NCBI GenBank assembly: GCA_028717805.1
Contig: JAQUNC010000013.1
Span: 1 to 49,025 of the forward strand
DNA length: 49,025 bases
Direction of reading: 5' to 3'
DNA from: Atribacterota bacterium
Lineage (GTDB): Bacteria; Atribacterota; Phoenicimicrobiia; Phoenicimicrobiales; Stramentimicrobiaceae
Shown: one piece after another, positions 1 to 49,025 of the stretch
Numbering within the stretch: the first letter of the stretch is position 1
Layout: each line of letters opens with the position of its first letter
Program-made: the position numbers and the translations under genes
Notes under the pieces: model-generated
Seen by the model: only the letters and a program-made list of their open reading frames with translations
What the model was told of the DNA's origin: nothing
Database searches by the model: none

Positions 1-755
<755 letters not shown>

Positions 756-757
<2 letters not shown>

Positions 758-811
758 TAAGGGGATGAAAAAGAGATGAACCGAAATCCGCCTCTTTCCT
801 CTCCCCTTAAA
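756..811 (-). other. Inverted repeat at the 16S leader/5' end boundary
   Basis: A perfect 10-nt inverted repeat (756-765 and 802-811) brackets the mature 16S 5' end, with a purine/pyrimidine-rich 36-nt loop. In the rRNA precursor it would form a local hairpin directly upstream of the 16S start. It may be a processing signal or an alternative to the long-range 16S processing stem, whose 3' half lies outside the window. Nothing else gene-like is visible in the leader between 812 and 959. Confidence 0.5.
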
Positions 812-959
812 ATTGACACCGAAATAGGCTGCCTCTGTGAGTGAGGGCAACCTGATAAAGTTAGATCAAAGCATCTGGCTGGGTGCTATTTGTTTATCAA
901 AGTACAGGACCCCCCGGTTTAAACCAAAGAATGGTTCAACCTTAAGAAGGGCAAATAAG

Positions 960-988
960 ATAGTAACAGAGATAGGGGGAGTTGTCAA
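960..988 (-). promoter_or_regulatory. rRNA promoter P2 (proximal)
   Basis: On the minus strand a perfect TTGACA -35 (983-988) is followed by a 17-nt spacer and a TACTAT -10 (960-965). It points at the 16S gene, about 200 nt upstream of the mature 5' end. It is the closest match to the sigma-70 consensus in this intergenic region. Confidence 0.85.
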
Positions 989-1066
989 GAATTTTTCTAA
1001 AAAAATAGATATTTTTTAACTTTAATAATGCTATAGATATTTTAAAGTTAAAACTCTGATGACTAA

Positions 1067-1095
1067 ATTATAATATAAAATCAATATTTTTTCAA
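1067..1095 (-). promoter_or_regulatory. rRNA promoter P1 (distal)
   Basis: On the minus strand TTGAAA (1090-1095), a 17-nt spacer and a perfect TATAAT (1067-1072) lie about 107 nt upstream of the P2 promoter. Tandem promoters are typical of rRNA operons. The element begins just downstream of the tyrS stop codon, so rRNA transcription is independent of tyrS. Confidence 0.8.
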
Positions 1096-1115
1096 GTAGA
1101 CAAATGCTATAGTAT

Positions 1116-2336
1116 TTAAACTATTTTAATGCGATAAAAATATAATTTACCTATTCTGAGAATATCTCCATCCTTAATTTCTATATCAATATTAGTATAC
1201 AACACCTTCTCATTGTTGATTTTAATTCCACCCTGTTCAATAATTCGTAAAATATCACCAGTACTTTTAAATAACTTGGTTAGCTTGATAAGTTTTACAA
1301 TCCACACCTTATTTTCTTTTAAAATTTGATTAGGTAACAACAAATTTTGGATATTTTTTGGAGTTTTCTTTTCCTGAAATACCTTTTGAAAATGTTGTTC
1401 TGCTTCATTTGCCTGATCATATCCATGATACATTTTTACTATCTCTTTTGCTAATCTTTTCTTGATAATAAGGGGCGAAACAACATTATCCCTTAATTCC
1501 TGTTCAATTTTAGCTATATCAGTATAAGAAGTATCTGTTAATAACTCAAAATAAGCCAATAATAATTTATCAGGTATAGACATTATTTTCCCATACATAT
1601 CAAAAGGATGCTCATTAATCCCTATATAGTTACCCAGGCTTTTACTCATTTTTTCTACACCATCAGTTCCCTCAATAATAGGCATGGTAATAATAACCTG
1701 TGGTTCCTGATGGTATTCTCTTTGCAGTTCTCTTCCTACCAATAAATTAAATTTTTGATCGGTACCACCTAATTCAACATCAGCGCTTAAAGCAATAGAA
1801 TCGTAGCCCTGCATGAGAGGGTATAAAAATTCATGAATACCAATGGGTTTTTTCTCTTGAAAACGATTAGCAAAATCATCTCTTTCTAGCATACGGGCTA
1901 CAGTATATTTAGAACATAATTTGATTACCTCTACAAAAGATAATTTCCCTAACCAATTACTATTAAATTCCACTATAGTTTTTTCTGGATTTAGTATCTT
2001 AAATACCTGCTCTTTATAAGTTTCAGCATTTCTTTTCACTTCATCTGGTGTTAGCTGTTTTCTGGTAGCAGAACGACCACTTGGATCACCAATCATACCA
2101 GTAAAATCACCTATAAGAAAATATACCTCGTGTCCCAGGTCTTGAAAATGTCTTAATTTTCTTAATCCCACTGTGTGACCTAAATGAATATCTGGTGCAC
2201 TGGGATCAAAGCCTTGTTTAATACGTAAGGGGATTTTGGTCTTTTTAGAATTAACTAATTTTTTTTCTAATTCTTCTTCTGAAATAATCTCTTTTGTTCC
2301 TCTTTTAATTATCTTCATTTCTTCAGACAGGTCCAT
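1116..2336 (-). CDS. tyrS: Tyrosyl-tRNA synthetase
   Basis: Class I aminoacyl-tRNA synthetase that charges tRNA-Tyr in the cytosol. The HIGH signature appears as HLGH at residues 51-54 and KMSKS at 229-233. The GDPSGRS segment (about 83-89) and the C-terminal S4-type RNA-binding domain (about 345-405) match the TyrZ-like branch of bacterial TyrRS, and 406 aa fits that branch. The ATG used here has a Shine-Dalgarno-like AAGGAG about 15 nt upstream, which is long; a second in-frame ATG at codon 7 is possible. queT lies 183 nt upstream on the same strand with no recognisable T-box between them. The rRNA promoters start immediately downstream. Confidence 0.97.
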
Positions 2337-2519
2337 TTTATGTTATTTCTACTCCTTCCTTCTATAAATAATATAGTTAATTAACATCACAGTTGCATAG
2401 TGTATGTTGTTAGGAAAATATCCTCCACTAATATCCTGATTTTGAGAACTTTTGGTAAAAAAATAATGTTTAATTAACATATCTTAATCTTTAATGTTAA
2501 ACCACCTTAGTTCTTATAC

Positions 2520-2996
2520 TCATTTATTATTATTAGTATAAATCCATATTTTTCTCTTTAATAAAATCAACAATAAAGGGTAACCTAATAAATAACAAGC
2601 AATTAATTGTCCTAAAAAAATATAACTAACAGTTAACCAATAAGGCAGTTTAAATAAAATATGAATATATAGGCTTACTCCCAGAGAATTTACCACTACC
2701 GGTGGAAGAGGTGCAAAAAGTGGCTTTTTCATTTTATAGGTTAAAACTGCTGCTATTAGAGTACATAAACTCCCTCCTAAAACATCAGTAATGCCAAGCC
2801 CTCCCCATAAATTTGCTAAAATACATCCTAAGAATAATCCACCAATCGCTGCTGGATCAATAAAGGGCAATACTGCCAATGCTTCAGCAATCCTGACCTG
2901 TACTGGACCATAACTAATTGGCGCAAATATTATATTTATGGTAGTATATATTGCAGCAATTAACGCAATACGAACCAGGTAATATGGCTTTAACAA
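2520..2996 (-). CDS. queT: QueT-family transporter (queuosine precursor ECF S-component)
   Basis: A 158-aa hydrophobic protein with about five membrane segments. Its conserved features (a polar VRIAEALAVLP segment, then IGGLFLGCILAN) match the QueT family of ECF transporter substrate-binding subunits. By family it would import a queuosine precursor such as preQ1 or queuine with a shared energising module, which is not in this window. It starts at a TTG codon with a well-placed AAGGAA seven nt upstream. A TATAAT with an upstream TG (3032-3037) could be its extended -10. I looked for a preQ1 riboswitch in the 160-nt divergent region and saw none. The stop is TGA, followed two codons later by TAA. 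Confidence 0.85.
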   Translation of the reverse strand: MLKPYYLVRIALIAAIYTTINIIFAPISYGPVQVRIAEALAVLPFIDPAAIGGLFLGCILANLWGGLGITDVLGGSLCTLIAAVLTYKMKKPLFAPLPPVVVNSLGVSLYIHILFKLPYWLTVSYIFLGQLIACYLLGYPLLLILLKRKIWIYTNNNK

Positions 2997-3063
2997 TTAA
3001 GATTCCTTAAATTTAATAAAAAGTTTTTTTAATTATAGCATATTTCCCTAGAAGTAAAAAAGT

Positions 3064-3090
3064 TTGACAAATTATAATACAATATATAAT
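3064..3090 (+). promoter_or_regulatory. Candidate promoter for the penicillin-binding protein gene
   Basis: TTGACA (3064-3069) and TATAAT (3085-3090) both match the consensus, but the spacer is only 15 nt, which is short. The pair lies 67 nt upstream of the PBP start codon in the divergent region shared with queT. Confidence 0.45.
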
Positions 3091-3156
3091 GGAGATTAAT
3101 ATCTGTCTTACAATTTTCACAATAATCAAGGATTATAATATTTTTAGGATAATGTT

Positions 3157-5319
3157 ATGAATTCCAGAAAAAAGAATAAGAAATCAAAAAATCACTCACT
3201 CTTTCCAAAAATATTCTCCCTATCTCTATTTTTATTGATTTTATCCTTTGTATTATCTCTCACCTTCTTAATCTCACTTTCCAGCCAAAAAATGGGTGAA
3301 ATAGTAAAAAGTAGTAATTTTATGAGTCCTGTTACCAGTAAGGTATATGATATCAATGGAAAGCTTATCACTGAATTTTTTCAGGAAAATCGTACACCTA
3401 TTTCTTTATCAGAGATACCATCAAATCTTATTAATGCCTTTATAGCGATTGAAGATACTAATTTTTATAAACACCATGGAATATCAATTCGTGGTATCAT
3501 CAGGGCTATGGTTGAAAATTTTAAAGAAAGCGGAAGATTTTTCCAGGGTCAGGGTGGCAGTACAATCACCCAACAATTAGCAGTCAACACATTCTTAACC
3601 AGAGAAGAAAAATTATCTCGAAAAATAAAAGATGCCCTGCTGGCTTTACAGATTGAAAGAACTTTTACTAAAGATGAAATTCTGGAAATGTATCTGAATC
3701 TTATTTACTTCGGTCATGGAGCCCATGGTATAGTCTCCGCCGCAACATTATACTTTGATAAGCCGGCCTCAGAGCTTTCACTTGCTGAAAGTGCTCTAAT
3801 AGCTGGAATTCCACGAAGACCTTACTTTTATTCTCCATTTATAAATTTAGAAGCTTCTTTAAAAAGGAAAAATATAATCCTAAAAAGAATGTTTGATCTG
3901 GGATATATCAAAGAAAATGAATATCTCCAAGCGAGAGAAGAAGAAATAATATTAAACCATAATAGAGATTCTCAGGAGATTGCTCCTCATTTCTCCAGTT
4001 ACATAAGAACAATATTATTAGATAAGTACGGAGTTAATATGGTATTTAAGGGTGGTTTGAAGATTTATACCACACTTGATCTAAGCTTACAGGAAAAGGC
4101 CAAAGATGCTTTCTTAAAAAGTGGACGGGAGGGAGCCTTAATTGCTATTGAACCTTACACTGGCCATATAAAAGCAATGGTGGGTGGGAAAAACTATGAA
4201 GAAAGTGAATTTAATAGAGCTACTCAAGCTTATCGTCAGCCTGGATCTTCTTTTAAAACCTTTGTTTATCTGACTGCTATAGAAAAAAGGATTTCTCCTA
4301 GTTTAATAATGGAAGACTCCCCGGTTGTATACGAAAATGGTTGGTCTCCTAAAAATTATGAAAAGGAGTTTAGAGGTCCAGTTACCTTGAGAGAGGCTTT
4401 TGAAGATTCTATAAATGTAATTGGAGTAAAATTATTAGAAAGAGTTGGGGTTAGAGATGTAATACAAAATGCTCAAAAAGCAGGAATAAAAAGTACCCTA
4501 CGGCCAGATCTTTCTCTAGCTCTTGGTACTTCGGAAGTAACACCTTTAGAAATGGCTTCGGCTTATGCAACTATCGCTAATATGGGTACCTATATTGAAC
4601 CAACTGCCATAATCAAAGTTGAAGACTATAATGGAAAGATACTGGAACAGAATCAAATTATTAAGAAAAAGGTTTTTTCAGAAGACATATGTTATACCCT
4701 AATTAAATTAATGGAAGGTGTCATTGTAAGAGGTACTGGTTTTAATGCCAGAATTGGTAGACCTGCCGCAGGAAAAACAGGCACAACTGATGAATTTATC
4801 GATGCCTGGTTTGTTGGATTTACCCCGGAATTGGTATGTTCTGTCTACATTGGTAATGATGATCGAAAACCTCTTGGCAACAGAATTACTGGTGGCATAG
4901 TAGCTGCTCCTATCTGGCATGATTTTATGGCTAATTCACTACAAGATAAACCAATAAGTGAATTTCCCAGACCAAAGAATGTTACAGAAATGTTGGTATG
5001 TGCCAAAACTGGACTAATACCCAGCAACAAGTGTGCCAACACTGTTTCAGTGACATTTCTTTCCGGCACCGAACCCACTCAAACCTGTTATGAAGGTGCC
5101 GGTTTACTTCCTGAATATGTTGTTGAATCAAGCCCACCTGTAGAGGAAGTGCCAGTTATCTCTGGTGAAAAGAATTTTCCCTTGCTGGAAGAAATAGAAA
5201 TACTGCAAAAAGATGGTATGGATGATGGAATTACTAAGCCCGAGGAAACAAAAAAAGAAACATTACAGTCATTAGTTAATGAGTTAAGAAAAAGATTAGA
5301 GCAAAGAAGTAAAGATTAA
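3157..5319 (+). CDS. Class A penicillin-binding protein (PBP1A-type)
   Basis: Bifunctional peptidoglycan synthase with glycosyltransferase and transpeptidase activity, anchored in the inner membrane. After a basic cytoplasmic stretch there is one membrane segment (about residues 17-42). The GT51 domain follows, with the catalytic glutamate at E99 (AIEDTNFYKHHG) and the GGSTITQQL motif. The transpeptidase domain has the SxxK box with nucleophile S364 and K367, the SxN box S418-N420, and KTGTT at 540-544. The 720-aa length is normal. The C-terminal tail is acidic and cysteine-containing and ends in a charged segment. It is one of only two plus-strand genes here, diverging from queT and converging on mutS2 with just 10 nt between the stop codons. 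Confidence 0.96.
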   Translation: MNSRKKNKKSKNHSLFPKIFSLSLFLLILSFVLSLTFLISLSSQKMGEIVKSSNFMSPVTSKVYDINGKLITEFFQENRTPISLSEIPSNLINAFIAIEDTNFYKHHGISIRGIIRAMVENFKESGRFFQGQGGSTITQQLAVNTFLTREEKLSRKIKDALLALQIERTFTKDEILEMYLNLIYFGHGAHGIVSAATLYFDKPASELSLAESALIAGIPRRPYFYSPFINLEASLKRKNIILKRMFDLGYIKENEYLQAREEEIILNHNRDSQEIAPHFSSYIRTILLDKYGVNMVFKGGLKIYTTLDLSLQEKAKDAFLKSGREGALIAIEPYTGHIKAMVGGKNYEESEFNRATQAYRQPGSSFKTFVYLTAIEKRISPSLIMEDSPVVYENGWSPKNYEKEFRGPVTLREAFEDSINVIGVKLLERVGVRDVIQNAQKAGIKSTLRPDLSLALGTSEVTPLEMASAYATIANMGTYIEPTAIIKVEDYNGKILEQNQIIKKKVFSEDICYTLIKLMEGVIVRGTGFNARIGRPAAGKTGTTDEFIDAWFVGFTPELVCSVYIGNDDRKPLGNRITGGIVAAPIWHDFMANSLQDKPISEFPRPKNVTEMLVCAKTGLIPSNKCANTVSVTFLSGTEPTQTCYEGAGLLPEYVVESSPPVEEVPVISGEKNFPLLEEIEILQKDGMDDGITKPEETKKETLQSLVNELRKRLEQRSKD

Positions 5320-5329
5320 ACCACTAATT

Positions 5330-7702
5330 TTAAAAATAAACCACTGTTACTCCATTCCCGCCTTCATAATTTTCTCCATAACGGTAATTTTTTATATATT
5401 TAAGCTTTTCCAGGAGATGAGCGACTGTTTTCCTCAAAATACCTTTCCCCTTACCGTGGACAATGTATACAGGGGATATATTCAAGAGAAAAGCATCATC
5501 AAGGTATTTTTCCAGTCTAACGCTGGCTTCACCAGCATTCATATGACGAATATCTATTTCATTTTTAAAATAAGCTTTTTTCTCAATATGATCTTCCTGC
5601 AGCGAAACTGTTTGTTTACTAAATTTATTCTCTTTTTCTCTTTGTTCTAAACCAGTTTTATCTAATTTTTTTATATCGTCAACAGAAACTCTTAATTTTA
5701 TATTACCCGCCTGCACAGTATATTGGTGCTTCTTATCATTCTTCTCCAGAATAATCCCTTCCTTCTGCAAACTCTTAATAACAACATAATCGCCTTCCTT
5801 AAAAAATCTGGCTTCTTCAGGAATTAAATCATATTTTTCAACCTGATTTTTAATCTCTTTTTTTACATTCTCTAGAGCAATGATTTGCTTTGTATATTTT
5901 CCCGGTATATCTTTATTTTTCCTTAGAGCAGAAATTATTTCTCTTGCTTTGGTTTGAGCAGTGGCGATTATCTTCTCGGCTTCTTGATAAGCTGCCAGCT
6001 TTATTTTGATCTTCTCTTTGTCCAGAGCATTAATCCTTTCTTCCAGTTCTTTCTTTAACTTTTTTATTTCTAGCTCTTCTGCTTTCATATATTTCAAACT
6101 TTCGGCAATTTGGATTCTATCTTTTTCCATTCTCTTAATTAAATTTTCCAGATCTAATTTTTCTCTTTCTAAATATCCCTCTGCATTCTTTAGAACAAGA
6201 TCGGGTAACCCTAATCTTTGAGCAACAGCAAAAGCACAGCTTTTACCTGGAAGACCAATAGATATTTTAAAAGTTGGTTGCAGTGTTTTTTCATCAAACT
6301 CTACTCTAGCATTCCTTATTCCCTCGGTAAGATAGGCATATGCTTTTAGACTATCATGGTGGGTAGTACTTAAGACCTTACTTCCTTTCTCTCTTAATAA
6401 ATCAAGAAAAGCCATAGCTAAAGCTGCGCCTTCAGAGGGATCAGTCCCGGCTCCTAATTCATCCAGTAATACCAGAGAGCATTGATCAACACTATCCAAT
6501 ATATTTATTATATTTCTCATATGGGAAGAAAAAGTACTTAAATTCTGTTCTATGCTCTGTTCATCGCCAATATCAGCAAATATCTGCTTAAAAATAGCTA
6601 TTTCACTATCTACTGCTGCAGGAATATGCAATCCTGATTGGGCCATCAAATTCAACAACCCAACCGTCTTAAGAGTTACTGTCTTTCCCCCAGTGTTGGG
6701 TCCGGTAATTATTAAAGTATCAAACTTGTCACCTAATTCAATATCAATAGGAACTACCTTATTTTTCAAAAGAGGATGCCTTGCTTGAAATAGACGTATT
6801 ATACCGTTAGTATTTATTTTTGGCTCAATAGCATTCATTTTTTTACTTATCTCCGCTTTAGCATTTATCAGATCTAATTCGCCTAAATATTTCAGATTAG
6901 ATAAAATATCCTCTCCACTCTCTCCCACTAAAGCAGTTAATCTTTGTAGTATTCTGTATTCTTCCTTTTTTTCTTCCTGAAATAGCTCTCTTAACTCGTT
7001 ATTGAATTCCACTACAATTAATGGTTCCACAAAGACAGTGAGGCCGCTTTCAGACTTATCATGTATCACTCCCGGAAATTTACTTTTTTCTTGCTGTTTC
7101 ACCGGGATAACATATCTTCCCTGACGAATAGTAATAATATCATCCTGAATAAGGGAGCGGTTTTGAGGGTCCCTAATAGTATTCTCTAATCTATCTCTTA
7201 TTTTCTTTTCAATACTACTTATTTTTTGTCTTATCTTTTTCAGCAAAGGACTGGCATCATCTACAATCTCTGCTTCTTCATTGATACAATCTTTAATTGT
7301 TTTTTCTAATACTCGAAAATACTTTAGAGCAAAAGCTCTTTTCTTAATTAAGGGAATTTCTTCTGCAGAATATTTTTCAAAAAACTCCTTCGTTTGATGA
7401 AAGCATTCCAGGATTTTAACAATATAAGCTAGAGTTTTGGCACTTAGAATGCTATCCAGTATTTCAGCTTCCTTTATATACGCTTCAATATCTTTTTCTA
7501 AAGGGATAATAGGGAAACGACCAAACTGTTCTAACACATTCTTCATCTCAGTTGTTTCTTTTTGCCACTGTTTTATTATAGTAATATCTGAAGATGGCTG
7601 AAGTTCTTTTAATTGTTGTTTCGCTAAGAAGGTAAAAAGCTCTTTCTTTAATAATTCTTTTATCTTAAAATAATCTAACACTTCAAAAAGATGTTTATTC
7701 AT
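5330..7702 (-). CDS. mutS2: Endonuclease MutS2
   Basis: MutS2-family ATPase of 790 aa. It has the MutS-like core and clamp, a Walker A motif GPNTGGKT beginning at G334, a Walker B/signature segment (LVLLDELGAGTDPSEGAA), a long charged coiled coil (about 510-640) and a C-terminal Smr nuclease domain (about 715-790, with HGKGKG). Characterised members suppress homologous recombination or act in ribosome-collision rescue rather than classical mismatch repair. The MutS1 mismatch-reading domain is absent, as expected. It follows cvpA at a distance of 126 nt in the same direction, the conserved pheST-cvpA-mutS2 neighbourhood. No strong Shine-Dalgarno is visible before the ATG. Confidence 0.97.
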   Translation of the reverse strand: MNKHLFEVLDYFKIKELLKKELFTFLAKQQLKELQPSSDITIIKQWQKETTEMKNVLEQFGRFPIIPLEKDIEAYIKEAEILDSILSAKTLAYIVKILECFHQTKEFFEKYSAEEIPLIKKRAFALKYFRVLEKTIKDCINEEAEIVDDASPLLKKIRQKISSIEKKIRDRLENTIRDPQNRSLIQDDIITIRQGRYVIPVKQQEKSKFPGVIHDKSESGLTVFVEPLIVVEFNNELRELFQEEKKEEYRILQRLTALVGESGEDILSNLKYLGELDLINAKAEISKKMNAIEPKINTNGIIRLFQARHPLLKNKVVPIDIELGDKFDTLIITGPNTGGKTVTLKTVGLLNLMAQSGLHIPAAVDSEIAIFKQIFADIGDEQSIEQNLSTFSSHMRNIINILDSVDQCSLVLLDELGAGTDPSEGAALAMAFLDLLREKGSKVLSTTHHDSLKAYAYLTEGIRNARVEFDEKTLQPTFKISIGLPGKSCAFAVAQRLGLPDLVLKNAEGYLEREKLDLENLIKRMEKDRIQIAESLKYMKAEELEIKKLKKELEERINALDKEKIKIKLAAYQEAEKIIATAQTKAREIISALRKNKDIPGKYTKQIIALENVKKEIKNQVEKYDLIPEEARFFKEGDYVVIKSLQKEGIILEKNDKKHQYTVQAGNIKLRVSVDDIKKLDKTGLEQREKENKFSKQTVSLQEDHIEKKAYFKNEIDIRHMNAGEASVRLEKYLDDAFLLNISPVYIVHGKGKGILRKTVAHLLEKLKYIKNYRYGENYEGGNGVTVVYF

Positions 7703-7828
7703 AAAGATCTTCAGGGAAACAATACCCTTTAATCCTTCTATCTATTTTTTGATCCATTTTAATTTTTATAAATCCTATCTGATAATTCTGTTAAAATTTA
7801 TTGCTTTTAAAAAACTCATTTCCAATTT

Positions 7829-8374
7829 TTAGATATTAATATTTTGATATAATCTTTCTCTTAAATATTCAGTTTCAAACTGAAAATGTCCTGGTAACCA
7901 TTCTCGTACAGAATTATATATAATTATTAAGCTATCCAGTAGAGGCTTAGCTAAAATAGAATCCGATATCTGAGTTCTCATTTCTAATGGTAACGGAATA
8001 AAATTTACCAGGAATAATAACAAGCTTACTATAATTGCACCCCTGATAAATCCGAATAATGAACCACCTAAATTGTTTATCCAATTTAAAAATAATAACG
8101 CTACAATTCGGCTTAATATTGTTTCTAGTATTCTAAAACATAATATAACCACAATAAAAATAATAATAAAACTAATTATATTAGATAAGGCTTGATTCCA
8201 CTTGAATTGCTTTATGAGAAAAACGCTTAGGTCATGATACCAGAATATTGAAATAAAAATGGCAGAAACTAATCCTATCAATGTTAATATTTCCGCAATA
8301 ACACCTCTTTTAAAACCTAGACATACATTAAATAAGACAATTATAAGAATGATTAAATCAACTAAGTTAATGAT
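7829..8374 (-). CDS. cvpA: CvpA family membrane protein, with a non-canonical start
   Basis: Small inner-membrane protein of the CvpA family with about four membrane segments. Only 150 codons follow the first conventional start (TTG at 8281). The reading frame stays open upstream, however, and encodes a typical CvpA N-terminus (NLVDLIILIIVLFN, then GFKRGVIAEI). A strong AGGAGG (8384-8389) lies nine nt before an in-frame ATC (8372-8374), so I place the start there, giving 181 aa. ATT at 8371 is the alternative. No ATG, GTG or TTG occurs in frame between the ribosome binding site and 8281. The gene follows pheT closely and precedes mutS2, a conserved arrangement. The function of the family outside colicin V production is poorly defined. 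Confidence 0.85.
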   Translation of the reverse strand: MINLVDLIILIIVLFNVCLGFKRGVIAEILTLIGLVSAIFISIFWYHDLSVFLIKQFKWNQALSNIISFIIIFIVVILCFRILETILSRIVALLFLNWINNLGGSLFGFIRGAIIVSLLLFLVNFIPLPLEMRTQISDSILAKPLLDSLIIIYNSVREWLPGHFQFETEYLRERLYQNINI

Positions 8375-8402
8375 TTCTAAAAGCCTCCTGAAATCAATTA
8401 AA

Positions 8403-10841
8403 TTATTGTCTTAAGTTTGCCTGAAAGAGTGCATTCAATCTTATTGTAACATTTTCCATTATTTTGTCGACTTCAATATCCGTTAAAGTTCTATCATCAG
8501 CCTGAAAAAATATTGAAAAAGCTATGCTTTTGTTACTTGGTTTAATCTTTTCCCCTCTAAAAATATCAAATAATTCTACTCTCTTAATAATATCCTGTCC
8601 TACTTCTAAAACTTCCTTTTTTATCTGGGTAAAATTTACATTCTCAGGAACTTCTATTGCTATATCTCTTTGGGTATAAGGATATTTAGGTAAAGACCGA
8701 AAAGTGACTTCTCTATTAATCAATGGATACAGTTCTGCATAATCCAACTCGAATAATAAAATATTCCCTGGTACATCTAAACATTTGGCAATATCCTGAT
8801 GCAACTCACCAAAAAAGGCTATCCTCTTGTTTCCACTCTTTATTAAGCCATTCTTTTGGGGATGAAAAAAGGGTAGATTCCCGGGTAAATAATCTATATC
8901 CCTTATCATTAATGCATCAAAGAGGGATTCTAAAATTCCTTTCAGGTAAAATATATCCCAGTTTTCTGATTTATCCCATATATTCCCCCTGCCTATTTTA
9001 GCTATTCCCCCAGCTATCATTAATTTTTCAACAGGCAGAGAATCGCCCTCAAGCTTACTTTGAGGAAAATAAATCCTTCCGATTTCAAATAATTTTATTT
9101 TTCCCATACTATGATTTACATTCCATTGAATTGTCTTAAGTAAACCTGGTATCAAAGTGGTTCTCATGATGGTTTGCTCTTGAATTAGTGGATTAGCTAA
9201 TTTGACTGTCTGACGAAAATAGTGAGAAGATGGTAATTTCAGCCAATCAAAACATTTTGGAGTAATCATACTATAGCTAATTATCTGATGCATACCGCAA
9301 CCAACCAGAAAACTCCTTATTTTATCCACAATTTTTTGTCTATTGCTTTTACCTTCCTGTATCACCGTAGATTTAAACAAAGTAGAGGGAATGTTTTCAT
9401 AACCAAATATCCTGGCAATTTCTTCAATAACATCTACATCTCTTTGTACATCACTCCTAAAACTGGGAGGTGTAAGTTCTAAATAATTATCAATCTCATG
9501 ATTGATTTTAAATTCCAACTTAGTTAAAATATCAACAACTTTTTCTGTAATCTCACTATTGTTGTTAGCGATTGTGGTTCCTAAAACCCTACTTATTTTA
9601 GGCAGATAAAGTTTGATTGGCTTTGTCCTGCTCAATTGTTTACTGTATTGGTTTATGACTCCAGAAAGAAGCTTGCCTGAGGTAAGTTGGGTTATAAGAT
9701 AAGCAGCTCTATTCAGAGCAAAAACCTGGCCAAATGGATCTATGCCTTTTTCAAAACGATTAGAAGCATCTGTCCTCAAAGTAAAATAGTGACTGGTTCT
9801 TCTATTATTAACTGCATCAAAATATGCTGATTCCAAAAATACGTCTTTTGTAGTAGTCTTAATTTCAGAATTCTCACCTCCCATAACACCCGCTAAGGCA
9901 ATAGCTCGATCGCAATCAGCAATAACCAGATTATCTTTTGTTAATATCCGTTCAATGCCATCTAAAGTCCTAAATTTTTCCCCGGGATTAGCTCTGCGAA
10001 TGATTATTTTCTGACCATGAATAAAATTAAGGTCAAAGGCATGAAGAGGCTGTCCCGTCTCCATCATAACATAATTAGTCACATCAACTATGTTATTAAT
10101 TGGTCTGATGCCCAGTAAAAATAATTTCCATCTTAACCAGAATGGTGAATGTTTCACCTGCAATTCCCTAATTATTCTGCCAGCATAGCGAGGACAAAGA
10201 TCTTCATCCTCTACTTCCACTGATATACAATCGGTTATCAATTCCTCTGTTTCTACTAACTTTATCTCCGGTAATCGTAAGGTTTTCCCGGAAAAAGCTG
10301 ATATTTCCCGAGCAATCCCAATTATACTCAATAAATCAGGGCGATTGGAGAAAATTTCAAAATCAAAAATTACATCATCTACCATTCCTGTTAAATTTTC
10401 AATCCTTTCTCCTAAAGGTAAGTTCTTATCTAAGATTAATACACCGGGTGATTTGCTCTTCTCCAATCCCAATTCGGAAGCTGAACAAATCATCCCCTGT
10501 GAATATACTCCTTGAATTATTTTCTCTTCAATCTTTCCTAATCCTGGTAAAGCACCACCTTCCAATACTACCGGAACATAATCTCCTACTTTCATATTTC
10601 TTGCACCACAAACAACTTCTAATGTTCTACTTTTAATATCTACTGTACAAACCAATAGATTACTATTGTTATGGACAGGTTTAATATCAGCTATTTTCCC
10701 TACCAATACTCCCTGAACCTCTTTAAATATTGGAGTAGTATGTTCAGCAACAATACCATTCATAGAAAGCCGTTCAGCTAGTTCTTCCGGTGATAAATTA
10801 ATATCTACATACTCTTTTAATAAATTATATGAGACCTGCAT
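8403..10841 (-). CDS. pheT: Phenylalanyl-tRNA synthetase beta subunit
   Basis: Beta subunit of the alpha2-beta2 PheRS, carrying tRNA recognition and editing. Visible in order are an N-terminal tRNA-binding OB domain (about 40-150), the B3/B4 editing region, the B5 domain, a catalytic-like core with an FRSDVQRDVDVIEEIARIFGY segment split across the B5 boundary, and a C-terminal ferredoxin-fold anticodon-binding domain (PKYPYTQRDIAIEV onwards). I use the second ATG (10841): GGGAGG lies nine nt upstream of it but directly abuts the first ATG at 10850. The resulting 812 aa is typical. It lies 29 nt downstream of pheS and is co-transcribed under the pheS T-box. Confidence 0.97.
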   Translation of the reverse strand: MQVSYNLLKEYVDINLSPEELAERLSMNGIVAEHTTPIFKEVQGVLVGKIADIKPVHNNSNLLVCTVDIKSRTLEVVCGARNMKVGDYVPVVLEGGALPGLGKIEEKIIQGVYSQGMICSASELGLEKSKSPGVLILDKNLPLGERIENLTGMVDDVIFDFEIFSNRPDLLSIIGIAREISAFSGKTLRLPEIKLVETEELITDCISVEVEDEDLCPRYAGRIIRELQVKHSPFWLRWKLFLLGIRPINNIVDVTNYVMMETGQPLHAFDLNFIHGQKIIIRRANPGEKFRTLDGIERILTKDNLVIADCDRAIALAGVMGGENSEIKTTTKDVFLESAYFDAVNNRRTSHYFTLRTDASNRFEKGIDPFGQVFALNRAAYLITQLTSGKLLSGVINQYSKQLSRTKPIKLYLPKISRVLGTTIANNNSEITEKVVDILTKLEFKINHEIDNYLELTPPSFRSDVQRDVDVIEEIARIFGYENIPSTLFKSTVIQEGKSNRQKIVDKIRSFLVGCGMHQIISYSMITPKCFDWLKLPSSHYFRQTVKLANPLIQEQTIMRTTLIPGLLKTIQWNVNHSMGKIKLFEIGRIYFPQSKLEGDSLPVEKLMIAGGIAKIGRGNIWDKSENWDIFYLKGILESLFDALMIRDIDYLPGNLPFFHPQKNGLIKSGNKRIAFFGELHQDIAKCLDVPGNILLFELDYAELYPLINREVTFRSLPKYPYTQRDIAIEVPENVNFTQIKKEVLEVGQDIIKRVELFDIFRGEKIKPSNKSIAFSIFFQADDRTLTDIEVDKIMENVTIRLNALFQANLRQ

Positions 10842-10870
10842 GAAACCCATCCTCCCTATAAATTTCCATT

Positions 10871-11884
10871 CTATTTAAATTGAGTTAAGAAGCGCAAATC
10901 ATTTTCAAAAAATAAACGAATATCATTAATACCATATTTAAGCATGGCAATTCTTTCAGCACCCATTCCAAAGGCAAAACCAGTATATTTTTCAGTATCA
11001 TAGCCAACCATCTCTAAAACATGTGGATGAACCATACCGGCACCCATAATCTCTAACCAGCCGCTATAGCCACAGGATGGGCAACCTTTACCCTTACACA
11101 ATCCACAAGATACATCAACCTCAGCTCCTGGTTCTACAAAAGGAAAATACCCCGGTCTAAATCTAATAATTCTATCTTTTCCAAAAATCTGCTTACAAAA
11201 TTCTGCTATTACACCTTTTAAATCAGCCAGAGAAATATCTTTGTCTACTGCTAATCCCTCTATCTGATGAAACATTGGAGTATGAGTATTATCTATAGAA
11301 TCCCGGCGATAACATTTTCCGGTGGAAATTATTCTTACTGGAGGTGACTGATTCTCCATTGTTCTGACCTGCATTGGAGAGGTTTGAGTTCTTAAAAGAA
11401 TATCCGACGTAATATAAATGGAATCCTGATCATCCCTTACCGGATGGTCTTTAGGTATGTTTAATGCTTCAAAATTATAATAGTCAAGTTCAATTTCGGG
11501 ACCATCGACTATACAAAATCCCATTCCTAGAAAAATTTCTTCAGTAGCTTTCAGGATTAGTTCAATTGGATGAATAGTTCCTGATATAAAGTTTCTACCG
11601 GGAATGGTAATATCAATCTGCTCATCTTCTTTAGATTCCTCTTTTAATAATTCCCTATCTTTTTCTGTTATCATTATTTGAAAGTCTTCTTTTATTTGAT
11701 TGAGCAACATACCAGCCTTGGGTTTATCTTCTGCTGGTAAGGAAGCAATTCTTTTTAACATTTGAGTCACCAAACCTTTGCGACCTATATATTCGTTTTT
11801 AATACCCTTCAATTCTTCCTTATTATTTATAGCAGCAATTCTTTTATTGAATTGTTCTATTAAATTTTTAATTTCTTTCTCCAA
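10871..11884 (-). CDS. pheS: Phenylalanyl-tRNA synthetase alpha subunit
   Basis: Catalytic subunit of PheRS (class II). It has the N-terminal coiled coil (about 1-85), then the catalytic core with motif 2 (about 190-215, MFHQIEG) and motif 3 near the C-terminus (GFAFGMGAERIAML). A Cys-rich CGLCKGKGCPSCGYSG loop is present, as in many bacterial alpha subunits. The start is TTG at 11884, chosen because AAGGAGG sits seven nt upstream. It is the first gene of pheS-pheT-cvpA-mutS2 and is preceded by a T-box leader with terminator, so transcription should rise when tRNA-Phe is uncharged. Confidence 0.97.
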   Translation of the reverse strand: MEKEIKNLIEQFNKRIAAINNKEELKGIKNEYIGRKGLVTQMLKRIASLPAEDKPKAGMLLNQIKEDFQIMITEKDRELLKEESKEDEQIDITIPGRNFISGTIHPIELILKATEEIFLGMGFCIVDGPEIELDYYNFEALNIPKDHPVRDDQDSIYITSDILLRTQTSPMQVRTMENQSPPVRIISTGKCYRRDSIDNTHTPMFHQIEGLAVDKDISLADLKGVIAEFCKQIFGKDRIIRFRPGYFPFVEPGAEVDVSCGLCKGKGCPSCGYSGWLEIMGAGMVHPHVLEMVGYDTEKYTGFAFGMGAERIAMLKYGINDIRLFFENDLRFLTQFK

Positions 11885-11900
11885 AGATATCCCTCCTTAT

Positions 11901-12150
11901 AAAAAAAAGAAGTCTATAATTTTTCCCATTAAAGGGACGAAAATTATAAACTTCTCCGCGTTACCACCCTTTTTGACTTATTACTATTCAAGTCCAAACT
12001 TATTTTATCTGTAACGGAATAACCCGTCCTGACCTATTCTTCAATTTTCAGTCGGCTTTTTAAAAGTGAAATTCGACAAAGCCAGCTATTTTATGTTCTT
12101 AAATAAAATAACACAGGCTTTCTCTACTATCTTTTAATTTTTTTCTTTAT
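11901..12150 (-). promoter_or_regulatory. T-box riboswitch of pheS (specifier UUC, Phe), with terminator
   Basis: On the minus strand there is a stem I with pairing arms around 12131-12137, a specifier loop GAAU-UUC-AC with Phe codon UUC at 12068-12070, a stem III (11975-11979 with 11990-11994), and the T-box sequence AGGGTGGTAACGCGG (11956-11970). An intrinsic terminator (11901-11954) follows: a long hairpin closed around GTCCC/GGGA, then eight T. Uncharged tRNA-Phe should favour the antiterminator. The 5' limit is approximate. The stretch 12151-12228 after rplT shows nothing else I can name. Confidence 0.93.
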
Positions 12151-12228
12151 ATTCTTCCCATACTTTCTCTTTATGGTTGCCATAAATCTGCTTGTTATAA
12201 ATACATCATCGATATCATAAAGAAATAA

Positions 12229-12585
12229 TTATTTGCTCTCCGCTGTTGATAGTTTTACCAGCTGGCTAAAACCTTCATAATGATGAACAGCTATTTCTGC
12301 TAACATTTTTCGATTTATTTGTATGTTAGCTTTCTTAAGTCCATTCGTAAATTGACTATAGGAAATGCCTTCCTTTTTAGCAGCAATACCAATACGGGTA
12401 ATCCAGAGACGCCGAAAATCTCTCTTTCGAGCTCTTCTATCACGATAAGCATAAGATAAAGACTTTCTAACTGCATCTTTGGCTGAACGTAATAACTTGC
12501 TCTTGCCACCCCAGTATCCTTTAGCAGACTTAAGAATCTTTTTTCTTCTATTTCTCGAAGCAACACTACTACTTACTCTTGGCAT
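12229..12585 (-). CDS. rplT: 50S ribosomal protein L20
   Basis: 118 aa, the standard L20 length, with the basic N-terminal arm rich in Arg and Lys and the conserved globular C-terminus. L20 binds 23S rRNA early in 50S assembly and in several bacteria represses its own operon. It lies 70 nt downstream of rpmI in the classical infC-rpmI-rplT order, upstream of pheS. An 83-codon ORF overlapping it in another frame is a shadow. Confidence 0.98.
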   Translation of the reverse strand: MPRVSSSVASRNRRKKILKSAKGYWGGKSKLLRSAKDAVRKSLSYAYRDRRARKRDFRRLWITRIGIAAKKEGISYSQFTNGLKKANIQINRKMLAEIAVHHYEGFSQLVKLSTAESK

Positions 12586-12655
12586 GACTTTCTCCCCTCA
12601 TTTAACTCTTGATTCATTTTAAAAATATTATTTTTATAAAGAATAAAGACAAATT

Positions 12656-12853
12656 TTATAAATAAGGCAATAAATGTTTTATTCTTTTACTATCACTTTG
12701 ATCAACTACGGTCGACTTAGCTAATTGTCTCTTTCTCTTAGCTGATTTTTTGGTCAATATATGACTTTTATAAGCTTTAGAACGTTTGATTTTCCCTGAT
12801 TCTGTTATTTTAAAACGTTTTGCAGCTCCACGATGTGTTTTCATTTTTGGCAT
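12656..12853 (-). CDS. rpmI: 50S ribosomal protein L35
   Basis: 65-aa basic ribosomal protein starting [14 protein letters not shown], the invariant L35 N-terminus. The longer ORF beginning at 12883 adds ten residues that no L35 has, and a GGAGGAAT sequence lies just upstream of the chosen ATG, so the start is set at 12853. Second gene of the infC-rpmI-rplT operon, 187 nt after infC. Confidence 0.97.
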
Positions 12854-13040
12854 GAATATTATTCCTCCATCTAATATATACAAGGGGAAAAGGGGGATTC
12901 TTCTCCTTGAAAATTGCTTGAATTAAGCTTATTTAATATTTATTTATCCCACCAATTTTAAATATTTTTTAAAATTCCTTTTAAGACAAATGATTTTTTG
13001 AAATGTTGATTCTCTAAAATTCTATCATATTATCTTAATT

Positions 13041-13562
13041 TTAACTATTTTTATTAGAAATAAGAATTAAAGTCATATTTCTTCCTTCTAATTTCGGTTT
13101 TCTTTCTACTTTAGAAAACTCACTTGTTTCCGCTACAACTCGGTCTAAAAGCTCTCTACCAGATTCAACAAATTTCATTTCCCTCCCCCTGAACATTACC
13201 GTCACCTTAACGCGATTGCCATCCTGTAAAAACTTATGAATCTGTCTTTTTTTGAAATCATAATCATGCTCTCCAATGTTTGGACGTATTTTGATTTCTT
13301 TTAGAGCAGTAGCCTTCTGTTTCTTTTTACCCAATTTTGCTCTTTTTTCTATCATATAACGATATTTACCATAGTCCATAATGCGACAAACAGGGGGGCT
13401 GGCATCAGGGGACACCTCCACTAAATCCAGGTTGTTTTTTTGTGCTTCTGTTAACGCTGTTTCTCTATCAACCAAGCCAAGCTGTTTTCCATCATGACCA
13501 ATCAAACGAATTTTTTGGGCTTTAATTTCATGATTCACCCGAAAAGTAGATTTTGACTTTAT
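13041..13562 (-). CDS. infC: Translation initiation factor IF-3, probable AUA start
   Basis: IF-3 binds the 30S subunit, prevents premature 50S joining and checks the start codon. The two-domain protein is complete, with an N-terminal domain, a lysine-rich linker near residue 80 and a C-terminal domain ending in LILISNKNS. A conventional start exists only at GTG 13538, which removes the usual IF-3 N-terminal residues and is about 32 nt from the Shine-Dalgarno. Eight codons further up, ATA (13560-13562) lies eight nt after a strong AAGGAGG and restores a typical KSKSTFRVNHEIKAQ start (173 aa). infC genes elsewhere are known for rare AUU-type starts used in autoregulation, so I prefer AUA. Confidence 0.9.
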   Translation of the reverse strand: MKSKSTFRVNHEIKAQKIRLIGHDGKQLGLVDRETALTEAQKNNLDLVEVSPDASPPVCRIMDYGKYRYMIEKRAKLGKKKQKATALKEIKIRPNIGEHDYDFKKRQIHKFLQDGNRVKVTVMFRGREMKFVESGRELLDRVVAETSEFSKVERKPKLEGRNMTLILISNKNS

Positions 13563-13632
13563 TTCACATTCCTCCTTTTATAGCTCACTCTATGTAATAA
13601 GTATAACAAATGATTAAAAATCTCGTTAAATG

Positions 13633-13661
13633 AATATAGCATATTGTTTTTTTTTAGTCAA
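13633..13661 (-). promoter_or_regulatory. Promoter of infC-rpmI-rplT
   Basis: On the minus strand TTGACT (13656-13661), a 17-nt spacer containing nine A, and TATATT (13633-13638). It lies between thrS and infC, about 70 nt upstream of the infC start, so the ribosomal-protein cluster can be expressed separately from thrS. Confidence 0.75.
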
Positions 13662-13739
13662 CATTGAGTTTTCTGGCTATCACCCTGTCCTTTCAGTAAA
13701 TAATCATTTTAATATTTATTAGCTAAAACATATCCATTT

Positions 13740-15659
13740 TTATGGTAGAGATTTTTCCCTAATTTCTTCATTAATCAAGCTAATATATTGTTCAATAGCT
13801 GCCGCTCCTAAATCACCTTTCCCTCTCTTTCTGATATTGACAGATGAATTAGCTACTTCCTGATCTCCAAAAATTAACATATAGGGGATTTTCTGCATTT
13901 CTGCTTTCCTTATTTTTGCCCCTATTTTTTCATTATTTTCATCAAGTTCCACTCGAATATTCTGCTCAGTTAGTATCTTTACTAAGTTTTTACCATATTC
14001 AATATGTCGATCTGCAATAGGTAACAGTTTCACCTGAACCGGAGCAATCCAGGTAGGTAAGGCACCGGCAAATTGTTCAATTAATATACCTATAAAACGT
14101 TCTAAACTACCCATAATCGTTCTATGTAACATAACCGGTCGTTCTTTTTCACCTTGAGGATTTATATAGTAAAGATCAAATTTTTCCGGCATAAGAAAAT
14201 CAAGCTGTATGGTACCACATTGCCAGTTCCTCCCCAGGCAATCCTTAAGATGAAAATCAATTTTAGGTCCATAAAAGGCTCCATCGCCCTCATTAATCTT
14301 ATAAGAAATCCCTTTATCATCTAAAGCACTTTTCAGATTATTTATAGCCTTATCCCATACTTCATCAGAACCCATGGCATTTTCCGGCTTAGTGCTTAAT
14401 TCAATATGATAATCAAATCCAAAAGTCTGATAGAAAAACCCTTCAAAATCAATAAGATTCTGAACTTCTTCAATTATCTGAGATGGCATCATATAAATAT
14501 GAGCGTCATCCTGAGTAAAGGAGCGAACCCGAAATAAACCATGTAACACCCCTGATAACTCATGACGATGAACCAATCCCAACTCAGCTATCCTTAAAGG
14601 AAATTCCTTGTAACTATGCAATCTATTTTTGTATATCAGAACGCCACCGGGACAGTTCATAGGTTTTACCGCAAAATCCTGATCATCTATTTTGGTAAAA
14701 TACATATTCTCTTTATAGTGATCCCAATGACCGGATTGCATCCATAATGATTTATTCAGAATAATTGGAGTCTTAATCTCCTGATATCCTCTTTTACGAT
14801 GCTCTTCTCGCCAATAATCTTCCAGTAAATTTCGAATAATCATGCCTCTGGGATGAAAAAATGCAAAACCAATACCCTCGTCATGAAAACTATATAAATC
14901 AAGATCTTTTCCTATTTTACGATGATCTCTTCTTTTGGCTTCTTCTAATAATTGTAAGTAGTTATCTAAGGCTTCCTGGGAATCAAAAGATATGCCATAT
15001 ATTCTCTGTAACATTTTATTCTTTTCATCACCACGCCAGTAAGCACCAGCCACACTTAATAATTTAAATGCTTTTATCTTCCTGGTAGAAGGAACATGTG
15101 GACCACGGCATAAATCAATAAAATCTCCCTGTTGGTATACAGTTACCCATTCCTCTGGAATCTCCTTTAACAATTCTACCTTATATACTTCGCCTTTCTG
15201 TTCAAATAAACGAACTGCATCTTCTTTCTTTAAAATCTTCTTTTGCAAAGGAATGTTCTTTTTTACTAGCTCTTTCATCTTCTTTTCAATTACCATAAAA
15301 TCTTCGGGAGAAAAGGTATGATCTGAATCAAAATCATAATAGAAGCCTTCCTCAATCGCCGGGCCAATAGCAATTCTAGTACCGGGATATAATTCTTGAA
15401 CTGCCTGTGCCAATATATGTGATGAACTATGAAAAAATATTTTTTTTCCTTCTTTACTCTGGTAAGTAATAACTTCTATCCTATCTCCCTCTTGTGGTTT
15501 ATCAAAAAGATCTTTTTTAAAATTTTGAGTTTTTACCGCTAAAGCTTGTTCAGCTAATCCGGAATCATATTGTTTTATTAGATCATAGAAGGTTATTTCT
15601 GAATCAACATTAACCTTTCTTCCGTCCACGTCCAATAGTATAATGTTAATCTTCCCCAT
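13740..15659 (-). CDS. thrS: Threonyl-tRNA synthetase
   Basis: Class II synthetase charging tRNA-Thr. The protein has an N-terminal TGS domain (about 1-63), the N2 editing domain with HSSSH near residue 75, a catalytic core with the zinc-ligand region MNCPGG and the WQCGTIQLDF motif, and a C-terminal anticodon-binding domain. The start is set at ATG 15659 because TTAGGAGTG precedes it at normal distance. The longer ORF from 15701 would be translated through a terminator-like hairpin and has no family support. This gives 639 aa, the usual size. First gene of the thrS-infC-rpmI-rplT-pheST neighbourhood. Confidence 0.96.
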   Translation of the reverse strand: MGKINIILLDVDGRKVNVDSEITFYDLIKQYDSGLAEQALAVKTQNFKKDLFDKPQEGDRIEVITYQSKEGKKIFFHSSSHILAQAVQELYPGTRIAIGPAIEEGFYYDFDSDHTFSPEDFMVIEKKMKELVKKNIPLQKKILKKEDAVRLFEQKGEVYKVELLKEIPEEWVTVYQQGDFIDLCRGPHVPSTRKIKAFKLLSVAGAYWRGDEKNKMLQRIYGISFDSQEALDNYLQLLEEAKRRDHRKIGKDLDLYSFHDEGIGFAFFHPRGMIIRNLLEDYWREEHRKRGYQEIKTPIILNKSLWMQSGHWDHYKENMYFTKIDDQDFAVKPMNCPGGVLIYKNRLHSYKEFPLRIAELGLVHRHELSGVLHGLFRVRSFTQDDAHIYMMPSQIIEEVQNLIDFEGFFYQTFGFDYHIELSTKPENAMGSDEVWDKAINNLKSALDDKGISYKINEGDGAFYGPKIDFHLKDCLGRNWQCGTIQLDFLMPEKFDLYYINPQGEKERPVMLHRTIMGSLERFIGILIEQFAGALPTWIAPVQVKLLPIADRHIEYGKNLVKILTEQNIRVELDENNEKIGAKIRKAEMQKIPYMLIFGDQEVANSSVNIRKRGKGDLGAAAIEQYISLINEEIREKSLP

Positions 15660-15676
15660 TAATTTCACTCCTAAAA

Positions 15677-15707
15677 CAAAAAAACTCACGTTAACTGACA
15701 TGAGGTT
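15677..15707 (-). terminator. Intrinsic terminator between the tRNA array and thrS (possible thrS attenuator)
   Basis: On the minus strand CTCATGT and ACGTGAG form a 7-bp stem with a six-base loop, followed immediately by seven T and then the thrS ribosome binding site. It would end transcripts from the upstream tRNA array. Because it lies only about 18 nt before the thrS start, it could also gate read-through into thrS. I see no T-box or other sensor attached to it. Confidence 0.65.
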
Positions 15708-15787
15708 TTTCTGAAATACTCATTGTTATCGTTATCAAATTTAATAATTTATTTCCTTCCAGGATTATTCAAAAAAGTTATAAAAAA

Positions 15788-15862
15788 TGGTGGGCGGTAC
15801 TGGGATTGAACCAGTGACCTCTTCCGCGTCAAGGAAGCATTCTTCCACTGAACTAACCGCCC
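15788..15862 (-). tRNA. tRNA-Val (GAC)
   Basis: Full cloverleaf on the minus strand with acceptor GGGCGGT paired to ACCGCCC, discriminator A and encoded CCA. The anticodon loop TTGACGC is flanked by CTTCC/GGAAG and gives anticodon GAC. It is the last tRNA of a six-gene array. Confidence 0.96.
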
Positions 15863-15887
15863 AATCAACCAATGTTATTTTTATAAC

Positions 15888-15961
15888 TGGAGGCGGCACT
15901 CGGATTTGAACCGAGGATGAAGGATTTGCAGTCCTCTGCCTTCCCGCTTGGCTATGCCGCC
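15888..15961 (-). tRNA. tRNA-Cys (GCA)
   Basis: Minus-strand cloverleaf with acceptor GGCGGCA/TGCCGCC, discriminator T (the usual tRNA-Cys identity base) and encoded CCA. The anticodon loop CTGCAAA gives GCA. Confidence 0.96.
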
Positions 15962-15996
15962 TCAAATATAGTAATTAAAAAATACTATTAGTACAA

Positions 15997-16071
15997 TGGA
16001 GCGGAAAACGGGATTTGAACCCGCGACCCTCGCCTTGGCAAGGCGATGCTCTACCGCTGAGCTATTTCCGC
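15997..16071 (-). tRNA. tRNA-Gly (GCC)
   Basis: Minus-strand cloverleaf with acceptor GCGGAAA, encoded CCA, and an anticodon arm CGCCT-TGCCA-AGGCG region giving anticodon GCC. Confidence 0.96.
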
Positions 16072-16084
16072 AAAACAATATAAT

Positions 16085-16160
16085 TGGTGCCGAGACCCAG
16101 AGTTGAACTGGGGACACGTGGATTTTCAGTCCACTGCTCTACCGACTGAGCTATCTCGGC
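16085..16160 (-). tRNA. tRNA-Phe (GAA)
   Basis: Minus-strand cloverleaf with acceptor GCCGAGA/TCTCGGC, discriminator A and encoded CCA. The anticodon loop CTGAAAA gives GAA. It is the cognate ligand expected for the pheS T-box about 4 kb downstream, whose specifier is UUC. Confidence 0.97.
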
Positions 16161-16187
16161 AATAACCTCTTTTTTCATTAAAGAAAA

Positions 16188-16266
16188 TGGCGGGGTCGAC
16201 GGGATTTGAACCCGCGTTCTCCTGCGTGACAGGCAGGCGTGTTAAACCGAACTGCACTACGACCCC
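16188..16266 (-). tRNA. tRNA-Asp (GTC)
   Basis: Minus-strand cloverleaf with acceptor GGGGTCG/CGACCCC, discriminator G and encoded CCA. The anticodon loop CTGTCAC gives GTC. Confidence 0.96.
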
Positions 16267-16280
16267 TCTTTTAAATCAAA

Positions 16281-16356
16281 TGGTAGGCGGAACAGGGCTT
16301 GAACCTGTGACCCCTGGCTTGTAAAGCCAGTGCTCTCCCTACTGAGCTATCCGCCC
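16281..16356 (-). tRNA. tRNA-Val (TAC)
   Basis: Minus-strand cloverleaf with acceptor GGGCGGA/TCCGCCT (a G-U first pair), discriminator A and encoded CCA. The anticodon loop TTTACAA gives TAC. It is the first tRNA of the array and lies about 30 nt downstream of the array promoter. Confidence 0.96.
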
Positions 16357-16387
16357 ACAAATTATCTTCTCATAAACTGCAAGGTTT

Positions 16388-16416
16388 ATTATAACATCTC
16401 TTTTTTTCTTTGTCTA
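16388..16416 (-). promoter_or_regulatory. Promoter of the six-tRNA array
   Basis: On the minus strand TAGACA (16411-16416), a 17-nt spacer ending in TGT (extended -10) and a perfect TATAAT (16388-16393). It lies 31 nt upstream of tRNA-Val(TAC). The likely transcript order is Val, Asp, Phe, Gly, Cys, Val. Confidence 0.8.
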
Positions 16417-16518
16417 TATAAACTGACAAAAAGATATATTTTTTGATAATGAATATACTTCTATATATTAAAACTATGATATGATTGGGACAACTAAATT
16501 AAATATATCCGTCTATAA

Positions 16519-16995
16519 TTAGAAGGGAATATCTTCTTCATTAGAATCTTCATCAACCAAGCTATTTTCTTCTTCTGCATTCTCTTCACCTGAATCCTCT
16601 TCCTTGTACGCTCCTGCCTTGGGATATTTATCATCAGTTGTACTATCAAGATCCTTCAGATAGTCTAAAAATTGAATAGTTCTGGCACTAATCTCAAAAG
16701 TAATCCTCTTATTCCCTTCTCTATCCTGCCAACTATTAGACCTTAATTCTCCATTAACAGCAATTCTTCTTCCCTTTTTTAAAAATTGAGAACAATATTC
16801 TGCCTGTTTGCCCCAGACTGATATGTTGATAAACAGAGTGTCTTCTACATTAGTTCCTTCTTGATTTTTATAACTGCGATTAATTGCCAGACCAAATCTA
16901 CAAACTGCTCTTCCAGAAGGTGTATACCTTAATTCAGGATCTCTGGTTAGACGACCGATACCAACAAAGCAATTTAAATCACCAAAAGAAGCCAT
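16519..16995 (-). CDS. ssb: Single-stranded DNA-binding protein
   Basis: 158-aa SSB with the OB-fold in the first 110 residues (GRLTRDPELRYTPSG near the N-terminus, WGKQAEYC in the core). An acidic disordered tail follows, ending DIPF, the standard C-terminal tip that docks replication and repair partners. AAGGAGG lies at ideal distance from the ATG. It follows leuS by 76 nt and may be co-transcribed with it. The tRNA array starts downstream from its own promoter. Confidence 0.97.
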   Translation of the reverse strand: MASFGDLNCFVGIGRLTRDPELRYTPSGRAVCRFGLAINRSYKNQEGTNVEDTLFINISVWGKQAEYCSQFLKKGRRIAVNGELRSNSWQDREGNKRITFEISARTIQFLDYLKDLDSTTDDKYPKAGAYKEEDSGEENAEEENSLVDEDSNEEDIPF

Positions 16996-17071
16996 TTTAA
17001 TTCCTCCTTATTAAAAAAGATGTTACATCATATCAATATTTTAAAACACCAATGATAAAACATATGGTTAT

Positions 17072-19567
17072 TTAATGAATTACAATATTTACCAGCTTAC
17101 CGTGTATATTTATAATCTTATCAATATTTTTACCTTTAATCCACTTTTTAATTTTTGGCAATTCTAGTACGGTCTTTCTTATCATCTCATCAGAACTGTC
17201 AGTAGGGACTTTAATTTTATCACGTAGCTTACCATTTATTTGTATAATAATTAATATCTGTTCTTCTTTAATTAGTTGGCTATTAAATTGAGGCCAGCTT
17301 TCGAAATAAATACTTCGTTCATTTCCAATTTCATGCCATAATTCTTCACAAAAATGAGGAACTATAGGACCGAGCAATTTAATAGTGATCTCAATTGTTG
17401 CTTTCAAGATTGCTTTTTCTGATTCATTTATTTGGGTTAATTTTACCTTTAGACCATATAGCTCATTAACTAACTCCATGATGGCGCTTATTGCCGTGTT
17501 AAAATGAAATCTTTCTTCAATATCCTCTGTTACTTTTTTTATGGTTTGATGTGTTTTCCTTTCCAATTTTTTAAATTCCTTGCTCACTGTATTTTCAACT
17601 ATCCTTTTAGGCAAGCCTTCTTCCTGAAATAATTTTCGATATTGATGAACTATTCGCCAAATCCGGTTTAAGAAACGAGAAGCTCCTTCAATACCCTTTT
17701 CACTCCAATCCATATCGAGTTCAGGGGGACCGGCAAAGAGAATCATTAGTCTGGTTGAATCAACACCATATTGATTAAAAATATTGCCAGGGGTAACTAC
17801 ATTTCCTTTTGATTTAGACATTGCTGCTCCATCTTTACAGACCATTCCCTGGGTAAAAAGCCTCTTGAAAGGTTCTTTAAATTTTAGATAACCCATATCG
17901 TATAAAGCCTTTACAAAAAATCGGGAATATAAAAGGTGTAAAATAGCATGTTCCACCCCACCTATATATTGATCTACCGGCATCCAGTAATGTAGTTCAT
18001 TTTCATCAAATGGTCTATCATCCAGATGGGGAGAACAAAAGCGAAGGTAATACCAGGAAGAACAGACAAAAGTATCCATAGTATCGGTATCTCTACTGGC
18101 ATCTTGACCACATTGAGGACAGGTAGTATTTAAAAATTGCTTACTGGAAAGTAATGGTGATAATCCAGTTGGTTTAAAATCAACATCATCAGGTAAATAT
18201 ACCGGTAAGTCCTTTTCTGGTACAGGAATCATTCCGCATTTAGGACAATAAACAATTGGTATAGGTGCACCCCAGTAACGCTGCCTGGAAATCAACCAAT
18301 CCCTTAAGCGATAATTAATCTCTCTTTTTCCGAATCCTTTCTCTTCAAGGTATTTTATTATCATTTCTCTCCCTTTATGGCTGGGCAAACCATTAAATCT
18401 TCCTGAATTAATCATTATACCTTCTTGATCAAAGGCTTCCTGGATACTATTATCTAAAAGGTGAGAATTCTCAGGTTGAATAACTACCCTTACTGGCAGA
18501 TTATATTTTCGAGCAAATTCAAAATCTCTCTGATCATGTGCTGGTACTCCCATAACCATTCCGGTACCATATTCCATCAGTACATAATTTGCCAACCAGA
18601 TTGGAACTTTGTCCTGATTTAAAGGATTTATAACATATTGACCGGTAAAACATCCTCTCTTTTCAGTTAGGGTAATATTCTTCTCAGTAATATTTTCCCT
18701 AAAGAATTCCTCTTTAAATTTTCTCACTTTTTCCTCATACTCTGTACCCTTAACCAGCTTATCTACTATAGGATGCTCGGGGGAAAGAACAAAAAAGGTA
18801 ACTCCATAAAGAGTATCCGGTCTGGTAGTAAAGACAGAAAAGGTTTGATTTGTACCCATAATACTAAATTTTACCTGTGCTCCATCGCTTTTACCAATCC
18901 AATTTTTTTGCATCATTAATACTCGCTCAGGCCATTCTTCTAAAAGATTCATATCATCTAAAAGTTGTTGAGCATAATGGGTAATCTTGAAGAACCACTG
19001 CGATAGTTCTTTTTTTGTTACTTCTGCTCCACATCTCTCACATTTTCCATTAACAACCTGTTCGTTTGCCAATACTGTGGCACAGGAAGGACACCAATTA
19101 ACTACCGCTTTCTTCTTATAAGCAAGGCCATTTTTATAAAGTTGTAAAAACATCCACTGAGTCCATTTATAGTATTCAGGGCTGCAAGTAGAAAGCTCGC
19201 GTCTCCAGTCATAGCTTATTCCCATTGATAAAAGGGTATTCTTCATCTTTTTTATATTTTCCTGCGTCCATATAGCTGGATGAATCTGATGTTTGATAGC
19301 AGCATTCTCGGCAGGTAAGCCAAATGAATCCCAACCCATAGGGTGCAATATATTGAAACCTCTATTGCGTTTATAACGCGCTACCACATCTCCGATAACA
19401 TAATTCTTAACATGTCCCATATGTGGCTCACCGGATGGGTAAGGAAACATTTCCAGTACATAATATTTTTTATTACCAGATTCTATATTGCTTTGAAATA
19501 ATCCCTGACTATACCAATATTGTTGCCACTTTTGTTCTATTTTCCTAAAATCATATTTCTCTTTCAT
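17072..19567 (-). CDS. leuS: Leucyl-tRNA synthetase
   Basis: Class I synthetase charging tRNA-Leu, 831 aa. It has HMGH at residues 49-52, a zinc ribbon (WCPSC followed by CERCG) in the first 190 residues, the CP1 editing domain (about 220-420) and a KMSKS-equivalent at M583-S586, where the leading Lys is Ala as in some other LeuRS. The C-terminal anticodon-binding and tail domains are complete. AAGGAGTG precedes the ATG. Its leader is a T-box riboswitch with specifier CUC (Leu) that contains an embedded tRNA-Ala gene. Confidence 0.98.
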
Positions 19568-19589
19568 TGTATTATTTCACTCCTTAGAA

Positions 19590-19935
19590 TAGAAAAATCC
19601 CGCCACCTGTAATAACAATATTACCAGGGACGAGATTTACCCGTGGTACCACCCTATTTTAGTAGATAAGTAATGGTGGAGCTGGCGGGAATCGAACCCG
19701 CGACCTCCTCCACGCCAAGGAGGCACTCTCCCTACTGAGCTACAGCCCCATCTACCCTTCTTCTTCTTTAACGTGAAAAACGTCCTAAGTTATTGTTTTT
19801 AAAACTTTCACTTGGAAAAATTACAGGTGAGTTTCTAGGAATCTAGTATCAGTTTCCACCAACCACTGACTCTCTTTAACTCAATAATTCCAATTATTTG
19901 CCTGTAAAAGTTTCTTCTTTATTATCTATTAGAAA
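19590..19935 (-). promoter_or_regulatory. T-box riboswitch of leuS (specifier CUC, Leu), interrupted by a tRNA gene in stem III
   Basis: Read on the minus strand, stem I (19802-19913) is closed by AAACTTT..ACAGG pairing with CCTGT..AAAGTTT. It carries AGAGAG and GGTTGGTG motifs and a specifier loop GAAA-CUC-ACC with Leu codon CUC at 19829-19831. Stem III is GTAGAT (19750-19755) pairing with ATCTAC (19662-19667). The T-box sequence AGGGTGGTACCACGG is at 19641-19655, and a terminator hairpin plus T tract (about 19591-19639) precedes the ribosome binding site. A whole tRNA-Ala gene occupies the loop of stem III. Removing its 76 nt leaves 97 nt between specifier and T-box sequence, identical to the pheS leader. 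Confidence 0.93.
19674..19749 (-). tRNA. tRNA-Ala (GGC), embedded in the leuS T-box leader
   Basis: Intact minus-strand cloverleaf with acceptor GGGGCTG/CAGCTCC containing the G3-U70 alanine identity pair. It has anticodon stem CCTCC/GGAGG with loop TTGGCGT (anticodon GGC), T-stem GCGGG/CCCGC, discriminator A and encoded CCA. Its first base directly follows the 5' arm of T-box stem III. Six nt (TTACTT) separate its CCA from the 3' arm. No separate promoter is visible next to it, so it is probably made from the leuS leader promoter and released by tRNA processing. Confidence 0.97.
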
Positions 19936-19944
19936 AGCTTATTA

Positions 19945-19973
19945 ATTATAATAAATTGTAAAATAAAAGTCAA
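19945..19973 (-). promoter_or_regulatory. Promoter of the leuS leader and tRNA-Ala
   Basis: On the minus strand TTGACT (19968-19973), a 17-nt spacer and a perfect TATAAT (19945-19950). The start point would lie about 25 nt upstream of T-box stem I. It is the only good promoter between the 27-codon gene and leuS. Confidence 0.85.
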
Positions 19974-20113
19974 TTAATCGATCAAGCAATAACTCCTTTT
20001 AGCGGGTAGTTCGTAACATACCAAAAAGAGGTATAATCTATTGATTTAATTGTTACCATTATCTAATAATGTTATTTTTCAAGTAATATAAAAACTTCAT
20101 GATGATTGGAATA

Positions 20114-20165
20114 AATAAGTGCAGGTTACGGTCACCATTTAGATAGTGAAAATCCTGCACTTATT
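20114..20165 (-). terminator. Strong hairpin, probable terminator downstream of the 27-codon gene
   Basis: A perfect 12-nt inverted repeat (20114-20125 with 20154-20165; arms AATAAGTGCAGG and CCTGCACTTATT) encloses a smaller TCAC/GTGA hairpin. It lies about 50 nt after the stop of the small membrane peptide gene. The T tract is weak, so it may act as a 3' stabiliser as well as a terminator. The remaining bases up to the leuS promoter (19974-20113) show nothing I can name. Confidence 0.65.
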
Positions 20166-20217
20166 CTGGCGTTACTACCATTGCTACAAAACCTGTATTA
20201 ATGTTCGTAAAAACTTT

Positions 20218-20301
20218 TTAATCCTCGCCCAGCCACCAAATTATTCCAATGATAGCTGCAATAATCGCCGCAATCCAGTACCACTCTAAATCTCCAAACA
20301 T
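20218..20301 (-). CDS. 27-residue single-pass membrane peptide
   Basis: A 28-codon ORF with an excellent GGGGGAGGTG ribosome binding site eight nt before its ATG. The peptide has a short acidic/aromatic N-terminus (MFGDLEWYW), a hydrophobic helix of about 14 residues rich in Ile and Ala, then WWLGED. The Trp clusters at both ends look like membrane-interface anchors. It lies 122 nt downstream of the EF-G paralogue on the same strand and is followed by a strong hairpin. I do not recognise a family. The ribosome binding site, membrane-like composition and terminator support a real gene, but function is unknown. Confidence 0.7.
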   Translation of the reverse strand: MFGDLEWYWIAAIIAAIIGIIWWLGED

Positions 20302-20423
20302 TAATCTTACACCTCCCCCATTACATTAATTTTTATTAATCTTTTTTTATTATAGTTACCAAAAGCTTGGAAAACAAGTATCTACTTAAAATAATTTATA
20401 AAAATAGCTAATTTTTTAAATAG

Positions 20424-22526
20424 TTATGACTCAGATTCAATTTCCTTCTTTGCTTTGTCTATAATTTCCTGAGCAATTTGAGGAGGGACTTCCTCGTAAT
20501 GGGAAAACTTCATGGTAAATATTCCTCTCCCCTGAGTAATAGAACGTAAATCAATGGAATACCTAAACATTTCAGCCTGAGGTACCTGGGCTTTAATAAT
20601 CTGTTTACCTTTTCCTGCTTCATCCATACCCATTATTCTACCTCTTTTACTATTTAAATCTCCAATAATATCTCCCATATATTCTTTAGGCACTATTACT
20701 TCCAGATCATAAATGGGTTCTAATATTATTGGATCAGCCATTGTGACCCCTTTTTTAAAAGCCAGAGATCCTGCTACCTTAAATGCCATTTCAGAGGAGT
20801 CAACAGTATGATAACTTCCATCATATAAGGTTGCCCTAATGTCAACAGTTGGATAACCAGCTACAACACCTTTTCTCATAGCTTCAACAATCCCTTTTTC
20901 TACTGCCGGACGATACTGTTTTGGAATAACTCCACCAACAATTTTATCAACAAATTCAAAACCTTTACCCCGTTCTATTGGCTCAAACTCTACAAAACAA
21001 TGCCCATATTGACCACGGCCACCTGATTGTTTCTTATATTTTCCTTCTGCCTGTACTTTCTTTCGAATAGTCTCCTTATAACCAACTTTAGGGATACTTT
21101 TTTCGATTTCTACTCCAAACTTTGTCTCCATAGTTTCTATAACTACATCGAGGTGGGATTCTCCCATCCCGGCGATAATTGTTTCTCCGGTATCTTCATC
21201 CCTATAAATCCGGATAGTTGGTTCTTCTTCCTGTATCCTGTTTATGGCAATACTTAGTTTATCTTCATCTCCTTTACTCTTTGGAAATATCGCAAATTTC
21301 ATAATTGGTTCGGGGTATTCTATTTTTTTAAATTCAATGGGAAATTCTTTATCACATAAAGTGTCACCAGTATTAGTTTTCTTTAATTTGGCAATTGCCC
21401 CTATACCTCCAGCAGAAACTATAGTAATTGGAGTTTGTTCCTTTCCCTGCATACGGAATATTTTCCCCACCTTATTTTCAATATCTTGAGATGCATTGTA
21501 AATGCTGGAATCAGAGTTCAGTTCACCTGAAAAAACTCTAAAATAAGTCAGGTTTCCTACATATGGATCAGTAACAGTTTTAAATACTAAAGCAGCAAAT
21601 GGTGCATCGCCTACTGCTCTTTTTAATTGAATATCCTTTTGTTCTTTCAGATTCTTTACCAAAATATCAGGTAATTCAATCGGATTGGGGAAATAATCCT
21701 TTATAAAATCAAGTAGTAATTCAATACCAATATTTTTAGTTGCTGAACCACATAATACCGGAAATACTTTTCTTTTCATTATAGCACCTTTTAGACAGGT
21801 TAATATTTCTTCTTTAGTTAATTCCTCCCCGTCGAGGTATTTCATAAGAATTTCGTCATCAAATTCAGCAACTGCTTCAATCATCTTCTGCCTAAATTCA
21901 TTAGCTTTTGCCTTTAAATCATCCGGTATATCCTTCTCTTCAATCTGATTCTTACCATCCTTATCTGCTTGAAAATAATAAGCCTTCATTTTTAATAAAT
22001 CAACTAAGCCTTGGAAGTTTTCCTCTACTCCTATTGGTAATTGGATTGGCACGGCATTTTGTCCAAAGTTTTCTCTAATCATCTCACTAACACGACTGAA
22101 ATCAGCTCTTTCCCTATCCAATTTATTAATAAAAAATATTCTGGGAAGCTGAAATTCCTCAGAATAATCCCATACCTTTTCGGTTTGTACTTCCACTCCG
22201 GATACACCACAAACCACAATAATTGAGCAATCTACTACTCTTAAACTTGATTTAGTATCAATAATGAAATCGAGATAACCAGGTGTATCAATAATATTAA
22301 AGGTTGAATCCTTCCAGTTCAAATAAGCTAAAGAAGAATTTATGGTAATACCTCTTTTAACCTCTTTGGTATCATAATCAGTAACGGTATTACCCTGTTC
22401 AATTTTTCCTAAACGGGTAGTCATATTAGCATCGTAAAGCATCGCTTCAGTAAGAGAGGTTTTCCCAGCATCACCATGTCCAACAAGGGCAAATATTCTT
22501 ACCTTATCCACATCATATTTAGTCAC
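20424..22526 (-). CDS. Elongation factor G-like GTPase (EF-G paralogue)
   Basis: A 700-aa translational GTPase with the full EF-G domain set. G1 is GHGDAGKT (16-23), followed by G3 DTPGY and G4 NKLD, then domain II, domain III, domain IV (with GGRGQYGHC) and domain V. The G1 loop and the region after it (SLTEAMLYD) differ from canonical FusA, which usually has GHIDAGKTT. I therefore read it as the second EF-G type found in many bacteria, whose role may be in ribosome recycling or may be uncharacterised. It is not linked to rpsL/rpsG, which fits a paralogue. The start is GTG with AAGGAGG eight nt upstream. Confidence 0.9.
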   Translation of the reverse strand: MTKYDVDKVRIFALVGHGDAGKTSLTEAMLYDANMTTRLGKIEQGNTVTDYDTKEVKRGITINSSLAYLNWKDSTFNIIDTPGYLDFIIDTKSSLRVVDCSIIVVCGVSGVEVQTEKVWDYSEEFQLPRIFFINKLDRERADFSRVSEMIRENFGQNAVPIQLPIGVEENFQGLVDLLKMKAYYFQADKDGKNQIEEKDIPDDLKAKANEFRQKMIEAVAEFDDEILMKYLDGEELTKEEILTCLKGAIMKRKVFPVLCGSATKNIGIELLLDFIKDYFPNPIELPDILVKNLKEQKDIQLKRAVGDAPFAALVFKTVTDPYVGNLTYFRVFSGELNSDSSIYNASQDIENKVGKIFRMQGKEQTPITIVSAGGIGAIAKLKKTNTGDTLCDKEFPIEFKKIEYPEPIMKFAIFPKSKGDEDKLSIAINRIQEEEPTIRIYRDEDTGETIIAGMGESHLDVVIETMETKFGVEIEKSIPKVGYKETIRKKVQAEGKYKKQSGGRGQYGHCFVEFEPIERGKGFEFVDKIVGGVIPKQYRPAVEKGIVEAMRKGVVAGYPTVDIRATLYDGSYHTVDSSEMAFKVAGSLAFKKGVTMADPIILEPIYDLEVIVPKEYMGDIIGDLNSKRGRIMGMDEAGKGKQIIKAQVPQAEMFRYSIDLRSITQGRGIFTMKFSHYEEVPPQIAQEIIDKAKKEIESES

Positions 22527-22572
22527 CTAAAATTCCTCCTTGAAATTCTAATTATCTTCATTATTCTATCAA

Positions 22573-22601
22573 AGAATATAATTTATAGCAAAAAATGTCA
22601 A
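22573..22601 (-). promoter_or_regulatory. Promoter of the EF-G paralogue
   Basis: On the minus strand a perfect TTGACA (22596-22601), a 17-nt spacer and a weaker TATTCT (22573-22578), about 46 nt before the GTG start. It lies just after the stop codon of the TIM-barrel gene. Confidence 0.6.
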
Positions 22602-22623
22602 AATAACTCTTCTCCACTTTAAA

Positions 22624-23463
22624 TTAATGATTCTGATATAAGCTTCTTATTTTATCTTGGGCTGCAATAATTCTGTTAAGATAATCTGGTAAATCATCGT
22701 TTTCTTTTGGTTCAATAATTAAAGTTCCTTGGTAATTTATTTCCCTTAGAAAGGATATAAAAGAAGTCCACGGAAAAAGCCCTTCTTGTGGTAACAAATG
22801 TAAATCATGCATACCGTCATTATCATGAAGGTGAACGTGTAATAAAATAGCCTGCCAATTAATCGGTATTTTATCTAGATTTAATTTCCCCTGCTCTATT
22901 TCGCGGTTGTTTAGTAAATAATGACCAGTATCAAGACAGATTCCTAAAGCTTTGGAAGATATTATTTCCATAATCAGTTGAATTTCTTCCAGCTTGTCAC
23001 CAACTCTTCCGGGAGGTGTATTTTCAAGGGCTATTTTTACGTTCCAATTCTGACAGAAATCCATAATTTCCTTTAAACTCTCAACACTTAAGTATATTCT
23101 TTTTTTTCTATCATCAGAATTATTCACTAGCGCTCCGGGATGAACTACAACCAAATCTGCCCTTAAATGGTAAGCCATAAGTATTGCCTTTTCAACTTCT
23201 CGAACTGATTTTATCCTTTCATACTCTTGAGGATGAGAAACATCCACTCCATTCATGGGCATATGTATCGCTTTAACTATAATTCTCTTTTGGTCTAACC
23301 TCTTTTTTAATTTAAGAAGCTCACTAATTTCTTGGGGCTGAAAATGGTTTTGTCTTGGTCTTATTTCAATAGTATCAATCTTACTCTTAATTAAGTGTGG
23401 TAATAATTTTTCAATTGGCTTTTGGTAGTAAACCATGGTTGAAATACCAAAATCTAAATTCAT
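22624..23463 (-). CDS. Sugar phosphate isomerase/epimerase-like TIM-barrel protein
   Basis: A 279-aa AP-endonuclease-2-type TIM barrel (xylose-isomerase-like family). Metal-binding positions expected in the family are visible as histidines and acids: IHMPMNG, VVHPGAL, ALENTPPG, CLDTGHYLL, HVHLHDNDGMHD and IIEPKEND. The substrate cannot be told from sequence; isomerases of sugars, inosose dehydratases and endonuclease IV relatives share this fold. The start is the second ATG (23463), because GGAGGAAAA lies directly upstream of it. trxB is 70 nt upstream on the same strand. Confidence 0.85.
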   Translation of the reverse strand: MNLDFGISTMVYYQKPIEKLLPHLIKSKIDTIEIRPRQNHFQPQEISELLKLKKRLDQKRIIVKAIHMPMNGVDVSHPQEYERIKSVREVEKAILMAYHLRADLVVVHPGALVNNSDDRKKRIYLSVESLKEIMDFCQNWNVKIALENTPPGRVGDKLEEIQLIMEIISSKALGICLDTGHYLLNNREIEQGKLNLDKIPINWQAILLHVHLHDNDGMHDLHLLPQEGLFPWTSFISFLREINYQGTLIIEPKENDDLPDYLNRIIAAQDKIRSLYQNH

Positions 23464-23533
23464 TTTTCCTCCATCTGACACTAATCAGAAATGCAATTAT
23501 TTTTTGCTTTTATACTTTCCTCCTGGTAGATAT

Positions 23534-24490
23534 CTATCCTAAGAATGCTTCCACAGAAAAGGCAGCGATAGCGCCTTCACCACAGGCGGTAACAACCTGT
23601 CGTAAACTTTTGGCACGTACATCACCACAGGCGAAAATACCCTCTATTCTGGTCTTCATATTTCCATCAGTGATAATATAATCACTCTCATTAATTAATT
23701 GTTCCTGCATTTCTCCAAAAGAAGGATAAATGGGCTTGTAACCGGTAAAGATAAAAACTCCCTGACAGGGTAAGGTATTAATCTGTCCGTTATTTACATT
23801 TTTTAATTGAACTGCCTCAACCTGTGATTTACCGATAATAGAAAGAACGATAGTGCTCCAGCTAAAGTTAATTTTGGGATTATTGAAGGCGCGCTCCTGG
23901 AGAATCTTAGTTGCTCTTAATTCATCTCTTCGATGAATAATGGTTATTTTACTGGCAAATTTAGTTAAAAACAAAGCTTCTTCTAAGGCAGTATCTCCTC
24001 CTCCTACTACTACAATCTCCTTATTACGAAAGAAGGCTCCATCACAAGTACCACAATAAGAAACTCCTCTTCCTGTTAACTCTTCTTCTCCGAGAACTTT
24101 TAATTTACTTGCTTCACCACCAGAAGCTACAATAACCGATTGACAGTAAAAAATACCAATACCAGTCTTGACTTTAAAAATTATTTTATCTCTATACTTC
24201 ACCCGAGAAATCTCCAACACTGTATTATTCATAATCTTTAAACCAAATTTCCTAGCCTGCTGCTCGAATCTTTGCATTAACTCAGGTCCCATGATACCTT
24301 CGGGAAAACCAGGATAATTTTCAATTATCTCAGTTAAATTTGCCTGACCACCGCTAATTCCCTTCTCAAATAATATTGCATCAATTCGGGATCGGCTGAG
24401 ATAAATACCAGCAGTCAATCCTGCTGGTCCTCCTCCAATTATAATATTCTCATAAATATGATTCTTGGAATTAATCTGTTCCTTTATCAT
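23534..24490 (-). CDS. trxB: Thioredoxin reductase-like flavoprotein
   Basis: A 318-aa FAD/NAD(P)H-dependent disulfide reductase. It has the FAD-binding GGGPAG (19-24), the redox pair C146-G-T-C149 and the second dinucleotide site VVVGGGDTALEEA. A C-terminal FAD contact is seen as FACGDVR. The redox box reads CGTC instead of the common CATC or CAVC. The enzyme normally keeps thioredoxin reduced in the cytosol. No thioredoxin gene lies adjacent. It ends with TAG, and the TIM-barrel gene follows. Confidence 0.94.
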   Translation of the reverse strand: MIKEQINSKNHIYENIIIGGGPAGLTAGIYLSRSRIDAILFEKGISGGQANLTEIIENYPGFPEGIMGPELMQRFEQQARKFGLKIMNNTVLEISRVKYRDKIIFKVKTGIGIFYCQSVIVASGGEASKLKVLGEEELTGRGVSYCGTCDGAFFRNKEIVVVGGGDTALEEALFLTKFASKITIIHRRDELRATKILQERAFNNPKINFSWSTIVLSIIGKSQVEAVQLKNVNNGQINTLPCQGVFIFTGYKPIYPSFGEMQEQLINESDYIITDGNMKTRIEGIFACGDVRAKSLRQVVTACGEGAIAAFSVEAFLG

Positions 24491-24570
24491 TTTTTACACC
24501 TCATTGCTTCGCAATCATCGCCTTAATAACATTGTTAAAGATTTGACCTGTATCAATTATAATATGCCTA

Positions 24571-25320
24571 TTATTTTACGTCTCGGAATAAATTTGCTTT
24601 TATTACAATTTCTGCCTGTTCCAGAGAATCAATATCCTTAAGTGGCGCTAACATACCATATATTAAACTCTGATATAACTTAGACATAAATTGGTTAAGA
24701 GGAATCTTCTTGCCATTAACCTTAAGAGAAATGTAATCCTGAGTGTAAGAACATTTTTGTATTGACTCTTGTCCTTTGACAATGGCTTTAGCTAAACCAT
24801 AACAACTTTCATACCCACATTTTCCACAATTTACATCTGACAATAAAAATCCTTTTTCCTCAATATATTCTACCATCTTTTTTAGGTCCTTTTCCTCGTT
24901 AATTAAAAAATTAACAATCTTCTTTTCTTTTAAGGTTACTTCTATTCCAGCTGTAAAAAGTTCCAGACCATCAGCGAGTAATTCTTCTTCTTTCTCTTCT
25001 TTTAAACAAAGAACTTTGGGGAAATATTTTAAGCTTTTAAATCCCTCTATAATTAAAAAATCAGCTGAGAGTAAAGGCACAATCTTTGTTAAGTCCCATT
25101 TTCCACTTATTATTATTTCAGTGCTCTCAGGTGTTATCAGGACTGCTTTTCCAACTTCCTTTAAAAATTTACCAGTATCGCTTTGTTCATGATGGACAGA
25201 TTTACTGGAATGTTTTATTACCACAACCCTATAATTTTTATTTTTTAATGCCCTGGCAAGCGCTATAGCCAGGGTTGTCTTGCCACTATTTTTAAATCCA
25301 ACAATTCCAATTGCTTTCAT
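24571..25320 (-). CDS. MobB-like P-loop protein fused to a four-cysteine Fe-S-type domain
   Basis: 249 aa. The N-terminal half is MobB-like, with P-loop GFKNSGKTT (8-16), the IKHSSKSVHHEQSDTGKF segment typical of MobB, and a FLIIEGFK motif. MobB binds GTP and assists MobA in making molybdopterin guanine dinucleotide. The C-terminal half has CGKCGYESC plus a later cysteine (QKCSY), a pattern like small [4Fe-4S] modules of corrinoid or CO dehydrogenase systems. No mobA or moa gene is nearby, so the fusion may serve another cofactor or metalloenzyme. GGAGGATAAT precedes the ATG. Confidence 0.82.
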   Translation of the reverse strand: MKAIGIVGFKNSGKTTLAIALARALKNKNYRVVVIKHSSKSVHHEQSDTGKFLKEVGKAVLITPESTEIIISGKWDLTKIVPLLSADFLIIEGFKSLKYFPKVLCLKEEKEEELLADGLELFTAGIEVTLKEKKIVNFLINEEKDLKKMVEYIEEKGFLLSDVNCGKCGYESCYGLAKAIVKGQESIQKCSYTQDYISLKVNGKKIPLNQFMSKLYQSLIYGMLAPLKDIDSLEQAEIVIKANLFRDVK

Positions 25321-25511
25321 ATTATCCTCCGTGTTTACAATCGCTTATACTATACCAAAAGGTAATTTAATTAGCAAGAAGATAAACAAGCTGGTTAAAA
25401 ATTTATTGAACTTAATTTAAAATAGGAGTAGAAGGGAAGTAATTTTTAAAACTATATCTTGATTATCATCAAATATAATTAAAATAAATTATGGTTGGGG
25501 CATGAATATTT

Positions 25512-25558
25512 TAAAAAAACTTAGTTGGGAGGTTTAACATTCAACTTCCCAACTAAGT
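25512..25558 (-). terminator. Intrinsic terminator of the M20-type amidohydrolase gene
   Basis: On the minus strand a stem of about 16 bp (ACTTAGTTGGGAAGTT paired with AACCTCCCAACTAAGT, one G-U) with a short loop is followed by seven T. It lies just past the amidohydrolase stop codon. Confidence 0.9.
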
Positions 25559-25569
25559 ACCTCACTAAA

Positions 25570-27057
25570 TTATCTATTTCTATTTCTTAACATATCTTCA
25601 GTGACATAGCCTTCAGCAAGGCCATATTCTTGCCATTGCTTCAGCTCTTCATTTATATTTTCCAACAATTCTGGTTGCGTTACTAAACGCAAAGCAACTG
25701 CAGCTTGTCTTTTTGCCATAAGAGGAAGAGACTTATGGCCTAAGGGAGTAGTAGTTAGGTCTGCCTTCTCCTGTGAATGTCCAGCAGTAGCAGGGACATC
25801 AGCCATAGCTATTGTTGCACAACCTCTTTCAGAACCCAAACCTGGTACACTCCAGGAAGCCCATTGACCAACATCCCAACCACTGGCTAGACTACCTGGT
25901 TCATCTAAAGTCATATCTTCGTCACTATACATCTTAGTATAATACCAACCTAAGGCATTCGCCCAAGCAGTGGATACACCATTGACATAATCAGCATAAT
26001 GGCTGATTTCAACTTCACAGAAGGTCCCCATTGCCGCTGCTTTGGCAATTATATCTATTTGTTCTACCTTTTGATTCAATTCCTCCTGACTTAAGCCGGG
26101 ATTTGCTCTGACCCAATGATCAAAAATTACATGAGGATTAATAACATTGGGCGCTATTGCTGTTTCAATAACAGCTCCATGGAACCTAAATTCTGGTTTA
26201 GAATGTTCTCTTATCATATCAACCATCGTCCACATTGCTCGCAAAGCATCACCGGCATCTCTCCCATTCCAGGGGTCACCAGCTGAATGGGCAGTTTGTC
26301 CAAAAAATTCATATAAATTGGCATTAATAAGTTGTGCACCGCCAGTTCCTGCTAACGGCCTTTTTATTGGTCCGGAATTGACACCACCATGAGTTTGAAG
26401 TATAAAATCTACTTCATCAAAATATCCTGCTTTAAACATAGCAGTGGGATCAGGAGGAGGTATTTCTTCAGCTGGCAGATGGATTACCCAGATACTACCT
26501 GGCAGATTGTATTCATCCATAATCTTGGTCATTGCAATAGCTGCACCAATTGCAACAGGTGGCTGCTGGTTATGAGCACAACCATGGAATGGTGGATCAC
26601 CACGCAAAGCATCCATCTCAGTTGTGAAAGCAATAACGGGATGTTCCGATTTGCCTTTATATTTAGCAGTAAAAGCAGTAGGTAAGTTTCTGGCATTATG
26701 GAGCTTTTCCACTACAGAATTATACCCTTCTTCTAAACCTTCAACACCAAACTGCATCTCAAATCCGTATTTTTCAAGCTCAGCGGCAACATATTTAGAT
26801 GATTCATATTCATAATATCCAGGTTCTGGATTGTTATACAAATGATCACTCATCTCAATCATTTGAGGTGCATAATCATCAATATATTTTTCTATCTTCT
26901 CTCTTAAGGCAGTAATTTCTGGTGTTTCTGGTGGAAGCTCCTCTAGTGAAATTAACTGGGGTGGTGGTTCCACTGCTAAAACTGTAGAAAAGCTAAGAAA
27001 ACATATATTTAAAAATACTATACCAAAAATTAACCATAATTTTCTCTTCATTTTCAT
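25570..27057 (-). CDS. Exported M20-family amidohydrolase/peptidase
   Basis: A 495-aa protein with a signal peptide (basic MKMKRK, hydrophobic core, probable cleavage after VLA at residue 28). The mature part resembles M20D aminoacylases and AbgB-like amidohydrolases. Metal-site residues include D149 (TEMDAL), C160 and H162 (HGCAHN), E197-E198 (PAEE) and a QTHGG histidine, and a lid-domain segment GQTAHSAGDPW is present. It probably hydrolyses an N-acyl or amide bond of an amino-acid derivative outside the inner membrane; the substrate is unknown. The gene has its own promoter, a leader with a start-stop codon pair and a strong terminator, so it is monocistronic. AAGGAT lies ten nt before the ATG. 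Confidence 0.88.
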   Translation of the reverse strand: MKMKRKLWLIFGIVFLNICFLSFSTVLAVEPPPQLISLEELPPETPEITALREKIEKYIDDYAPQMIEMSDHLYNNPEPGYYEYESSKYVAAELEKYGFEMQFGVEGLEEGYNSVVEKLHNARNLPTAFTAKYKGKSEHPVIAFTTEMDALRGDPPFHGCAHNQQPPVAIGAAIAMTKIMDEYNLPGSIWVIHLPAEEIPPPDPTAMFKAGYFDEVDFILQTHGGVNSGPIKRPLAGTGGAQLINANLYEFFGQTAHSAGDPWNGRDAGDALRAMWTMVDMIREHSKPEFRFHGAVIETAIAPNVINPHVIFDHWVRANPGLSQEELNQKVEQIDIIAKAAAMGTFCEVEISHYADYVNGVSTAWANALGWYYTKMYSDEDMTLDEPGSLASGWDVGQWASWSVPGLGSERGCATIAMADVPATAGHSQEKADLTTTPLGHKSLPLMAKRQAAVALRLVTQPELLENINEELKQWQEYGLAEGYVTEDMLRNRNR

Positions 27058-27126
27058 AAATAATAATCCTTCTTTCTTTTAATTCTTTTGCAAATCAGCT
27101 TTAATTCTATTAATATTTTCTATTTA

Positions 27127-27150
27127 TTACATTTTTTAATCCCTCCTTCT
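27127..27150 (-). promoter_or_regulatory. Strong ribosome binding site with a start-stop (AUG-UAA) mini-ORF in a leader
   Basis: On the minus strand AGAAGGAGGG (27141-27150) is followed at good distance by ATG immediately joined to TAA (27127-27132). This lies in the roughly 130-nt leader between the amidohydrolase promoter and its real start. The Shine-Dalgarno is stronger than that of the downstream gene. It could capture ribosomes, or it could be the relic of a short gene. The rest of the leader and 27220-27379 show no gene. Confidence 0.45.
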
Positions 27151-27190
27151 AATAAATTGTTAATACTGCCATAATTGAATATTAGAAAAG

Positions 27191-27219
27191 ATTATAATAA
27201 CCACATTCTGTTATGTCAA
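27191..27219 (-). promoter_or_regulatory. Promoter of the amidohydrolase gene
   Basis: On the minus strand perfect TTGACA (27214-27219) and perfect TATAAT (27191-27196) with a 17-nt spacer. This full consensus match suggests strong constitutive transcription of the exported amidohydrolase. Confidence 0.9.
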
Positions 27220-27379
27220 CCTTTTAATTAAAAATTTTTTTGTTCCTTAATATTTTAATTATAGAAATACTGGGTTAATAGATGATGTGAGGCATTTCTT
27301 TATTTTATTTTACTTTTGACGAGTGGCAATAAGGTTGAATATAATTGGTTTCAAAAGCCAATTAATTTTTGTTAAAATA

Positions 27380-27823
27380 CTAATACCTACCTACTATTAT
27401 GCTTATAATAACCCTTATGGAGAAACCAGCAACAACTACCCCTAATGCTGTACCTGCGGTAGGTGGGTGTTCCAGGTACATGATGGTCATAGTAAACATT
27501 GAACATGCAACAGCAAGAGCATAGATGGCATCTTGCCCTACTCCTGAGCTCGGATGAATAATAAAAAATAACAAACCAAACACCATGCCAATAATATATC
27601 CTCCTAATACATTCCTTTTAGAAGTAGTAATATTATGAGGCATGACAAAAATAGTAAATGCAGTAGCTGTCATTGAAACCACTACAAACAAGTTTTGTAG
27701 TCATAAGGTAATGAGTACTAATAAGGGTAAGGCTGCTAAAAAACCAATAGCGCCTTGAAAAAAATAATTTATCCATCTAGACCTAAAGTGTAAGTCAAAT
27801 ATTTAATTTAATCTTCTTGTCAT
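27380..27823 (-). pseudogene. HPP-family membrane protein, broken by two in-frame stops
   Basis: From an ATG at 27823 one frame encodes a complete HPP-type protein of 148 codons, interrupted by TAA at codon 7 and TGA at about codon 40. The upstream part (FRSRWINYFFQGAIG) and the intact 103-codon downstream part (ATAFTIFVMPHNITTSKRN, then the diagnostic EHPPTAGTA) are collinear with the family, and no frameshift is needed to join them. HPP proteins are small multi-pass inner-membrane proteins; one cyanobacterial member transports nitrite. Only the downstream part could be made from a TTG with no good ribosome binding site, so I call it inactivated. Confidence 0.8.
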
Positions 27824-27900
27824 ATTTATCGCTATAATAATACTTTTTGTCTATTCAAATATAAAAAATATTCATTAACGTCATGCATTTCCTCGAATTA

Positions 27901-29404
27901 TCATTTTTCAACTTTAACTAAATCTGCAAAAACCGATGTTGTCTCTCCGACATTAACAACGACTTCTTTCTGCCAAATTTGATATTCTTCTTTTATTACT
28001 GTAATTTCATAAACATTCTCTTCTAATTCACCAATAATTTCTGCCCTGACAGCTGAAGTAATAGTGTGGTAAGCACCATTAACAAATATTCTGGCATCAT
28101 TCTCATTACAGTAAATAGCAATAGCTCCTTCTGCTATCTCCTGATCTTCTCTGTGCAAATCTACATTAACTCGCGAGATACGGTCACTATAAACTCTCAC
28201 AGTAGAGATATAATCATAATAACCATCTTTAGCAATTCTTAATTCATAGCTACCTTCTTGAATATGAGCGATAATAATACGCCTGTTGGAGTAGGTCCTT
28301 TTTTAATAATTTCCATCTAAATAAATCATTGCATTATCTACATTACAGCTAATTTCCAGACTTCCATTTTGCATGATTTTTTCCAGATTAATAGTTAACT
28401 GGAGTCTTTGATTAGGTCTCACCTCTACTCTTTGAAACCAATCGTTGTATCCGCTTAAAGTAATCCCAACATCATGAAACTCGTCAGATACTTCTTCTAA
28501 GACAATATCTCTATTCGCCTGTGTTAAACGCTTAAATTGACCATCAAGATAGATTCTGGCAATATCCTCATTACATCTAATAGCAATTGAACCATATTGC
28601 ACTGTTCTCTGTAAATCAGCACTGAGGAAGGTAGTTCTGTTATCAATAATCTGAGTTTTTCTCTCCCATGATTCATAACCACTAAGTTCAACCCAAACTA
28701 TATATTCCCCAATTTCTAATTGTTCCAAGGTCAGAGGGGTCTGGCCTGCATAGCGCTCATTAAGAAAAACATCAGCTCCTTCAGGTTGTGTAGTAATATA
28801 TAATTGGCTGGTTCCTGGTCTGCGCTCAACTACCTGGTAATGTAATATTTCACTACTAATCCATAGGGGTAATGGCAATCCTGTTAAAATACCTCTGATT
28901 CTCGGGATAAATAGATCTGTATCCTCTTCAATTACGGGCATAAATTCGACTTCCAAGCTTCTTTCCATATCTCTGGTTATGAGAATAGGATTTGTGGTAG
29001 CAAATCCCTGGATATATTCAATTCCCGGTGTTGTACCTCGTTCAATAATATAATCGATATAATATTCACGATTAGCTTCTAACAATGAATATTTTTGATT
29101 TTGATTGGGAAATAACAGCCGTATATTTCCCCGACTATCATACCCAAACAGAGTTACATAAGAGGCGTTACTGGTTCTGAAAGAAATCCTGACAATCTCA
29201 CCAGGTGCATAGGTGGCACCAATACCTTTATCCAATCTGAGAGATAAGGAGAAATCAGGTCTAGGATTAATTATCTGTATAGTCCTTTTCATCTCTTCCT
29301 GTCCTGTAGATATCACCATAGCGGTTGTACTTGCTAATATCACTAAAATAAGTAGATAAAAAAGTATTGCCCAATCTCTTATTGTGCAATATATATTTTC
29401 TCAT
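27901..29404 (-). pseudogene. Secreted PEGA-repeat/DUF4384-type protein, broken by a frameshift and a stop
   Basis: Two open stretches, 28303-29343 and 27901-28200, are in the same frame and separated only by a TAA at 28303-28305. Together they make one protein: an export signal, a DUF4384-like domain (about residues 15-150) and four or more PEGA beta-repeats, which are typical of extracytoplasmic proteins. At the 5' end AAAGGAG and an ATG (29404) encode MRKYILHNK, but the signal-peptide core (DWAILFYLLILVILAS) is one base out of frame with it. Both lesions could be real decay or one a sequencing error. The gene lies between the HPP relic and a 57-residue membrane protein. Confidence 0.8.
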
Positions 29405-29535
29405 GGTTTAATCTCCTTTATTCATTAAAAGATTAAAAAAGTAAAGATATTTAATGGCCTTCCTTCGTTATGCTAAGGGACACAAAAACTATTGAAATAT
29501 GTTTTCTTAATCATTATAGATAGCAGCTTTTTTAA

Positions 29536-29709
29536 TCATTCCTTATCCTCAATATCATTTTCTAAATCATCCCATCTTTCTGGTTTTCTAATAAATTTCT
29601 TAATAATTAATGCCACTAAAAACCATACTAATATAATAACACCCAACAGTATGAATAATTCTCTATATAAAGCAAAGATGTTTTTTAATTCTTTAATAAA
29701 AATTTCCAT
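29536..29709 (-). CDS. Small single-pass membrane protein, 57 aa
   Basis: Short ORF with AGGAG eight nt before an ATG at 29709. The longer GTG form adds three residues and is less well placed. The protein has an amphipathic N-terminus, one hydrophobic helix (about residues 18-38, LFILLGVIILVWFLVALII), a basic stretch and an acidic tail ending DIEDKE. I do not recognise a family. Orientation is probably N-out/C-in by the positive-inside rule. It lies upstream of the PEGA gene on the same strand with 131 nt between. Confidence 0.6.
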   Translation of the reverse strand: MEIFIKELKNIFALYRELFILLGVIILVWFLVALIIKKFIRKPERWDDLENDIEDKE

Positions 29710-30085
29710 AGGTCCCACTCCTAATTATAGTAAAATGATACTCGCATATCAGTTAGATTTAAAACCTCTAAAAGGTTCTGCTTCTTATTTTCTAAATTTT
29801 ATAATCTTTTTCTTCCATTTTTTTATCTCTATTTTAACAGAATATTCAAGTAGAGCTCTTTCCCTTAAGAACTCCTAACATTAACCTTAAGCTTAATATA
29901 TCTATTAATACCTTGAATATCTCTTGCTATTTTAATCCTAATTTAAATCATAAATCCAGCATATATTGTTCCTTATTTTGATAATAATATAACTTCCTAC
30001 TTTATGCTGCAGCATGATGATATTTAGTTATTATTTCTATATCTTTATGCTTAAATAAATAACTCCATAAATAGAAAATTACATC
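29710..30085. other. Gene-free stretch
   Basis: 376 nt of AT-rich sequence between the AEC transporter gene and the small membrane protein gene. I see no convincing ORF, RNA fold or repeat. It presumably contains the promoter of the small gene, but I could not identify a good one. Confidence 0.5.
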
Positions 30086-31021
30086 TTACAGATTTGTTTG
30101 AAAATAAAAAGATATGATGGTGAAAATTATTATAGTTATTACTGTTCCTAAGGATAAGGTATTTAAAACATAGGGCTGGATTCTTTCTTTAGGTATAAAA
30201 AGTGGGATAACAAATGGTGGTGGGAGTATGAATAGAGAATATAGCGCTATATGATATATTGGATCTAATTTTAATTGGGAATGAAATAAATACCGACTTA
30301 TTATAACGGCGATAAACAGTAAGCATATAGTTCGCAAAGCAATAATTTTCAATGGTAGTATAAAATTATTCAGTGATAATTTTATTTCATACCCAATAAT
30401 AATTAAAATGAGGGGAATGGTTACATTAGACAACAATCCCAAAGTCTCCAGAAAACCTTTCCATAAAAAGTTTTTAACCATAATTACCTTTAAACCAGCA
30501 ACATTGATGAATAGACCAGCAATTATGGCTATAATAATTGGTGAGGAAAAGAATCTTTTTATCAGCCAACAATAATTGGCAGTTTTTTGATTGAGATAAT
30601 ACAATATGGCCATTAAAACAAACCAAACATATAGTTCCTGTCCTAAATCCAGTAAAGCAAAATATCTGATGTTATCAAGTCCATAAATAGCTCCAAAAAG
30701 CGGTATACCCAGCATTCCCACTTCAAATCCAGTAAATAACAGAGGGCAATAAGGATCCTCTATACTAAAATAGAGATACAATATTTTTCCTAAGAATAGC
30801 ATCACCAGATTAACTAAAAAGATAGTAAGTACAATCATCCAGTATTCTGCTTTAATTTGCATATTTAAAAAGGCAATAAACAAAAGGGAAGGAAGTGGAA
30901 AATTAATAATAAATTTTTTTAACTCTTCAATAGTAGTTTCTGAAACAATTTTTTTAATTCTAATGGAATATCCCATAATTAAGAAAATAAATATGGGAAG
31001 AATATTTTCTAGAATATGCAA
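30086..31021 (-). CDS. AEC-family transporter (auxin efflux carrier-like permease)
   Basis: A 311-aa protein with about ten membrane segments arranged as two inverted halves. It has the family features of an N-terminal FPLPSLLFIAF motif and GFEVGMLGIPLFGAIYG in the crossover region. Bacterial AEC members export or import small organic acids such as malate or malonate. The substrate here is unknown. It stands alone, with gaps of several hundred bases on both sides. Confidence 0.85.
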   Translation of the reverse strand: MHILENILPIFIFLIMGYSIRIKKIVSETTIEELKKFIINFPLPSLLFIAFLNMQIKAEYWMIVLTIFLVNLVMLFLGKILYLYFSIEDPYCPLLFTGFEVGMLGIPLFGAIYGLDNIRYFALLDLGQELYVWFVLMAILYYLNQKTANYCWLIKRFFSSPIIIAIIAGLFINVAGLKVIMVKNFLWKGFLETLGLLSNVTIPLILIIIGYEIKLSLNNFILPLKIIALRTICLLFIAVIISRYLFHSQLKLDPIYHIALYSLFILPPPFVIPLFIPKERIQPYVLNTLSLGTVITIIIFTIISFYFQTNL

Positions 31022-31180
31022 TTGAATTACCTTCTTGTTTTCTTATTTTTAGAACTACCATTTAAAAAAATAATACTACTTATCTGATTTTATGAAACTT
31101 CTACCATTTATACACTAATACTAAGTTAATGATAAACACCGACTTTTCTAACATATAGCTTTAATAAACTCTAGCAATCA

Positions 31181-31297
31181 TTATTGTTTCCTTTTCCAAA
31201 CAGTATAAAAAGCAACTGTAAAACAAATTCCAGCTCCAACCAAGGCTATAAAGATAGCCACGCCAGATGAATCCTACCATATTATTAAAAAATCCAT
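31181..31297 (-). pseudogene. Small membrane ORF interrupted by TAG, in a 436-nt gap
   Basis: From ATG 31297 a 38-codon frame reads MDFLIIW, TAG, then DSSGVAIFIALVGAGI and CFTVAFYTVWKRKQ before TAA. The part after the TAG looks like a genuine single-pass membrane segment with a basic end, so the frame is probably a small gene with one nonsense codon. No strong ribosome binding site is visible. The rest of 31022-31457 contains nothing else I can support. Confidence 0.35.
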
Positions 31298-31457
31298 TCC
31301 CTTGATTGTAATTCTTTCTTTCAATTTGTTACATTTAATATTTTTACTCAAATAAACAGTCATATTCTAGGCCATCATTTCAAATGTTATTTAGATTAAT
31401 TTTTATTGAGTATACCATACCCAACAGATTAGAAGAGTCTGTAATATAATCTTATAT

Positions 31458-32684
31458 TTATTCCTTAACCACTAATTCTACTCTTCGGTTTTGAGCTCGT
31501 CCGGTAGATGTATCATTTGATGCTACTGGTATAGATTCTCCATAACCTTCAGTAAAAAGTCTTAAAGGATCAATCCCTTCAGAAACAAGGTAGTTTTTAA
31601 CTGATTCTGCACGTTTCTGTGAAAGAAGCAGATTGTGTTCGGAAGATCCAACTGAGTCAGTATGTCCTTCAATAACAATGCGTAAATTTAACTCAGAATT
31701 AAGTAAGGTAACAATCTTATCTAAGATTGGCCTGGATTCCTCGCGAATAACATCAGAATCATAATCGAAATTAATACCATAGAGCCTTATCCTGCCCGAT
31801 TCTAAAAGGTCTTTAGTCATCTGTTCCTGAATTCCACCACTCCAATGAGGGCAACCGCCCACTTCCGAGAATATCTTCGTACCATCCCATATTTTTCCTT
31901 GAGTAACATTTGTATCTTCTCCCTCATACCACCAAAATCCATAAAACCTTCTTCCATCAGAAGTAAAAACCATAACTGCCGGGCCTTGATGAACATTTTC
32001 CTTCCAGGTAAATTTCATAATACGACCTTCAATACCTCCAGTTAAAACCCCTTCATTATATTCATAACATCCCGTAATAGAAAAACCTTCTTGTCTGAGA
32101 TGAAAGTTATTATAACTGGTTTCATAAGTTCCAGAGACATCAGGTAAAGGGGTATCAGTTAATTGTTTGCCATACGCTCTAAAATCCATCAGTTCGGTAT
32201 ATTCATTAGAACCATAATTATCTTCAATTGTTAGTTTAAGCCATCTTCCAGATTTATTATGCTCAACTGGGAATTCTTGATTGTTCTGTTGATCAACTAA
32301 AGTTACCCGGGCAATCTCCTGAAAACCTTCCCTAGAATTATTATTGGATATTGCTACCGTAACATTTTTAGCTGCACTTCCATCCGTATCCACATAAGCG
32401 GTATCAAATTCCAAACGTTCCAGGATAGTCTCCTCCGCAAGTTCAATGATTAGAATATTGTCAAATATTTGACCTTCTGCACAACACCAACCAGTTTGTG
32501 GATTTTCATCATTAATCCACTGACCTCCCCAGTCTTCACTGTAAGCTGAAGATTGATGTATTACTAATGCTCCTGAAGAAAATGAGACTAGTGACTGCTC
32601 TACCTGAATGGAAATACCATATAAAGCTGAAGAAAAGAAAAAGATTATTACTGATATTACCTTTAGAATCAAATTTTTACTCAT
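31458..32684 (-). CDS. Secreted OmpA-C-domain protein with an N-terminal discoidin-like domain
   Basis: 408 aa. A signal peptide (about 1-24) leads into a beta-rich domain (about 30-175) with DWGGQWINDENPQTGW and GRWLKLTIEDNYGSNEYTEL, resembling F5/8 type C (discoidin-like) modules. A middle domain (about 180-270) follows, then a C-terminal OmpA peptidoglycan-binding domain (about 290-408) with IEGHTDSVGS and the end AQNRRVELVVKE. No N-terminal lipobox cysteine is seen. The OmpA module implies anchoring to peptidoglycan and, with the second OmpA protein here, a diderm envelope. AGGAGG precedes the ATG by eight nt. Confidence 0.88.
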   Translation of the reverse strand: MSKNLILKVISVIIFFFSSALYGISIQVEQSLVSFSSGALVIHQSSAYSEDWGGQWINDENPQTGWCCAEGQIFDNILIIELAEETILERLEFDTAYVDTDGSAAKNVTVAISNNNSREGFQEIARVTLVDQQNNQEFPVEHNKSGRWLKLTIEDNYGSNEYTELMDFRAYGKQLTDTPLPDVSGTYETSYNNFHLRQEGFSITGCYEYNEGVLTGGIEGRIMKFTWKENVHQGPAVMVFTSDGRRFYGFWWYEGEDTNVTQGKIWDGTKIFSEVGGCPHWSGGIQEQMTKDLLESGRIRLYGINFDYDSDVIREESRPILDKIVTLLNSELNLRIVIEGHTDSVGSSEHNLLLSQKRAESVKNYLVSEGIDPLRLFTEGYGESIPVASNDTSTGRAQNRRVELVVKE

Positions 32685-32871
32685 TTTAACACCTCCTAAT
32701 GCTTTATAAAAATATAGAAATTACCAACAAATGATTAAATGAAAAATAAAAAATTATTACAAAAATACTTGCACTTAATAATAATTATAATGGTTATGAA
32801 ATATTATAGTATCACTTGCATTGTCTTTATGTATTAATTTTATTATTTTTTTCTTAAATAATCTTATTTAT

Positions 32872-33576
32872 TCATTTTGTTAGGTAGCTTTTCCGTTTTT
32901 CTTCGGGAAATTTTTCTATAGCATAACGCAACATAGTTCTGGGCATTTCTTTATAGTATTTTTCAAGAAAATCTTCTTCTATTTCTAATTCTCTTTTGCC
33001 AATTTCTCTCAGCATCCATCCCACAGCCTTATGAATGAGATCTTCCTTGTCATGCAATAGTATTTTTACAATATTAAAAGTATCATCAAAGCTGTTATGA
33101 TTTATAAAATAAGAGGTAGCCATAATTGAAATTCTGCGTTCCCATAGATTTTTCGATTTTGCTAACTTATATACTGGAGTTCTGTCTCGGTTAAATAAAT
33201 AGGCCCCCAAAATTTTCCCCGCAGATAAATCAACTAAATCCCAATTATTAATATAATTGGTATTTTGTAGATACAGGTCAAATATCTTCTTTCTATCTTC
33301 CTCATTACCTCTTTGGAAAACATTATTTAATACTAAAAGGGCAAATAAACGTTCTTCGTGAAATTGCGATGGTAAGAATTCAGCTGCTTCTCCTATGCTT
33401 ATAGTATTATATTTTTTGGCAATTTCCCTTGTATCAGGAACTCTAAGACCTAAAAAAATATCTCCTTCGCCATATTCACCCTTTCCCGTTTTAAAGTACC
33501 TTTGCAGCAGTTCAGCTCTTTCCTGATTACTAAATTTTTTAAATTCTTTTTTTATCTCTATAACTATTTCCCCCAC
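32872..33576 (-). CDS. DNA alkylation repair protein, AlkD-like
   Basis: A 234-aa all-helical HEAT-like repeat protein of the AlkD/AlkC-like DNA glycosylase family. The diagnostic segments are GLRVPDTREIAKKY, NNWDLVDLSAGKILG (bearing the catalytic-region Trp and Asp) and HKAVGWMLREIGKR. Such enzymes excise 3- and 7-methylpurines without base flipping. The start is GTG with GGAG five nt upstream, and the gene ends in TGA. It appears monocistronic. The 236-nt gap on its 5' side (33577-33812) has only a weak frame resembling a winged-helix fragment, which I do not annotate. Confidence 0.88.
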   Translation of the reverse strand: MGEIVIEIKKEFKKFSNQERAELLQRYFKTGKGEYGEGDIFLGLRVPDTREIAKKYNTISIGEAAEFLPSQFHEERLFALLVLNNVFQRGNEEDRKKIFDLYLQNTNYINNWDLVDLSAGKILGAYLFNRDRTPVYKLAKSKNLWERRISIMATSYFINHNSFDDTFNIVKILLHDKEDLIHKAVGWMLREIGKRELEIEEDFLEKYYKEMPRTMLRYAIEKFPEEKRKSYLTK

Positions 33577-33812
33577 ATTTGCTCCATATCATTTCTTAAA
33601 AACCTTTGCTTCCTTTGTTCTTTTAATAATAGAAACAGTAAGCTGGCTAACCTCGTCTATACCTGCCATCATATTTTAAATCTTCTCTGACAATGTTCTC
33701 TGGTATATCTACTATCTTAGCAATTGAACTTTTTTATCCTGCTGTTATATTCTTTCCAAATTTATTTATTTTATATAATTGGAGGTAAAGAAAATTAAAC
33801 CTCTTGTAAAAC

Positions 33813-34544
33813 TTATATTTCTAGACAGGAACCTATCATTTTTATTTTTTGGAAAAAATCAGTCAATATAAAATCCTGTAAAGCATCCATGTGGTCATCA
33901 AGATTCTGATAATAGGGAATGTACCCTAAATATTTTACTTTATAGCTTTCAATCAAATCACTTATTCTTTTACTATTATGTTCAGTTGTGTGCATATTTT
34001 CCATCAAACCAATAATCTTTAAATCTTGTTCCTTAAGTATTTCCAGGGTCTTAGCAACAATATTGACAGCAAGTCTGGAAGGAGTAGTAATAATTAGGAA
34101 ATTACCATTTCTTACATACTGTAATAAATCAAGAAAGGGATCAGCCATTCCTGGAGGCATATCAATAACTAAACACTCAGTATCGTCCCATCTCGTTACA
34201 GCCATAAGTTCTAAAAAAACATTAGTATACTCCATCCCTCTGATTGGCAAGGGATTCCCCTGGGTATAATAAGCCACAGACATAAATCTAACCCCCATCA
34301 CCTCCTCAGGCAATATTCCTCTTTCCTCTTCAGGAAACTGATTTTTTGTATTCAGCAAAATATGATCCGAAGCACCCCAGAAATCTAAATCAAGTAAACC
34401 GGTTTTATACTTTTCAGCCAATGCTAAACTTAATGCTGTAGAAATTATTGATTTACCCACTCCACCCTTTCCGCTTACTACCGGAATAATAGATTTGATA
34501 GTAGCAAATTTTTCTCTTACCATAACCTCTCTTGGATCAATCAT
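33813..34544 (-). CDS. MinD/Mrp-type P-loop ATPase
   Basis: A 243-aa deviant Walker A ATPase (SGKGGVGKS, 24-32) with a DLDFWGASDH switch region and the Walker B-like VIDMPPGM found in Mrp/NBP35 Fe-S carriers. The C-terminal CxxC pair of those carriers is absent; only a lone cysteine (GSCLEI) is present. It lies 51 nt downstream of hypA on the same strand. A role in hydrogenase or other metalloenzyme maturation, perhaps in place of HypB, is suggested by that pairing but not proven. Confidence 0.83.
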   Translation of the reverse strand: MIDPREVMVREKFATIKSIIPVVSGKGGVGKSIISTALSLALAEKYKTGLLDLDFWGASDHILLNTKNQFPEEERGILPEEVMGVRFMSVAYYTQGNPLPIRGMEYTNVFLELMAVTRWDDTECLVIDMPPGMADPFLDLLQYVRNGNFLIITTPSRLAVNIVAKTLEILKEQDLKIIGLMENMHTTEHNSKRISDLIESYKVKYLGYIPYYQNLDDHMDALQDFILTDFFQKIKMIGSCLEI

Positions 34545-34595
34545 TATATCCTCCTAGAAATTTCTTTCATAAAAATCCAAAAATCATTAAAGATG

Positions 34596-35003
34596 TTATG
34601 AATCTTCGCCACTAATCTCTTCAATATAAATTCCTCTCCCCTTGACTACTTCAAAATCACGACTGCCGCATTTAGCGCATTTCATAAAAGAATGAACAAC
34701 TTCAGGGACAAAGTGAATAGATTCTTTAATGGAATGATTGCCTAAATCTTTCTCTTTCAACTCCCAGATATTATGACAATTCCTACATTGAAAAGAAGCA
34801 TTCTCTTTTAAAAAAATATATTTCGCCTCTTCTGCAATGGTCCCCTTCTTTAAATTATCCAAACCAAATTTCACAATCTCTTCTTCAATTCCCTGCAATT
34901 CCCCTAGAACAACTTTAACTTCGGTCAATTTCTTTATATTTCTTTTTTTTGCCTCTCTAATAGACGATTTTAATACAGCCTCAGCTAAAGACCATTCATG
35001 CAT
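34596..35003 (-). CDS. hypA: Hydrogenase/nickel maturation factor HypA
   Basis: A 135-aa HypA/HybF-family nickel metallochaperone. The start at 35003 gives MHEWSLAEAV, with the conserved His2-Glu3 nickel site at the very N-terminus and GGGAGG upstream. The longer ORF would bury this motif. Two zinc-finger CxxC pairs are present (CRNC and CAKC). The gene is followed by a MinD/Mrp-type ATPase gene. No hydrogenase structural gene or other hyp gene occurs in this window. Confidence 0.93.
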   Translation of the reverse strand: MHEWSLAEAVLKSSIREAKKRNIKKLTEVKVVLGELQGIEEEIVKFGLDNLKKGTIAEEAKYIFLKENASFQCRNCHNIWELKEKDLGNHSIKESIHFVPEVVHSFMKCAKCGSRDFEVVKGRGIYIEEISGEDS

Positions 35004-35562
35004 TTTTCTTCCTCCCAATTAATAATATTAGAAATTTAGAATATTATTTTCTCTTAAAATCTAATGCCTACGTCTTGCATTCCCAATTTTCTACTTAGCC
35101 TTTTTATTTTATCATATAACCTAATAATTTTTTCAAAATGTTTTATATAAACTAATTACAACTTTCCTTTTACTTTCCTGATTTACTGTAATTTATTTTT
35201 ACTTCACTATTCACCTTCCCATAGAAACTATTCTTGCAGGTATAAAGGTAAAATAAATTTTTCACTAGAATTAAATATAGGAAATAAATACCTTTTGCTT
35301 AAAGAATAATATTTTGAGATAGTATCGCCACCAGACTTCAATTAAGAGAAAGGAGAGAGAAAGAAATTCATTAGATTATTTTTGTAAGATTAGCTAGAAA
35401 GTGTTAATATATTTAATGTACTCATTATTATTATGGTAATATAAAATATAGGAATAGATAATTAATAGAAAATAATGCATGAGACAGCAGAATATCTAAT
35501 CGTAAAAAAGTTTTATTAACTTCGACAGCGTTGCTTTAAAGTTAAGGAGCATTTTTTATTAA
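35004..35562. other. Gene-free divergent region
   Basis: 559 nt between the divergent hypA and Na/Pi cotransporter genes. It is very AT-rich, with scattered promoter-like elements on both strands, including TTGAAA (35131-35136) with GATAAA (35108-35113) at 17 nt pointing to hypA. I found no ORF with a ribosome binding site, no tRNA and no recognisable riboswitch. Confidence 0.5.
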
Positions 35563-37164
35563 ATGAGTGTTATTTTTTTTAACCTTTTAGGTGGATTAGC
35601 CCTATTTCTCTATGGTCTTTTTATCTTAAGTGACGGATTAAAACAAGTTTTCTATAAAGAACTTAAGGATATCTTAAAAAAAATTACCAGTAGCACTATC
35701 AAGGCAGTTGGATTTGGAGCCTTCATTACTGCTATTATTCAAAGCTCAAGTATTACTGTAGTTACCCTTATTGGTCTTTTAAATTCCAGCATGATAAACC
35801 TAGTGCAAGCTATTGGAGTAATGCTGGGAGCAAAAGTAGGTACAACAATTACTGCTCAGATAGTGGCTTTTAAAATTGGTCTTTATTACTTCCCTTTTAT
35901 CATTCTGGGTTGTTTCCTATTTTTCTTTTTCAGACACAAAAGATTACAGAATCTTGGACAGATTATCCTCGGATTTGGAATCCTGTTTTTGGGGATGCAG
36001 ACTATGTCTCGAGGAGCTCAAGCCATTCAGGAAATTACTTTTTTTGTGAATATCCTTCATTATTTCAGTCATAATGTATTCTTAGGAATTCTAACCGGTG
36101 CTATATTTACAGCAATCGTTCAATCCAGTTCAGTAACAACTGGTCTGGTAATTGCAATGGGCATGGAAGGAGCACTGACTTTGCCAGTGGCTATATCTTT
36201 AATAATGGGAGCAAACGTTGGTACCTGTATTACCGGTTTTTTAGCTTCCCTGGGATCCTGTAAATCAGCTAAACGTCTTGCCGTAGCTCAATTTGCTGTA
36301 AATATTGTCGGGATTCCAATTTTTGCTTTTTTCCTTATTCCTTTTAGTCACCTTATTTCCTTAACCAGCTTTGATTTGGGTCGTCAAATTGCTAATGCTC
36401 ATACTTTTTTTAATGTCTTTCTTGTAATCGCAGCTATTCCTTTAATTAATTGGCTAAAAATTTTATCTATTAAGATTGTACCCGGTCGAGTAGAAGAAGT
36501 TGATAGAGGGATAAAATTCCTGGAGTATAAGATACTGAATATTCCCAGTTTAGCTCTTTTACAGGCCCAGAAGGAAGTTTTGCATATGGCGAGTATAGCC
36601 AAAGGAATGCTGGAAAAAGCCCATAAAGCAATGTTTTCAGGAGATAAGGATCTGATTTACACGGTGAAAATAGAAGAATCAAGTGTAGATGAACTCCACC
36701 ATATTCTTGATGATTATTTAACTAAAATCTCTTCTCAAGCATTTTCTAAAGAGGAATCTCAAAAATTGGCTATTTTAATTCATAGTGTTACTGATATTGA
36801 AAGAGTAGCAGACCATGCTAATAATTTAGTAGAAATTTCAGAATTTAAATTTCAAAAAAATATTGCCTTTTCAGACCTGGCAGAAGAAGAATTAAATCAG
36901 TTATTTTTAAAAGCCATTGACTCATTTGCTTATTCTATAGATGCTTTGGAAACAAATAGCGAGGAAATTGCCCAAAAAACTATTTACCTGGAGAATGAAA
37001 TTGATCTTATGGAAGAAAATATGAGGAAGAATCATTTTGATAGATTAAAAGAAGGCATCTGCTGCCCAGAATCTGGACCAATGTATCTCGAAATCATAAT
37101 GAATCTGGAACGCGTTTCCAATCATTCGGAAAATATCGCCAGTGGAGTAATAATGGGCTTTTAA
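35563..37164 (+). CDS. Na/Pi cotransporter family protein with PhoU-like C-terminal domain
   Basis: 533 aa. The N-terminal part (about 1-310) contains two inverted Na/Pi-cotransporter repeats, each with the QSSS signature (Q60-S63 and a second near residue 188), plus about eight membrane segments. The C-terminal part (about 330-533) is helical and resembles PhoU, with ESSVDELHHILDDY and IERVADHANNL. Bacterial members import phosphate with sodium, and the PhoU-like tail probably senses or gates. AAGGAG lies about 13 nt before the ATG, which is long. It is one of only two plus-strand genes in the window. The 240 nt after it show nothing notable. Confidence 0.92.
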   Translation: MSVIFFNLLGGLALFLYGLFILSDGLKQVFYKELKDILKKITSSTIKAVGFGAFITAIIQSSSITVVTLIGLLNSSMINLVQAIGVMLGAKVGTTITAQIVAFKIGLYYFPFIILGCFLFFFFRHKRLQNLGQIILGFGILFLGMQTMSRGAQAIQEITFFVNILHYFSHNVFLGILTGAIFTAIVQSSSVTTGLVIAMGMEGALTLPVAISLIMGANVGTCITGFLASLGSCKSAKRLAVAQFAVNIVGIPIFAFFLIPFSHLISLTSFDLGRQIANAHTFFNVFLVIAAIPLINWLKILSIKIVPGRVEEVDRGIKFLEYKILNIPSLALLQAQKEVLHMASIAKGMLEKAHKAMFSGDKDLIYTVKIEESSVDELHHILDDYLTKISSQAFSKEESQKLAILIHSVTDIERVADHANNLVEISEFKFQKNIAFSDLAEEELNQLFLKAIDSFAYSIDALETNSEEIAQKTIYLENEIDLMEENMRKNHFDRLKEGICCPESGPMYLEIIMNLERVSNHSENIASGVIMGF

Positions 37165-37404
37165 AATACTTAAAAACAATTTATAAATGCCTTAATTTAA
37201 AATAACATTTAATTTTTTTATCAATGCTTTTTCTAATTTTTCAATTATCCTAAAAACTTATCTCTCTAAACTTTGGTCCTCTCTCTTCTGTGGTAAAATA
37301 TTTCATAAACAGCAAAATGAATGAATTTAGCAATATCAGCATTCCTTGCCTTTTGGTAAATATATTTTAAAAATAACAATTATTATTATATTAAAATATT
37401 TGTT

Positions 37405-38281
37405 TTATTTGTTACCATTAACAATCTTTTTCTCTGGAATTTTTTGGTCAGCGATATCCTTTGCGGTTATGCCGGGATAGTAATATCTTCCATCTTTGCG
37501 TATATAATTTTTAACTAGAATGGATTGTTCGGGACAAAATTTAAAACAAGCATAGCAGTAGTAACACCTGACATTATCTTGCCATAATGGTTTATCATTG
37601 GTTATTCTAATTTTTTTTGAAGGACATACACTTTCACATACTCCACAACCTGTACATGTTGTATCAGTATAAAACCTATTTTGTCATCAAGACGTTCAAT
37701 ATACCATTGTAGTGGCAATTGTAAATATTTACTAATCATTTCAACTAAAGCATTAGTAGATTTTGAGTTACTTTTACCAACATTCTTTTCTTTGTTGATG
37801 ATTGCCTTAACCACTATCTCCAATTCTTTTTGCACATTCTCTTCCAAAGCTATAATATTCTTATCTGTTATGGTATCTACCCAGTTCTGGTCAATTCTAA
37901 ACGATGGCTGTAATCCCTTAGGGGAATTGGATGCCGTTTTTAAGGTATAATAAAAATCTAATTTTTTACCTCTATTTGCCAGTAACCTTTCCAGGTAATA
38001 ATCTACGTTCCCCAGGTAACCACAATTAGTAGTAATAGCAAAAAAATATTGCTCAGGTTTAAAATCAATTTTCTTAATAAACTCTCTTACTGGAATGGGC
38101 GTTGAGTTAAGATAGACCGGAAATATGAGGCCAATTATATCTCCTTTCATTTCAATGATTTCTTCATTCAAAAGACTTAATAATGGTATTATAGTAGCAT
38201 CAGGGATTCGCTTTTGAATTTCTTGGGCAAAAGAAATGAATTACCCGTTCCTGAAAAATAACAAATTTCTACTTTACTCAT
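37405..38281 (-). pseudogene. EFR1-type flavodoxin-ferredoxin, broken by two frameshifts
   Basis: From ATG 38281 the sequence encodes a flavodoxin-like start (KVEICYFSGTGNS), then loses one base. The main frame then runs through the flavodoxin domain (QEIQKRIPDATIIPLLSL to about 37680). A second one-base loss in a T run (near 37675) throws the ferredoxin part out of frame. That part is clearly present: CTGCGVCESVCPS and CYYCYACFKFCP, two [4Fe-4S] cluster motifs. Restoring two bases would give a full protein of about 290 aa. Both lesions are single-base losses, one in a homopolymer, so sequencing error should be excluded. It converges on the Na/Pi cotransporter gene. Confidence 0.85.
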
Positions 38282-39286
38282 ACAAATAACCCCTTTTTTC
38301 TTTGAATTAAATAGTCTTAAGAAAAACTATTATTGATAATTCTAATGAAAAATCATAAAAAATGAATTTTGCTAACATAGGGATATTTTTTTATTATCAG
38401 AAAATGGGAAATTATTTCCATTTCATTGAGCTAGTATAATAGTGTTTGTCCATTACTACCTTTTACCTATTTCTCTTCATAAAAAACTCTCTTGTTTTTT
38501 CATTTTTTCAAAAACAACAATGTCAAAAGAACAATGAATCATACAATCACTGATGAACTTCATTCGGTAAGAATATCTAATTGGTTAAAACTATTTTTAT
38601 ATATTTAAAGATATTGTTATTTGTTTCTTGAGAACATCTTCCCAGATATTCAATACCAATGGAAATCTCGCCTATATTAAAATAAGTCTTTCCCAGTTAT
38701 CTATAATTCATTCTTTTCTCCTTATAGTTTTCTTTTTATCTGACTAGCAACATGAGCAGAAATAGTGCCTTAGCTAAGACAATTGATAATTGGGAAATTG
38801 GTCAGTTATGAATCAAATAACTAAATATTTTTTAATCACATGCCTCCCATATCTCCTAACTGGTTGAAATATTATCACATTACAGATAATTCTTTGCTGG
38901 ATTACTGATTTATTTTTTGCATCATCTTCTCCTTTTAGCTGTTGAGATGATAATTACAGTTTCCACTGTTTGCTTCTTTTTATCATTATTCTTAGTTTCA
39001 ACTAAATGTCTTATCATTATAATAAAAGCAAATTATATTAATATTTCAATGATTCTGGCTTAAGTAATGACGACTACTTATCTAAAAGACTGGATTATTA
39101 TCTTTATTATAGTATTTAATACCAATAAATTAGATACCATATAAAAATAAAAACTTTTATTAAAGAAAAGTCCCTCAGATGATACTTAGAGGCTAGGATA
39201 GCCAGTTTCCCTAATTGAAAATAATTACTGCTAGGACAAATACACAACAAAAAAGTTCATTCATTGATTAAATAATTATTATTAAT
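38282..39286. other. Roughly 1 kb gene-free region
   Basis: 1005 nt of AT-rich sequence between the EFR1 relic and an OmpA-domain gene. I found no ORF of plausible composition with a ribosome binding site, no RNA gene, no tandem repeats and no mobile-element ends. A frame around 38740-38780 on the minus strand ends in a charged SAHVASQIKRKL-like tail and may be the last scrap of a lost gene. Confidence 0.5.
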
Positions 39287-40144
39287 CTACATCTTGACCA
39301 ATTCTACCCGACGATTTTTTGCCCTGCCTTCCTCAGTGTCATTGGAAGACACCGGCTGTGATTCACCATATCCTTTGGATAGAAGTCTTTCTGAACTAAT
39401 TCCGAATAATTGTAAATATTGAAGTACAGTATTAGCCCTTTTATCTGATAGGGTTAAATTATATGCTTCTTCTCCTTCATTATCGGTATGACCCTGTATC
39501 TCAACCTTTAATTCAGGATTTTGCAATAGTAATGTAACGATATGCTGCAACTGTTTATCAGATTCCTGTTTTAAGGTAGTCTTGTCATAGTCAAACAGGA
39601 TATCATATAGTATTATTCTACCTTCACTGTCCAATACTTCTTTTAATTCAGCAGGACCGAAGGTAAGGGATTTTTTAAAACCTTCTTCATCTATAATAAC
39701 CAATTCCTGCTGGCCTAATCCCGCATTACCGCTAACCCGGCACCAGGTAATTCCTCCATCATCCCTGGGTATGGTCAGAACCATCTGTCCCTGGTCCTCA
39801 AAGACGATCTTGCCGCCTCTTTCCAGGGCTGCAGCTTTATAATTTTCAAAAAACTCTAATTTTGATATATTCCGTACTCTTTCTCCGGAAGGTGTGCGAA
39901 CTTCATATAACAGTTGCCATTTTTTACCCTTAATCTCTACCTCTTCCCTCTTTTGGGTCTGTGCATTTGTGACATAAAATTTGTAAGAATCAAAATTAGC
40001 ATATTTAGACATATTCTCCGCCAATACTGAACCGGGGAAAGGTCGGATAAAGGGATGTTCAGGTATATCAGCAGCAGAAGCAGGTATGGTTGTTATAAGC
40101 AGGAAAAGAGTAATAAAAAATAGTAATAGCCTTAAATATTTCAT
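39287..40144 (-). CDS. Secreted OmpA-C-domain protein, 285 aa
   Basis: Signal peptide with likely cleavage after ASA (about residue 24). A domain of about 150 residues follows, with HPFIRPFPGSVLAENMSKY and KWQLLYEV, resembling the N-terminal part of DUF4892-type OmpA proteins. A C-terminal OmpA domain (about 185-285) carries LFDYDKTTLK, IQGHTDNEGE and the end AKNRRVELVKM. It is probably periplasmic or outer-membrane-associated and peptidoglycan-binding. Its OmpA domain parallels that of the 408-aa protein 7 kb away, but the N-terminal domains differ. GGAGG precedes the ATG. Confidence 0.88.
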   Translation of the reverse strand: MKYLRLLLFFITLFLLITTIPASAADIPEHPFIRPFPGSVLAENMSKYANFDSYKFYVTNAQTQKREEVEIKGKKWQLLYEVRTPSGERVRNISKLEFFENYKAAALERGGKIVFEDQGQMVLTIPRDDGGITWCRVSGNAGLGQQELVIIDEEGFKKSLTFGPAELKEVLDSEGRIILYDILFDYDKTTLKQESDKQLQHIVTLLLQNPELKVEIQGHTDNEGEEAYNLTLSDKRANTVLQYLQLFGISSERLLSKGYGESQPVSSNDTEEGRAKNRRVELVKM

Positions 40145-40346
40145 TATTTAACCTCCAAAGATTATTTTAAAACACAATACCTTGTTTAAAAATTCATTGT
40201 AAAATTTTGGATAAATTAACCCCCTCTCTTTCCATGAAACGCACATGAAATATTATATGTTATTCTTAGCCTATCTTTTCTGAAATACTTTTAACTTATC
40301 TTTATTTAAGTTCTTAAGTCGGAAAAATTAAGTTATGTGATTTTTA

Positions 40347-41114
40347 TCACTTTTCAGCAATAACGAGCATTTCAAAATCTTCGGTAGTTAATTTGTCATT
40401 TCGCGAATAAGCCCCTAATTTTGCCCCAAAAATATCAATTTTTTGATAACCAAGACATTTTAACAGCCAGGTAATTTCACTTGGAACATAATATCTTTCA
40501 TTACTTTTGATAGTTTTCTTGTGACCATCATCATCTTCGATTTCAGTAATATTGTAATCGCGAAAAGTCATTAAATCAAAGGTATTGCTATGGTAGATGA
40601 CATTCTCCTCTTCGGCAGTGGAAGCGCAAAGCTGTTTAATCGAATGGTATAATGGGAATAATCCATTTAACGTAGTAAAAATAAATTTAGCTTTACTTTT
40701 CAATACCCTGATAACATTCTGAAGTATTTCATAATTCATCTCATCAGTTTCCATCAGAGGGAAACCGCCCTCACAAAGCATGATTGCCACATCATAGCAA
40801 GTATCTAAATGAAGATCCCTGGCATCCTGCTGCTGAAAAGCAATTACGACACAATTAGCATTTGCTTTTTCTCTTGCCCTTTTTAATTGGGATTCGGATA
40901 AGTCTATCCCGGTAATATTGTATCCTCTTTTAGCTAATTCGACAGAATGTCTTCCAGTTCCGCATCCTACATCCAATATTTTTAAAGATTTATTATACCC
41001 TAGTTCCTGTTCGATAAAATCGCATTCACCAATTGTTCCCTGGGTAAAACACTCTTTATCATATTTTTCCGCATAATTCTCAAATAATTTTTCATACCAT
41101 TGTCTTTTGATCAT
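40347..41114 (-). CDS. Class I SAM-dependent methyltransferase
   Basis: A 255-aa Rossmann-fold methyltransferase. Motif I is LDVGCGTGRHS (47-57). A downstream acidic residue in GIDLSESQL would bind the ribose hydroxyls, and QQQDARDL forms the motif II region. The substrate is not identifiable; small-molecule and ubiquinone-type methyltransferases share the pattern. No clear Shine-Dalgarno precedes the ATG. It lies downstream of the duplicated membrane protein gene with about 100 nt between, and ends in TGA-TAA. Confidence 0.85.
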   Translation of the reverse strand: MIKRQWYEKLFENYAEKYDKECFTQGTIGECDFIEQELGYNKSLKILDVGCGTGRHSVELAKRGYNITGIDLSESQLKRAREKANANCVVIAFQQQDARDLHLDTCYDVAIMLCEGGFPLMETDEMNYEILQNVIRVLKSKAKFIFTTLNGLFPLYHSIKQLCASTAEEENVIYHSNTFDLMTFRDYNITEIEDDDGHKKTIKSNERYYVPSEITWLLKCLGYQKIDIFGAKLGAYSRNDKLTTEDFEMLVIAEK

Positions 41115-41215
41115 ATTTTTGCGCTTTTACCTGTTTTATTTTCATGTAATTTACTTATTCTATTAAATTTAGCAAATATCTTTTATGTCCTACATTATCA
41201 AGTAATATTTCCATA

Positions 41216-42421
41216 CTATTCAGTCTCACTGATGACCTCATTATTTTCTATCCTGTCTAAGAGAATCAGGATATTAAAAAGGTATAAAAGAACACATCCA
41301 TTGGCAGATAGAACCACCCCAACAATCAATCCAGGAATGAGATTGGAAATAAGCATGGAAGTTCCAAAAAGAATTGATAGTAAAGCCAAAGCCAGCTGGG
41401 CTGTAAAGAGCTTTACTAAAATCGGGGGTGTGGAATGATATAATTCCGTTGGTTTTTTCCAAAGAGGAACAAGTAATTTTCTTAATGAAATTATTCCACC
41501 AATAATATTAAGTAAACCAACAAGTATAGTCAACTGGTAAACTAAAATCCCCGGAATAATACAGGATATTATTCCTAAAGAGGCAAACAAAAAACCCAGC
41601 AAAATCATCACCCAGGTACGGGGAAAAACACCAATTGGCGTATTACCAAGGGATAACATCTGGATAGCAAAAATGACCATCAGCAGTCCCAGCTGGGCGT
41701 TGGCAGAAAAAGGGAACAATCCTAAGCTGACCGGAATCAAAAACAATCCCAGCAATAACATAAAAATGCTCAATAATAATATCATGGCTTTGTCAGTAGA
41801 AAGCTCTACACTTCCCTTCTTATTATTTTCTGCTTCTGGGAATTGGAGATAAATTACTCTCAAGATACAGGCAAGGTATGCAATCGCCAGTCCATATATG
41901 AAAACTATAACTGCTGTTGTTTTTGTGGTAATCAGAGAGGGGTTCAATACCAGAATGCCAATCAGTATTGACAACAAATAAACAGACCCACACCCTATGA
42001 TTAACTGATGAAAAATCCCACCATATTTAACCCAGGTTTGATATTTTTCTTTAGAAAAAAATTGTAAAAGCAAACAAAATCCGCCCAGACCAAAACAGAT
42101 AAAAAGCAGGATACGGGGAGCCTGCCCTAAAAGACCTGGAATAAAACAGGTAATAACACCTAATGCCGCAATGAATAAACCTATCATTATTAAAAAATTT
42201 GACCTGCCTGCTTCTCCAAAAGGGGTTTTCCCCAATGTTATCATCTGTAAAGAGAATAGAACCAAAAATAATCCATACAGGCCATTTTCATGGTAAGGGA
42301 GCATACCCATAGAAACCGGAAAAAGTAATATCCCGGTAATCAGCGAAACCAATCCTGCAACAAGCAGGATAACTACCTCCAGCGGAATATCCACTTCTTT
42401 TAAGGTATTGTATTTTAACAT
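41216..42421 (-). CDS. Polytopic membrane protein with an internal tandem duplication
   Basis: A 401-aa protein with about twelve membrane segments. The halves repeat each other: residues about 25-95 (LFPVSMGMLPYHENG, QMITLGKTPFG, GVITCFIPGLL) align with about 222-292 (LIPVSLGLFPFSANA, QMLSLGNTPIG, GIISCIIPGIL). No transporter family is recognised. It is the last gene of an operon with the ADC-like and SDR genes (36 nt after the SDR stop) and so may act with them. A decayed second copy lies at about 45.9-46.3 kb. GAGGG precedes the ATG. Confidence 0.75.
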   Translation of the reverse strand: MLKYNTLKEVDIPLEVVILLVAGLVSLITGILLFPVSMGMLPYHENGLYGLFLVLFSLQMITLGKTPFGEAGRSNFLIMIGLFIAALGVITCFIPGLLGQAPRILLFICFGLGGFCLLLQFFSKEKYQTWVKYGGIFHQLIIGCGSVYLLSILIGILVLNPSLITTKTTAVIVFIYGLAIAYLACILRVIYLQFPEAENNKKGSVELSTDKAMILLLSIFMLLLGLFLIPVSLGLFPFSANAQLGLLMVIFAIQMLSLGNTPIGVFPRTWVMILLGFLFASLGIISCIIPGILVYQLTILVGLLNIIGGIISLRKLLVPLWKKPTELYHSTPPILVKLFTAQLALALLSILFGTSMLISNLIPGLIVGVVLSANGCVLLYLFNILILLDRIENNEVISETE

Positions 42422-42457
42422 TTCTTACCCTCAACCTTCAATCAATATTTCCTGAAA

Positions 42458-43261
42458 CTAATAGTAAGTCCCTTTGGTACGATAGTTTTCACGCCGCTCT
42501 GCAGCAAGTTTCCGGGCAAAATGATTAAATTCTGCTCTATTTTCCCGATATAAAATATCAACATTACGCATAGTCTGAGGGAAGATAATTATCAGTGATT
42601 TTTTCTCTAATTCCTGAAAAATATAATCTACCGCCTCTTTGACTGTAATTGCATCTGGTGGAGGCGTATTTCCAAAAATTCCGGTTTTTACATTGCCGGG
42701 ACAAAATACACTGAACTGTACTCCTTCTGTTTCCAGTTCATATTGCAAGGACTCAGTCATGGATATGACTGCACTTTTGGAAGCAGCATAGACTGCCTGG
42801 TAAGGCACAGGAACACGTCCGGTAATCGAGGCAGTATTGACAATATGCCCAAATCCCTGTTCCCGCATAATAGGTATTGCAGTATAGGTACCATAAATAA
42901 TCCCCATCAGATTGATGTCAATAACAGTTTTCCAAATTTCAAAGGTAACTTTCTCTGTAGGTAAAGTCACCCCTATTCCAGCATTGTTGAAGACAAAATC
43001 CAAATGTCCATTAAAATCCCTGGCTTTACTAATCAGGTTCTCAATCTGTTCTAATTTAGTCACATCAGTTATTACAGAATAGACTTTACCAGGATAATCC
43101 TTATTGAGGCGTTTAATCTCTCTGGCAAGGTTTTCTTGATTCAAATCACCCATAAATACTGCGCTGGCTCCCGTTGCCGGTAAATTTTCAGTTAAACCCA
43201 GTCCAATCCCAGAAGCAGCCCCTGTCACCACTGCTACTTTATTCTCAAAATATTCAGCCAT
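42458..43261 (-). CDS. Short-chain dehydrogenase/reductase (SDR)
   Basis: A 267-aa classical SDR. It has the cofactor motif TGAASGIG (13-20), NNAG (92-95), N117, and catalytic S145, Y158 and K162 (YAASK). D39 after the second beta-strand leans toward NAD(H), though this is uncertain. The start is ATG 43261, with AAGGAG six nt upstream. The longer ORF from 43318 would overlap the preceding gene and lacks family support. It lies 28 nt after the ADC-like gene, so the two are probably translated from one mRNA. Confidence 0.92.
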   Translation of the reverse strand: MAEYFENKVAVVTGAASGIGLGLTENLPATGASAVFMGDLNQENLAREIKRLNKDYPGKVYSVITDVTKLEQIENLISKARDFNGHLDFVFNNAGIGVTLPTEKVTFEIWKTVIDINLMGIIYGTYTAIPIMREQGFGHIVNTASITGRVPVPYQAVYAASKSAVISMTESLQYELETEGVQFSVFCPGNVKTGIFGNTPPPDAITVKEAVDYIFQELEKKSLIIIFPQTMRNVDILYRENRAEFNHFARKLAAERRENYRTKGTYY

Positions 43262-43289
43262 TTCTTTCTCCTTTTCTCTATCTGTATTG

Positions 43290-44090
43290 TTAAGGTAAAA
43301 TCTTAGAATCCCCAACATTAAGCTGGGCTGACCCTTTTAATATCATTGCATTGGCATACCTTACAATTGGTAATTCAGCCAGGGCTTTAATAATATGCCA
43401 TTGCATAGGATTTTCTTCTTTTACAAGCTGGTTCCATTGTATATTACCATCCCCTATCCAGCCTTGAATGAAGGTCGCTTCTTGAGGATAGAGAGTGGCA
43501 TGGCTTAGAGTAGCTCCACCTTTACCCAGGTTAGGTAAATAACGCCAGCCAAATAGATTTATTTTGGGGTTTTCATTTAACTTTTCAATGTCAGCCTTTG
43601 CTAATTCTGCCTTCTTATAAAAATCCATCTTTAGAAAAGTATTGCTTTCATAACTGGCAGTAGTAAACCAATGATCATTCAGATAACGTTCATTGGCAAT
43701 ATCGGCAAATATTTTGGGAACCCCATCCTCTTCCCGTCCTCCGATAATTGGACAGGTTTTATTTTCCCATACAACCAGAGCATATTCTCCTGTAAGACCT
43801 TCAGAGCTACCTGTATATTTTACCGGTGCTGTAACCTGGATGAGCCGGTATTCTCCACCCGCCATCCAATCCACATCCCGACAGTTACTATACTGTACAT
43901 TAACCAGAGGTTTAAGCAAGTCAAACTCCTCAGGAATGTATTGCAATAATACTTCCGGTTTGGTTTCATACTGTATGACAATATTGGTTATATCATTATA
44001 TTTAACTCTTACTGGATAAAACTGATACCCTCCAAAATGAGCAGGCATTTTGTAGACAAAACCATCTTGAAATTGAAACTTTCCTTTCAT
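43290..44090 (-). CDS. Acetoacetate decarboxylase-like protein
   Basis: A 266-aa protein of the acetoacetate decarboxylase (ADC) family, recognised from VNVQYSNCRDVDW, GLTGEYALVVWENKT and GREEDGVPKIFADI. K126 is at the place of the Schiff-base lysine, but the next residue is Ile. As I recall the clostridial enzyme, it has two adjacent lysines there, so decarboxylase activity is uncertain. First gene of an operon with an SDR and a duplicated membrane protein. A GEMM-I riboswitch lies about 350 nt upstream, with a simple hairpin (about 44401-44433) and no coding sequence between. AGGGGGAAAT precedes the ATG. Confidence 0.88.
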   Translation of the reverse strand: MKGKFQFQDGFVYKMPAHFGGYQFYPVRVKYNDITNIVIQYETKPEVLLQYIPEEFDLLKPLVNVQYSNCRDVDWMAGGEYRLIQVTAPVKYTGSSEGLTGEYALVVWENKTCPIIGGREEDGVPKIFADIANERYLNDHWFTTASYESNTFLKMDFYKKAELAKADIEKLNENPKINLFGWRYLPNLGKGGATLSHATLYPQEATFIQGWIGDGNIQWNQLVKEENPMQWHIIKALAELPIVRYANAMILKGSAQLNVGDSKILP

Positions 44091-44440
44091 TATTTCCCCC
44101 TATTTATCAAAAATGAAAAATGTATAATAATGTTTTTCGAACTGATATCATCATTTGGACTTTTAAACTGTTAGCAAAAATATTAAAGCAATTTAACTAA
44201 AGGTTTATTTATCATCTTGGCATATTTTATCTTTTTTGCCTGTCATCACCTTCTTTAGTTTTATTGGAGAAAACAAACCGTCCATGTTCTTGTTAGAGGT
44301 ATTTTAAAAAATCTAAAATACTATTTTTTAAAAAATATGTTATCATGTAAGGGCCATAATCCATTATTTTTTGAAAGTTCAATTCAGGATTATTTGTACC
44401 TGCTGATTGCTTATTTTTAGGCAAAATAATCAGCTAGCTT

Positions 44441-44560
44441 ATAATGAAGGCAGAAAGCAGGCAGTCCGGCCGTCCCAAAAGGGGAAACTCATTGAGTTGG
44501 GATCCGTAACTTTGTGTCCCATTCTTGCGAATGGTAAACCTTTATCGGCTTAGAGCTTTA
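44441..44560 (-). promoter_or_regulatory. GEMM-I (cyclic di-GMP-I type) riboswitch
   Basis: On the minus strand a perfect CCATTC-GCAA-GAATGG hairpin with a GNRA tetraloop is followed by GGACACAAAG (the conserved CAAAG linker). A second stem (CCCAACTC with GAGT..GGG) and the 3' module ACGGCCGGACTGCC come next. This order and these sequences match the GEMM-I class. AAAGC and GCTTT can close the outer stem. It faces the ADC-like/SDR/membrane operon. Whether the ligand is cyclic di-GMP or cGAMP cannot be decided from my reading. Neither the 44561-44799 stretch nor 44091-44440 holds a supported gene. Confidence 0.85.
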
Positions 44561-44799
44561 ATTTAGAATAGAAAAAATATTTATTTTTTTATATATTATT
44601 ATTTATTATATATTTTTAATTATAATTATATTTTTTTCTTACTGTCAATATATTTTATGTAAAAAATACAGTGTCTTACATAGGTATTAATTTTTGTAAT
44701 TCTTAAAGAAAAGAAACAAGAAACGCATCAAGGACATCTTTGCCTTATAATGAATTAAAGGAAAGCAAAATAAATAATCAATATAGAAATATTGATTTA

Positions 44800-45630
44800 C
44801 TAATCGGAAGGTGGCTGACAGTCAAGACACCAATATATTGCACCACCCAGATAAGAAGTCTTTTTAATAACAGCTCCACATACCGGACACGGCTTCCCGA
44901 CGGTATTTTTACTGAGTATTGTCCTATACCCGCCTGCTTTTCCAAATAAATCTTTTTCGGTGTCACGTCCTCCAAGCCTCGTCATTTCCGCCAAAGTATC
45001 TTTGATTGAACTGAACAAACCGGTATATTCTTTTTCCGTGATTGACTTCATTTTCCGCCTGGGATGAATGCCGGCATAAAAGAGGATATCCTGCAGTACA
45101 CCGTTACCCAGGCCAGGGATACGCTGCCCGGTAGCAAGAAAGGCTTTGGCTGAGAGTTTACCAAGTGCTTCAGTATACAATGAATGAAAGTAGGTTTTGT
45201 CAAAATCATCACTAAGCGGGTTGGGTTTTTCTTTAGCAATGAGATAGTATTTGTTGTCATAGGTTCCCTTCCTGAATGCCAGGACGGTTCCATACATCTG
45301 AACTGAACAAACTAAAGTGCTCTTATCATCAAATTCGAGTAAAAGCTGGTGTTTTGTTGAGGTTTTACTTGAATTATCATAATAACGAAGGTTAGCTCCA
45401 TCACCGAGAACAATCCGGCGGTCACCGGCAGAAATCTCAATCATTGCCCCCATACCGATGCTGTTTCCTATGACTTGTCCGATAAGCAGTGCATGATAAC
45501 CGGCAGGGTCGCCATGATAGAAAGCAAACTTGTGTGGCGAAGCATTGGCAATCACTTTGTAAATTGTTTTTCCCGGTACTGTTTCGTTAAGCTGTCTGGC
45601 AATGGTCATACTCTCTGGTATCTCCAGCAT
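44800..45630 (-). CDS. Fpg/Nei-family DNA glycosylase-like protein lacking the catalytic proline
   Basis: 276 aa with the full Fpg/Nei layout: N-terminal beta domain, helix-two-turn-helix (RIPGLGNGVLQDILF) and a C-terminal zinc finger (CPVC and CLDC). The N-terminus is MLEIPES, so residue 2, the proline nucleophile of MPELPE-type enzymes, is leucine. Glu3 is retained. It resembles a known bacterial side branch with this substitution, and its biochemical activity is uncertain. By eye its GC content is clearly higher than that of its neighbours, which would fit recent transfer. It lies between the GEMM-I riboswitch and the membrane-protein relic. Confidence 0.88.
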   Translation of the reverse strand: MLEIPESMTIARQLNETVPGKTIYKVIANASPHKFAFYHGDPAGYHALLIGQVIGNSIGMGAMIEISAGDRRIVLGDGANLRYYDNSSKTSTKHQLLLEFDDKSTLVCSVQMYGTVLAFRKGTYDNKYYLIAKEKPNPLSDDFDKTYFHSLYTEALGKLSAKAFLATGQRIPGLGNGVLQDILFYAGIHPRRKMKSITEKEYTGLFSSIKDTLAEMTRLGGRDTEKDLFGKAGGYRTILSKNTVGKPCPVCGAVIKKTSYLGGAIYWCLDCQPPSD

Positions 45631-45899
45631 TGTATTAAAACCTCCTAATACTGATAATTAATAAATATTAATCTGATTATATCAAAAATCTTCTTCACTA
45701 ATGTGTATGATACGAATAGAAATCTAATATTTAATTTATCTATCTAACCAATGTGAAAAACTTGTCTCTGTATTTATTCTTTACTCTTCTTATTCGTTAT
45801 TTATATAAGTAAATTATAAAACCTAAATATAATATCTTCCCCAAATTTAAACTCTCAAGCTAATTTTCTCAAGAATCCTGTCTCTGATCTACTTGCCTG

Positions 45900-46260
45900 A
45901 AAATCATTACCAACGATTAATCCAGGAATGAGATTAGCAATAAGTAAAGATGATCCAAAAAGAATTGACAGTAATCCCAAAGTTAGCTGTGCTGTAAAAA
46001 GCTTCACTAAGACTGGAGAGTGGAGCTATGCGGTTGTATCGATTTTTTTAGAATAGTAATAAGAAATTTCCCTAACGAAATCATACCACCAATACTATTA
46101 GGCACCCCAACGAATACGATTAACTGCAAAACTAGAATTCCCGGGATAAGACAAAATATAATTCCCAAAGAAGCAAATAGTAGTCCCAGTAAAATCAGGA
46201 GCTAGATGCGAGAGAAAGCGTCTAAGGGGGGAGTATTTCCTTGCTCAGCTTTGAGCTTCT
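45900..46260 (-). pseudogene. Relic of a second copy of the duplicated membrane protein gene
   Basis: This stretch aligns along its length with 41310-41640, part of the intact 401-aa gene. Shared blocks include aatccaggaatgagatt, aaaaagaattga and matching Pro-Gly loop codons (IIPGIL). Many substitutions, indels and stops remove any long frame. It covers only part of the second half of the protein. The rest of the 833-nt gap 45631-46463 has no supported gene. Confidence 0.75.
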
Positions 46261-46463
46261 ATATACACTAAATATTCCCTATTCTTTTCTTATTAATTGT
46301 TATCTTTTTTATGTTTAATAAATAACTCTTTTTCCCCTTGCTGTCAATTAAATTCATTAATAACGATAGCAAGAAATCTTATAGTCTAACCAATATTTTC
46401 TATTCTTGAAGTGCTTTTCATTTACTTGGAATCATAAGAAGTAAAAACATTATTTAGTTTGTC

Positions 46464-47378
46464 CTACTTTAACTTTTCCTTCATTATTTTAGAATAACTA
46501 CTGGAAAGAGAATACTTATCTCTTAGTTTATTGACCATCCTATACAATGAATTCTTATATTCTTTATTGGCTCCTCCAGTCTTATAAAGATTAATAAAGT
46601 CCAGGTAGAGATGTGGAAATTTCTCTTTAATAAATTCAAAAAATAACTTTCTTGTTTTACCTCTTAAATATAAGGTTCCAGTTAAAACATAATGCACATC
46701 ACTATCTTTTGCCCAATAAAAAATTGAATTAATATTGTCATAATTATCTGTAAGATATGGGATAATAGGCATTGCATGCAAGCCTACAGAGGCATTAGTT
46801 TTTCTGAATGTTTTCAGCATTTCAAAACGTCTTATTGAATTGACTGATCCAGGCTCAATTAACTCTCTTAATTCTTCATCAGCTGTAGTAACGGTAGCTG
46901 CTACATTAATATAGGTTAATCTTGACAGCTCATCAATTAAATCAAAATCTCTTAATATCAGATCTGATTTGGTGGAAATAATCACCGGATTTTTAAACCG
47001 GATAAAAAGTTTTAGTATTTCCGGCATAAATTTATAATATTTCTCTGCTGGCTGATAGCTGTCAGTAACTCCACCAATGTTAACAATCTCTCTTTTCCAG
47101 TCAGGATTGCTGAGTTGTTTTTCCAGCTTTTCAATGATATTTGTTTTGATAAATATATCCTCATAATAGTTCTGTGAGCCAAGATACTCATGAGAATAAA
47201 TTGCATAGCAATATTTGCAGCCATGTTCACAACCACGATAAACATTCAAGTCCCACCTGTAAGGCATCTTTCTTTTAAGCTTATTCAATGCTGTTTCACA
47301 ATACATTTCCTTAAACTTTTTTTCTCTCATAATCATATTTTTATGCAAATCCCCTATTTTAATCAAATAACTCTGCAA
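46464..47378 (-). CDS. SPL-like radical SAM protein
   Basis: A 304-aa radical SAM enzyme with CxxxCxxC at C50, C54 and C57 (RGCEHGCKYCYA). Downstream features (NIGGVTDSYQP, VIISTKSDLILRD, a glutamate-rich ELIEPGS) are of the SplB-related/Rv2578c-like group. That group resembles spore photoproduct lyase but lacks proof of that activity. The extended N-terminus contains several Met codons; a start at M15 or M17 is possible. It is flanked by large non-coding or decayed stretches and seems monocistronic. Confidence 0.87.
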   Translation of the reverse strand: MQSYLIKIGDLHKNMIMREKKFKEMYCETALNKLKRKMPYRWDLNVYRGCEHGCKYCYAIYSHEYLGSQNYYEDIFIKTNIIEKLEKQLSNPDWKREIVNIGGVTDSYQPAEKYYKFMPEILKLFIRFKNPVIISTKSDLILRDFDLIDELSRLTYINVAATVTTADEELRELIEPGSVNSIRRFEMLKTFRKTNASVGLHAMPIIPYLTDNYDNINSIFYWAKDSDVHYVLTGTLYLRGKTRKLFFEFIKEKFPHLYLDFINLYKTGGANKEYKNSLYRMVNKLRDKYSLSSSYSKIMKEKLK

Positions 47379-47451
47379 AAGATTCTCAATTAAACTAATT
47401 TATAGTGTAATAAAGATAAATAGAAAACCATCAATCTTATAGCTATAGATG

Positions 47452-48060
47452 TTACTTATTAGTACTTGCTCGCTCCATAATCTCTAAAATTATCTCTGTT
47501 TTGGCATCTGCCTAGTGCTGTACATGACACCATTTATTCTTTGCCAGGGATTTTTTGACCCAGGCATATTTATCCCGGTCAGGTTTATGGGTTTGCAACC
47601 AATCCTGGAGGAGTAACATTCTATCAATTTCAGAGGTACCTTTACTAAAAACATATAGATTAATATCAGTAACAGGTCCCTTAAATACACGATGTTCTAA
47701 CCAATCAGGTTCCCGTATGTGTAAAGTATAACCTGCAGTTTCTAATATTGGTAAATATGATGATTCATCAGCCGAATCTTTCACAACTAGAAGCATGTCA
47801 ATAATTGGTTTGGCACACAATCCTGGTACTGAGGTAGAGCCGACATGTTCTACCTGTATTACTTTTTTACGAAGCACAGAAATAAGCCGGTTAGCCTCCT
47901 GTCTGAATAACTCAGGCAATTGTAGGTCATATTCAACCAGAGTTATTCCTGCATTATGTGATTTTAAATTTCCAACTGTAACCTTTTGAAGGTCTTCGTC
48001 GCTTCTTATGGTGAAGTTTTTTCTATTTGGTGACAAGGTCATTATAATAAGTTCCCTCAT
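47452..48060 (-). pseudogene. GrpB (UPF0157) family protein, cut near its end by TAG
   Basis: The open part (47512-48060, 182 codons) is a GrpB-family nucleotidyltransferase-like protein with VEHVGSTSVPGLCAKPIIDML and YVFSKGTSE. It stops at TAG (47512-47514) after KWCHVQH. The next 20 codons stay in frame and read ADAKTEIILEIMERASTNK to a TAA, which is the ordinary GrpB C-terminus (family: VQDYADAK...). A single base change of a Tyr codon to TAG explains it. The shortened protein may still fold. The start is five nt after the stop of the MFS remnant, so the two were one operon. Confidence 0.8.
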
Positions 48061-48065
48061 TATTT

Positions 48066-49025
<960 letters not shown>

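Follow-up and report, generated by a model that had tools for sequence, protein, structure and literature searches.

A leuS T-box leader with the tRNA-Ala(GGC) gene at the tip of its stem III, a probable dual-output leader in Atribacterota and other bacteria

Architecture of the leuS leader

The window, that is, the whole stretch of 49,025 nucleotides of Atribacterota DNA that was analysed, carries on its minus strand (19973-19567) a promoter and a complete leuS T-box leader followed by leuS, with a full tRNA-Ala(GGC) gene lying between the two arms of stem III. We read this arrangement as a leuS T-box whose stem III ends in the cell's tRNA-Ala(GGC) gene and which, judged from its sequence, would act as a dual-output leader (probability about 0.8). 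The leader and its gene comprise the following features.

19973..19945, minus strand: promoter TTGACT-17-TATAAT, 11/12 match to consensus, common to the T-box leader, tRNA-Ala and leuS
19918..19623, minus strand: leuS T-box leader, RF00230 (cmscan, 110.3 bits, complete model)
19831..19829, minus strand: Leu specifier codon CUC, sequence AGAAACUCACC, which the model alignment places in its specifier loop
19756..19750, minus strand: stem III 5' arm GGTAGAT, pairs with ATCTACT
19749..19674, minus strand: tRNA-Ala(GGC), at the tip of stem III (ARAGORN; RF00005, 67.2 bits)
19667..19661, minus strand: stem III 3' arm ATCTACT, pairs with GGTAGAT
19640..19655, minus strand: T-box sequence AGGGTGGTACCACGGG, 5' part of the antiterminator (sequence and Rfam model match)
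about 19635..19593, minus strand: terminator hairpin and T run (fold and sequence)
19567..17072, minus strand: leuS, leucyl-tRNA synthetase ORF (TIGR00396, 1094 bits)

The leader scores 110.3 bits where the RF00230 gathering cut-off is 93 bits, and the stem III hairpin of that match contains a single long insertion, which is mostly the tRNA. The specifier CUC fits the downstream gene, and the discriminator has the RRRxG-stem III-AA form (AGAAG-GGTAGAT ... ATCTACT-AA). The T-box sequence GGGTGGTACC, which starts at 19654 on the minus strand, and the competing terminator hairpin are both present; the hairpin (19635..19593) was absent from a simple terminator scan of the window, probably since its stem is interrupted. 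Cloverleaf, GGC anticodon, G3-U70 pair and encoded CCA are all found in the tRNA. The initial annotation had described a T-box leader with stem III, specifier and terminator before leuS, and a complete tRNA-Ala(GGC) with G3-U70 and CCA between the stem III arms; the Rfam and TIGR00396 matches bear out the former, and ARAGORN and RF00005 the latter.

Folding of the 180 nt from just before stem III to the terminator gave the cloverleaf atop stem III together with the terminator hairpin (z = -3.8). When the tRNA is subtracted, the specifier and the T-box sequence are about 102 nt apart in the window, with a median of 104 over 79 nested leaders; the corresponding spacings in four tRNA-free leuS T-box leaders are 85, 86, 101 and 159. 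Scanning for the nest pattern gave a single hit in the window and hits in 0/100 shuffles.

Several other elements were noted in the window and its genome. An inverted repeat, AGTGCAGG...CCTGCACTT, lies at 20117-20162 (0 expected in shuffles). It is shared by many relatives of the order, where it sits in the intergenic DNA ahead of the leuS leader, and could represent a terminator or some repeated element. A second, ordinary T-box without a tRNA (11930-12143; 67.8 bits, below the cut-off) is located upstream of the phenylalanyl-tRNA synthetase genes (8403-10850), and the minus strand has a c-di-GMP-I riboswitch at 44457-44550 (49.3 bits). The window's genome (G000) has 11 other T-box matches, all of them without a nearby tRNA. 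At one of its loci (G000:C56:2004-2399; L007, L012) a second, partial antiterminator match comes 40 nt after a T-box match, which gives the look of a T-box that is partly tandem. The genome also has a selenocysteine tRNA gene (G000:C33:1100-1500; L085).

Transcription and copy number of the tRNA gene

Across 66 non-redundant cases, a promoter-like site (at least 10/12) was present upstream of the leader in 47, compared with 6% in shuffles. Such a site within 120 nt of the tRNA was found in only 4/66 leaders (1.4% in shuffles), one of which, G013, has lost stem I so that the same promoter is merely closer. The minus strand of the window has no promoter-like site in the interval from the leader promoter to the tRNA, and the interval from the tRNA to the T-box sequence has no terminator. 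A separate promoter and terminator for the tRNA, which the initial annotation had held to count against the arrangement, were thus looked for in the window and not found. With no general promoter enrichment near the tRNA either, we rejected an independently transcribed tRNA gene. In some Ktedonobacteria leaders (L089, L104, L148) a possible promoter, TTGTCG-17-TATAAT or CATAAT, lies between the sensor and the tRNA, just before stem III, and this counts against the dual-output reading.

The nested gene is the sole Ala(GGC) gene found in the window's genome, as it is in Syntrophomonas wolfei methylbutyratica. The Ala(GGC) anticodon pattern gave one match each in 11 Atribacterota genomes, except in G032, where a second match is not tRNA-like. 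As the nested gene is the only one of its kind and no other promoter was identified, tRNA-Ala would be made from the leader transcript, as had been proposed at the outset; the single copy implies that the mature tRNA derives from the leader. No tRNA-Ala(UGC) was seen in the censuses of G000 and S. wolfei methylbutyratica, probably because its gene belongs to rRNA operons that were not assembled. Since this tRNA might in principle decode the same codons, the single copy of Ala(GGC) does not prove essentiality. G3-U70 and the ACCA end are retained in 99/99 nested tRNA genes.

Pairing of stem III around the tRNA

We compared the stem III arms of 71 non-redundant nested leaders. The arms differ among lineages, and their pairing around the tRNA is kept. 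Helices anchored at the conserved flanks gave 11.2 for native arms versus 5.7 for between-species swaps, and 0/10,000 permutations reached the native mean. With motif-only anchors (55 leaders), 236 paired cells were observed versus 196 expected, a value reached in 0/5,000 permutations; counting from the base of stem III, pair three in this set is TA 16 times, CG 10, GC 6 and AT 2. Covariation of stem III around the tRNA had been put forward earlier as a check; in these leaders the native arms pair clearly better than swapped ones. An unanchored helix search gave a modest excess (15.4 versus 12.4), and the anchored tests were used instead; without anchoring, both RRRxG and AA flanks were present in 27/46 strong-helix leaders.

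Stem III reaches close to both ends of the tRNA, with median gaps of 4 and 5 nt. Its arms are very short in Caldisericota (L126) and Coprothermobacterota (L106 and L123), where the tRNA is approximately all of stem III. Whole leaders folded less convincingly, with a mean acceptor-stem pairing of 0.59 in the leader versus 0.94 for the tRNA alone, and near zero in L104; this thermodynamic result counts against the dual-output reading.

Distribution in Atribacterota

When 60 relatives were searched at the DNA level, the leader with its tRNA turned up in the same genus, in other genera of the family and in a second family of the order. The strict nest pattern is present in 17/50 genomes of the phylum, every one in the window's order. 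Six relatives also exceed the RF00230 gathering score and some fall below it. Absence from all relatives, which the initial annotation would have taken against the arrangement, is therefore not what is observed.

In other orders of the phylum, leuS is preceded by a promoter, tRNA-Ala(GGC) and a terminator that retains a CTCGTCC-like arm, without sensor or antiterminator. Partial loss is also seen within the order: G013 is without stem I, G011 retains only the 3' side of stem I, and G016 has lost the antiterminator and kept the tRNA and terminator, all three being draft genomes in which single deletions could be assembly faults. To judge from these losses, in which parts of the switch have gone yet the tRNA is kept, the switch is dispensable in places.

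Distribution beyond the phylum and origin

We scanned GTDB r220, with one genome per species, for the T-arm of any tRNA with CCA and, 10-40 nt further on, a T-box sequence. At least 120 stretches matched, 80 of them as loci among the matches listed. ARAGORN recognised a tRNA at 75 of these 80 loci, and 71 were Ala(GGC). Loci with Leu, Ser, Gln and Gln tRNAs (L102, L129, L138, L143) were set aside as they look like chance matches and are without leuS; the scan was open to all tRNAs. The nested tRNA was always Ala(GGC), with leuS downstream wherever this could be checked (in L092, L142 and L151 the DNA examined stops before the leuS position). In most loci leuS directly follows the leader. An acyl-CoA ligase gene lies between the two in Desulfotomaculales-type loci, and three Armatimonadota-type loci have an intervening gene that, where identified, is a branched-chain transaminase, which fits leucine control. 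The specifier is CTC in 94/99 nested leaders; 98/99 have an AGAGA-type stem I motif and 83/99 an F-box-like motif.

Bacillota with the nest include Syntrophomonas, Thermosyntropha, Desulfofundulus, Symbiobacterium and others, and Chloroflexota include Dictyobacter, Tengunoibacter and Ktedonobacter. The nest is also present in MAGs labelled Caldisericota, Coprothermobacterota, Armatimonadota, Thermomicrobiota and Actinomycetota, phylum names being those deposited. Among sampled genomes it was found in at least 22/301 from the phylum of Tengunoibacter (reversed-pattern control 0) and at least 79/399 from that of Syntrophomonas (control 1), both counts being lower bounds. Inspection of 29 leuS genomes without a pattern match revealed two that are nested after all (L269, L278) and three with a leuS T-box without tRNA (L276, L279, L281); some have an upstream tRNA but no recognised T-box, and most have neither. 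The shuffles, the recurrence across genomes and the reversed-pattern controls together rule out chance juxtaposition.

Two variants deserve separate mention. The nested leuS leaders of L100, L115 and similar Chloroflexota are complete except that their T-box sequence reads UGGA in place of UGGU, so that pairing with A73 of tRNA-Leu would be lost. The leuS T-box leader of L266 has a stem III loop of about 35 nt and no tRNA, and is conceivably the remnant of a lost nest.

On a LeuS tree (FastTree), the nested state requires 11 to 17 changes and is clustered beyond chance, in a tree on which gain and loss are not separable and long branches are unreliable. Because tRNA, gene and position are identical throughout, a single old insertion is favoured, with repeated loss or transfer of the leader thereafter.

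A proposed dual-output leader

Sequence and comparison show the architecture, its conservation, the pairing of the arms, the single gene copy and the place of the promoter; processing and its timing, switching by tRNA-Leu and a tRNA-Ala supply that does not depend on leucine are inferred. In the model that we propose, transcription starts at one promoter, and tRNA-Leu would be read by stem I, stem II and the specifier CUC. Stem III would form next, with the tRNA-Ala cloverleaf as its tip, followed by either the antiterminator or the terminator. Since the terminator comes only after the tRNA, tRNA-Ala would be carried by terminated and read-through transcripts alike; its output would thus track promoter activity independently of leucine, and uncharged tRNA-Leu would set only the read-through into leuS. 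RNase P and 3' nucleases would excise the tRNA, most likely after the antitermination choice, as excision by RNase P would sever the sensor from the switch. Conserved contacts of stem III sit at the stem base (RRRxG, AA) and its distal part is variable, with no known contact (PMC7583486), which would explain why the distal loop tolerates an insert.

A different reading is that the T-box has decayed into a promoter region for the tRNA, leuS being expressed by leaky read-through. This appears true of the other Atribacterota orders and of G016, and apparently of G013, with its missing stem I. It is very improbable here, as the window and most relatives keep the stem I motifs, specifier, T-box sequence and terminator, and the 110-bit match in the window is full-length. 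Of the mechanisms suggested at the outset, separation of the sensor from the antiterminator by RNase P before the choice and stacking of the acceptor stem on stem III are conjectural, and competition in cis of the ACCA end for the T-box bulge looks weakest, because the stem III helix separates the CCA from the bulge in most lineages. tRNA-Leu normally carries A73; as tRNA-Ala normally does so too, a match of ACCA to the bulge is expected without any role in cis.

Two further readings accept the dual-output leader and disagree only over benefit and timing. The nest may be a passive passenger, landed once in a permissive loop and kept without advantage because precise excision seldom happens and the genome has no second copy of the gene. 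The variable distal part of stem III (PMC7583486), the patchy occurrence of the nest on the LeuS tree and the existence of leaders with a decayed switch and a retained tRNA all speak for this account, to which we would give slightly less than an even chance. Against it, the nest has been retained over several phyla with stem III pairing maintained round the insert. Alternatively, maturation and switching may be coupled. An RNase P cut in the nascent leader would split the sensor from the antiterminator, making read-through depend on which is fastest, RNase P, RNA polymerase or tRNA-Leu binding, and pairing at the tRNA ends, by stem III and by U-1 and G-2 with A73 and C74, would delay the cut until the choice is made. 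We hold this to be rather unlikely. Stem III does reach near both tRNA ends, and RNase P is reported to be inhibited when leader N(-1)N(-2) pairs with RCCA (PMC9433436); the extended pairing is, however, absent from the short-armed lineages. A purine(-2)-U(-1), whose GU case is able to pair with A73 and C74, precedes 55/71 nested tRNAs versus 31/94 other tRNAs and 8/23 non-nested Ala(GGC), but these control tRNAs are a small set from few genomes, the sequences are related, and U(-1) is common before tRNAs anyway. The reach of stem III and the excess of purine(-2)-U(-1) are thus suggestive only, hinting that timing may matter. Were tRNA maturation part of the switch, a rather unlikely idea, stem III and the paired tRNA ends would gate RNase P, and excision and leuS read-through would be ordered or mutually dependent.

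Relation to known systems and significance

All T-box family sequence features that we tested were found in this leader. It resembles the transcriptional T-boxes of the leuS class (RF00230) in its stem I, Leu specifier, F-box-like motif, RRRxG-stem III-AA, T-box sequence, terminator and aminoacyl-tRNA synthetase gene, and differs from them in that the tip of stem III is a complete, functional-looking tRNA gene for another amino acid. In E. coli, tRNAs ahead of tufB are co-transcribed with the protein gene; the present tRNA would likewise be excised from the 5' part of an mRNA, whereas the tRNAs before tufB lie outside any regulatory RNA fold. The B. subtilis thrS T-box leader is cleaved by mRNA-decay enzymes, and cutting of a leader can change the fate of its mRNA; in the present case the two cuts would come from tRNA maturation itself. 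For T-boxes, insertions of unknown function have been noted in stem III and helix A2 (PMC7583486). The present insert occupies the same part of the riboswitch and is identified as a tRNA gene, with one identity in all cases found. A tRNA inside stem III is mentioned neither in T-box surveys nor in a review (PMC2494555, PMC7778990, PMC7583486). The open-licence literature searched, which leaves aside subscription papers, yielded no description of a tRNA nested in a T-box or of this composite architecture.

At least one of the unexplained T-box insertions is now identified, and annotation that sets length limits on T-boxes would miss such leaders. The nested leaders also provide natural sequence sets for testing the interplay of stem III, RNase P and antitermination. 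The overlap of regulator and product is unusual, in that the leader must fold as a sensor and yet be cut to give a tRNA. That several phyla have it suggests that the arrangement is old and has been retained; if maturation and switching are coupled, the supply of tRNA-Ala would be tied to the leucine response in an ancient RNA device of several phyla.
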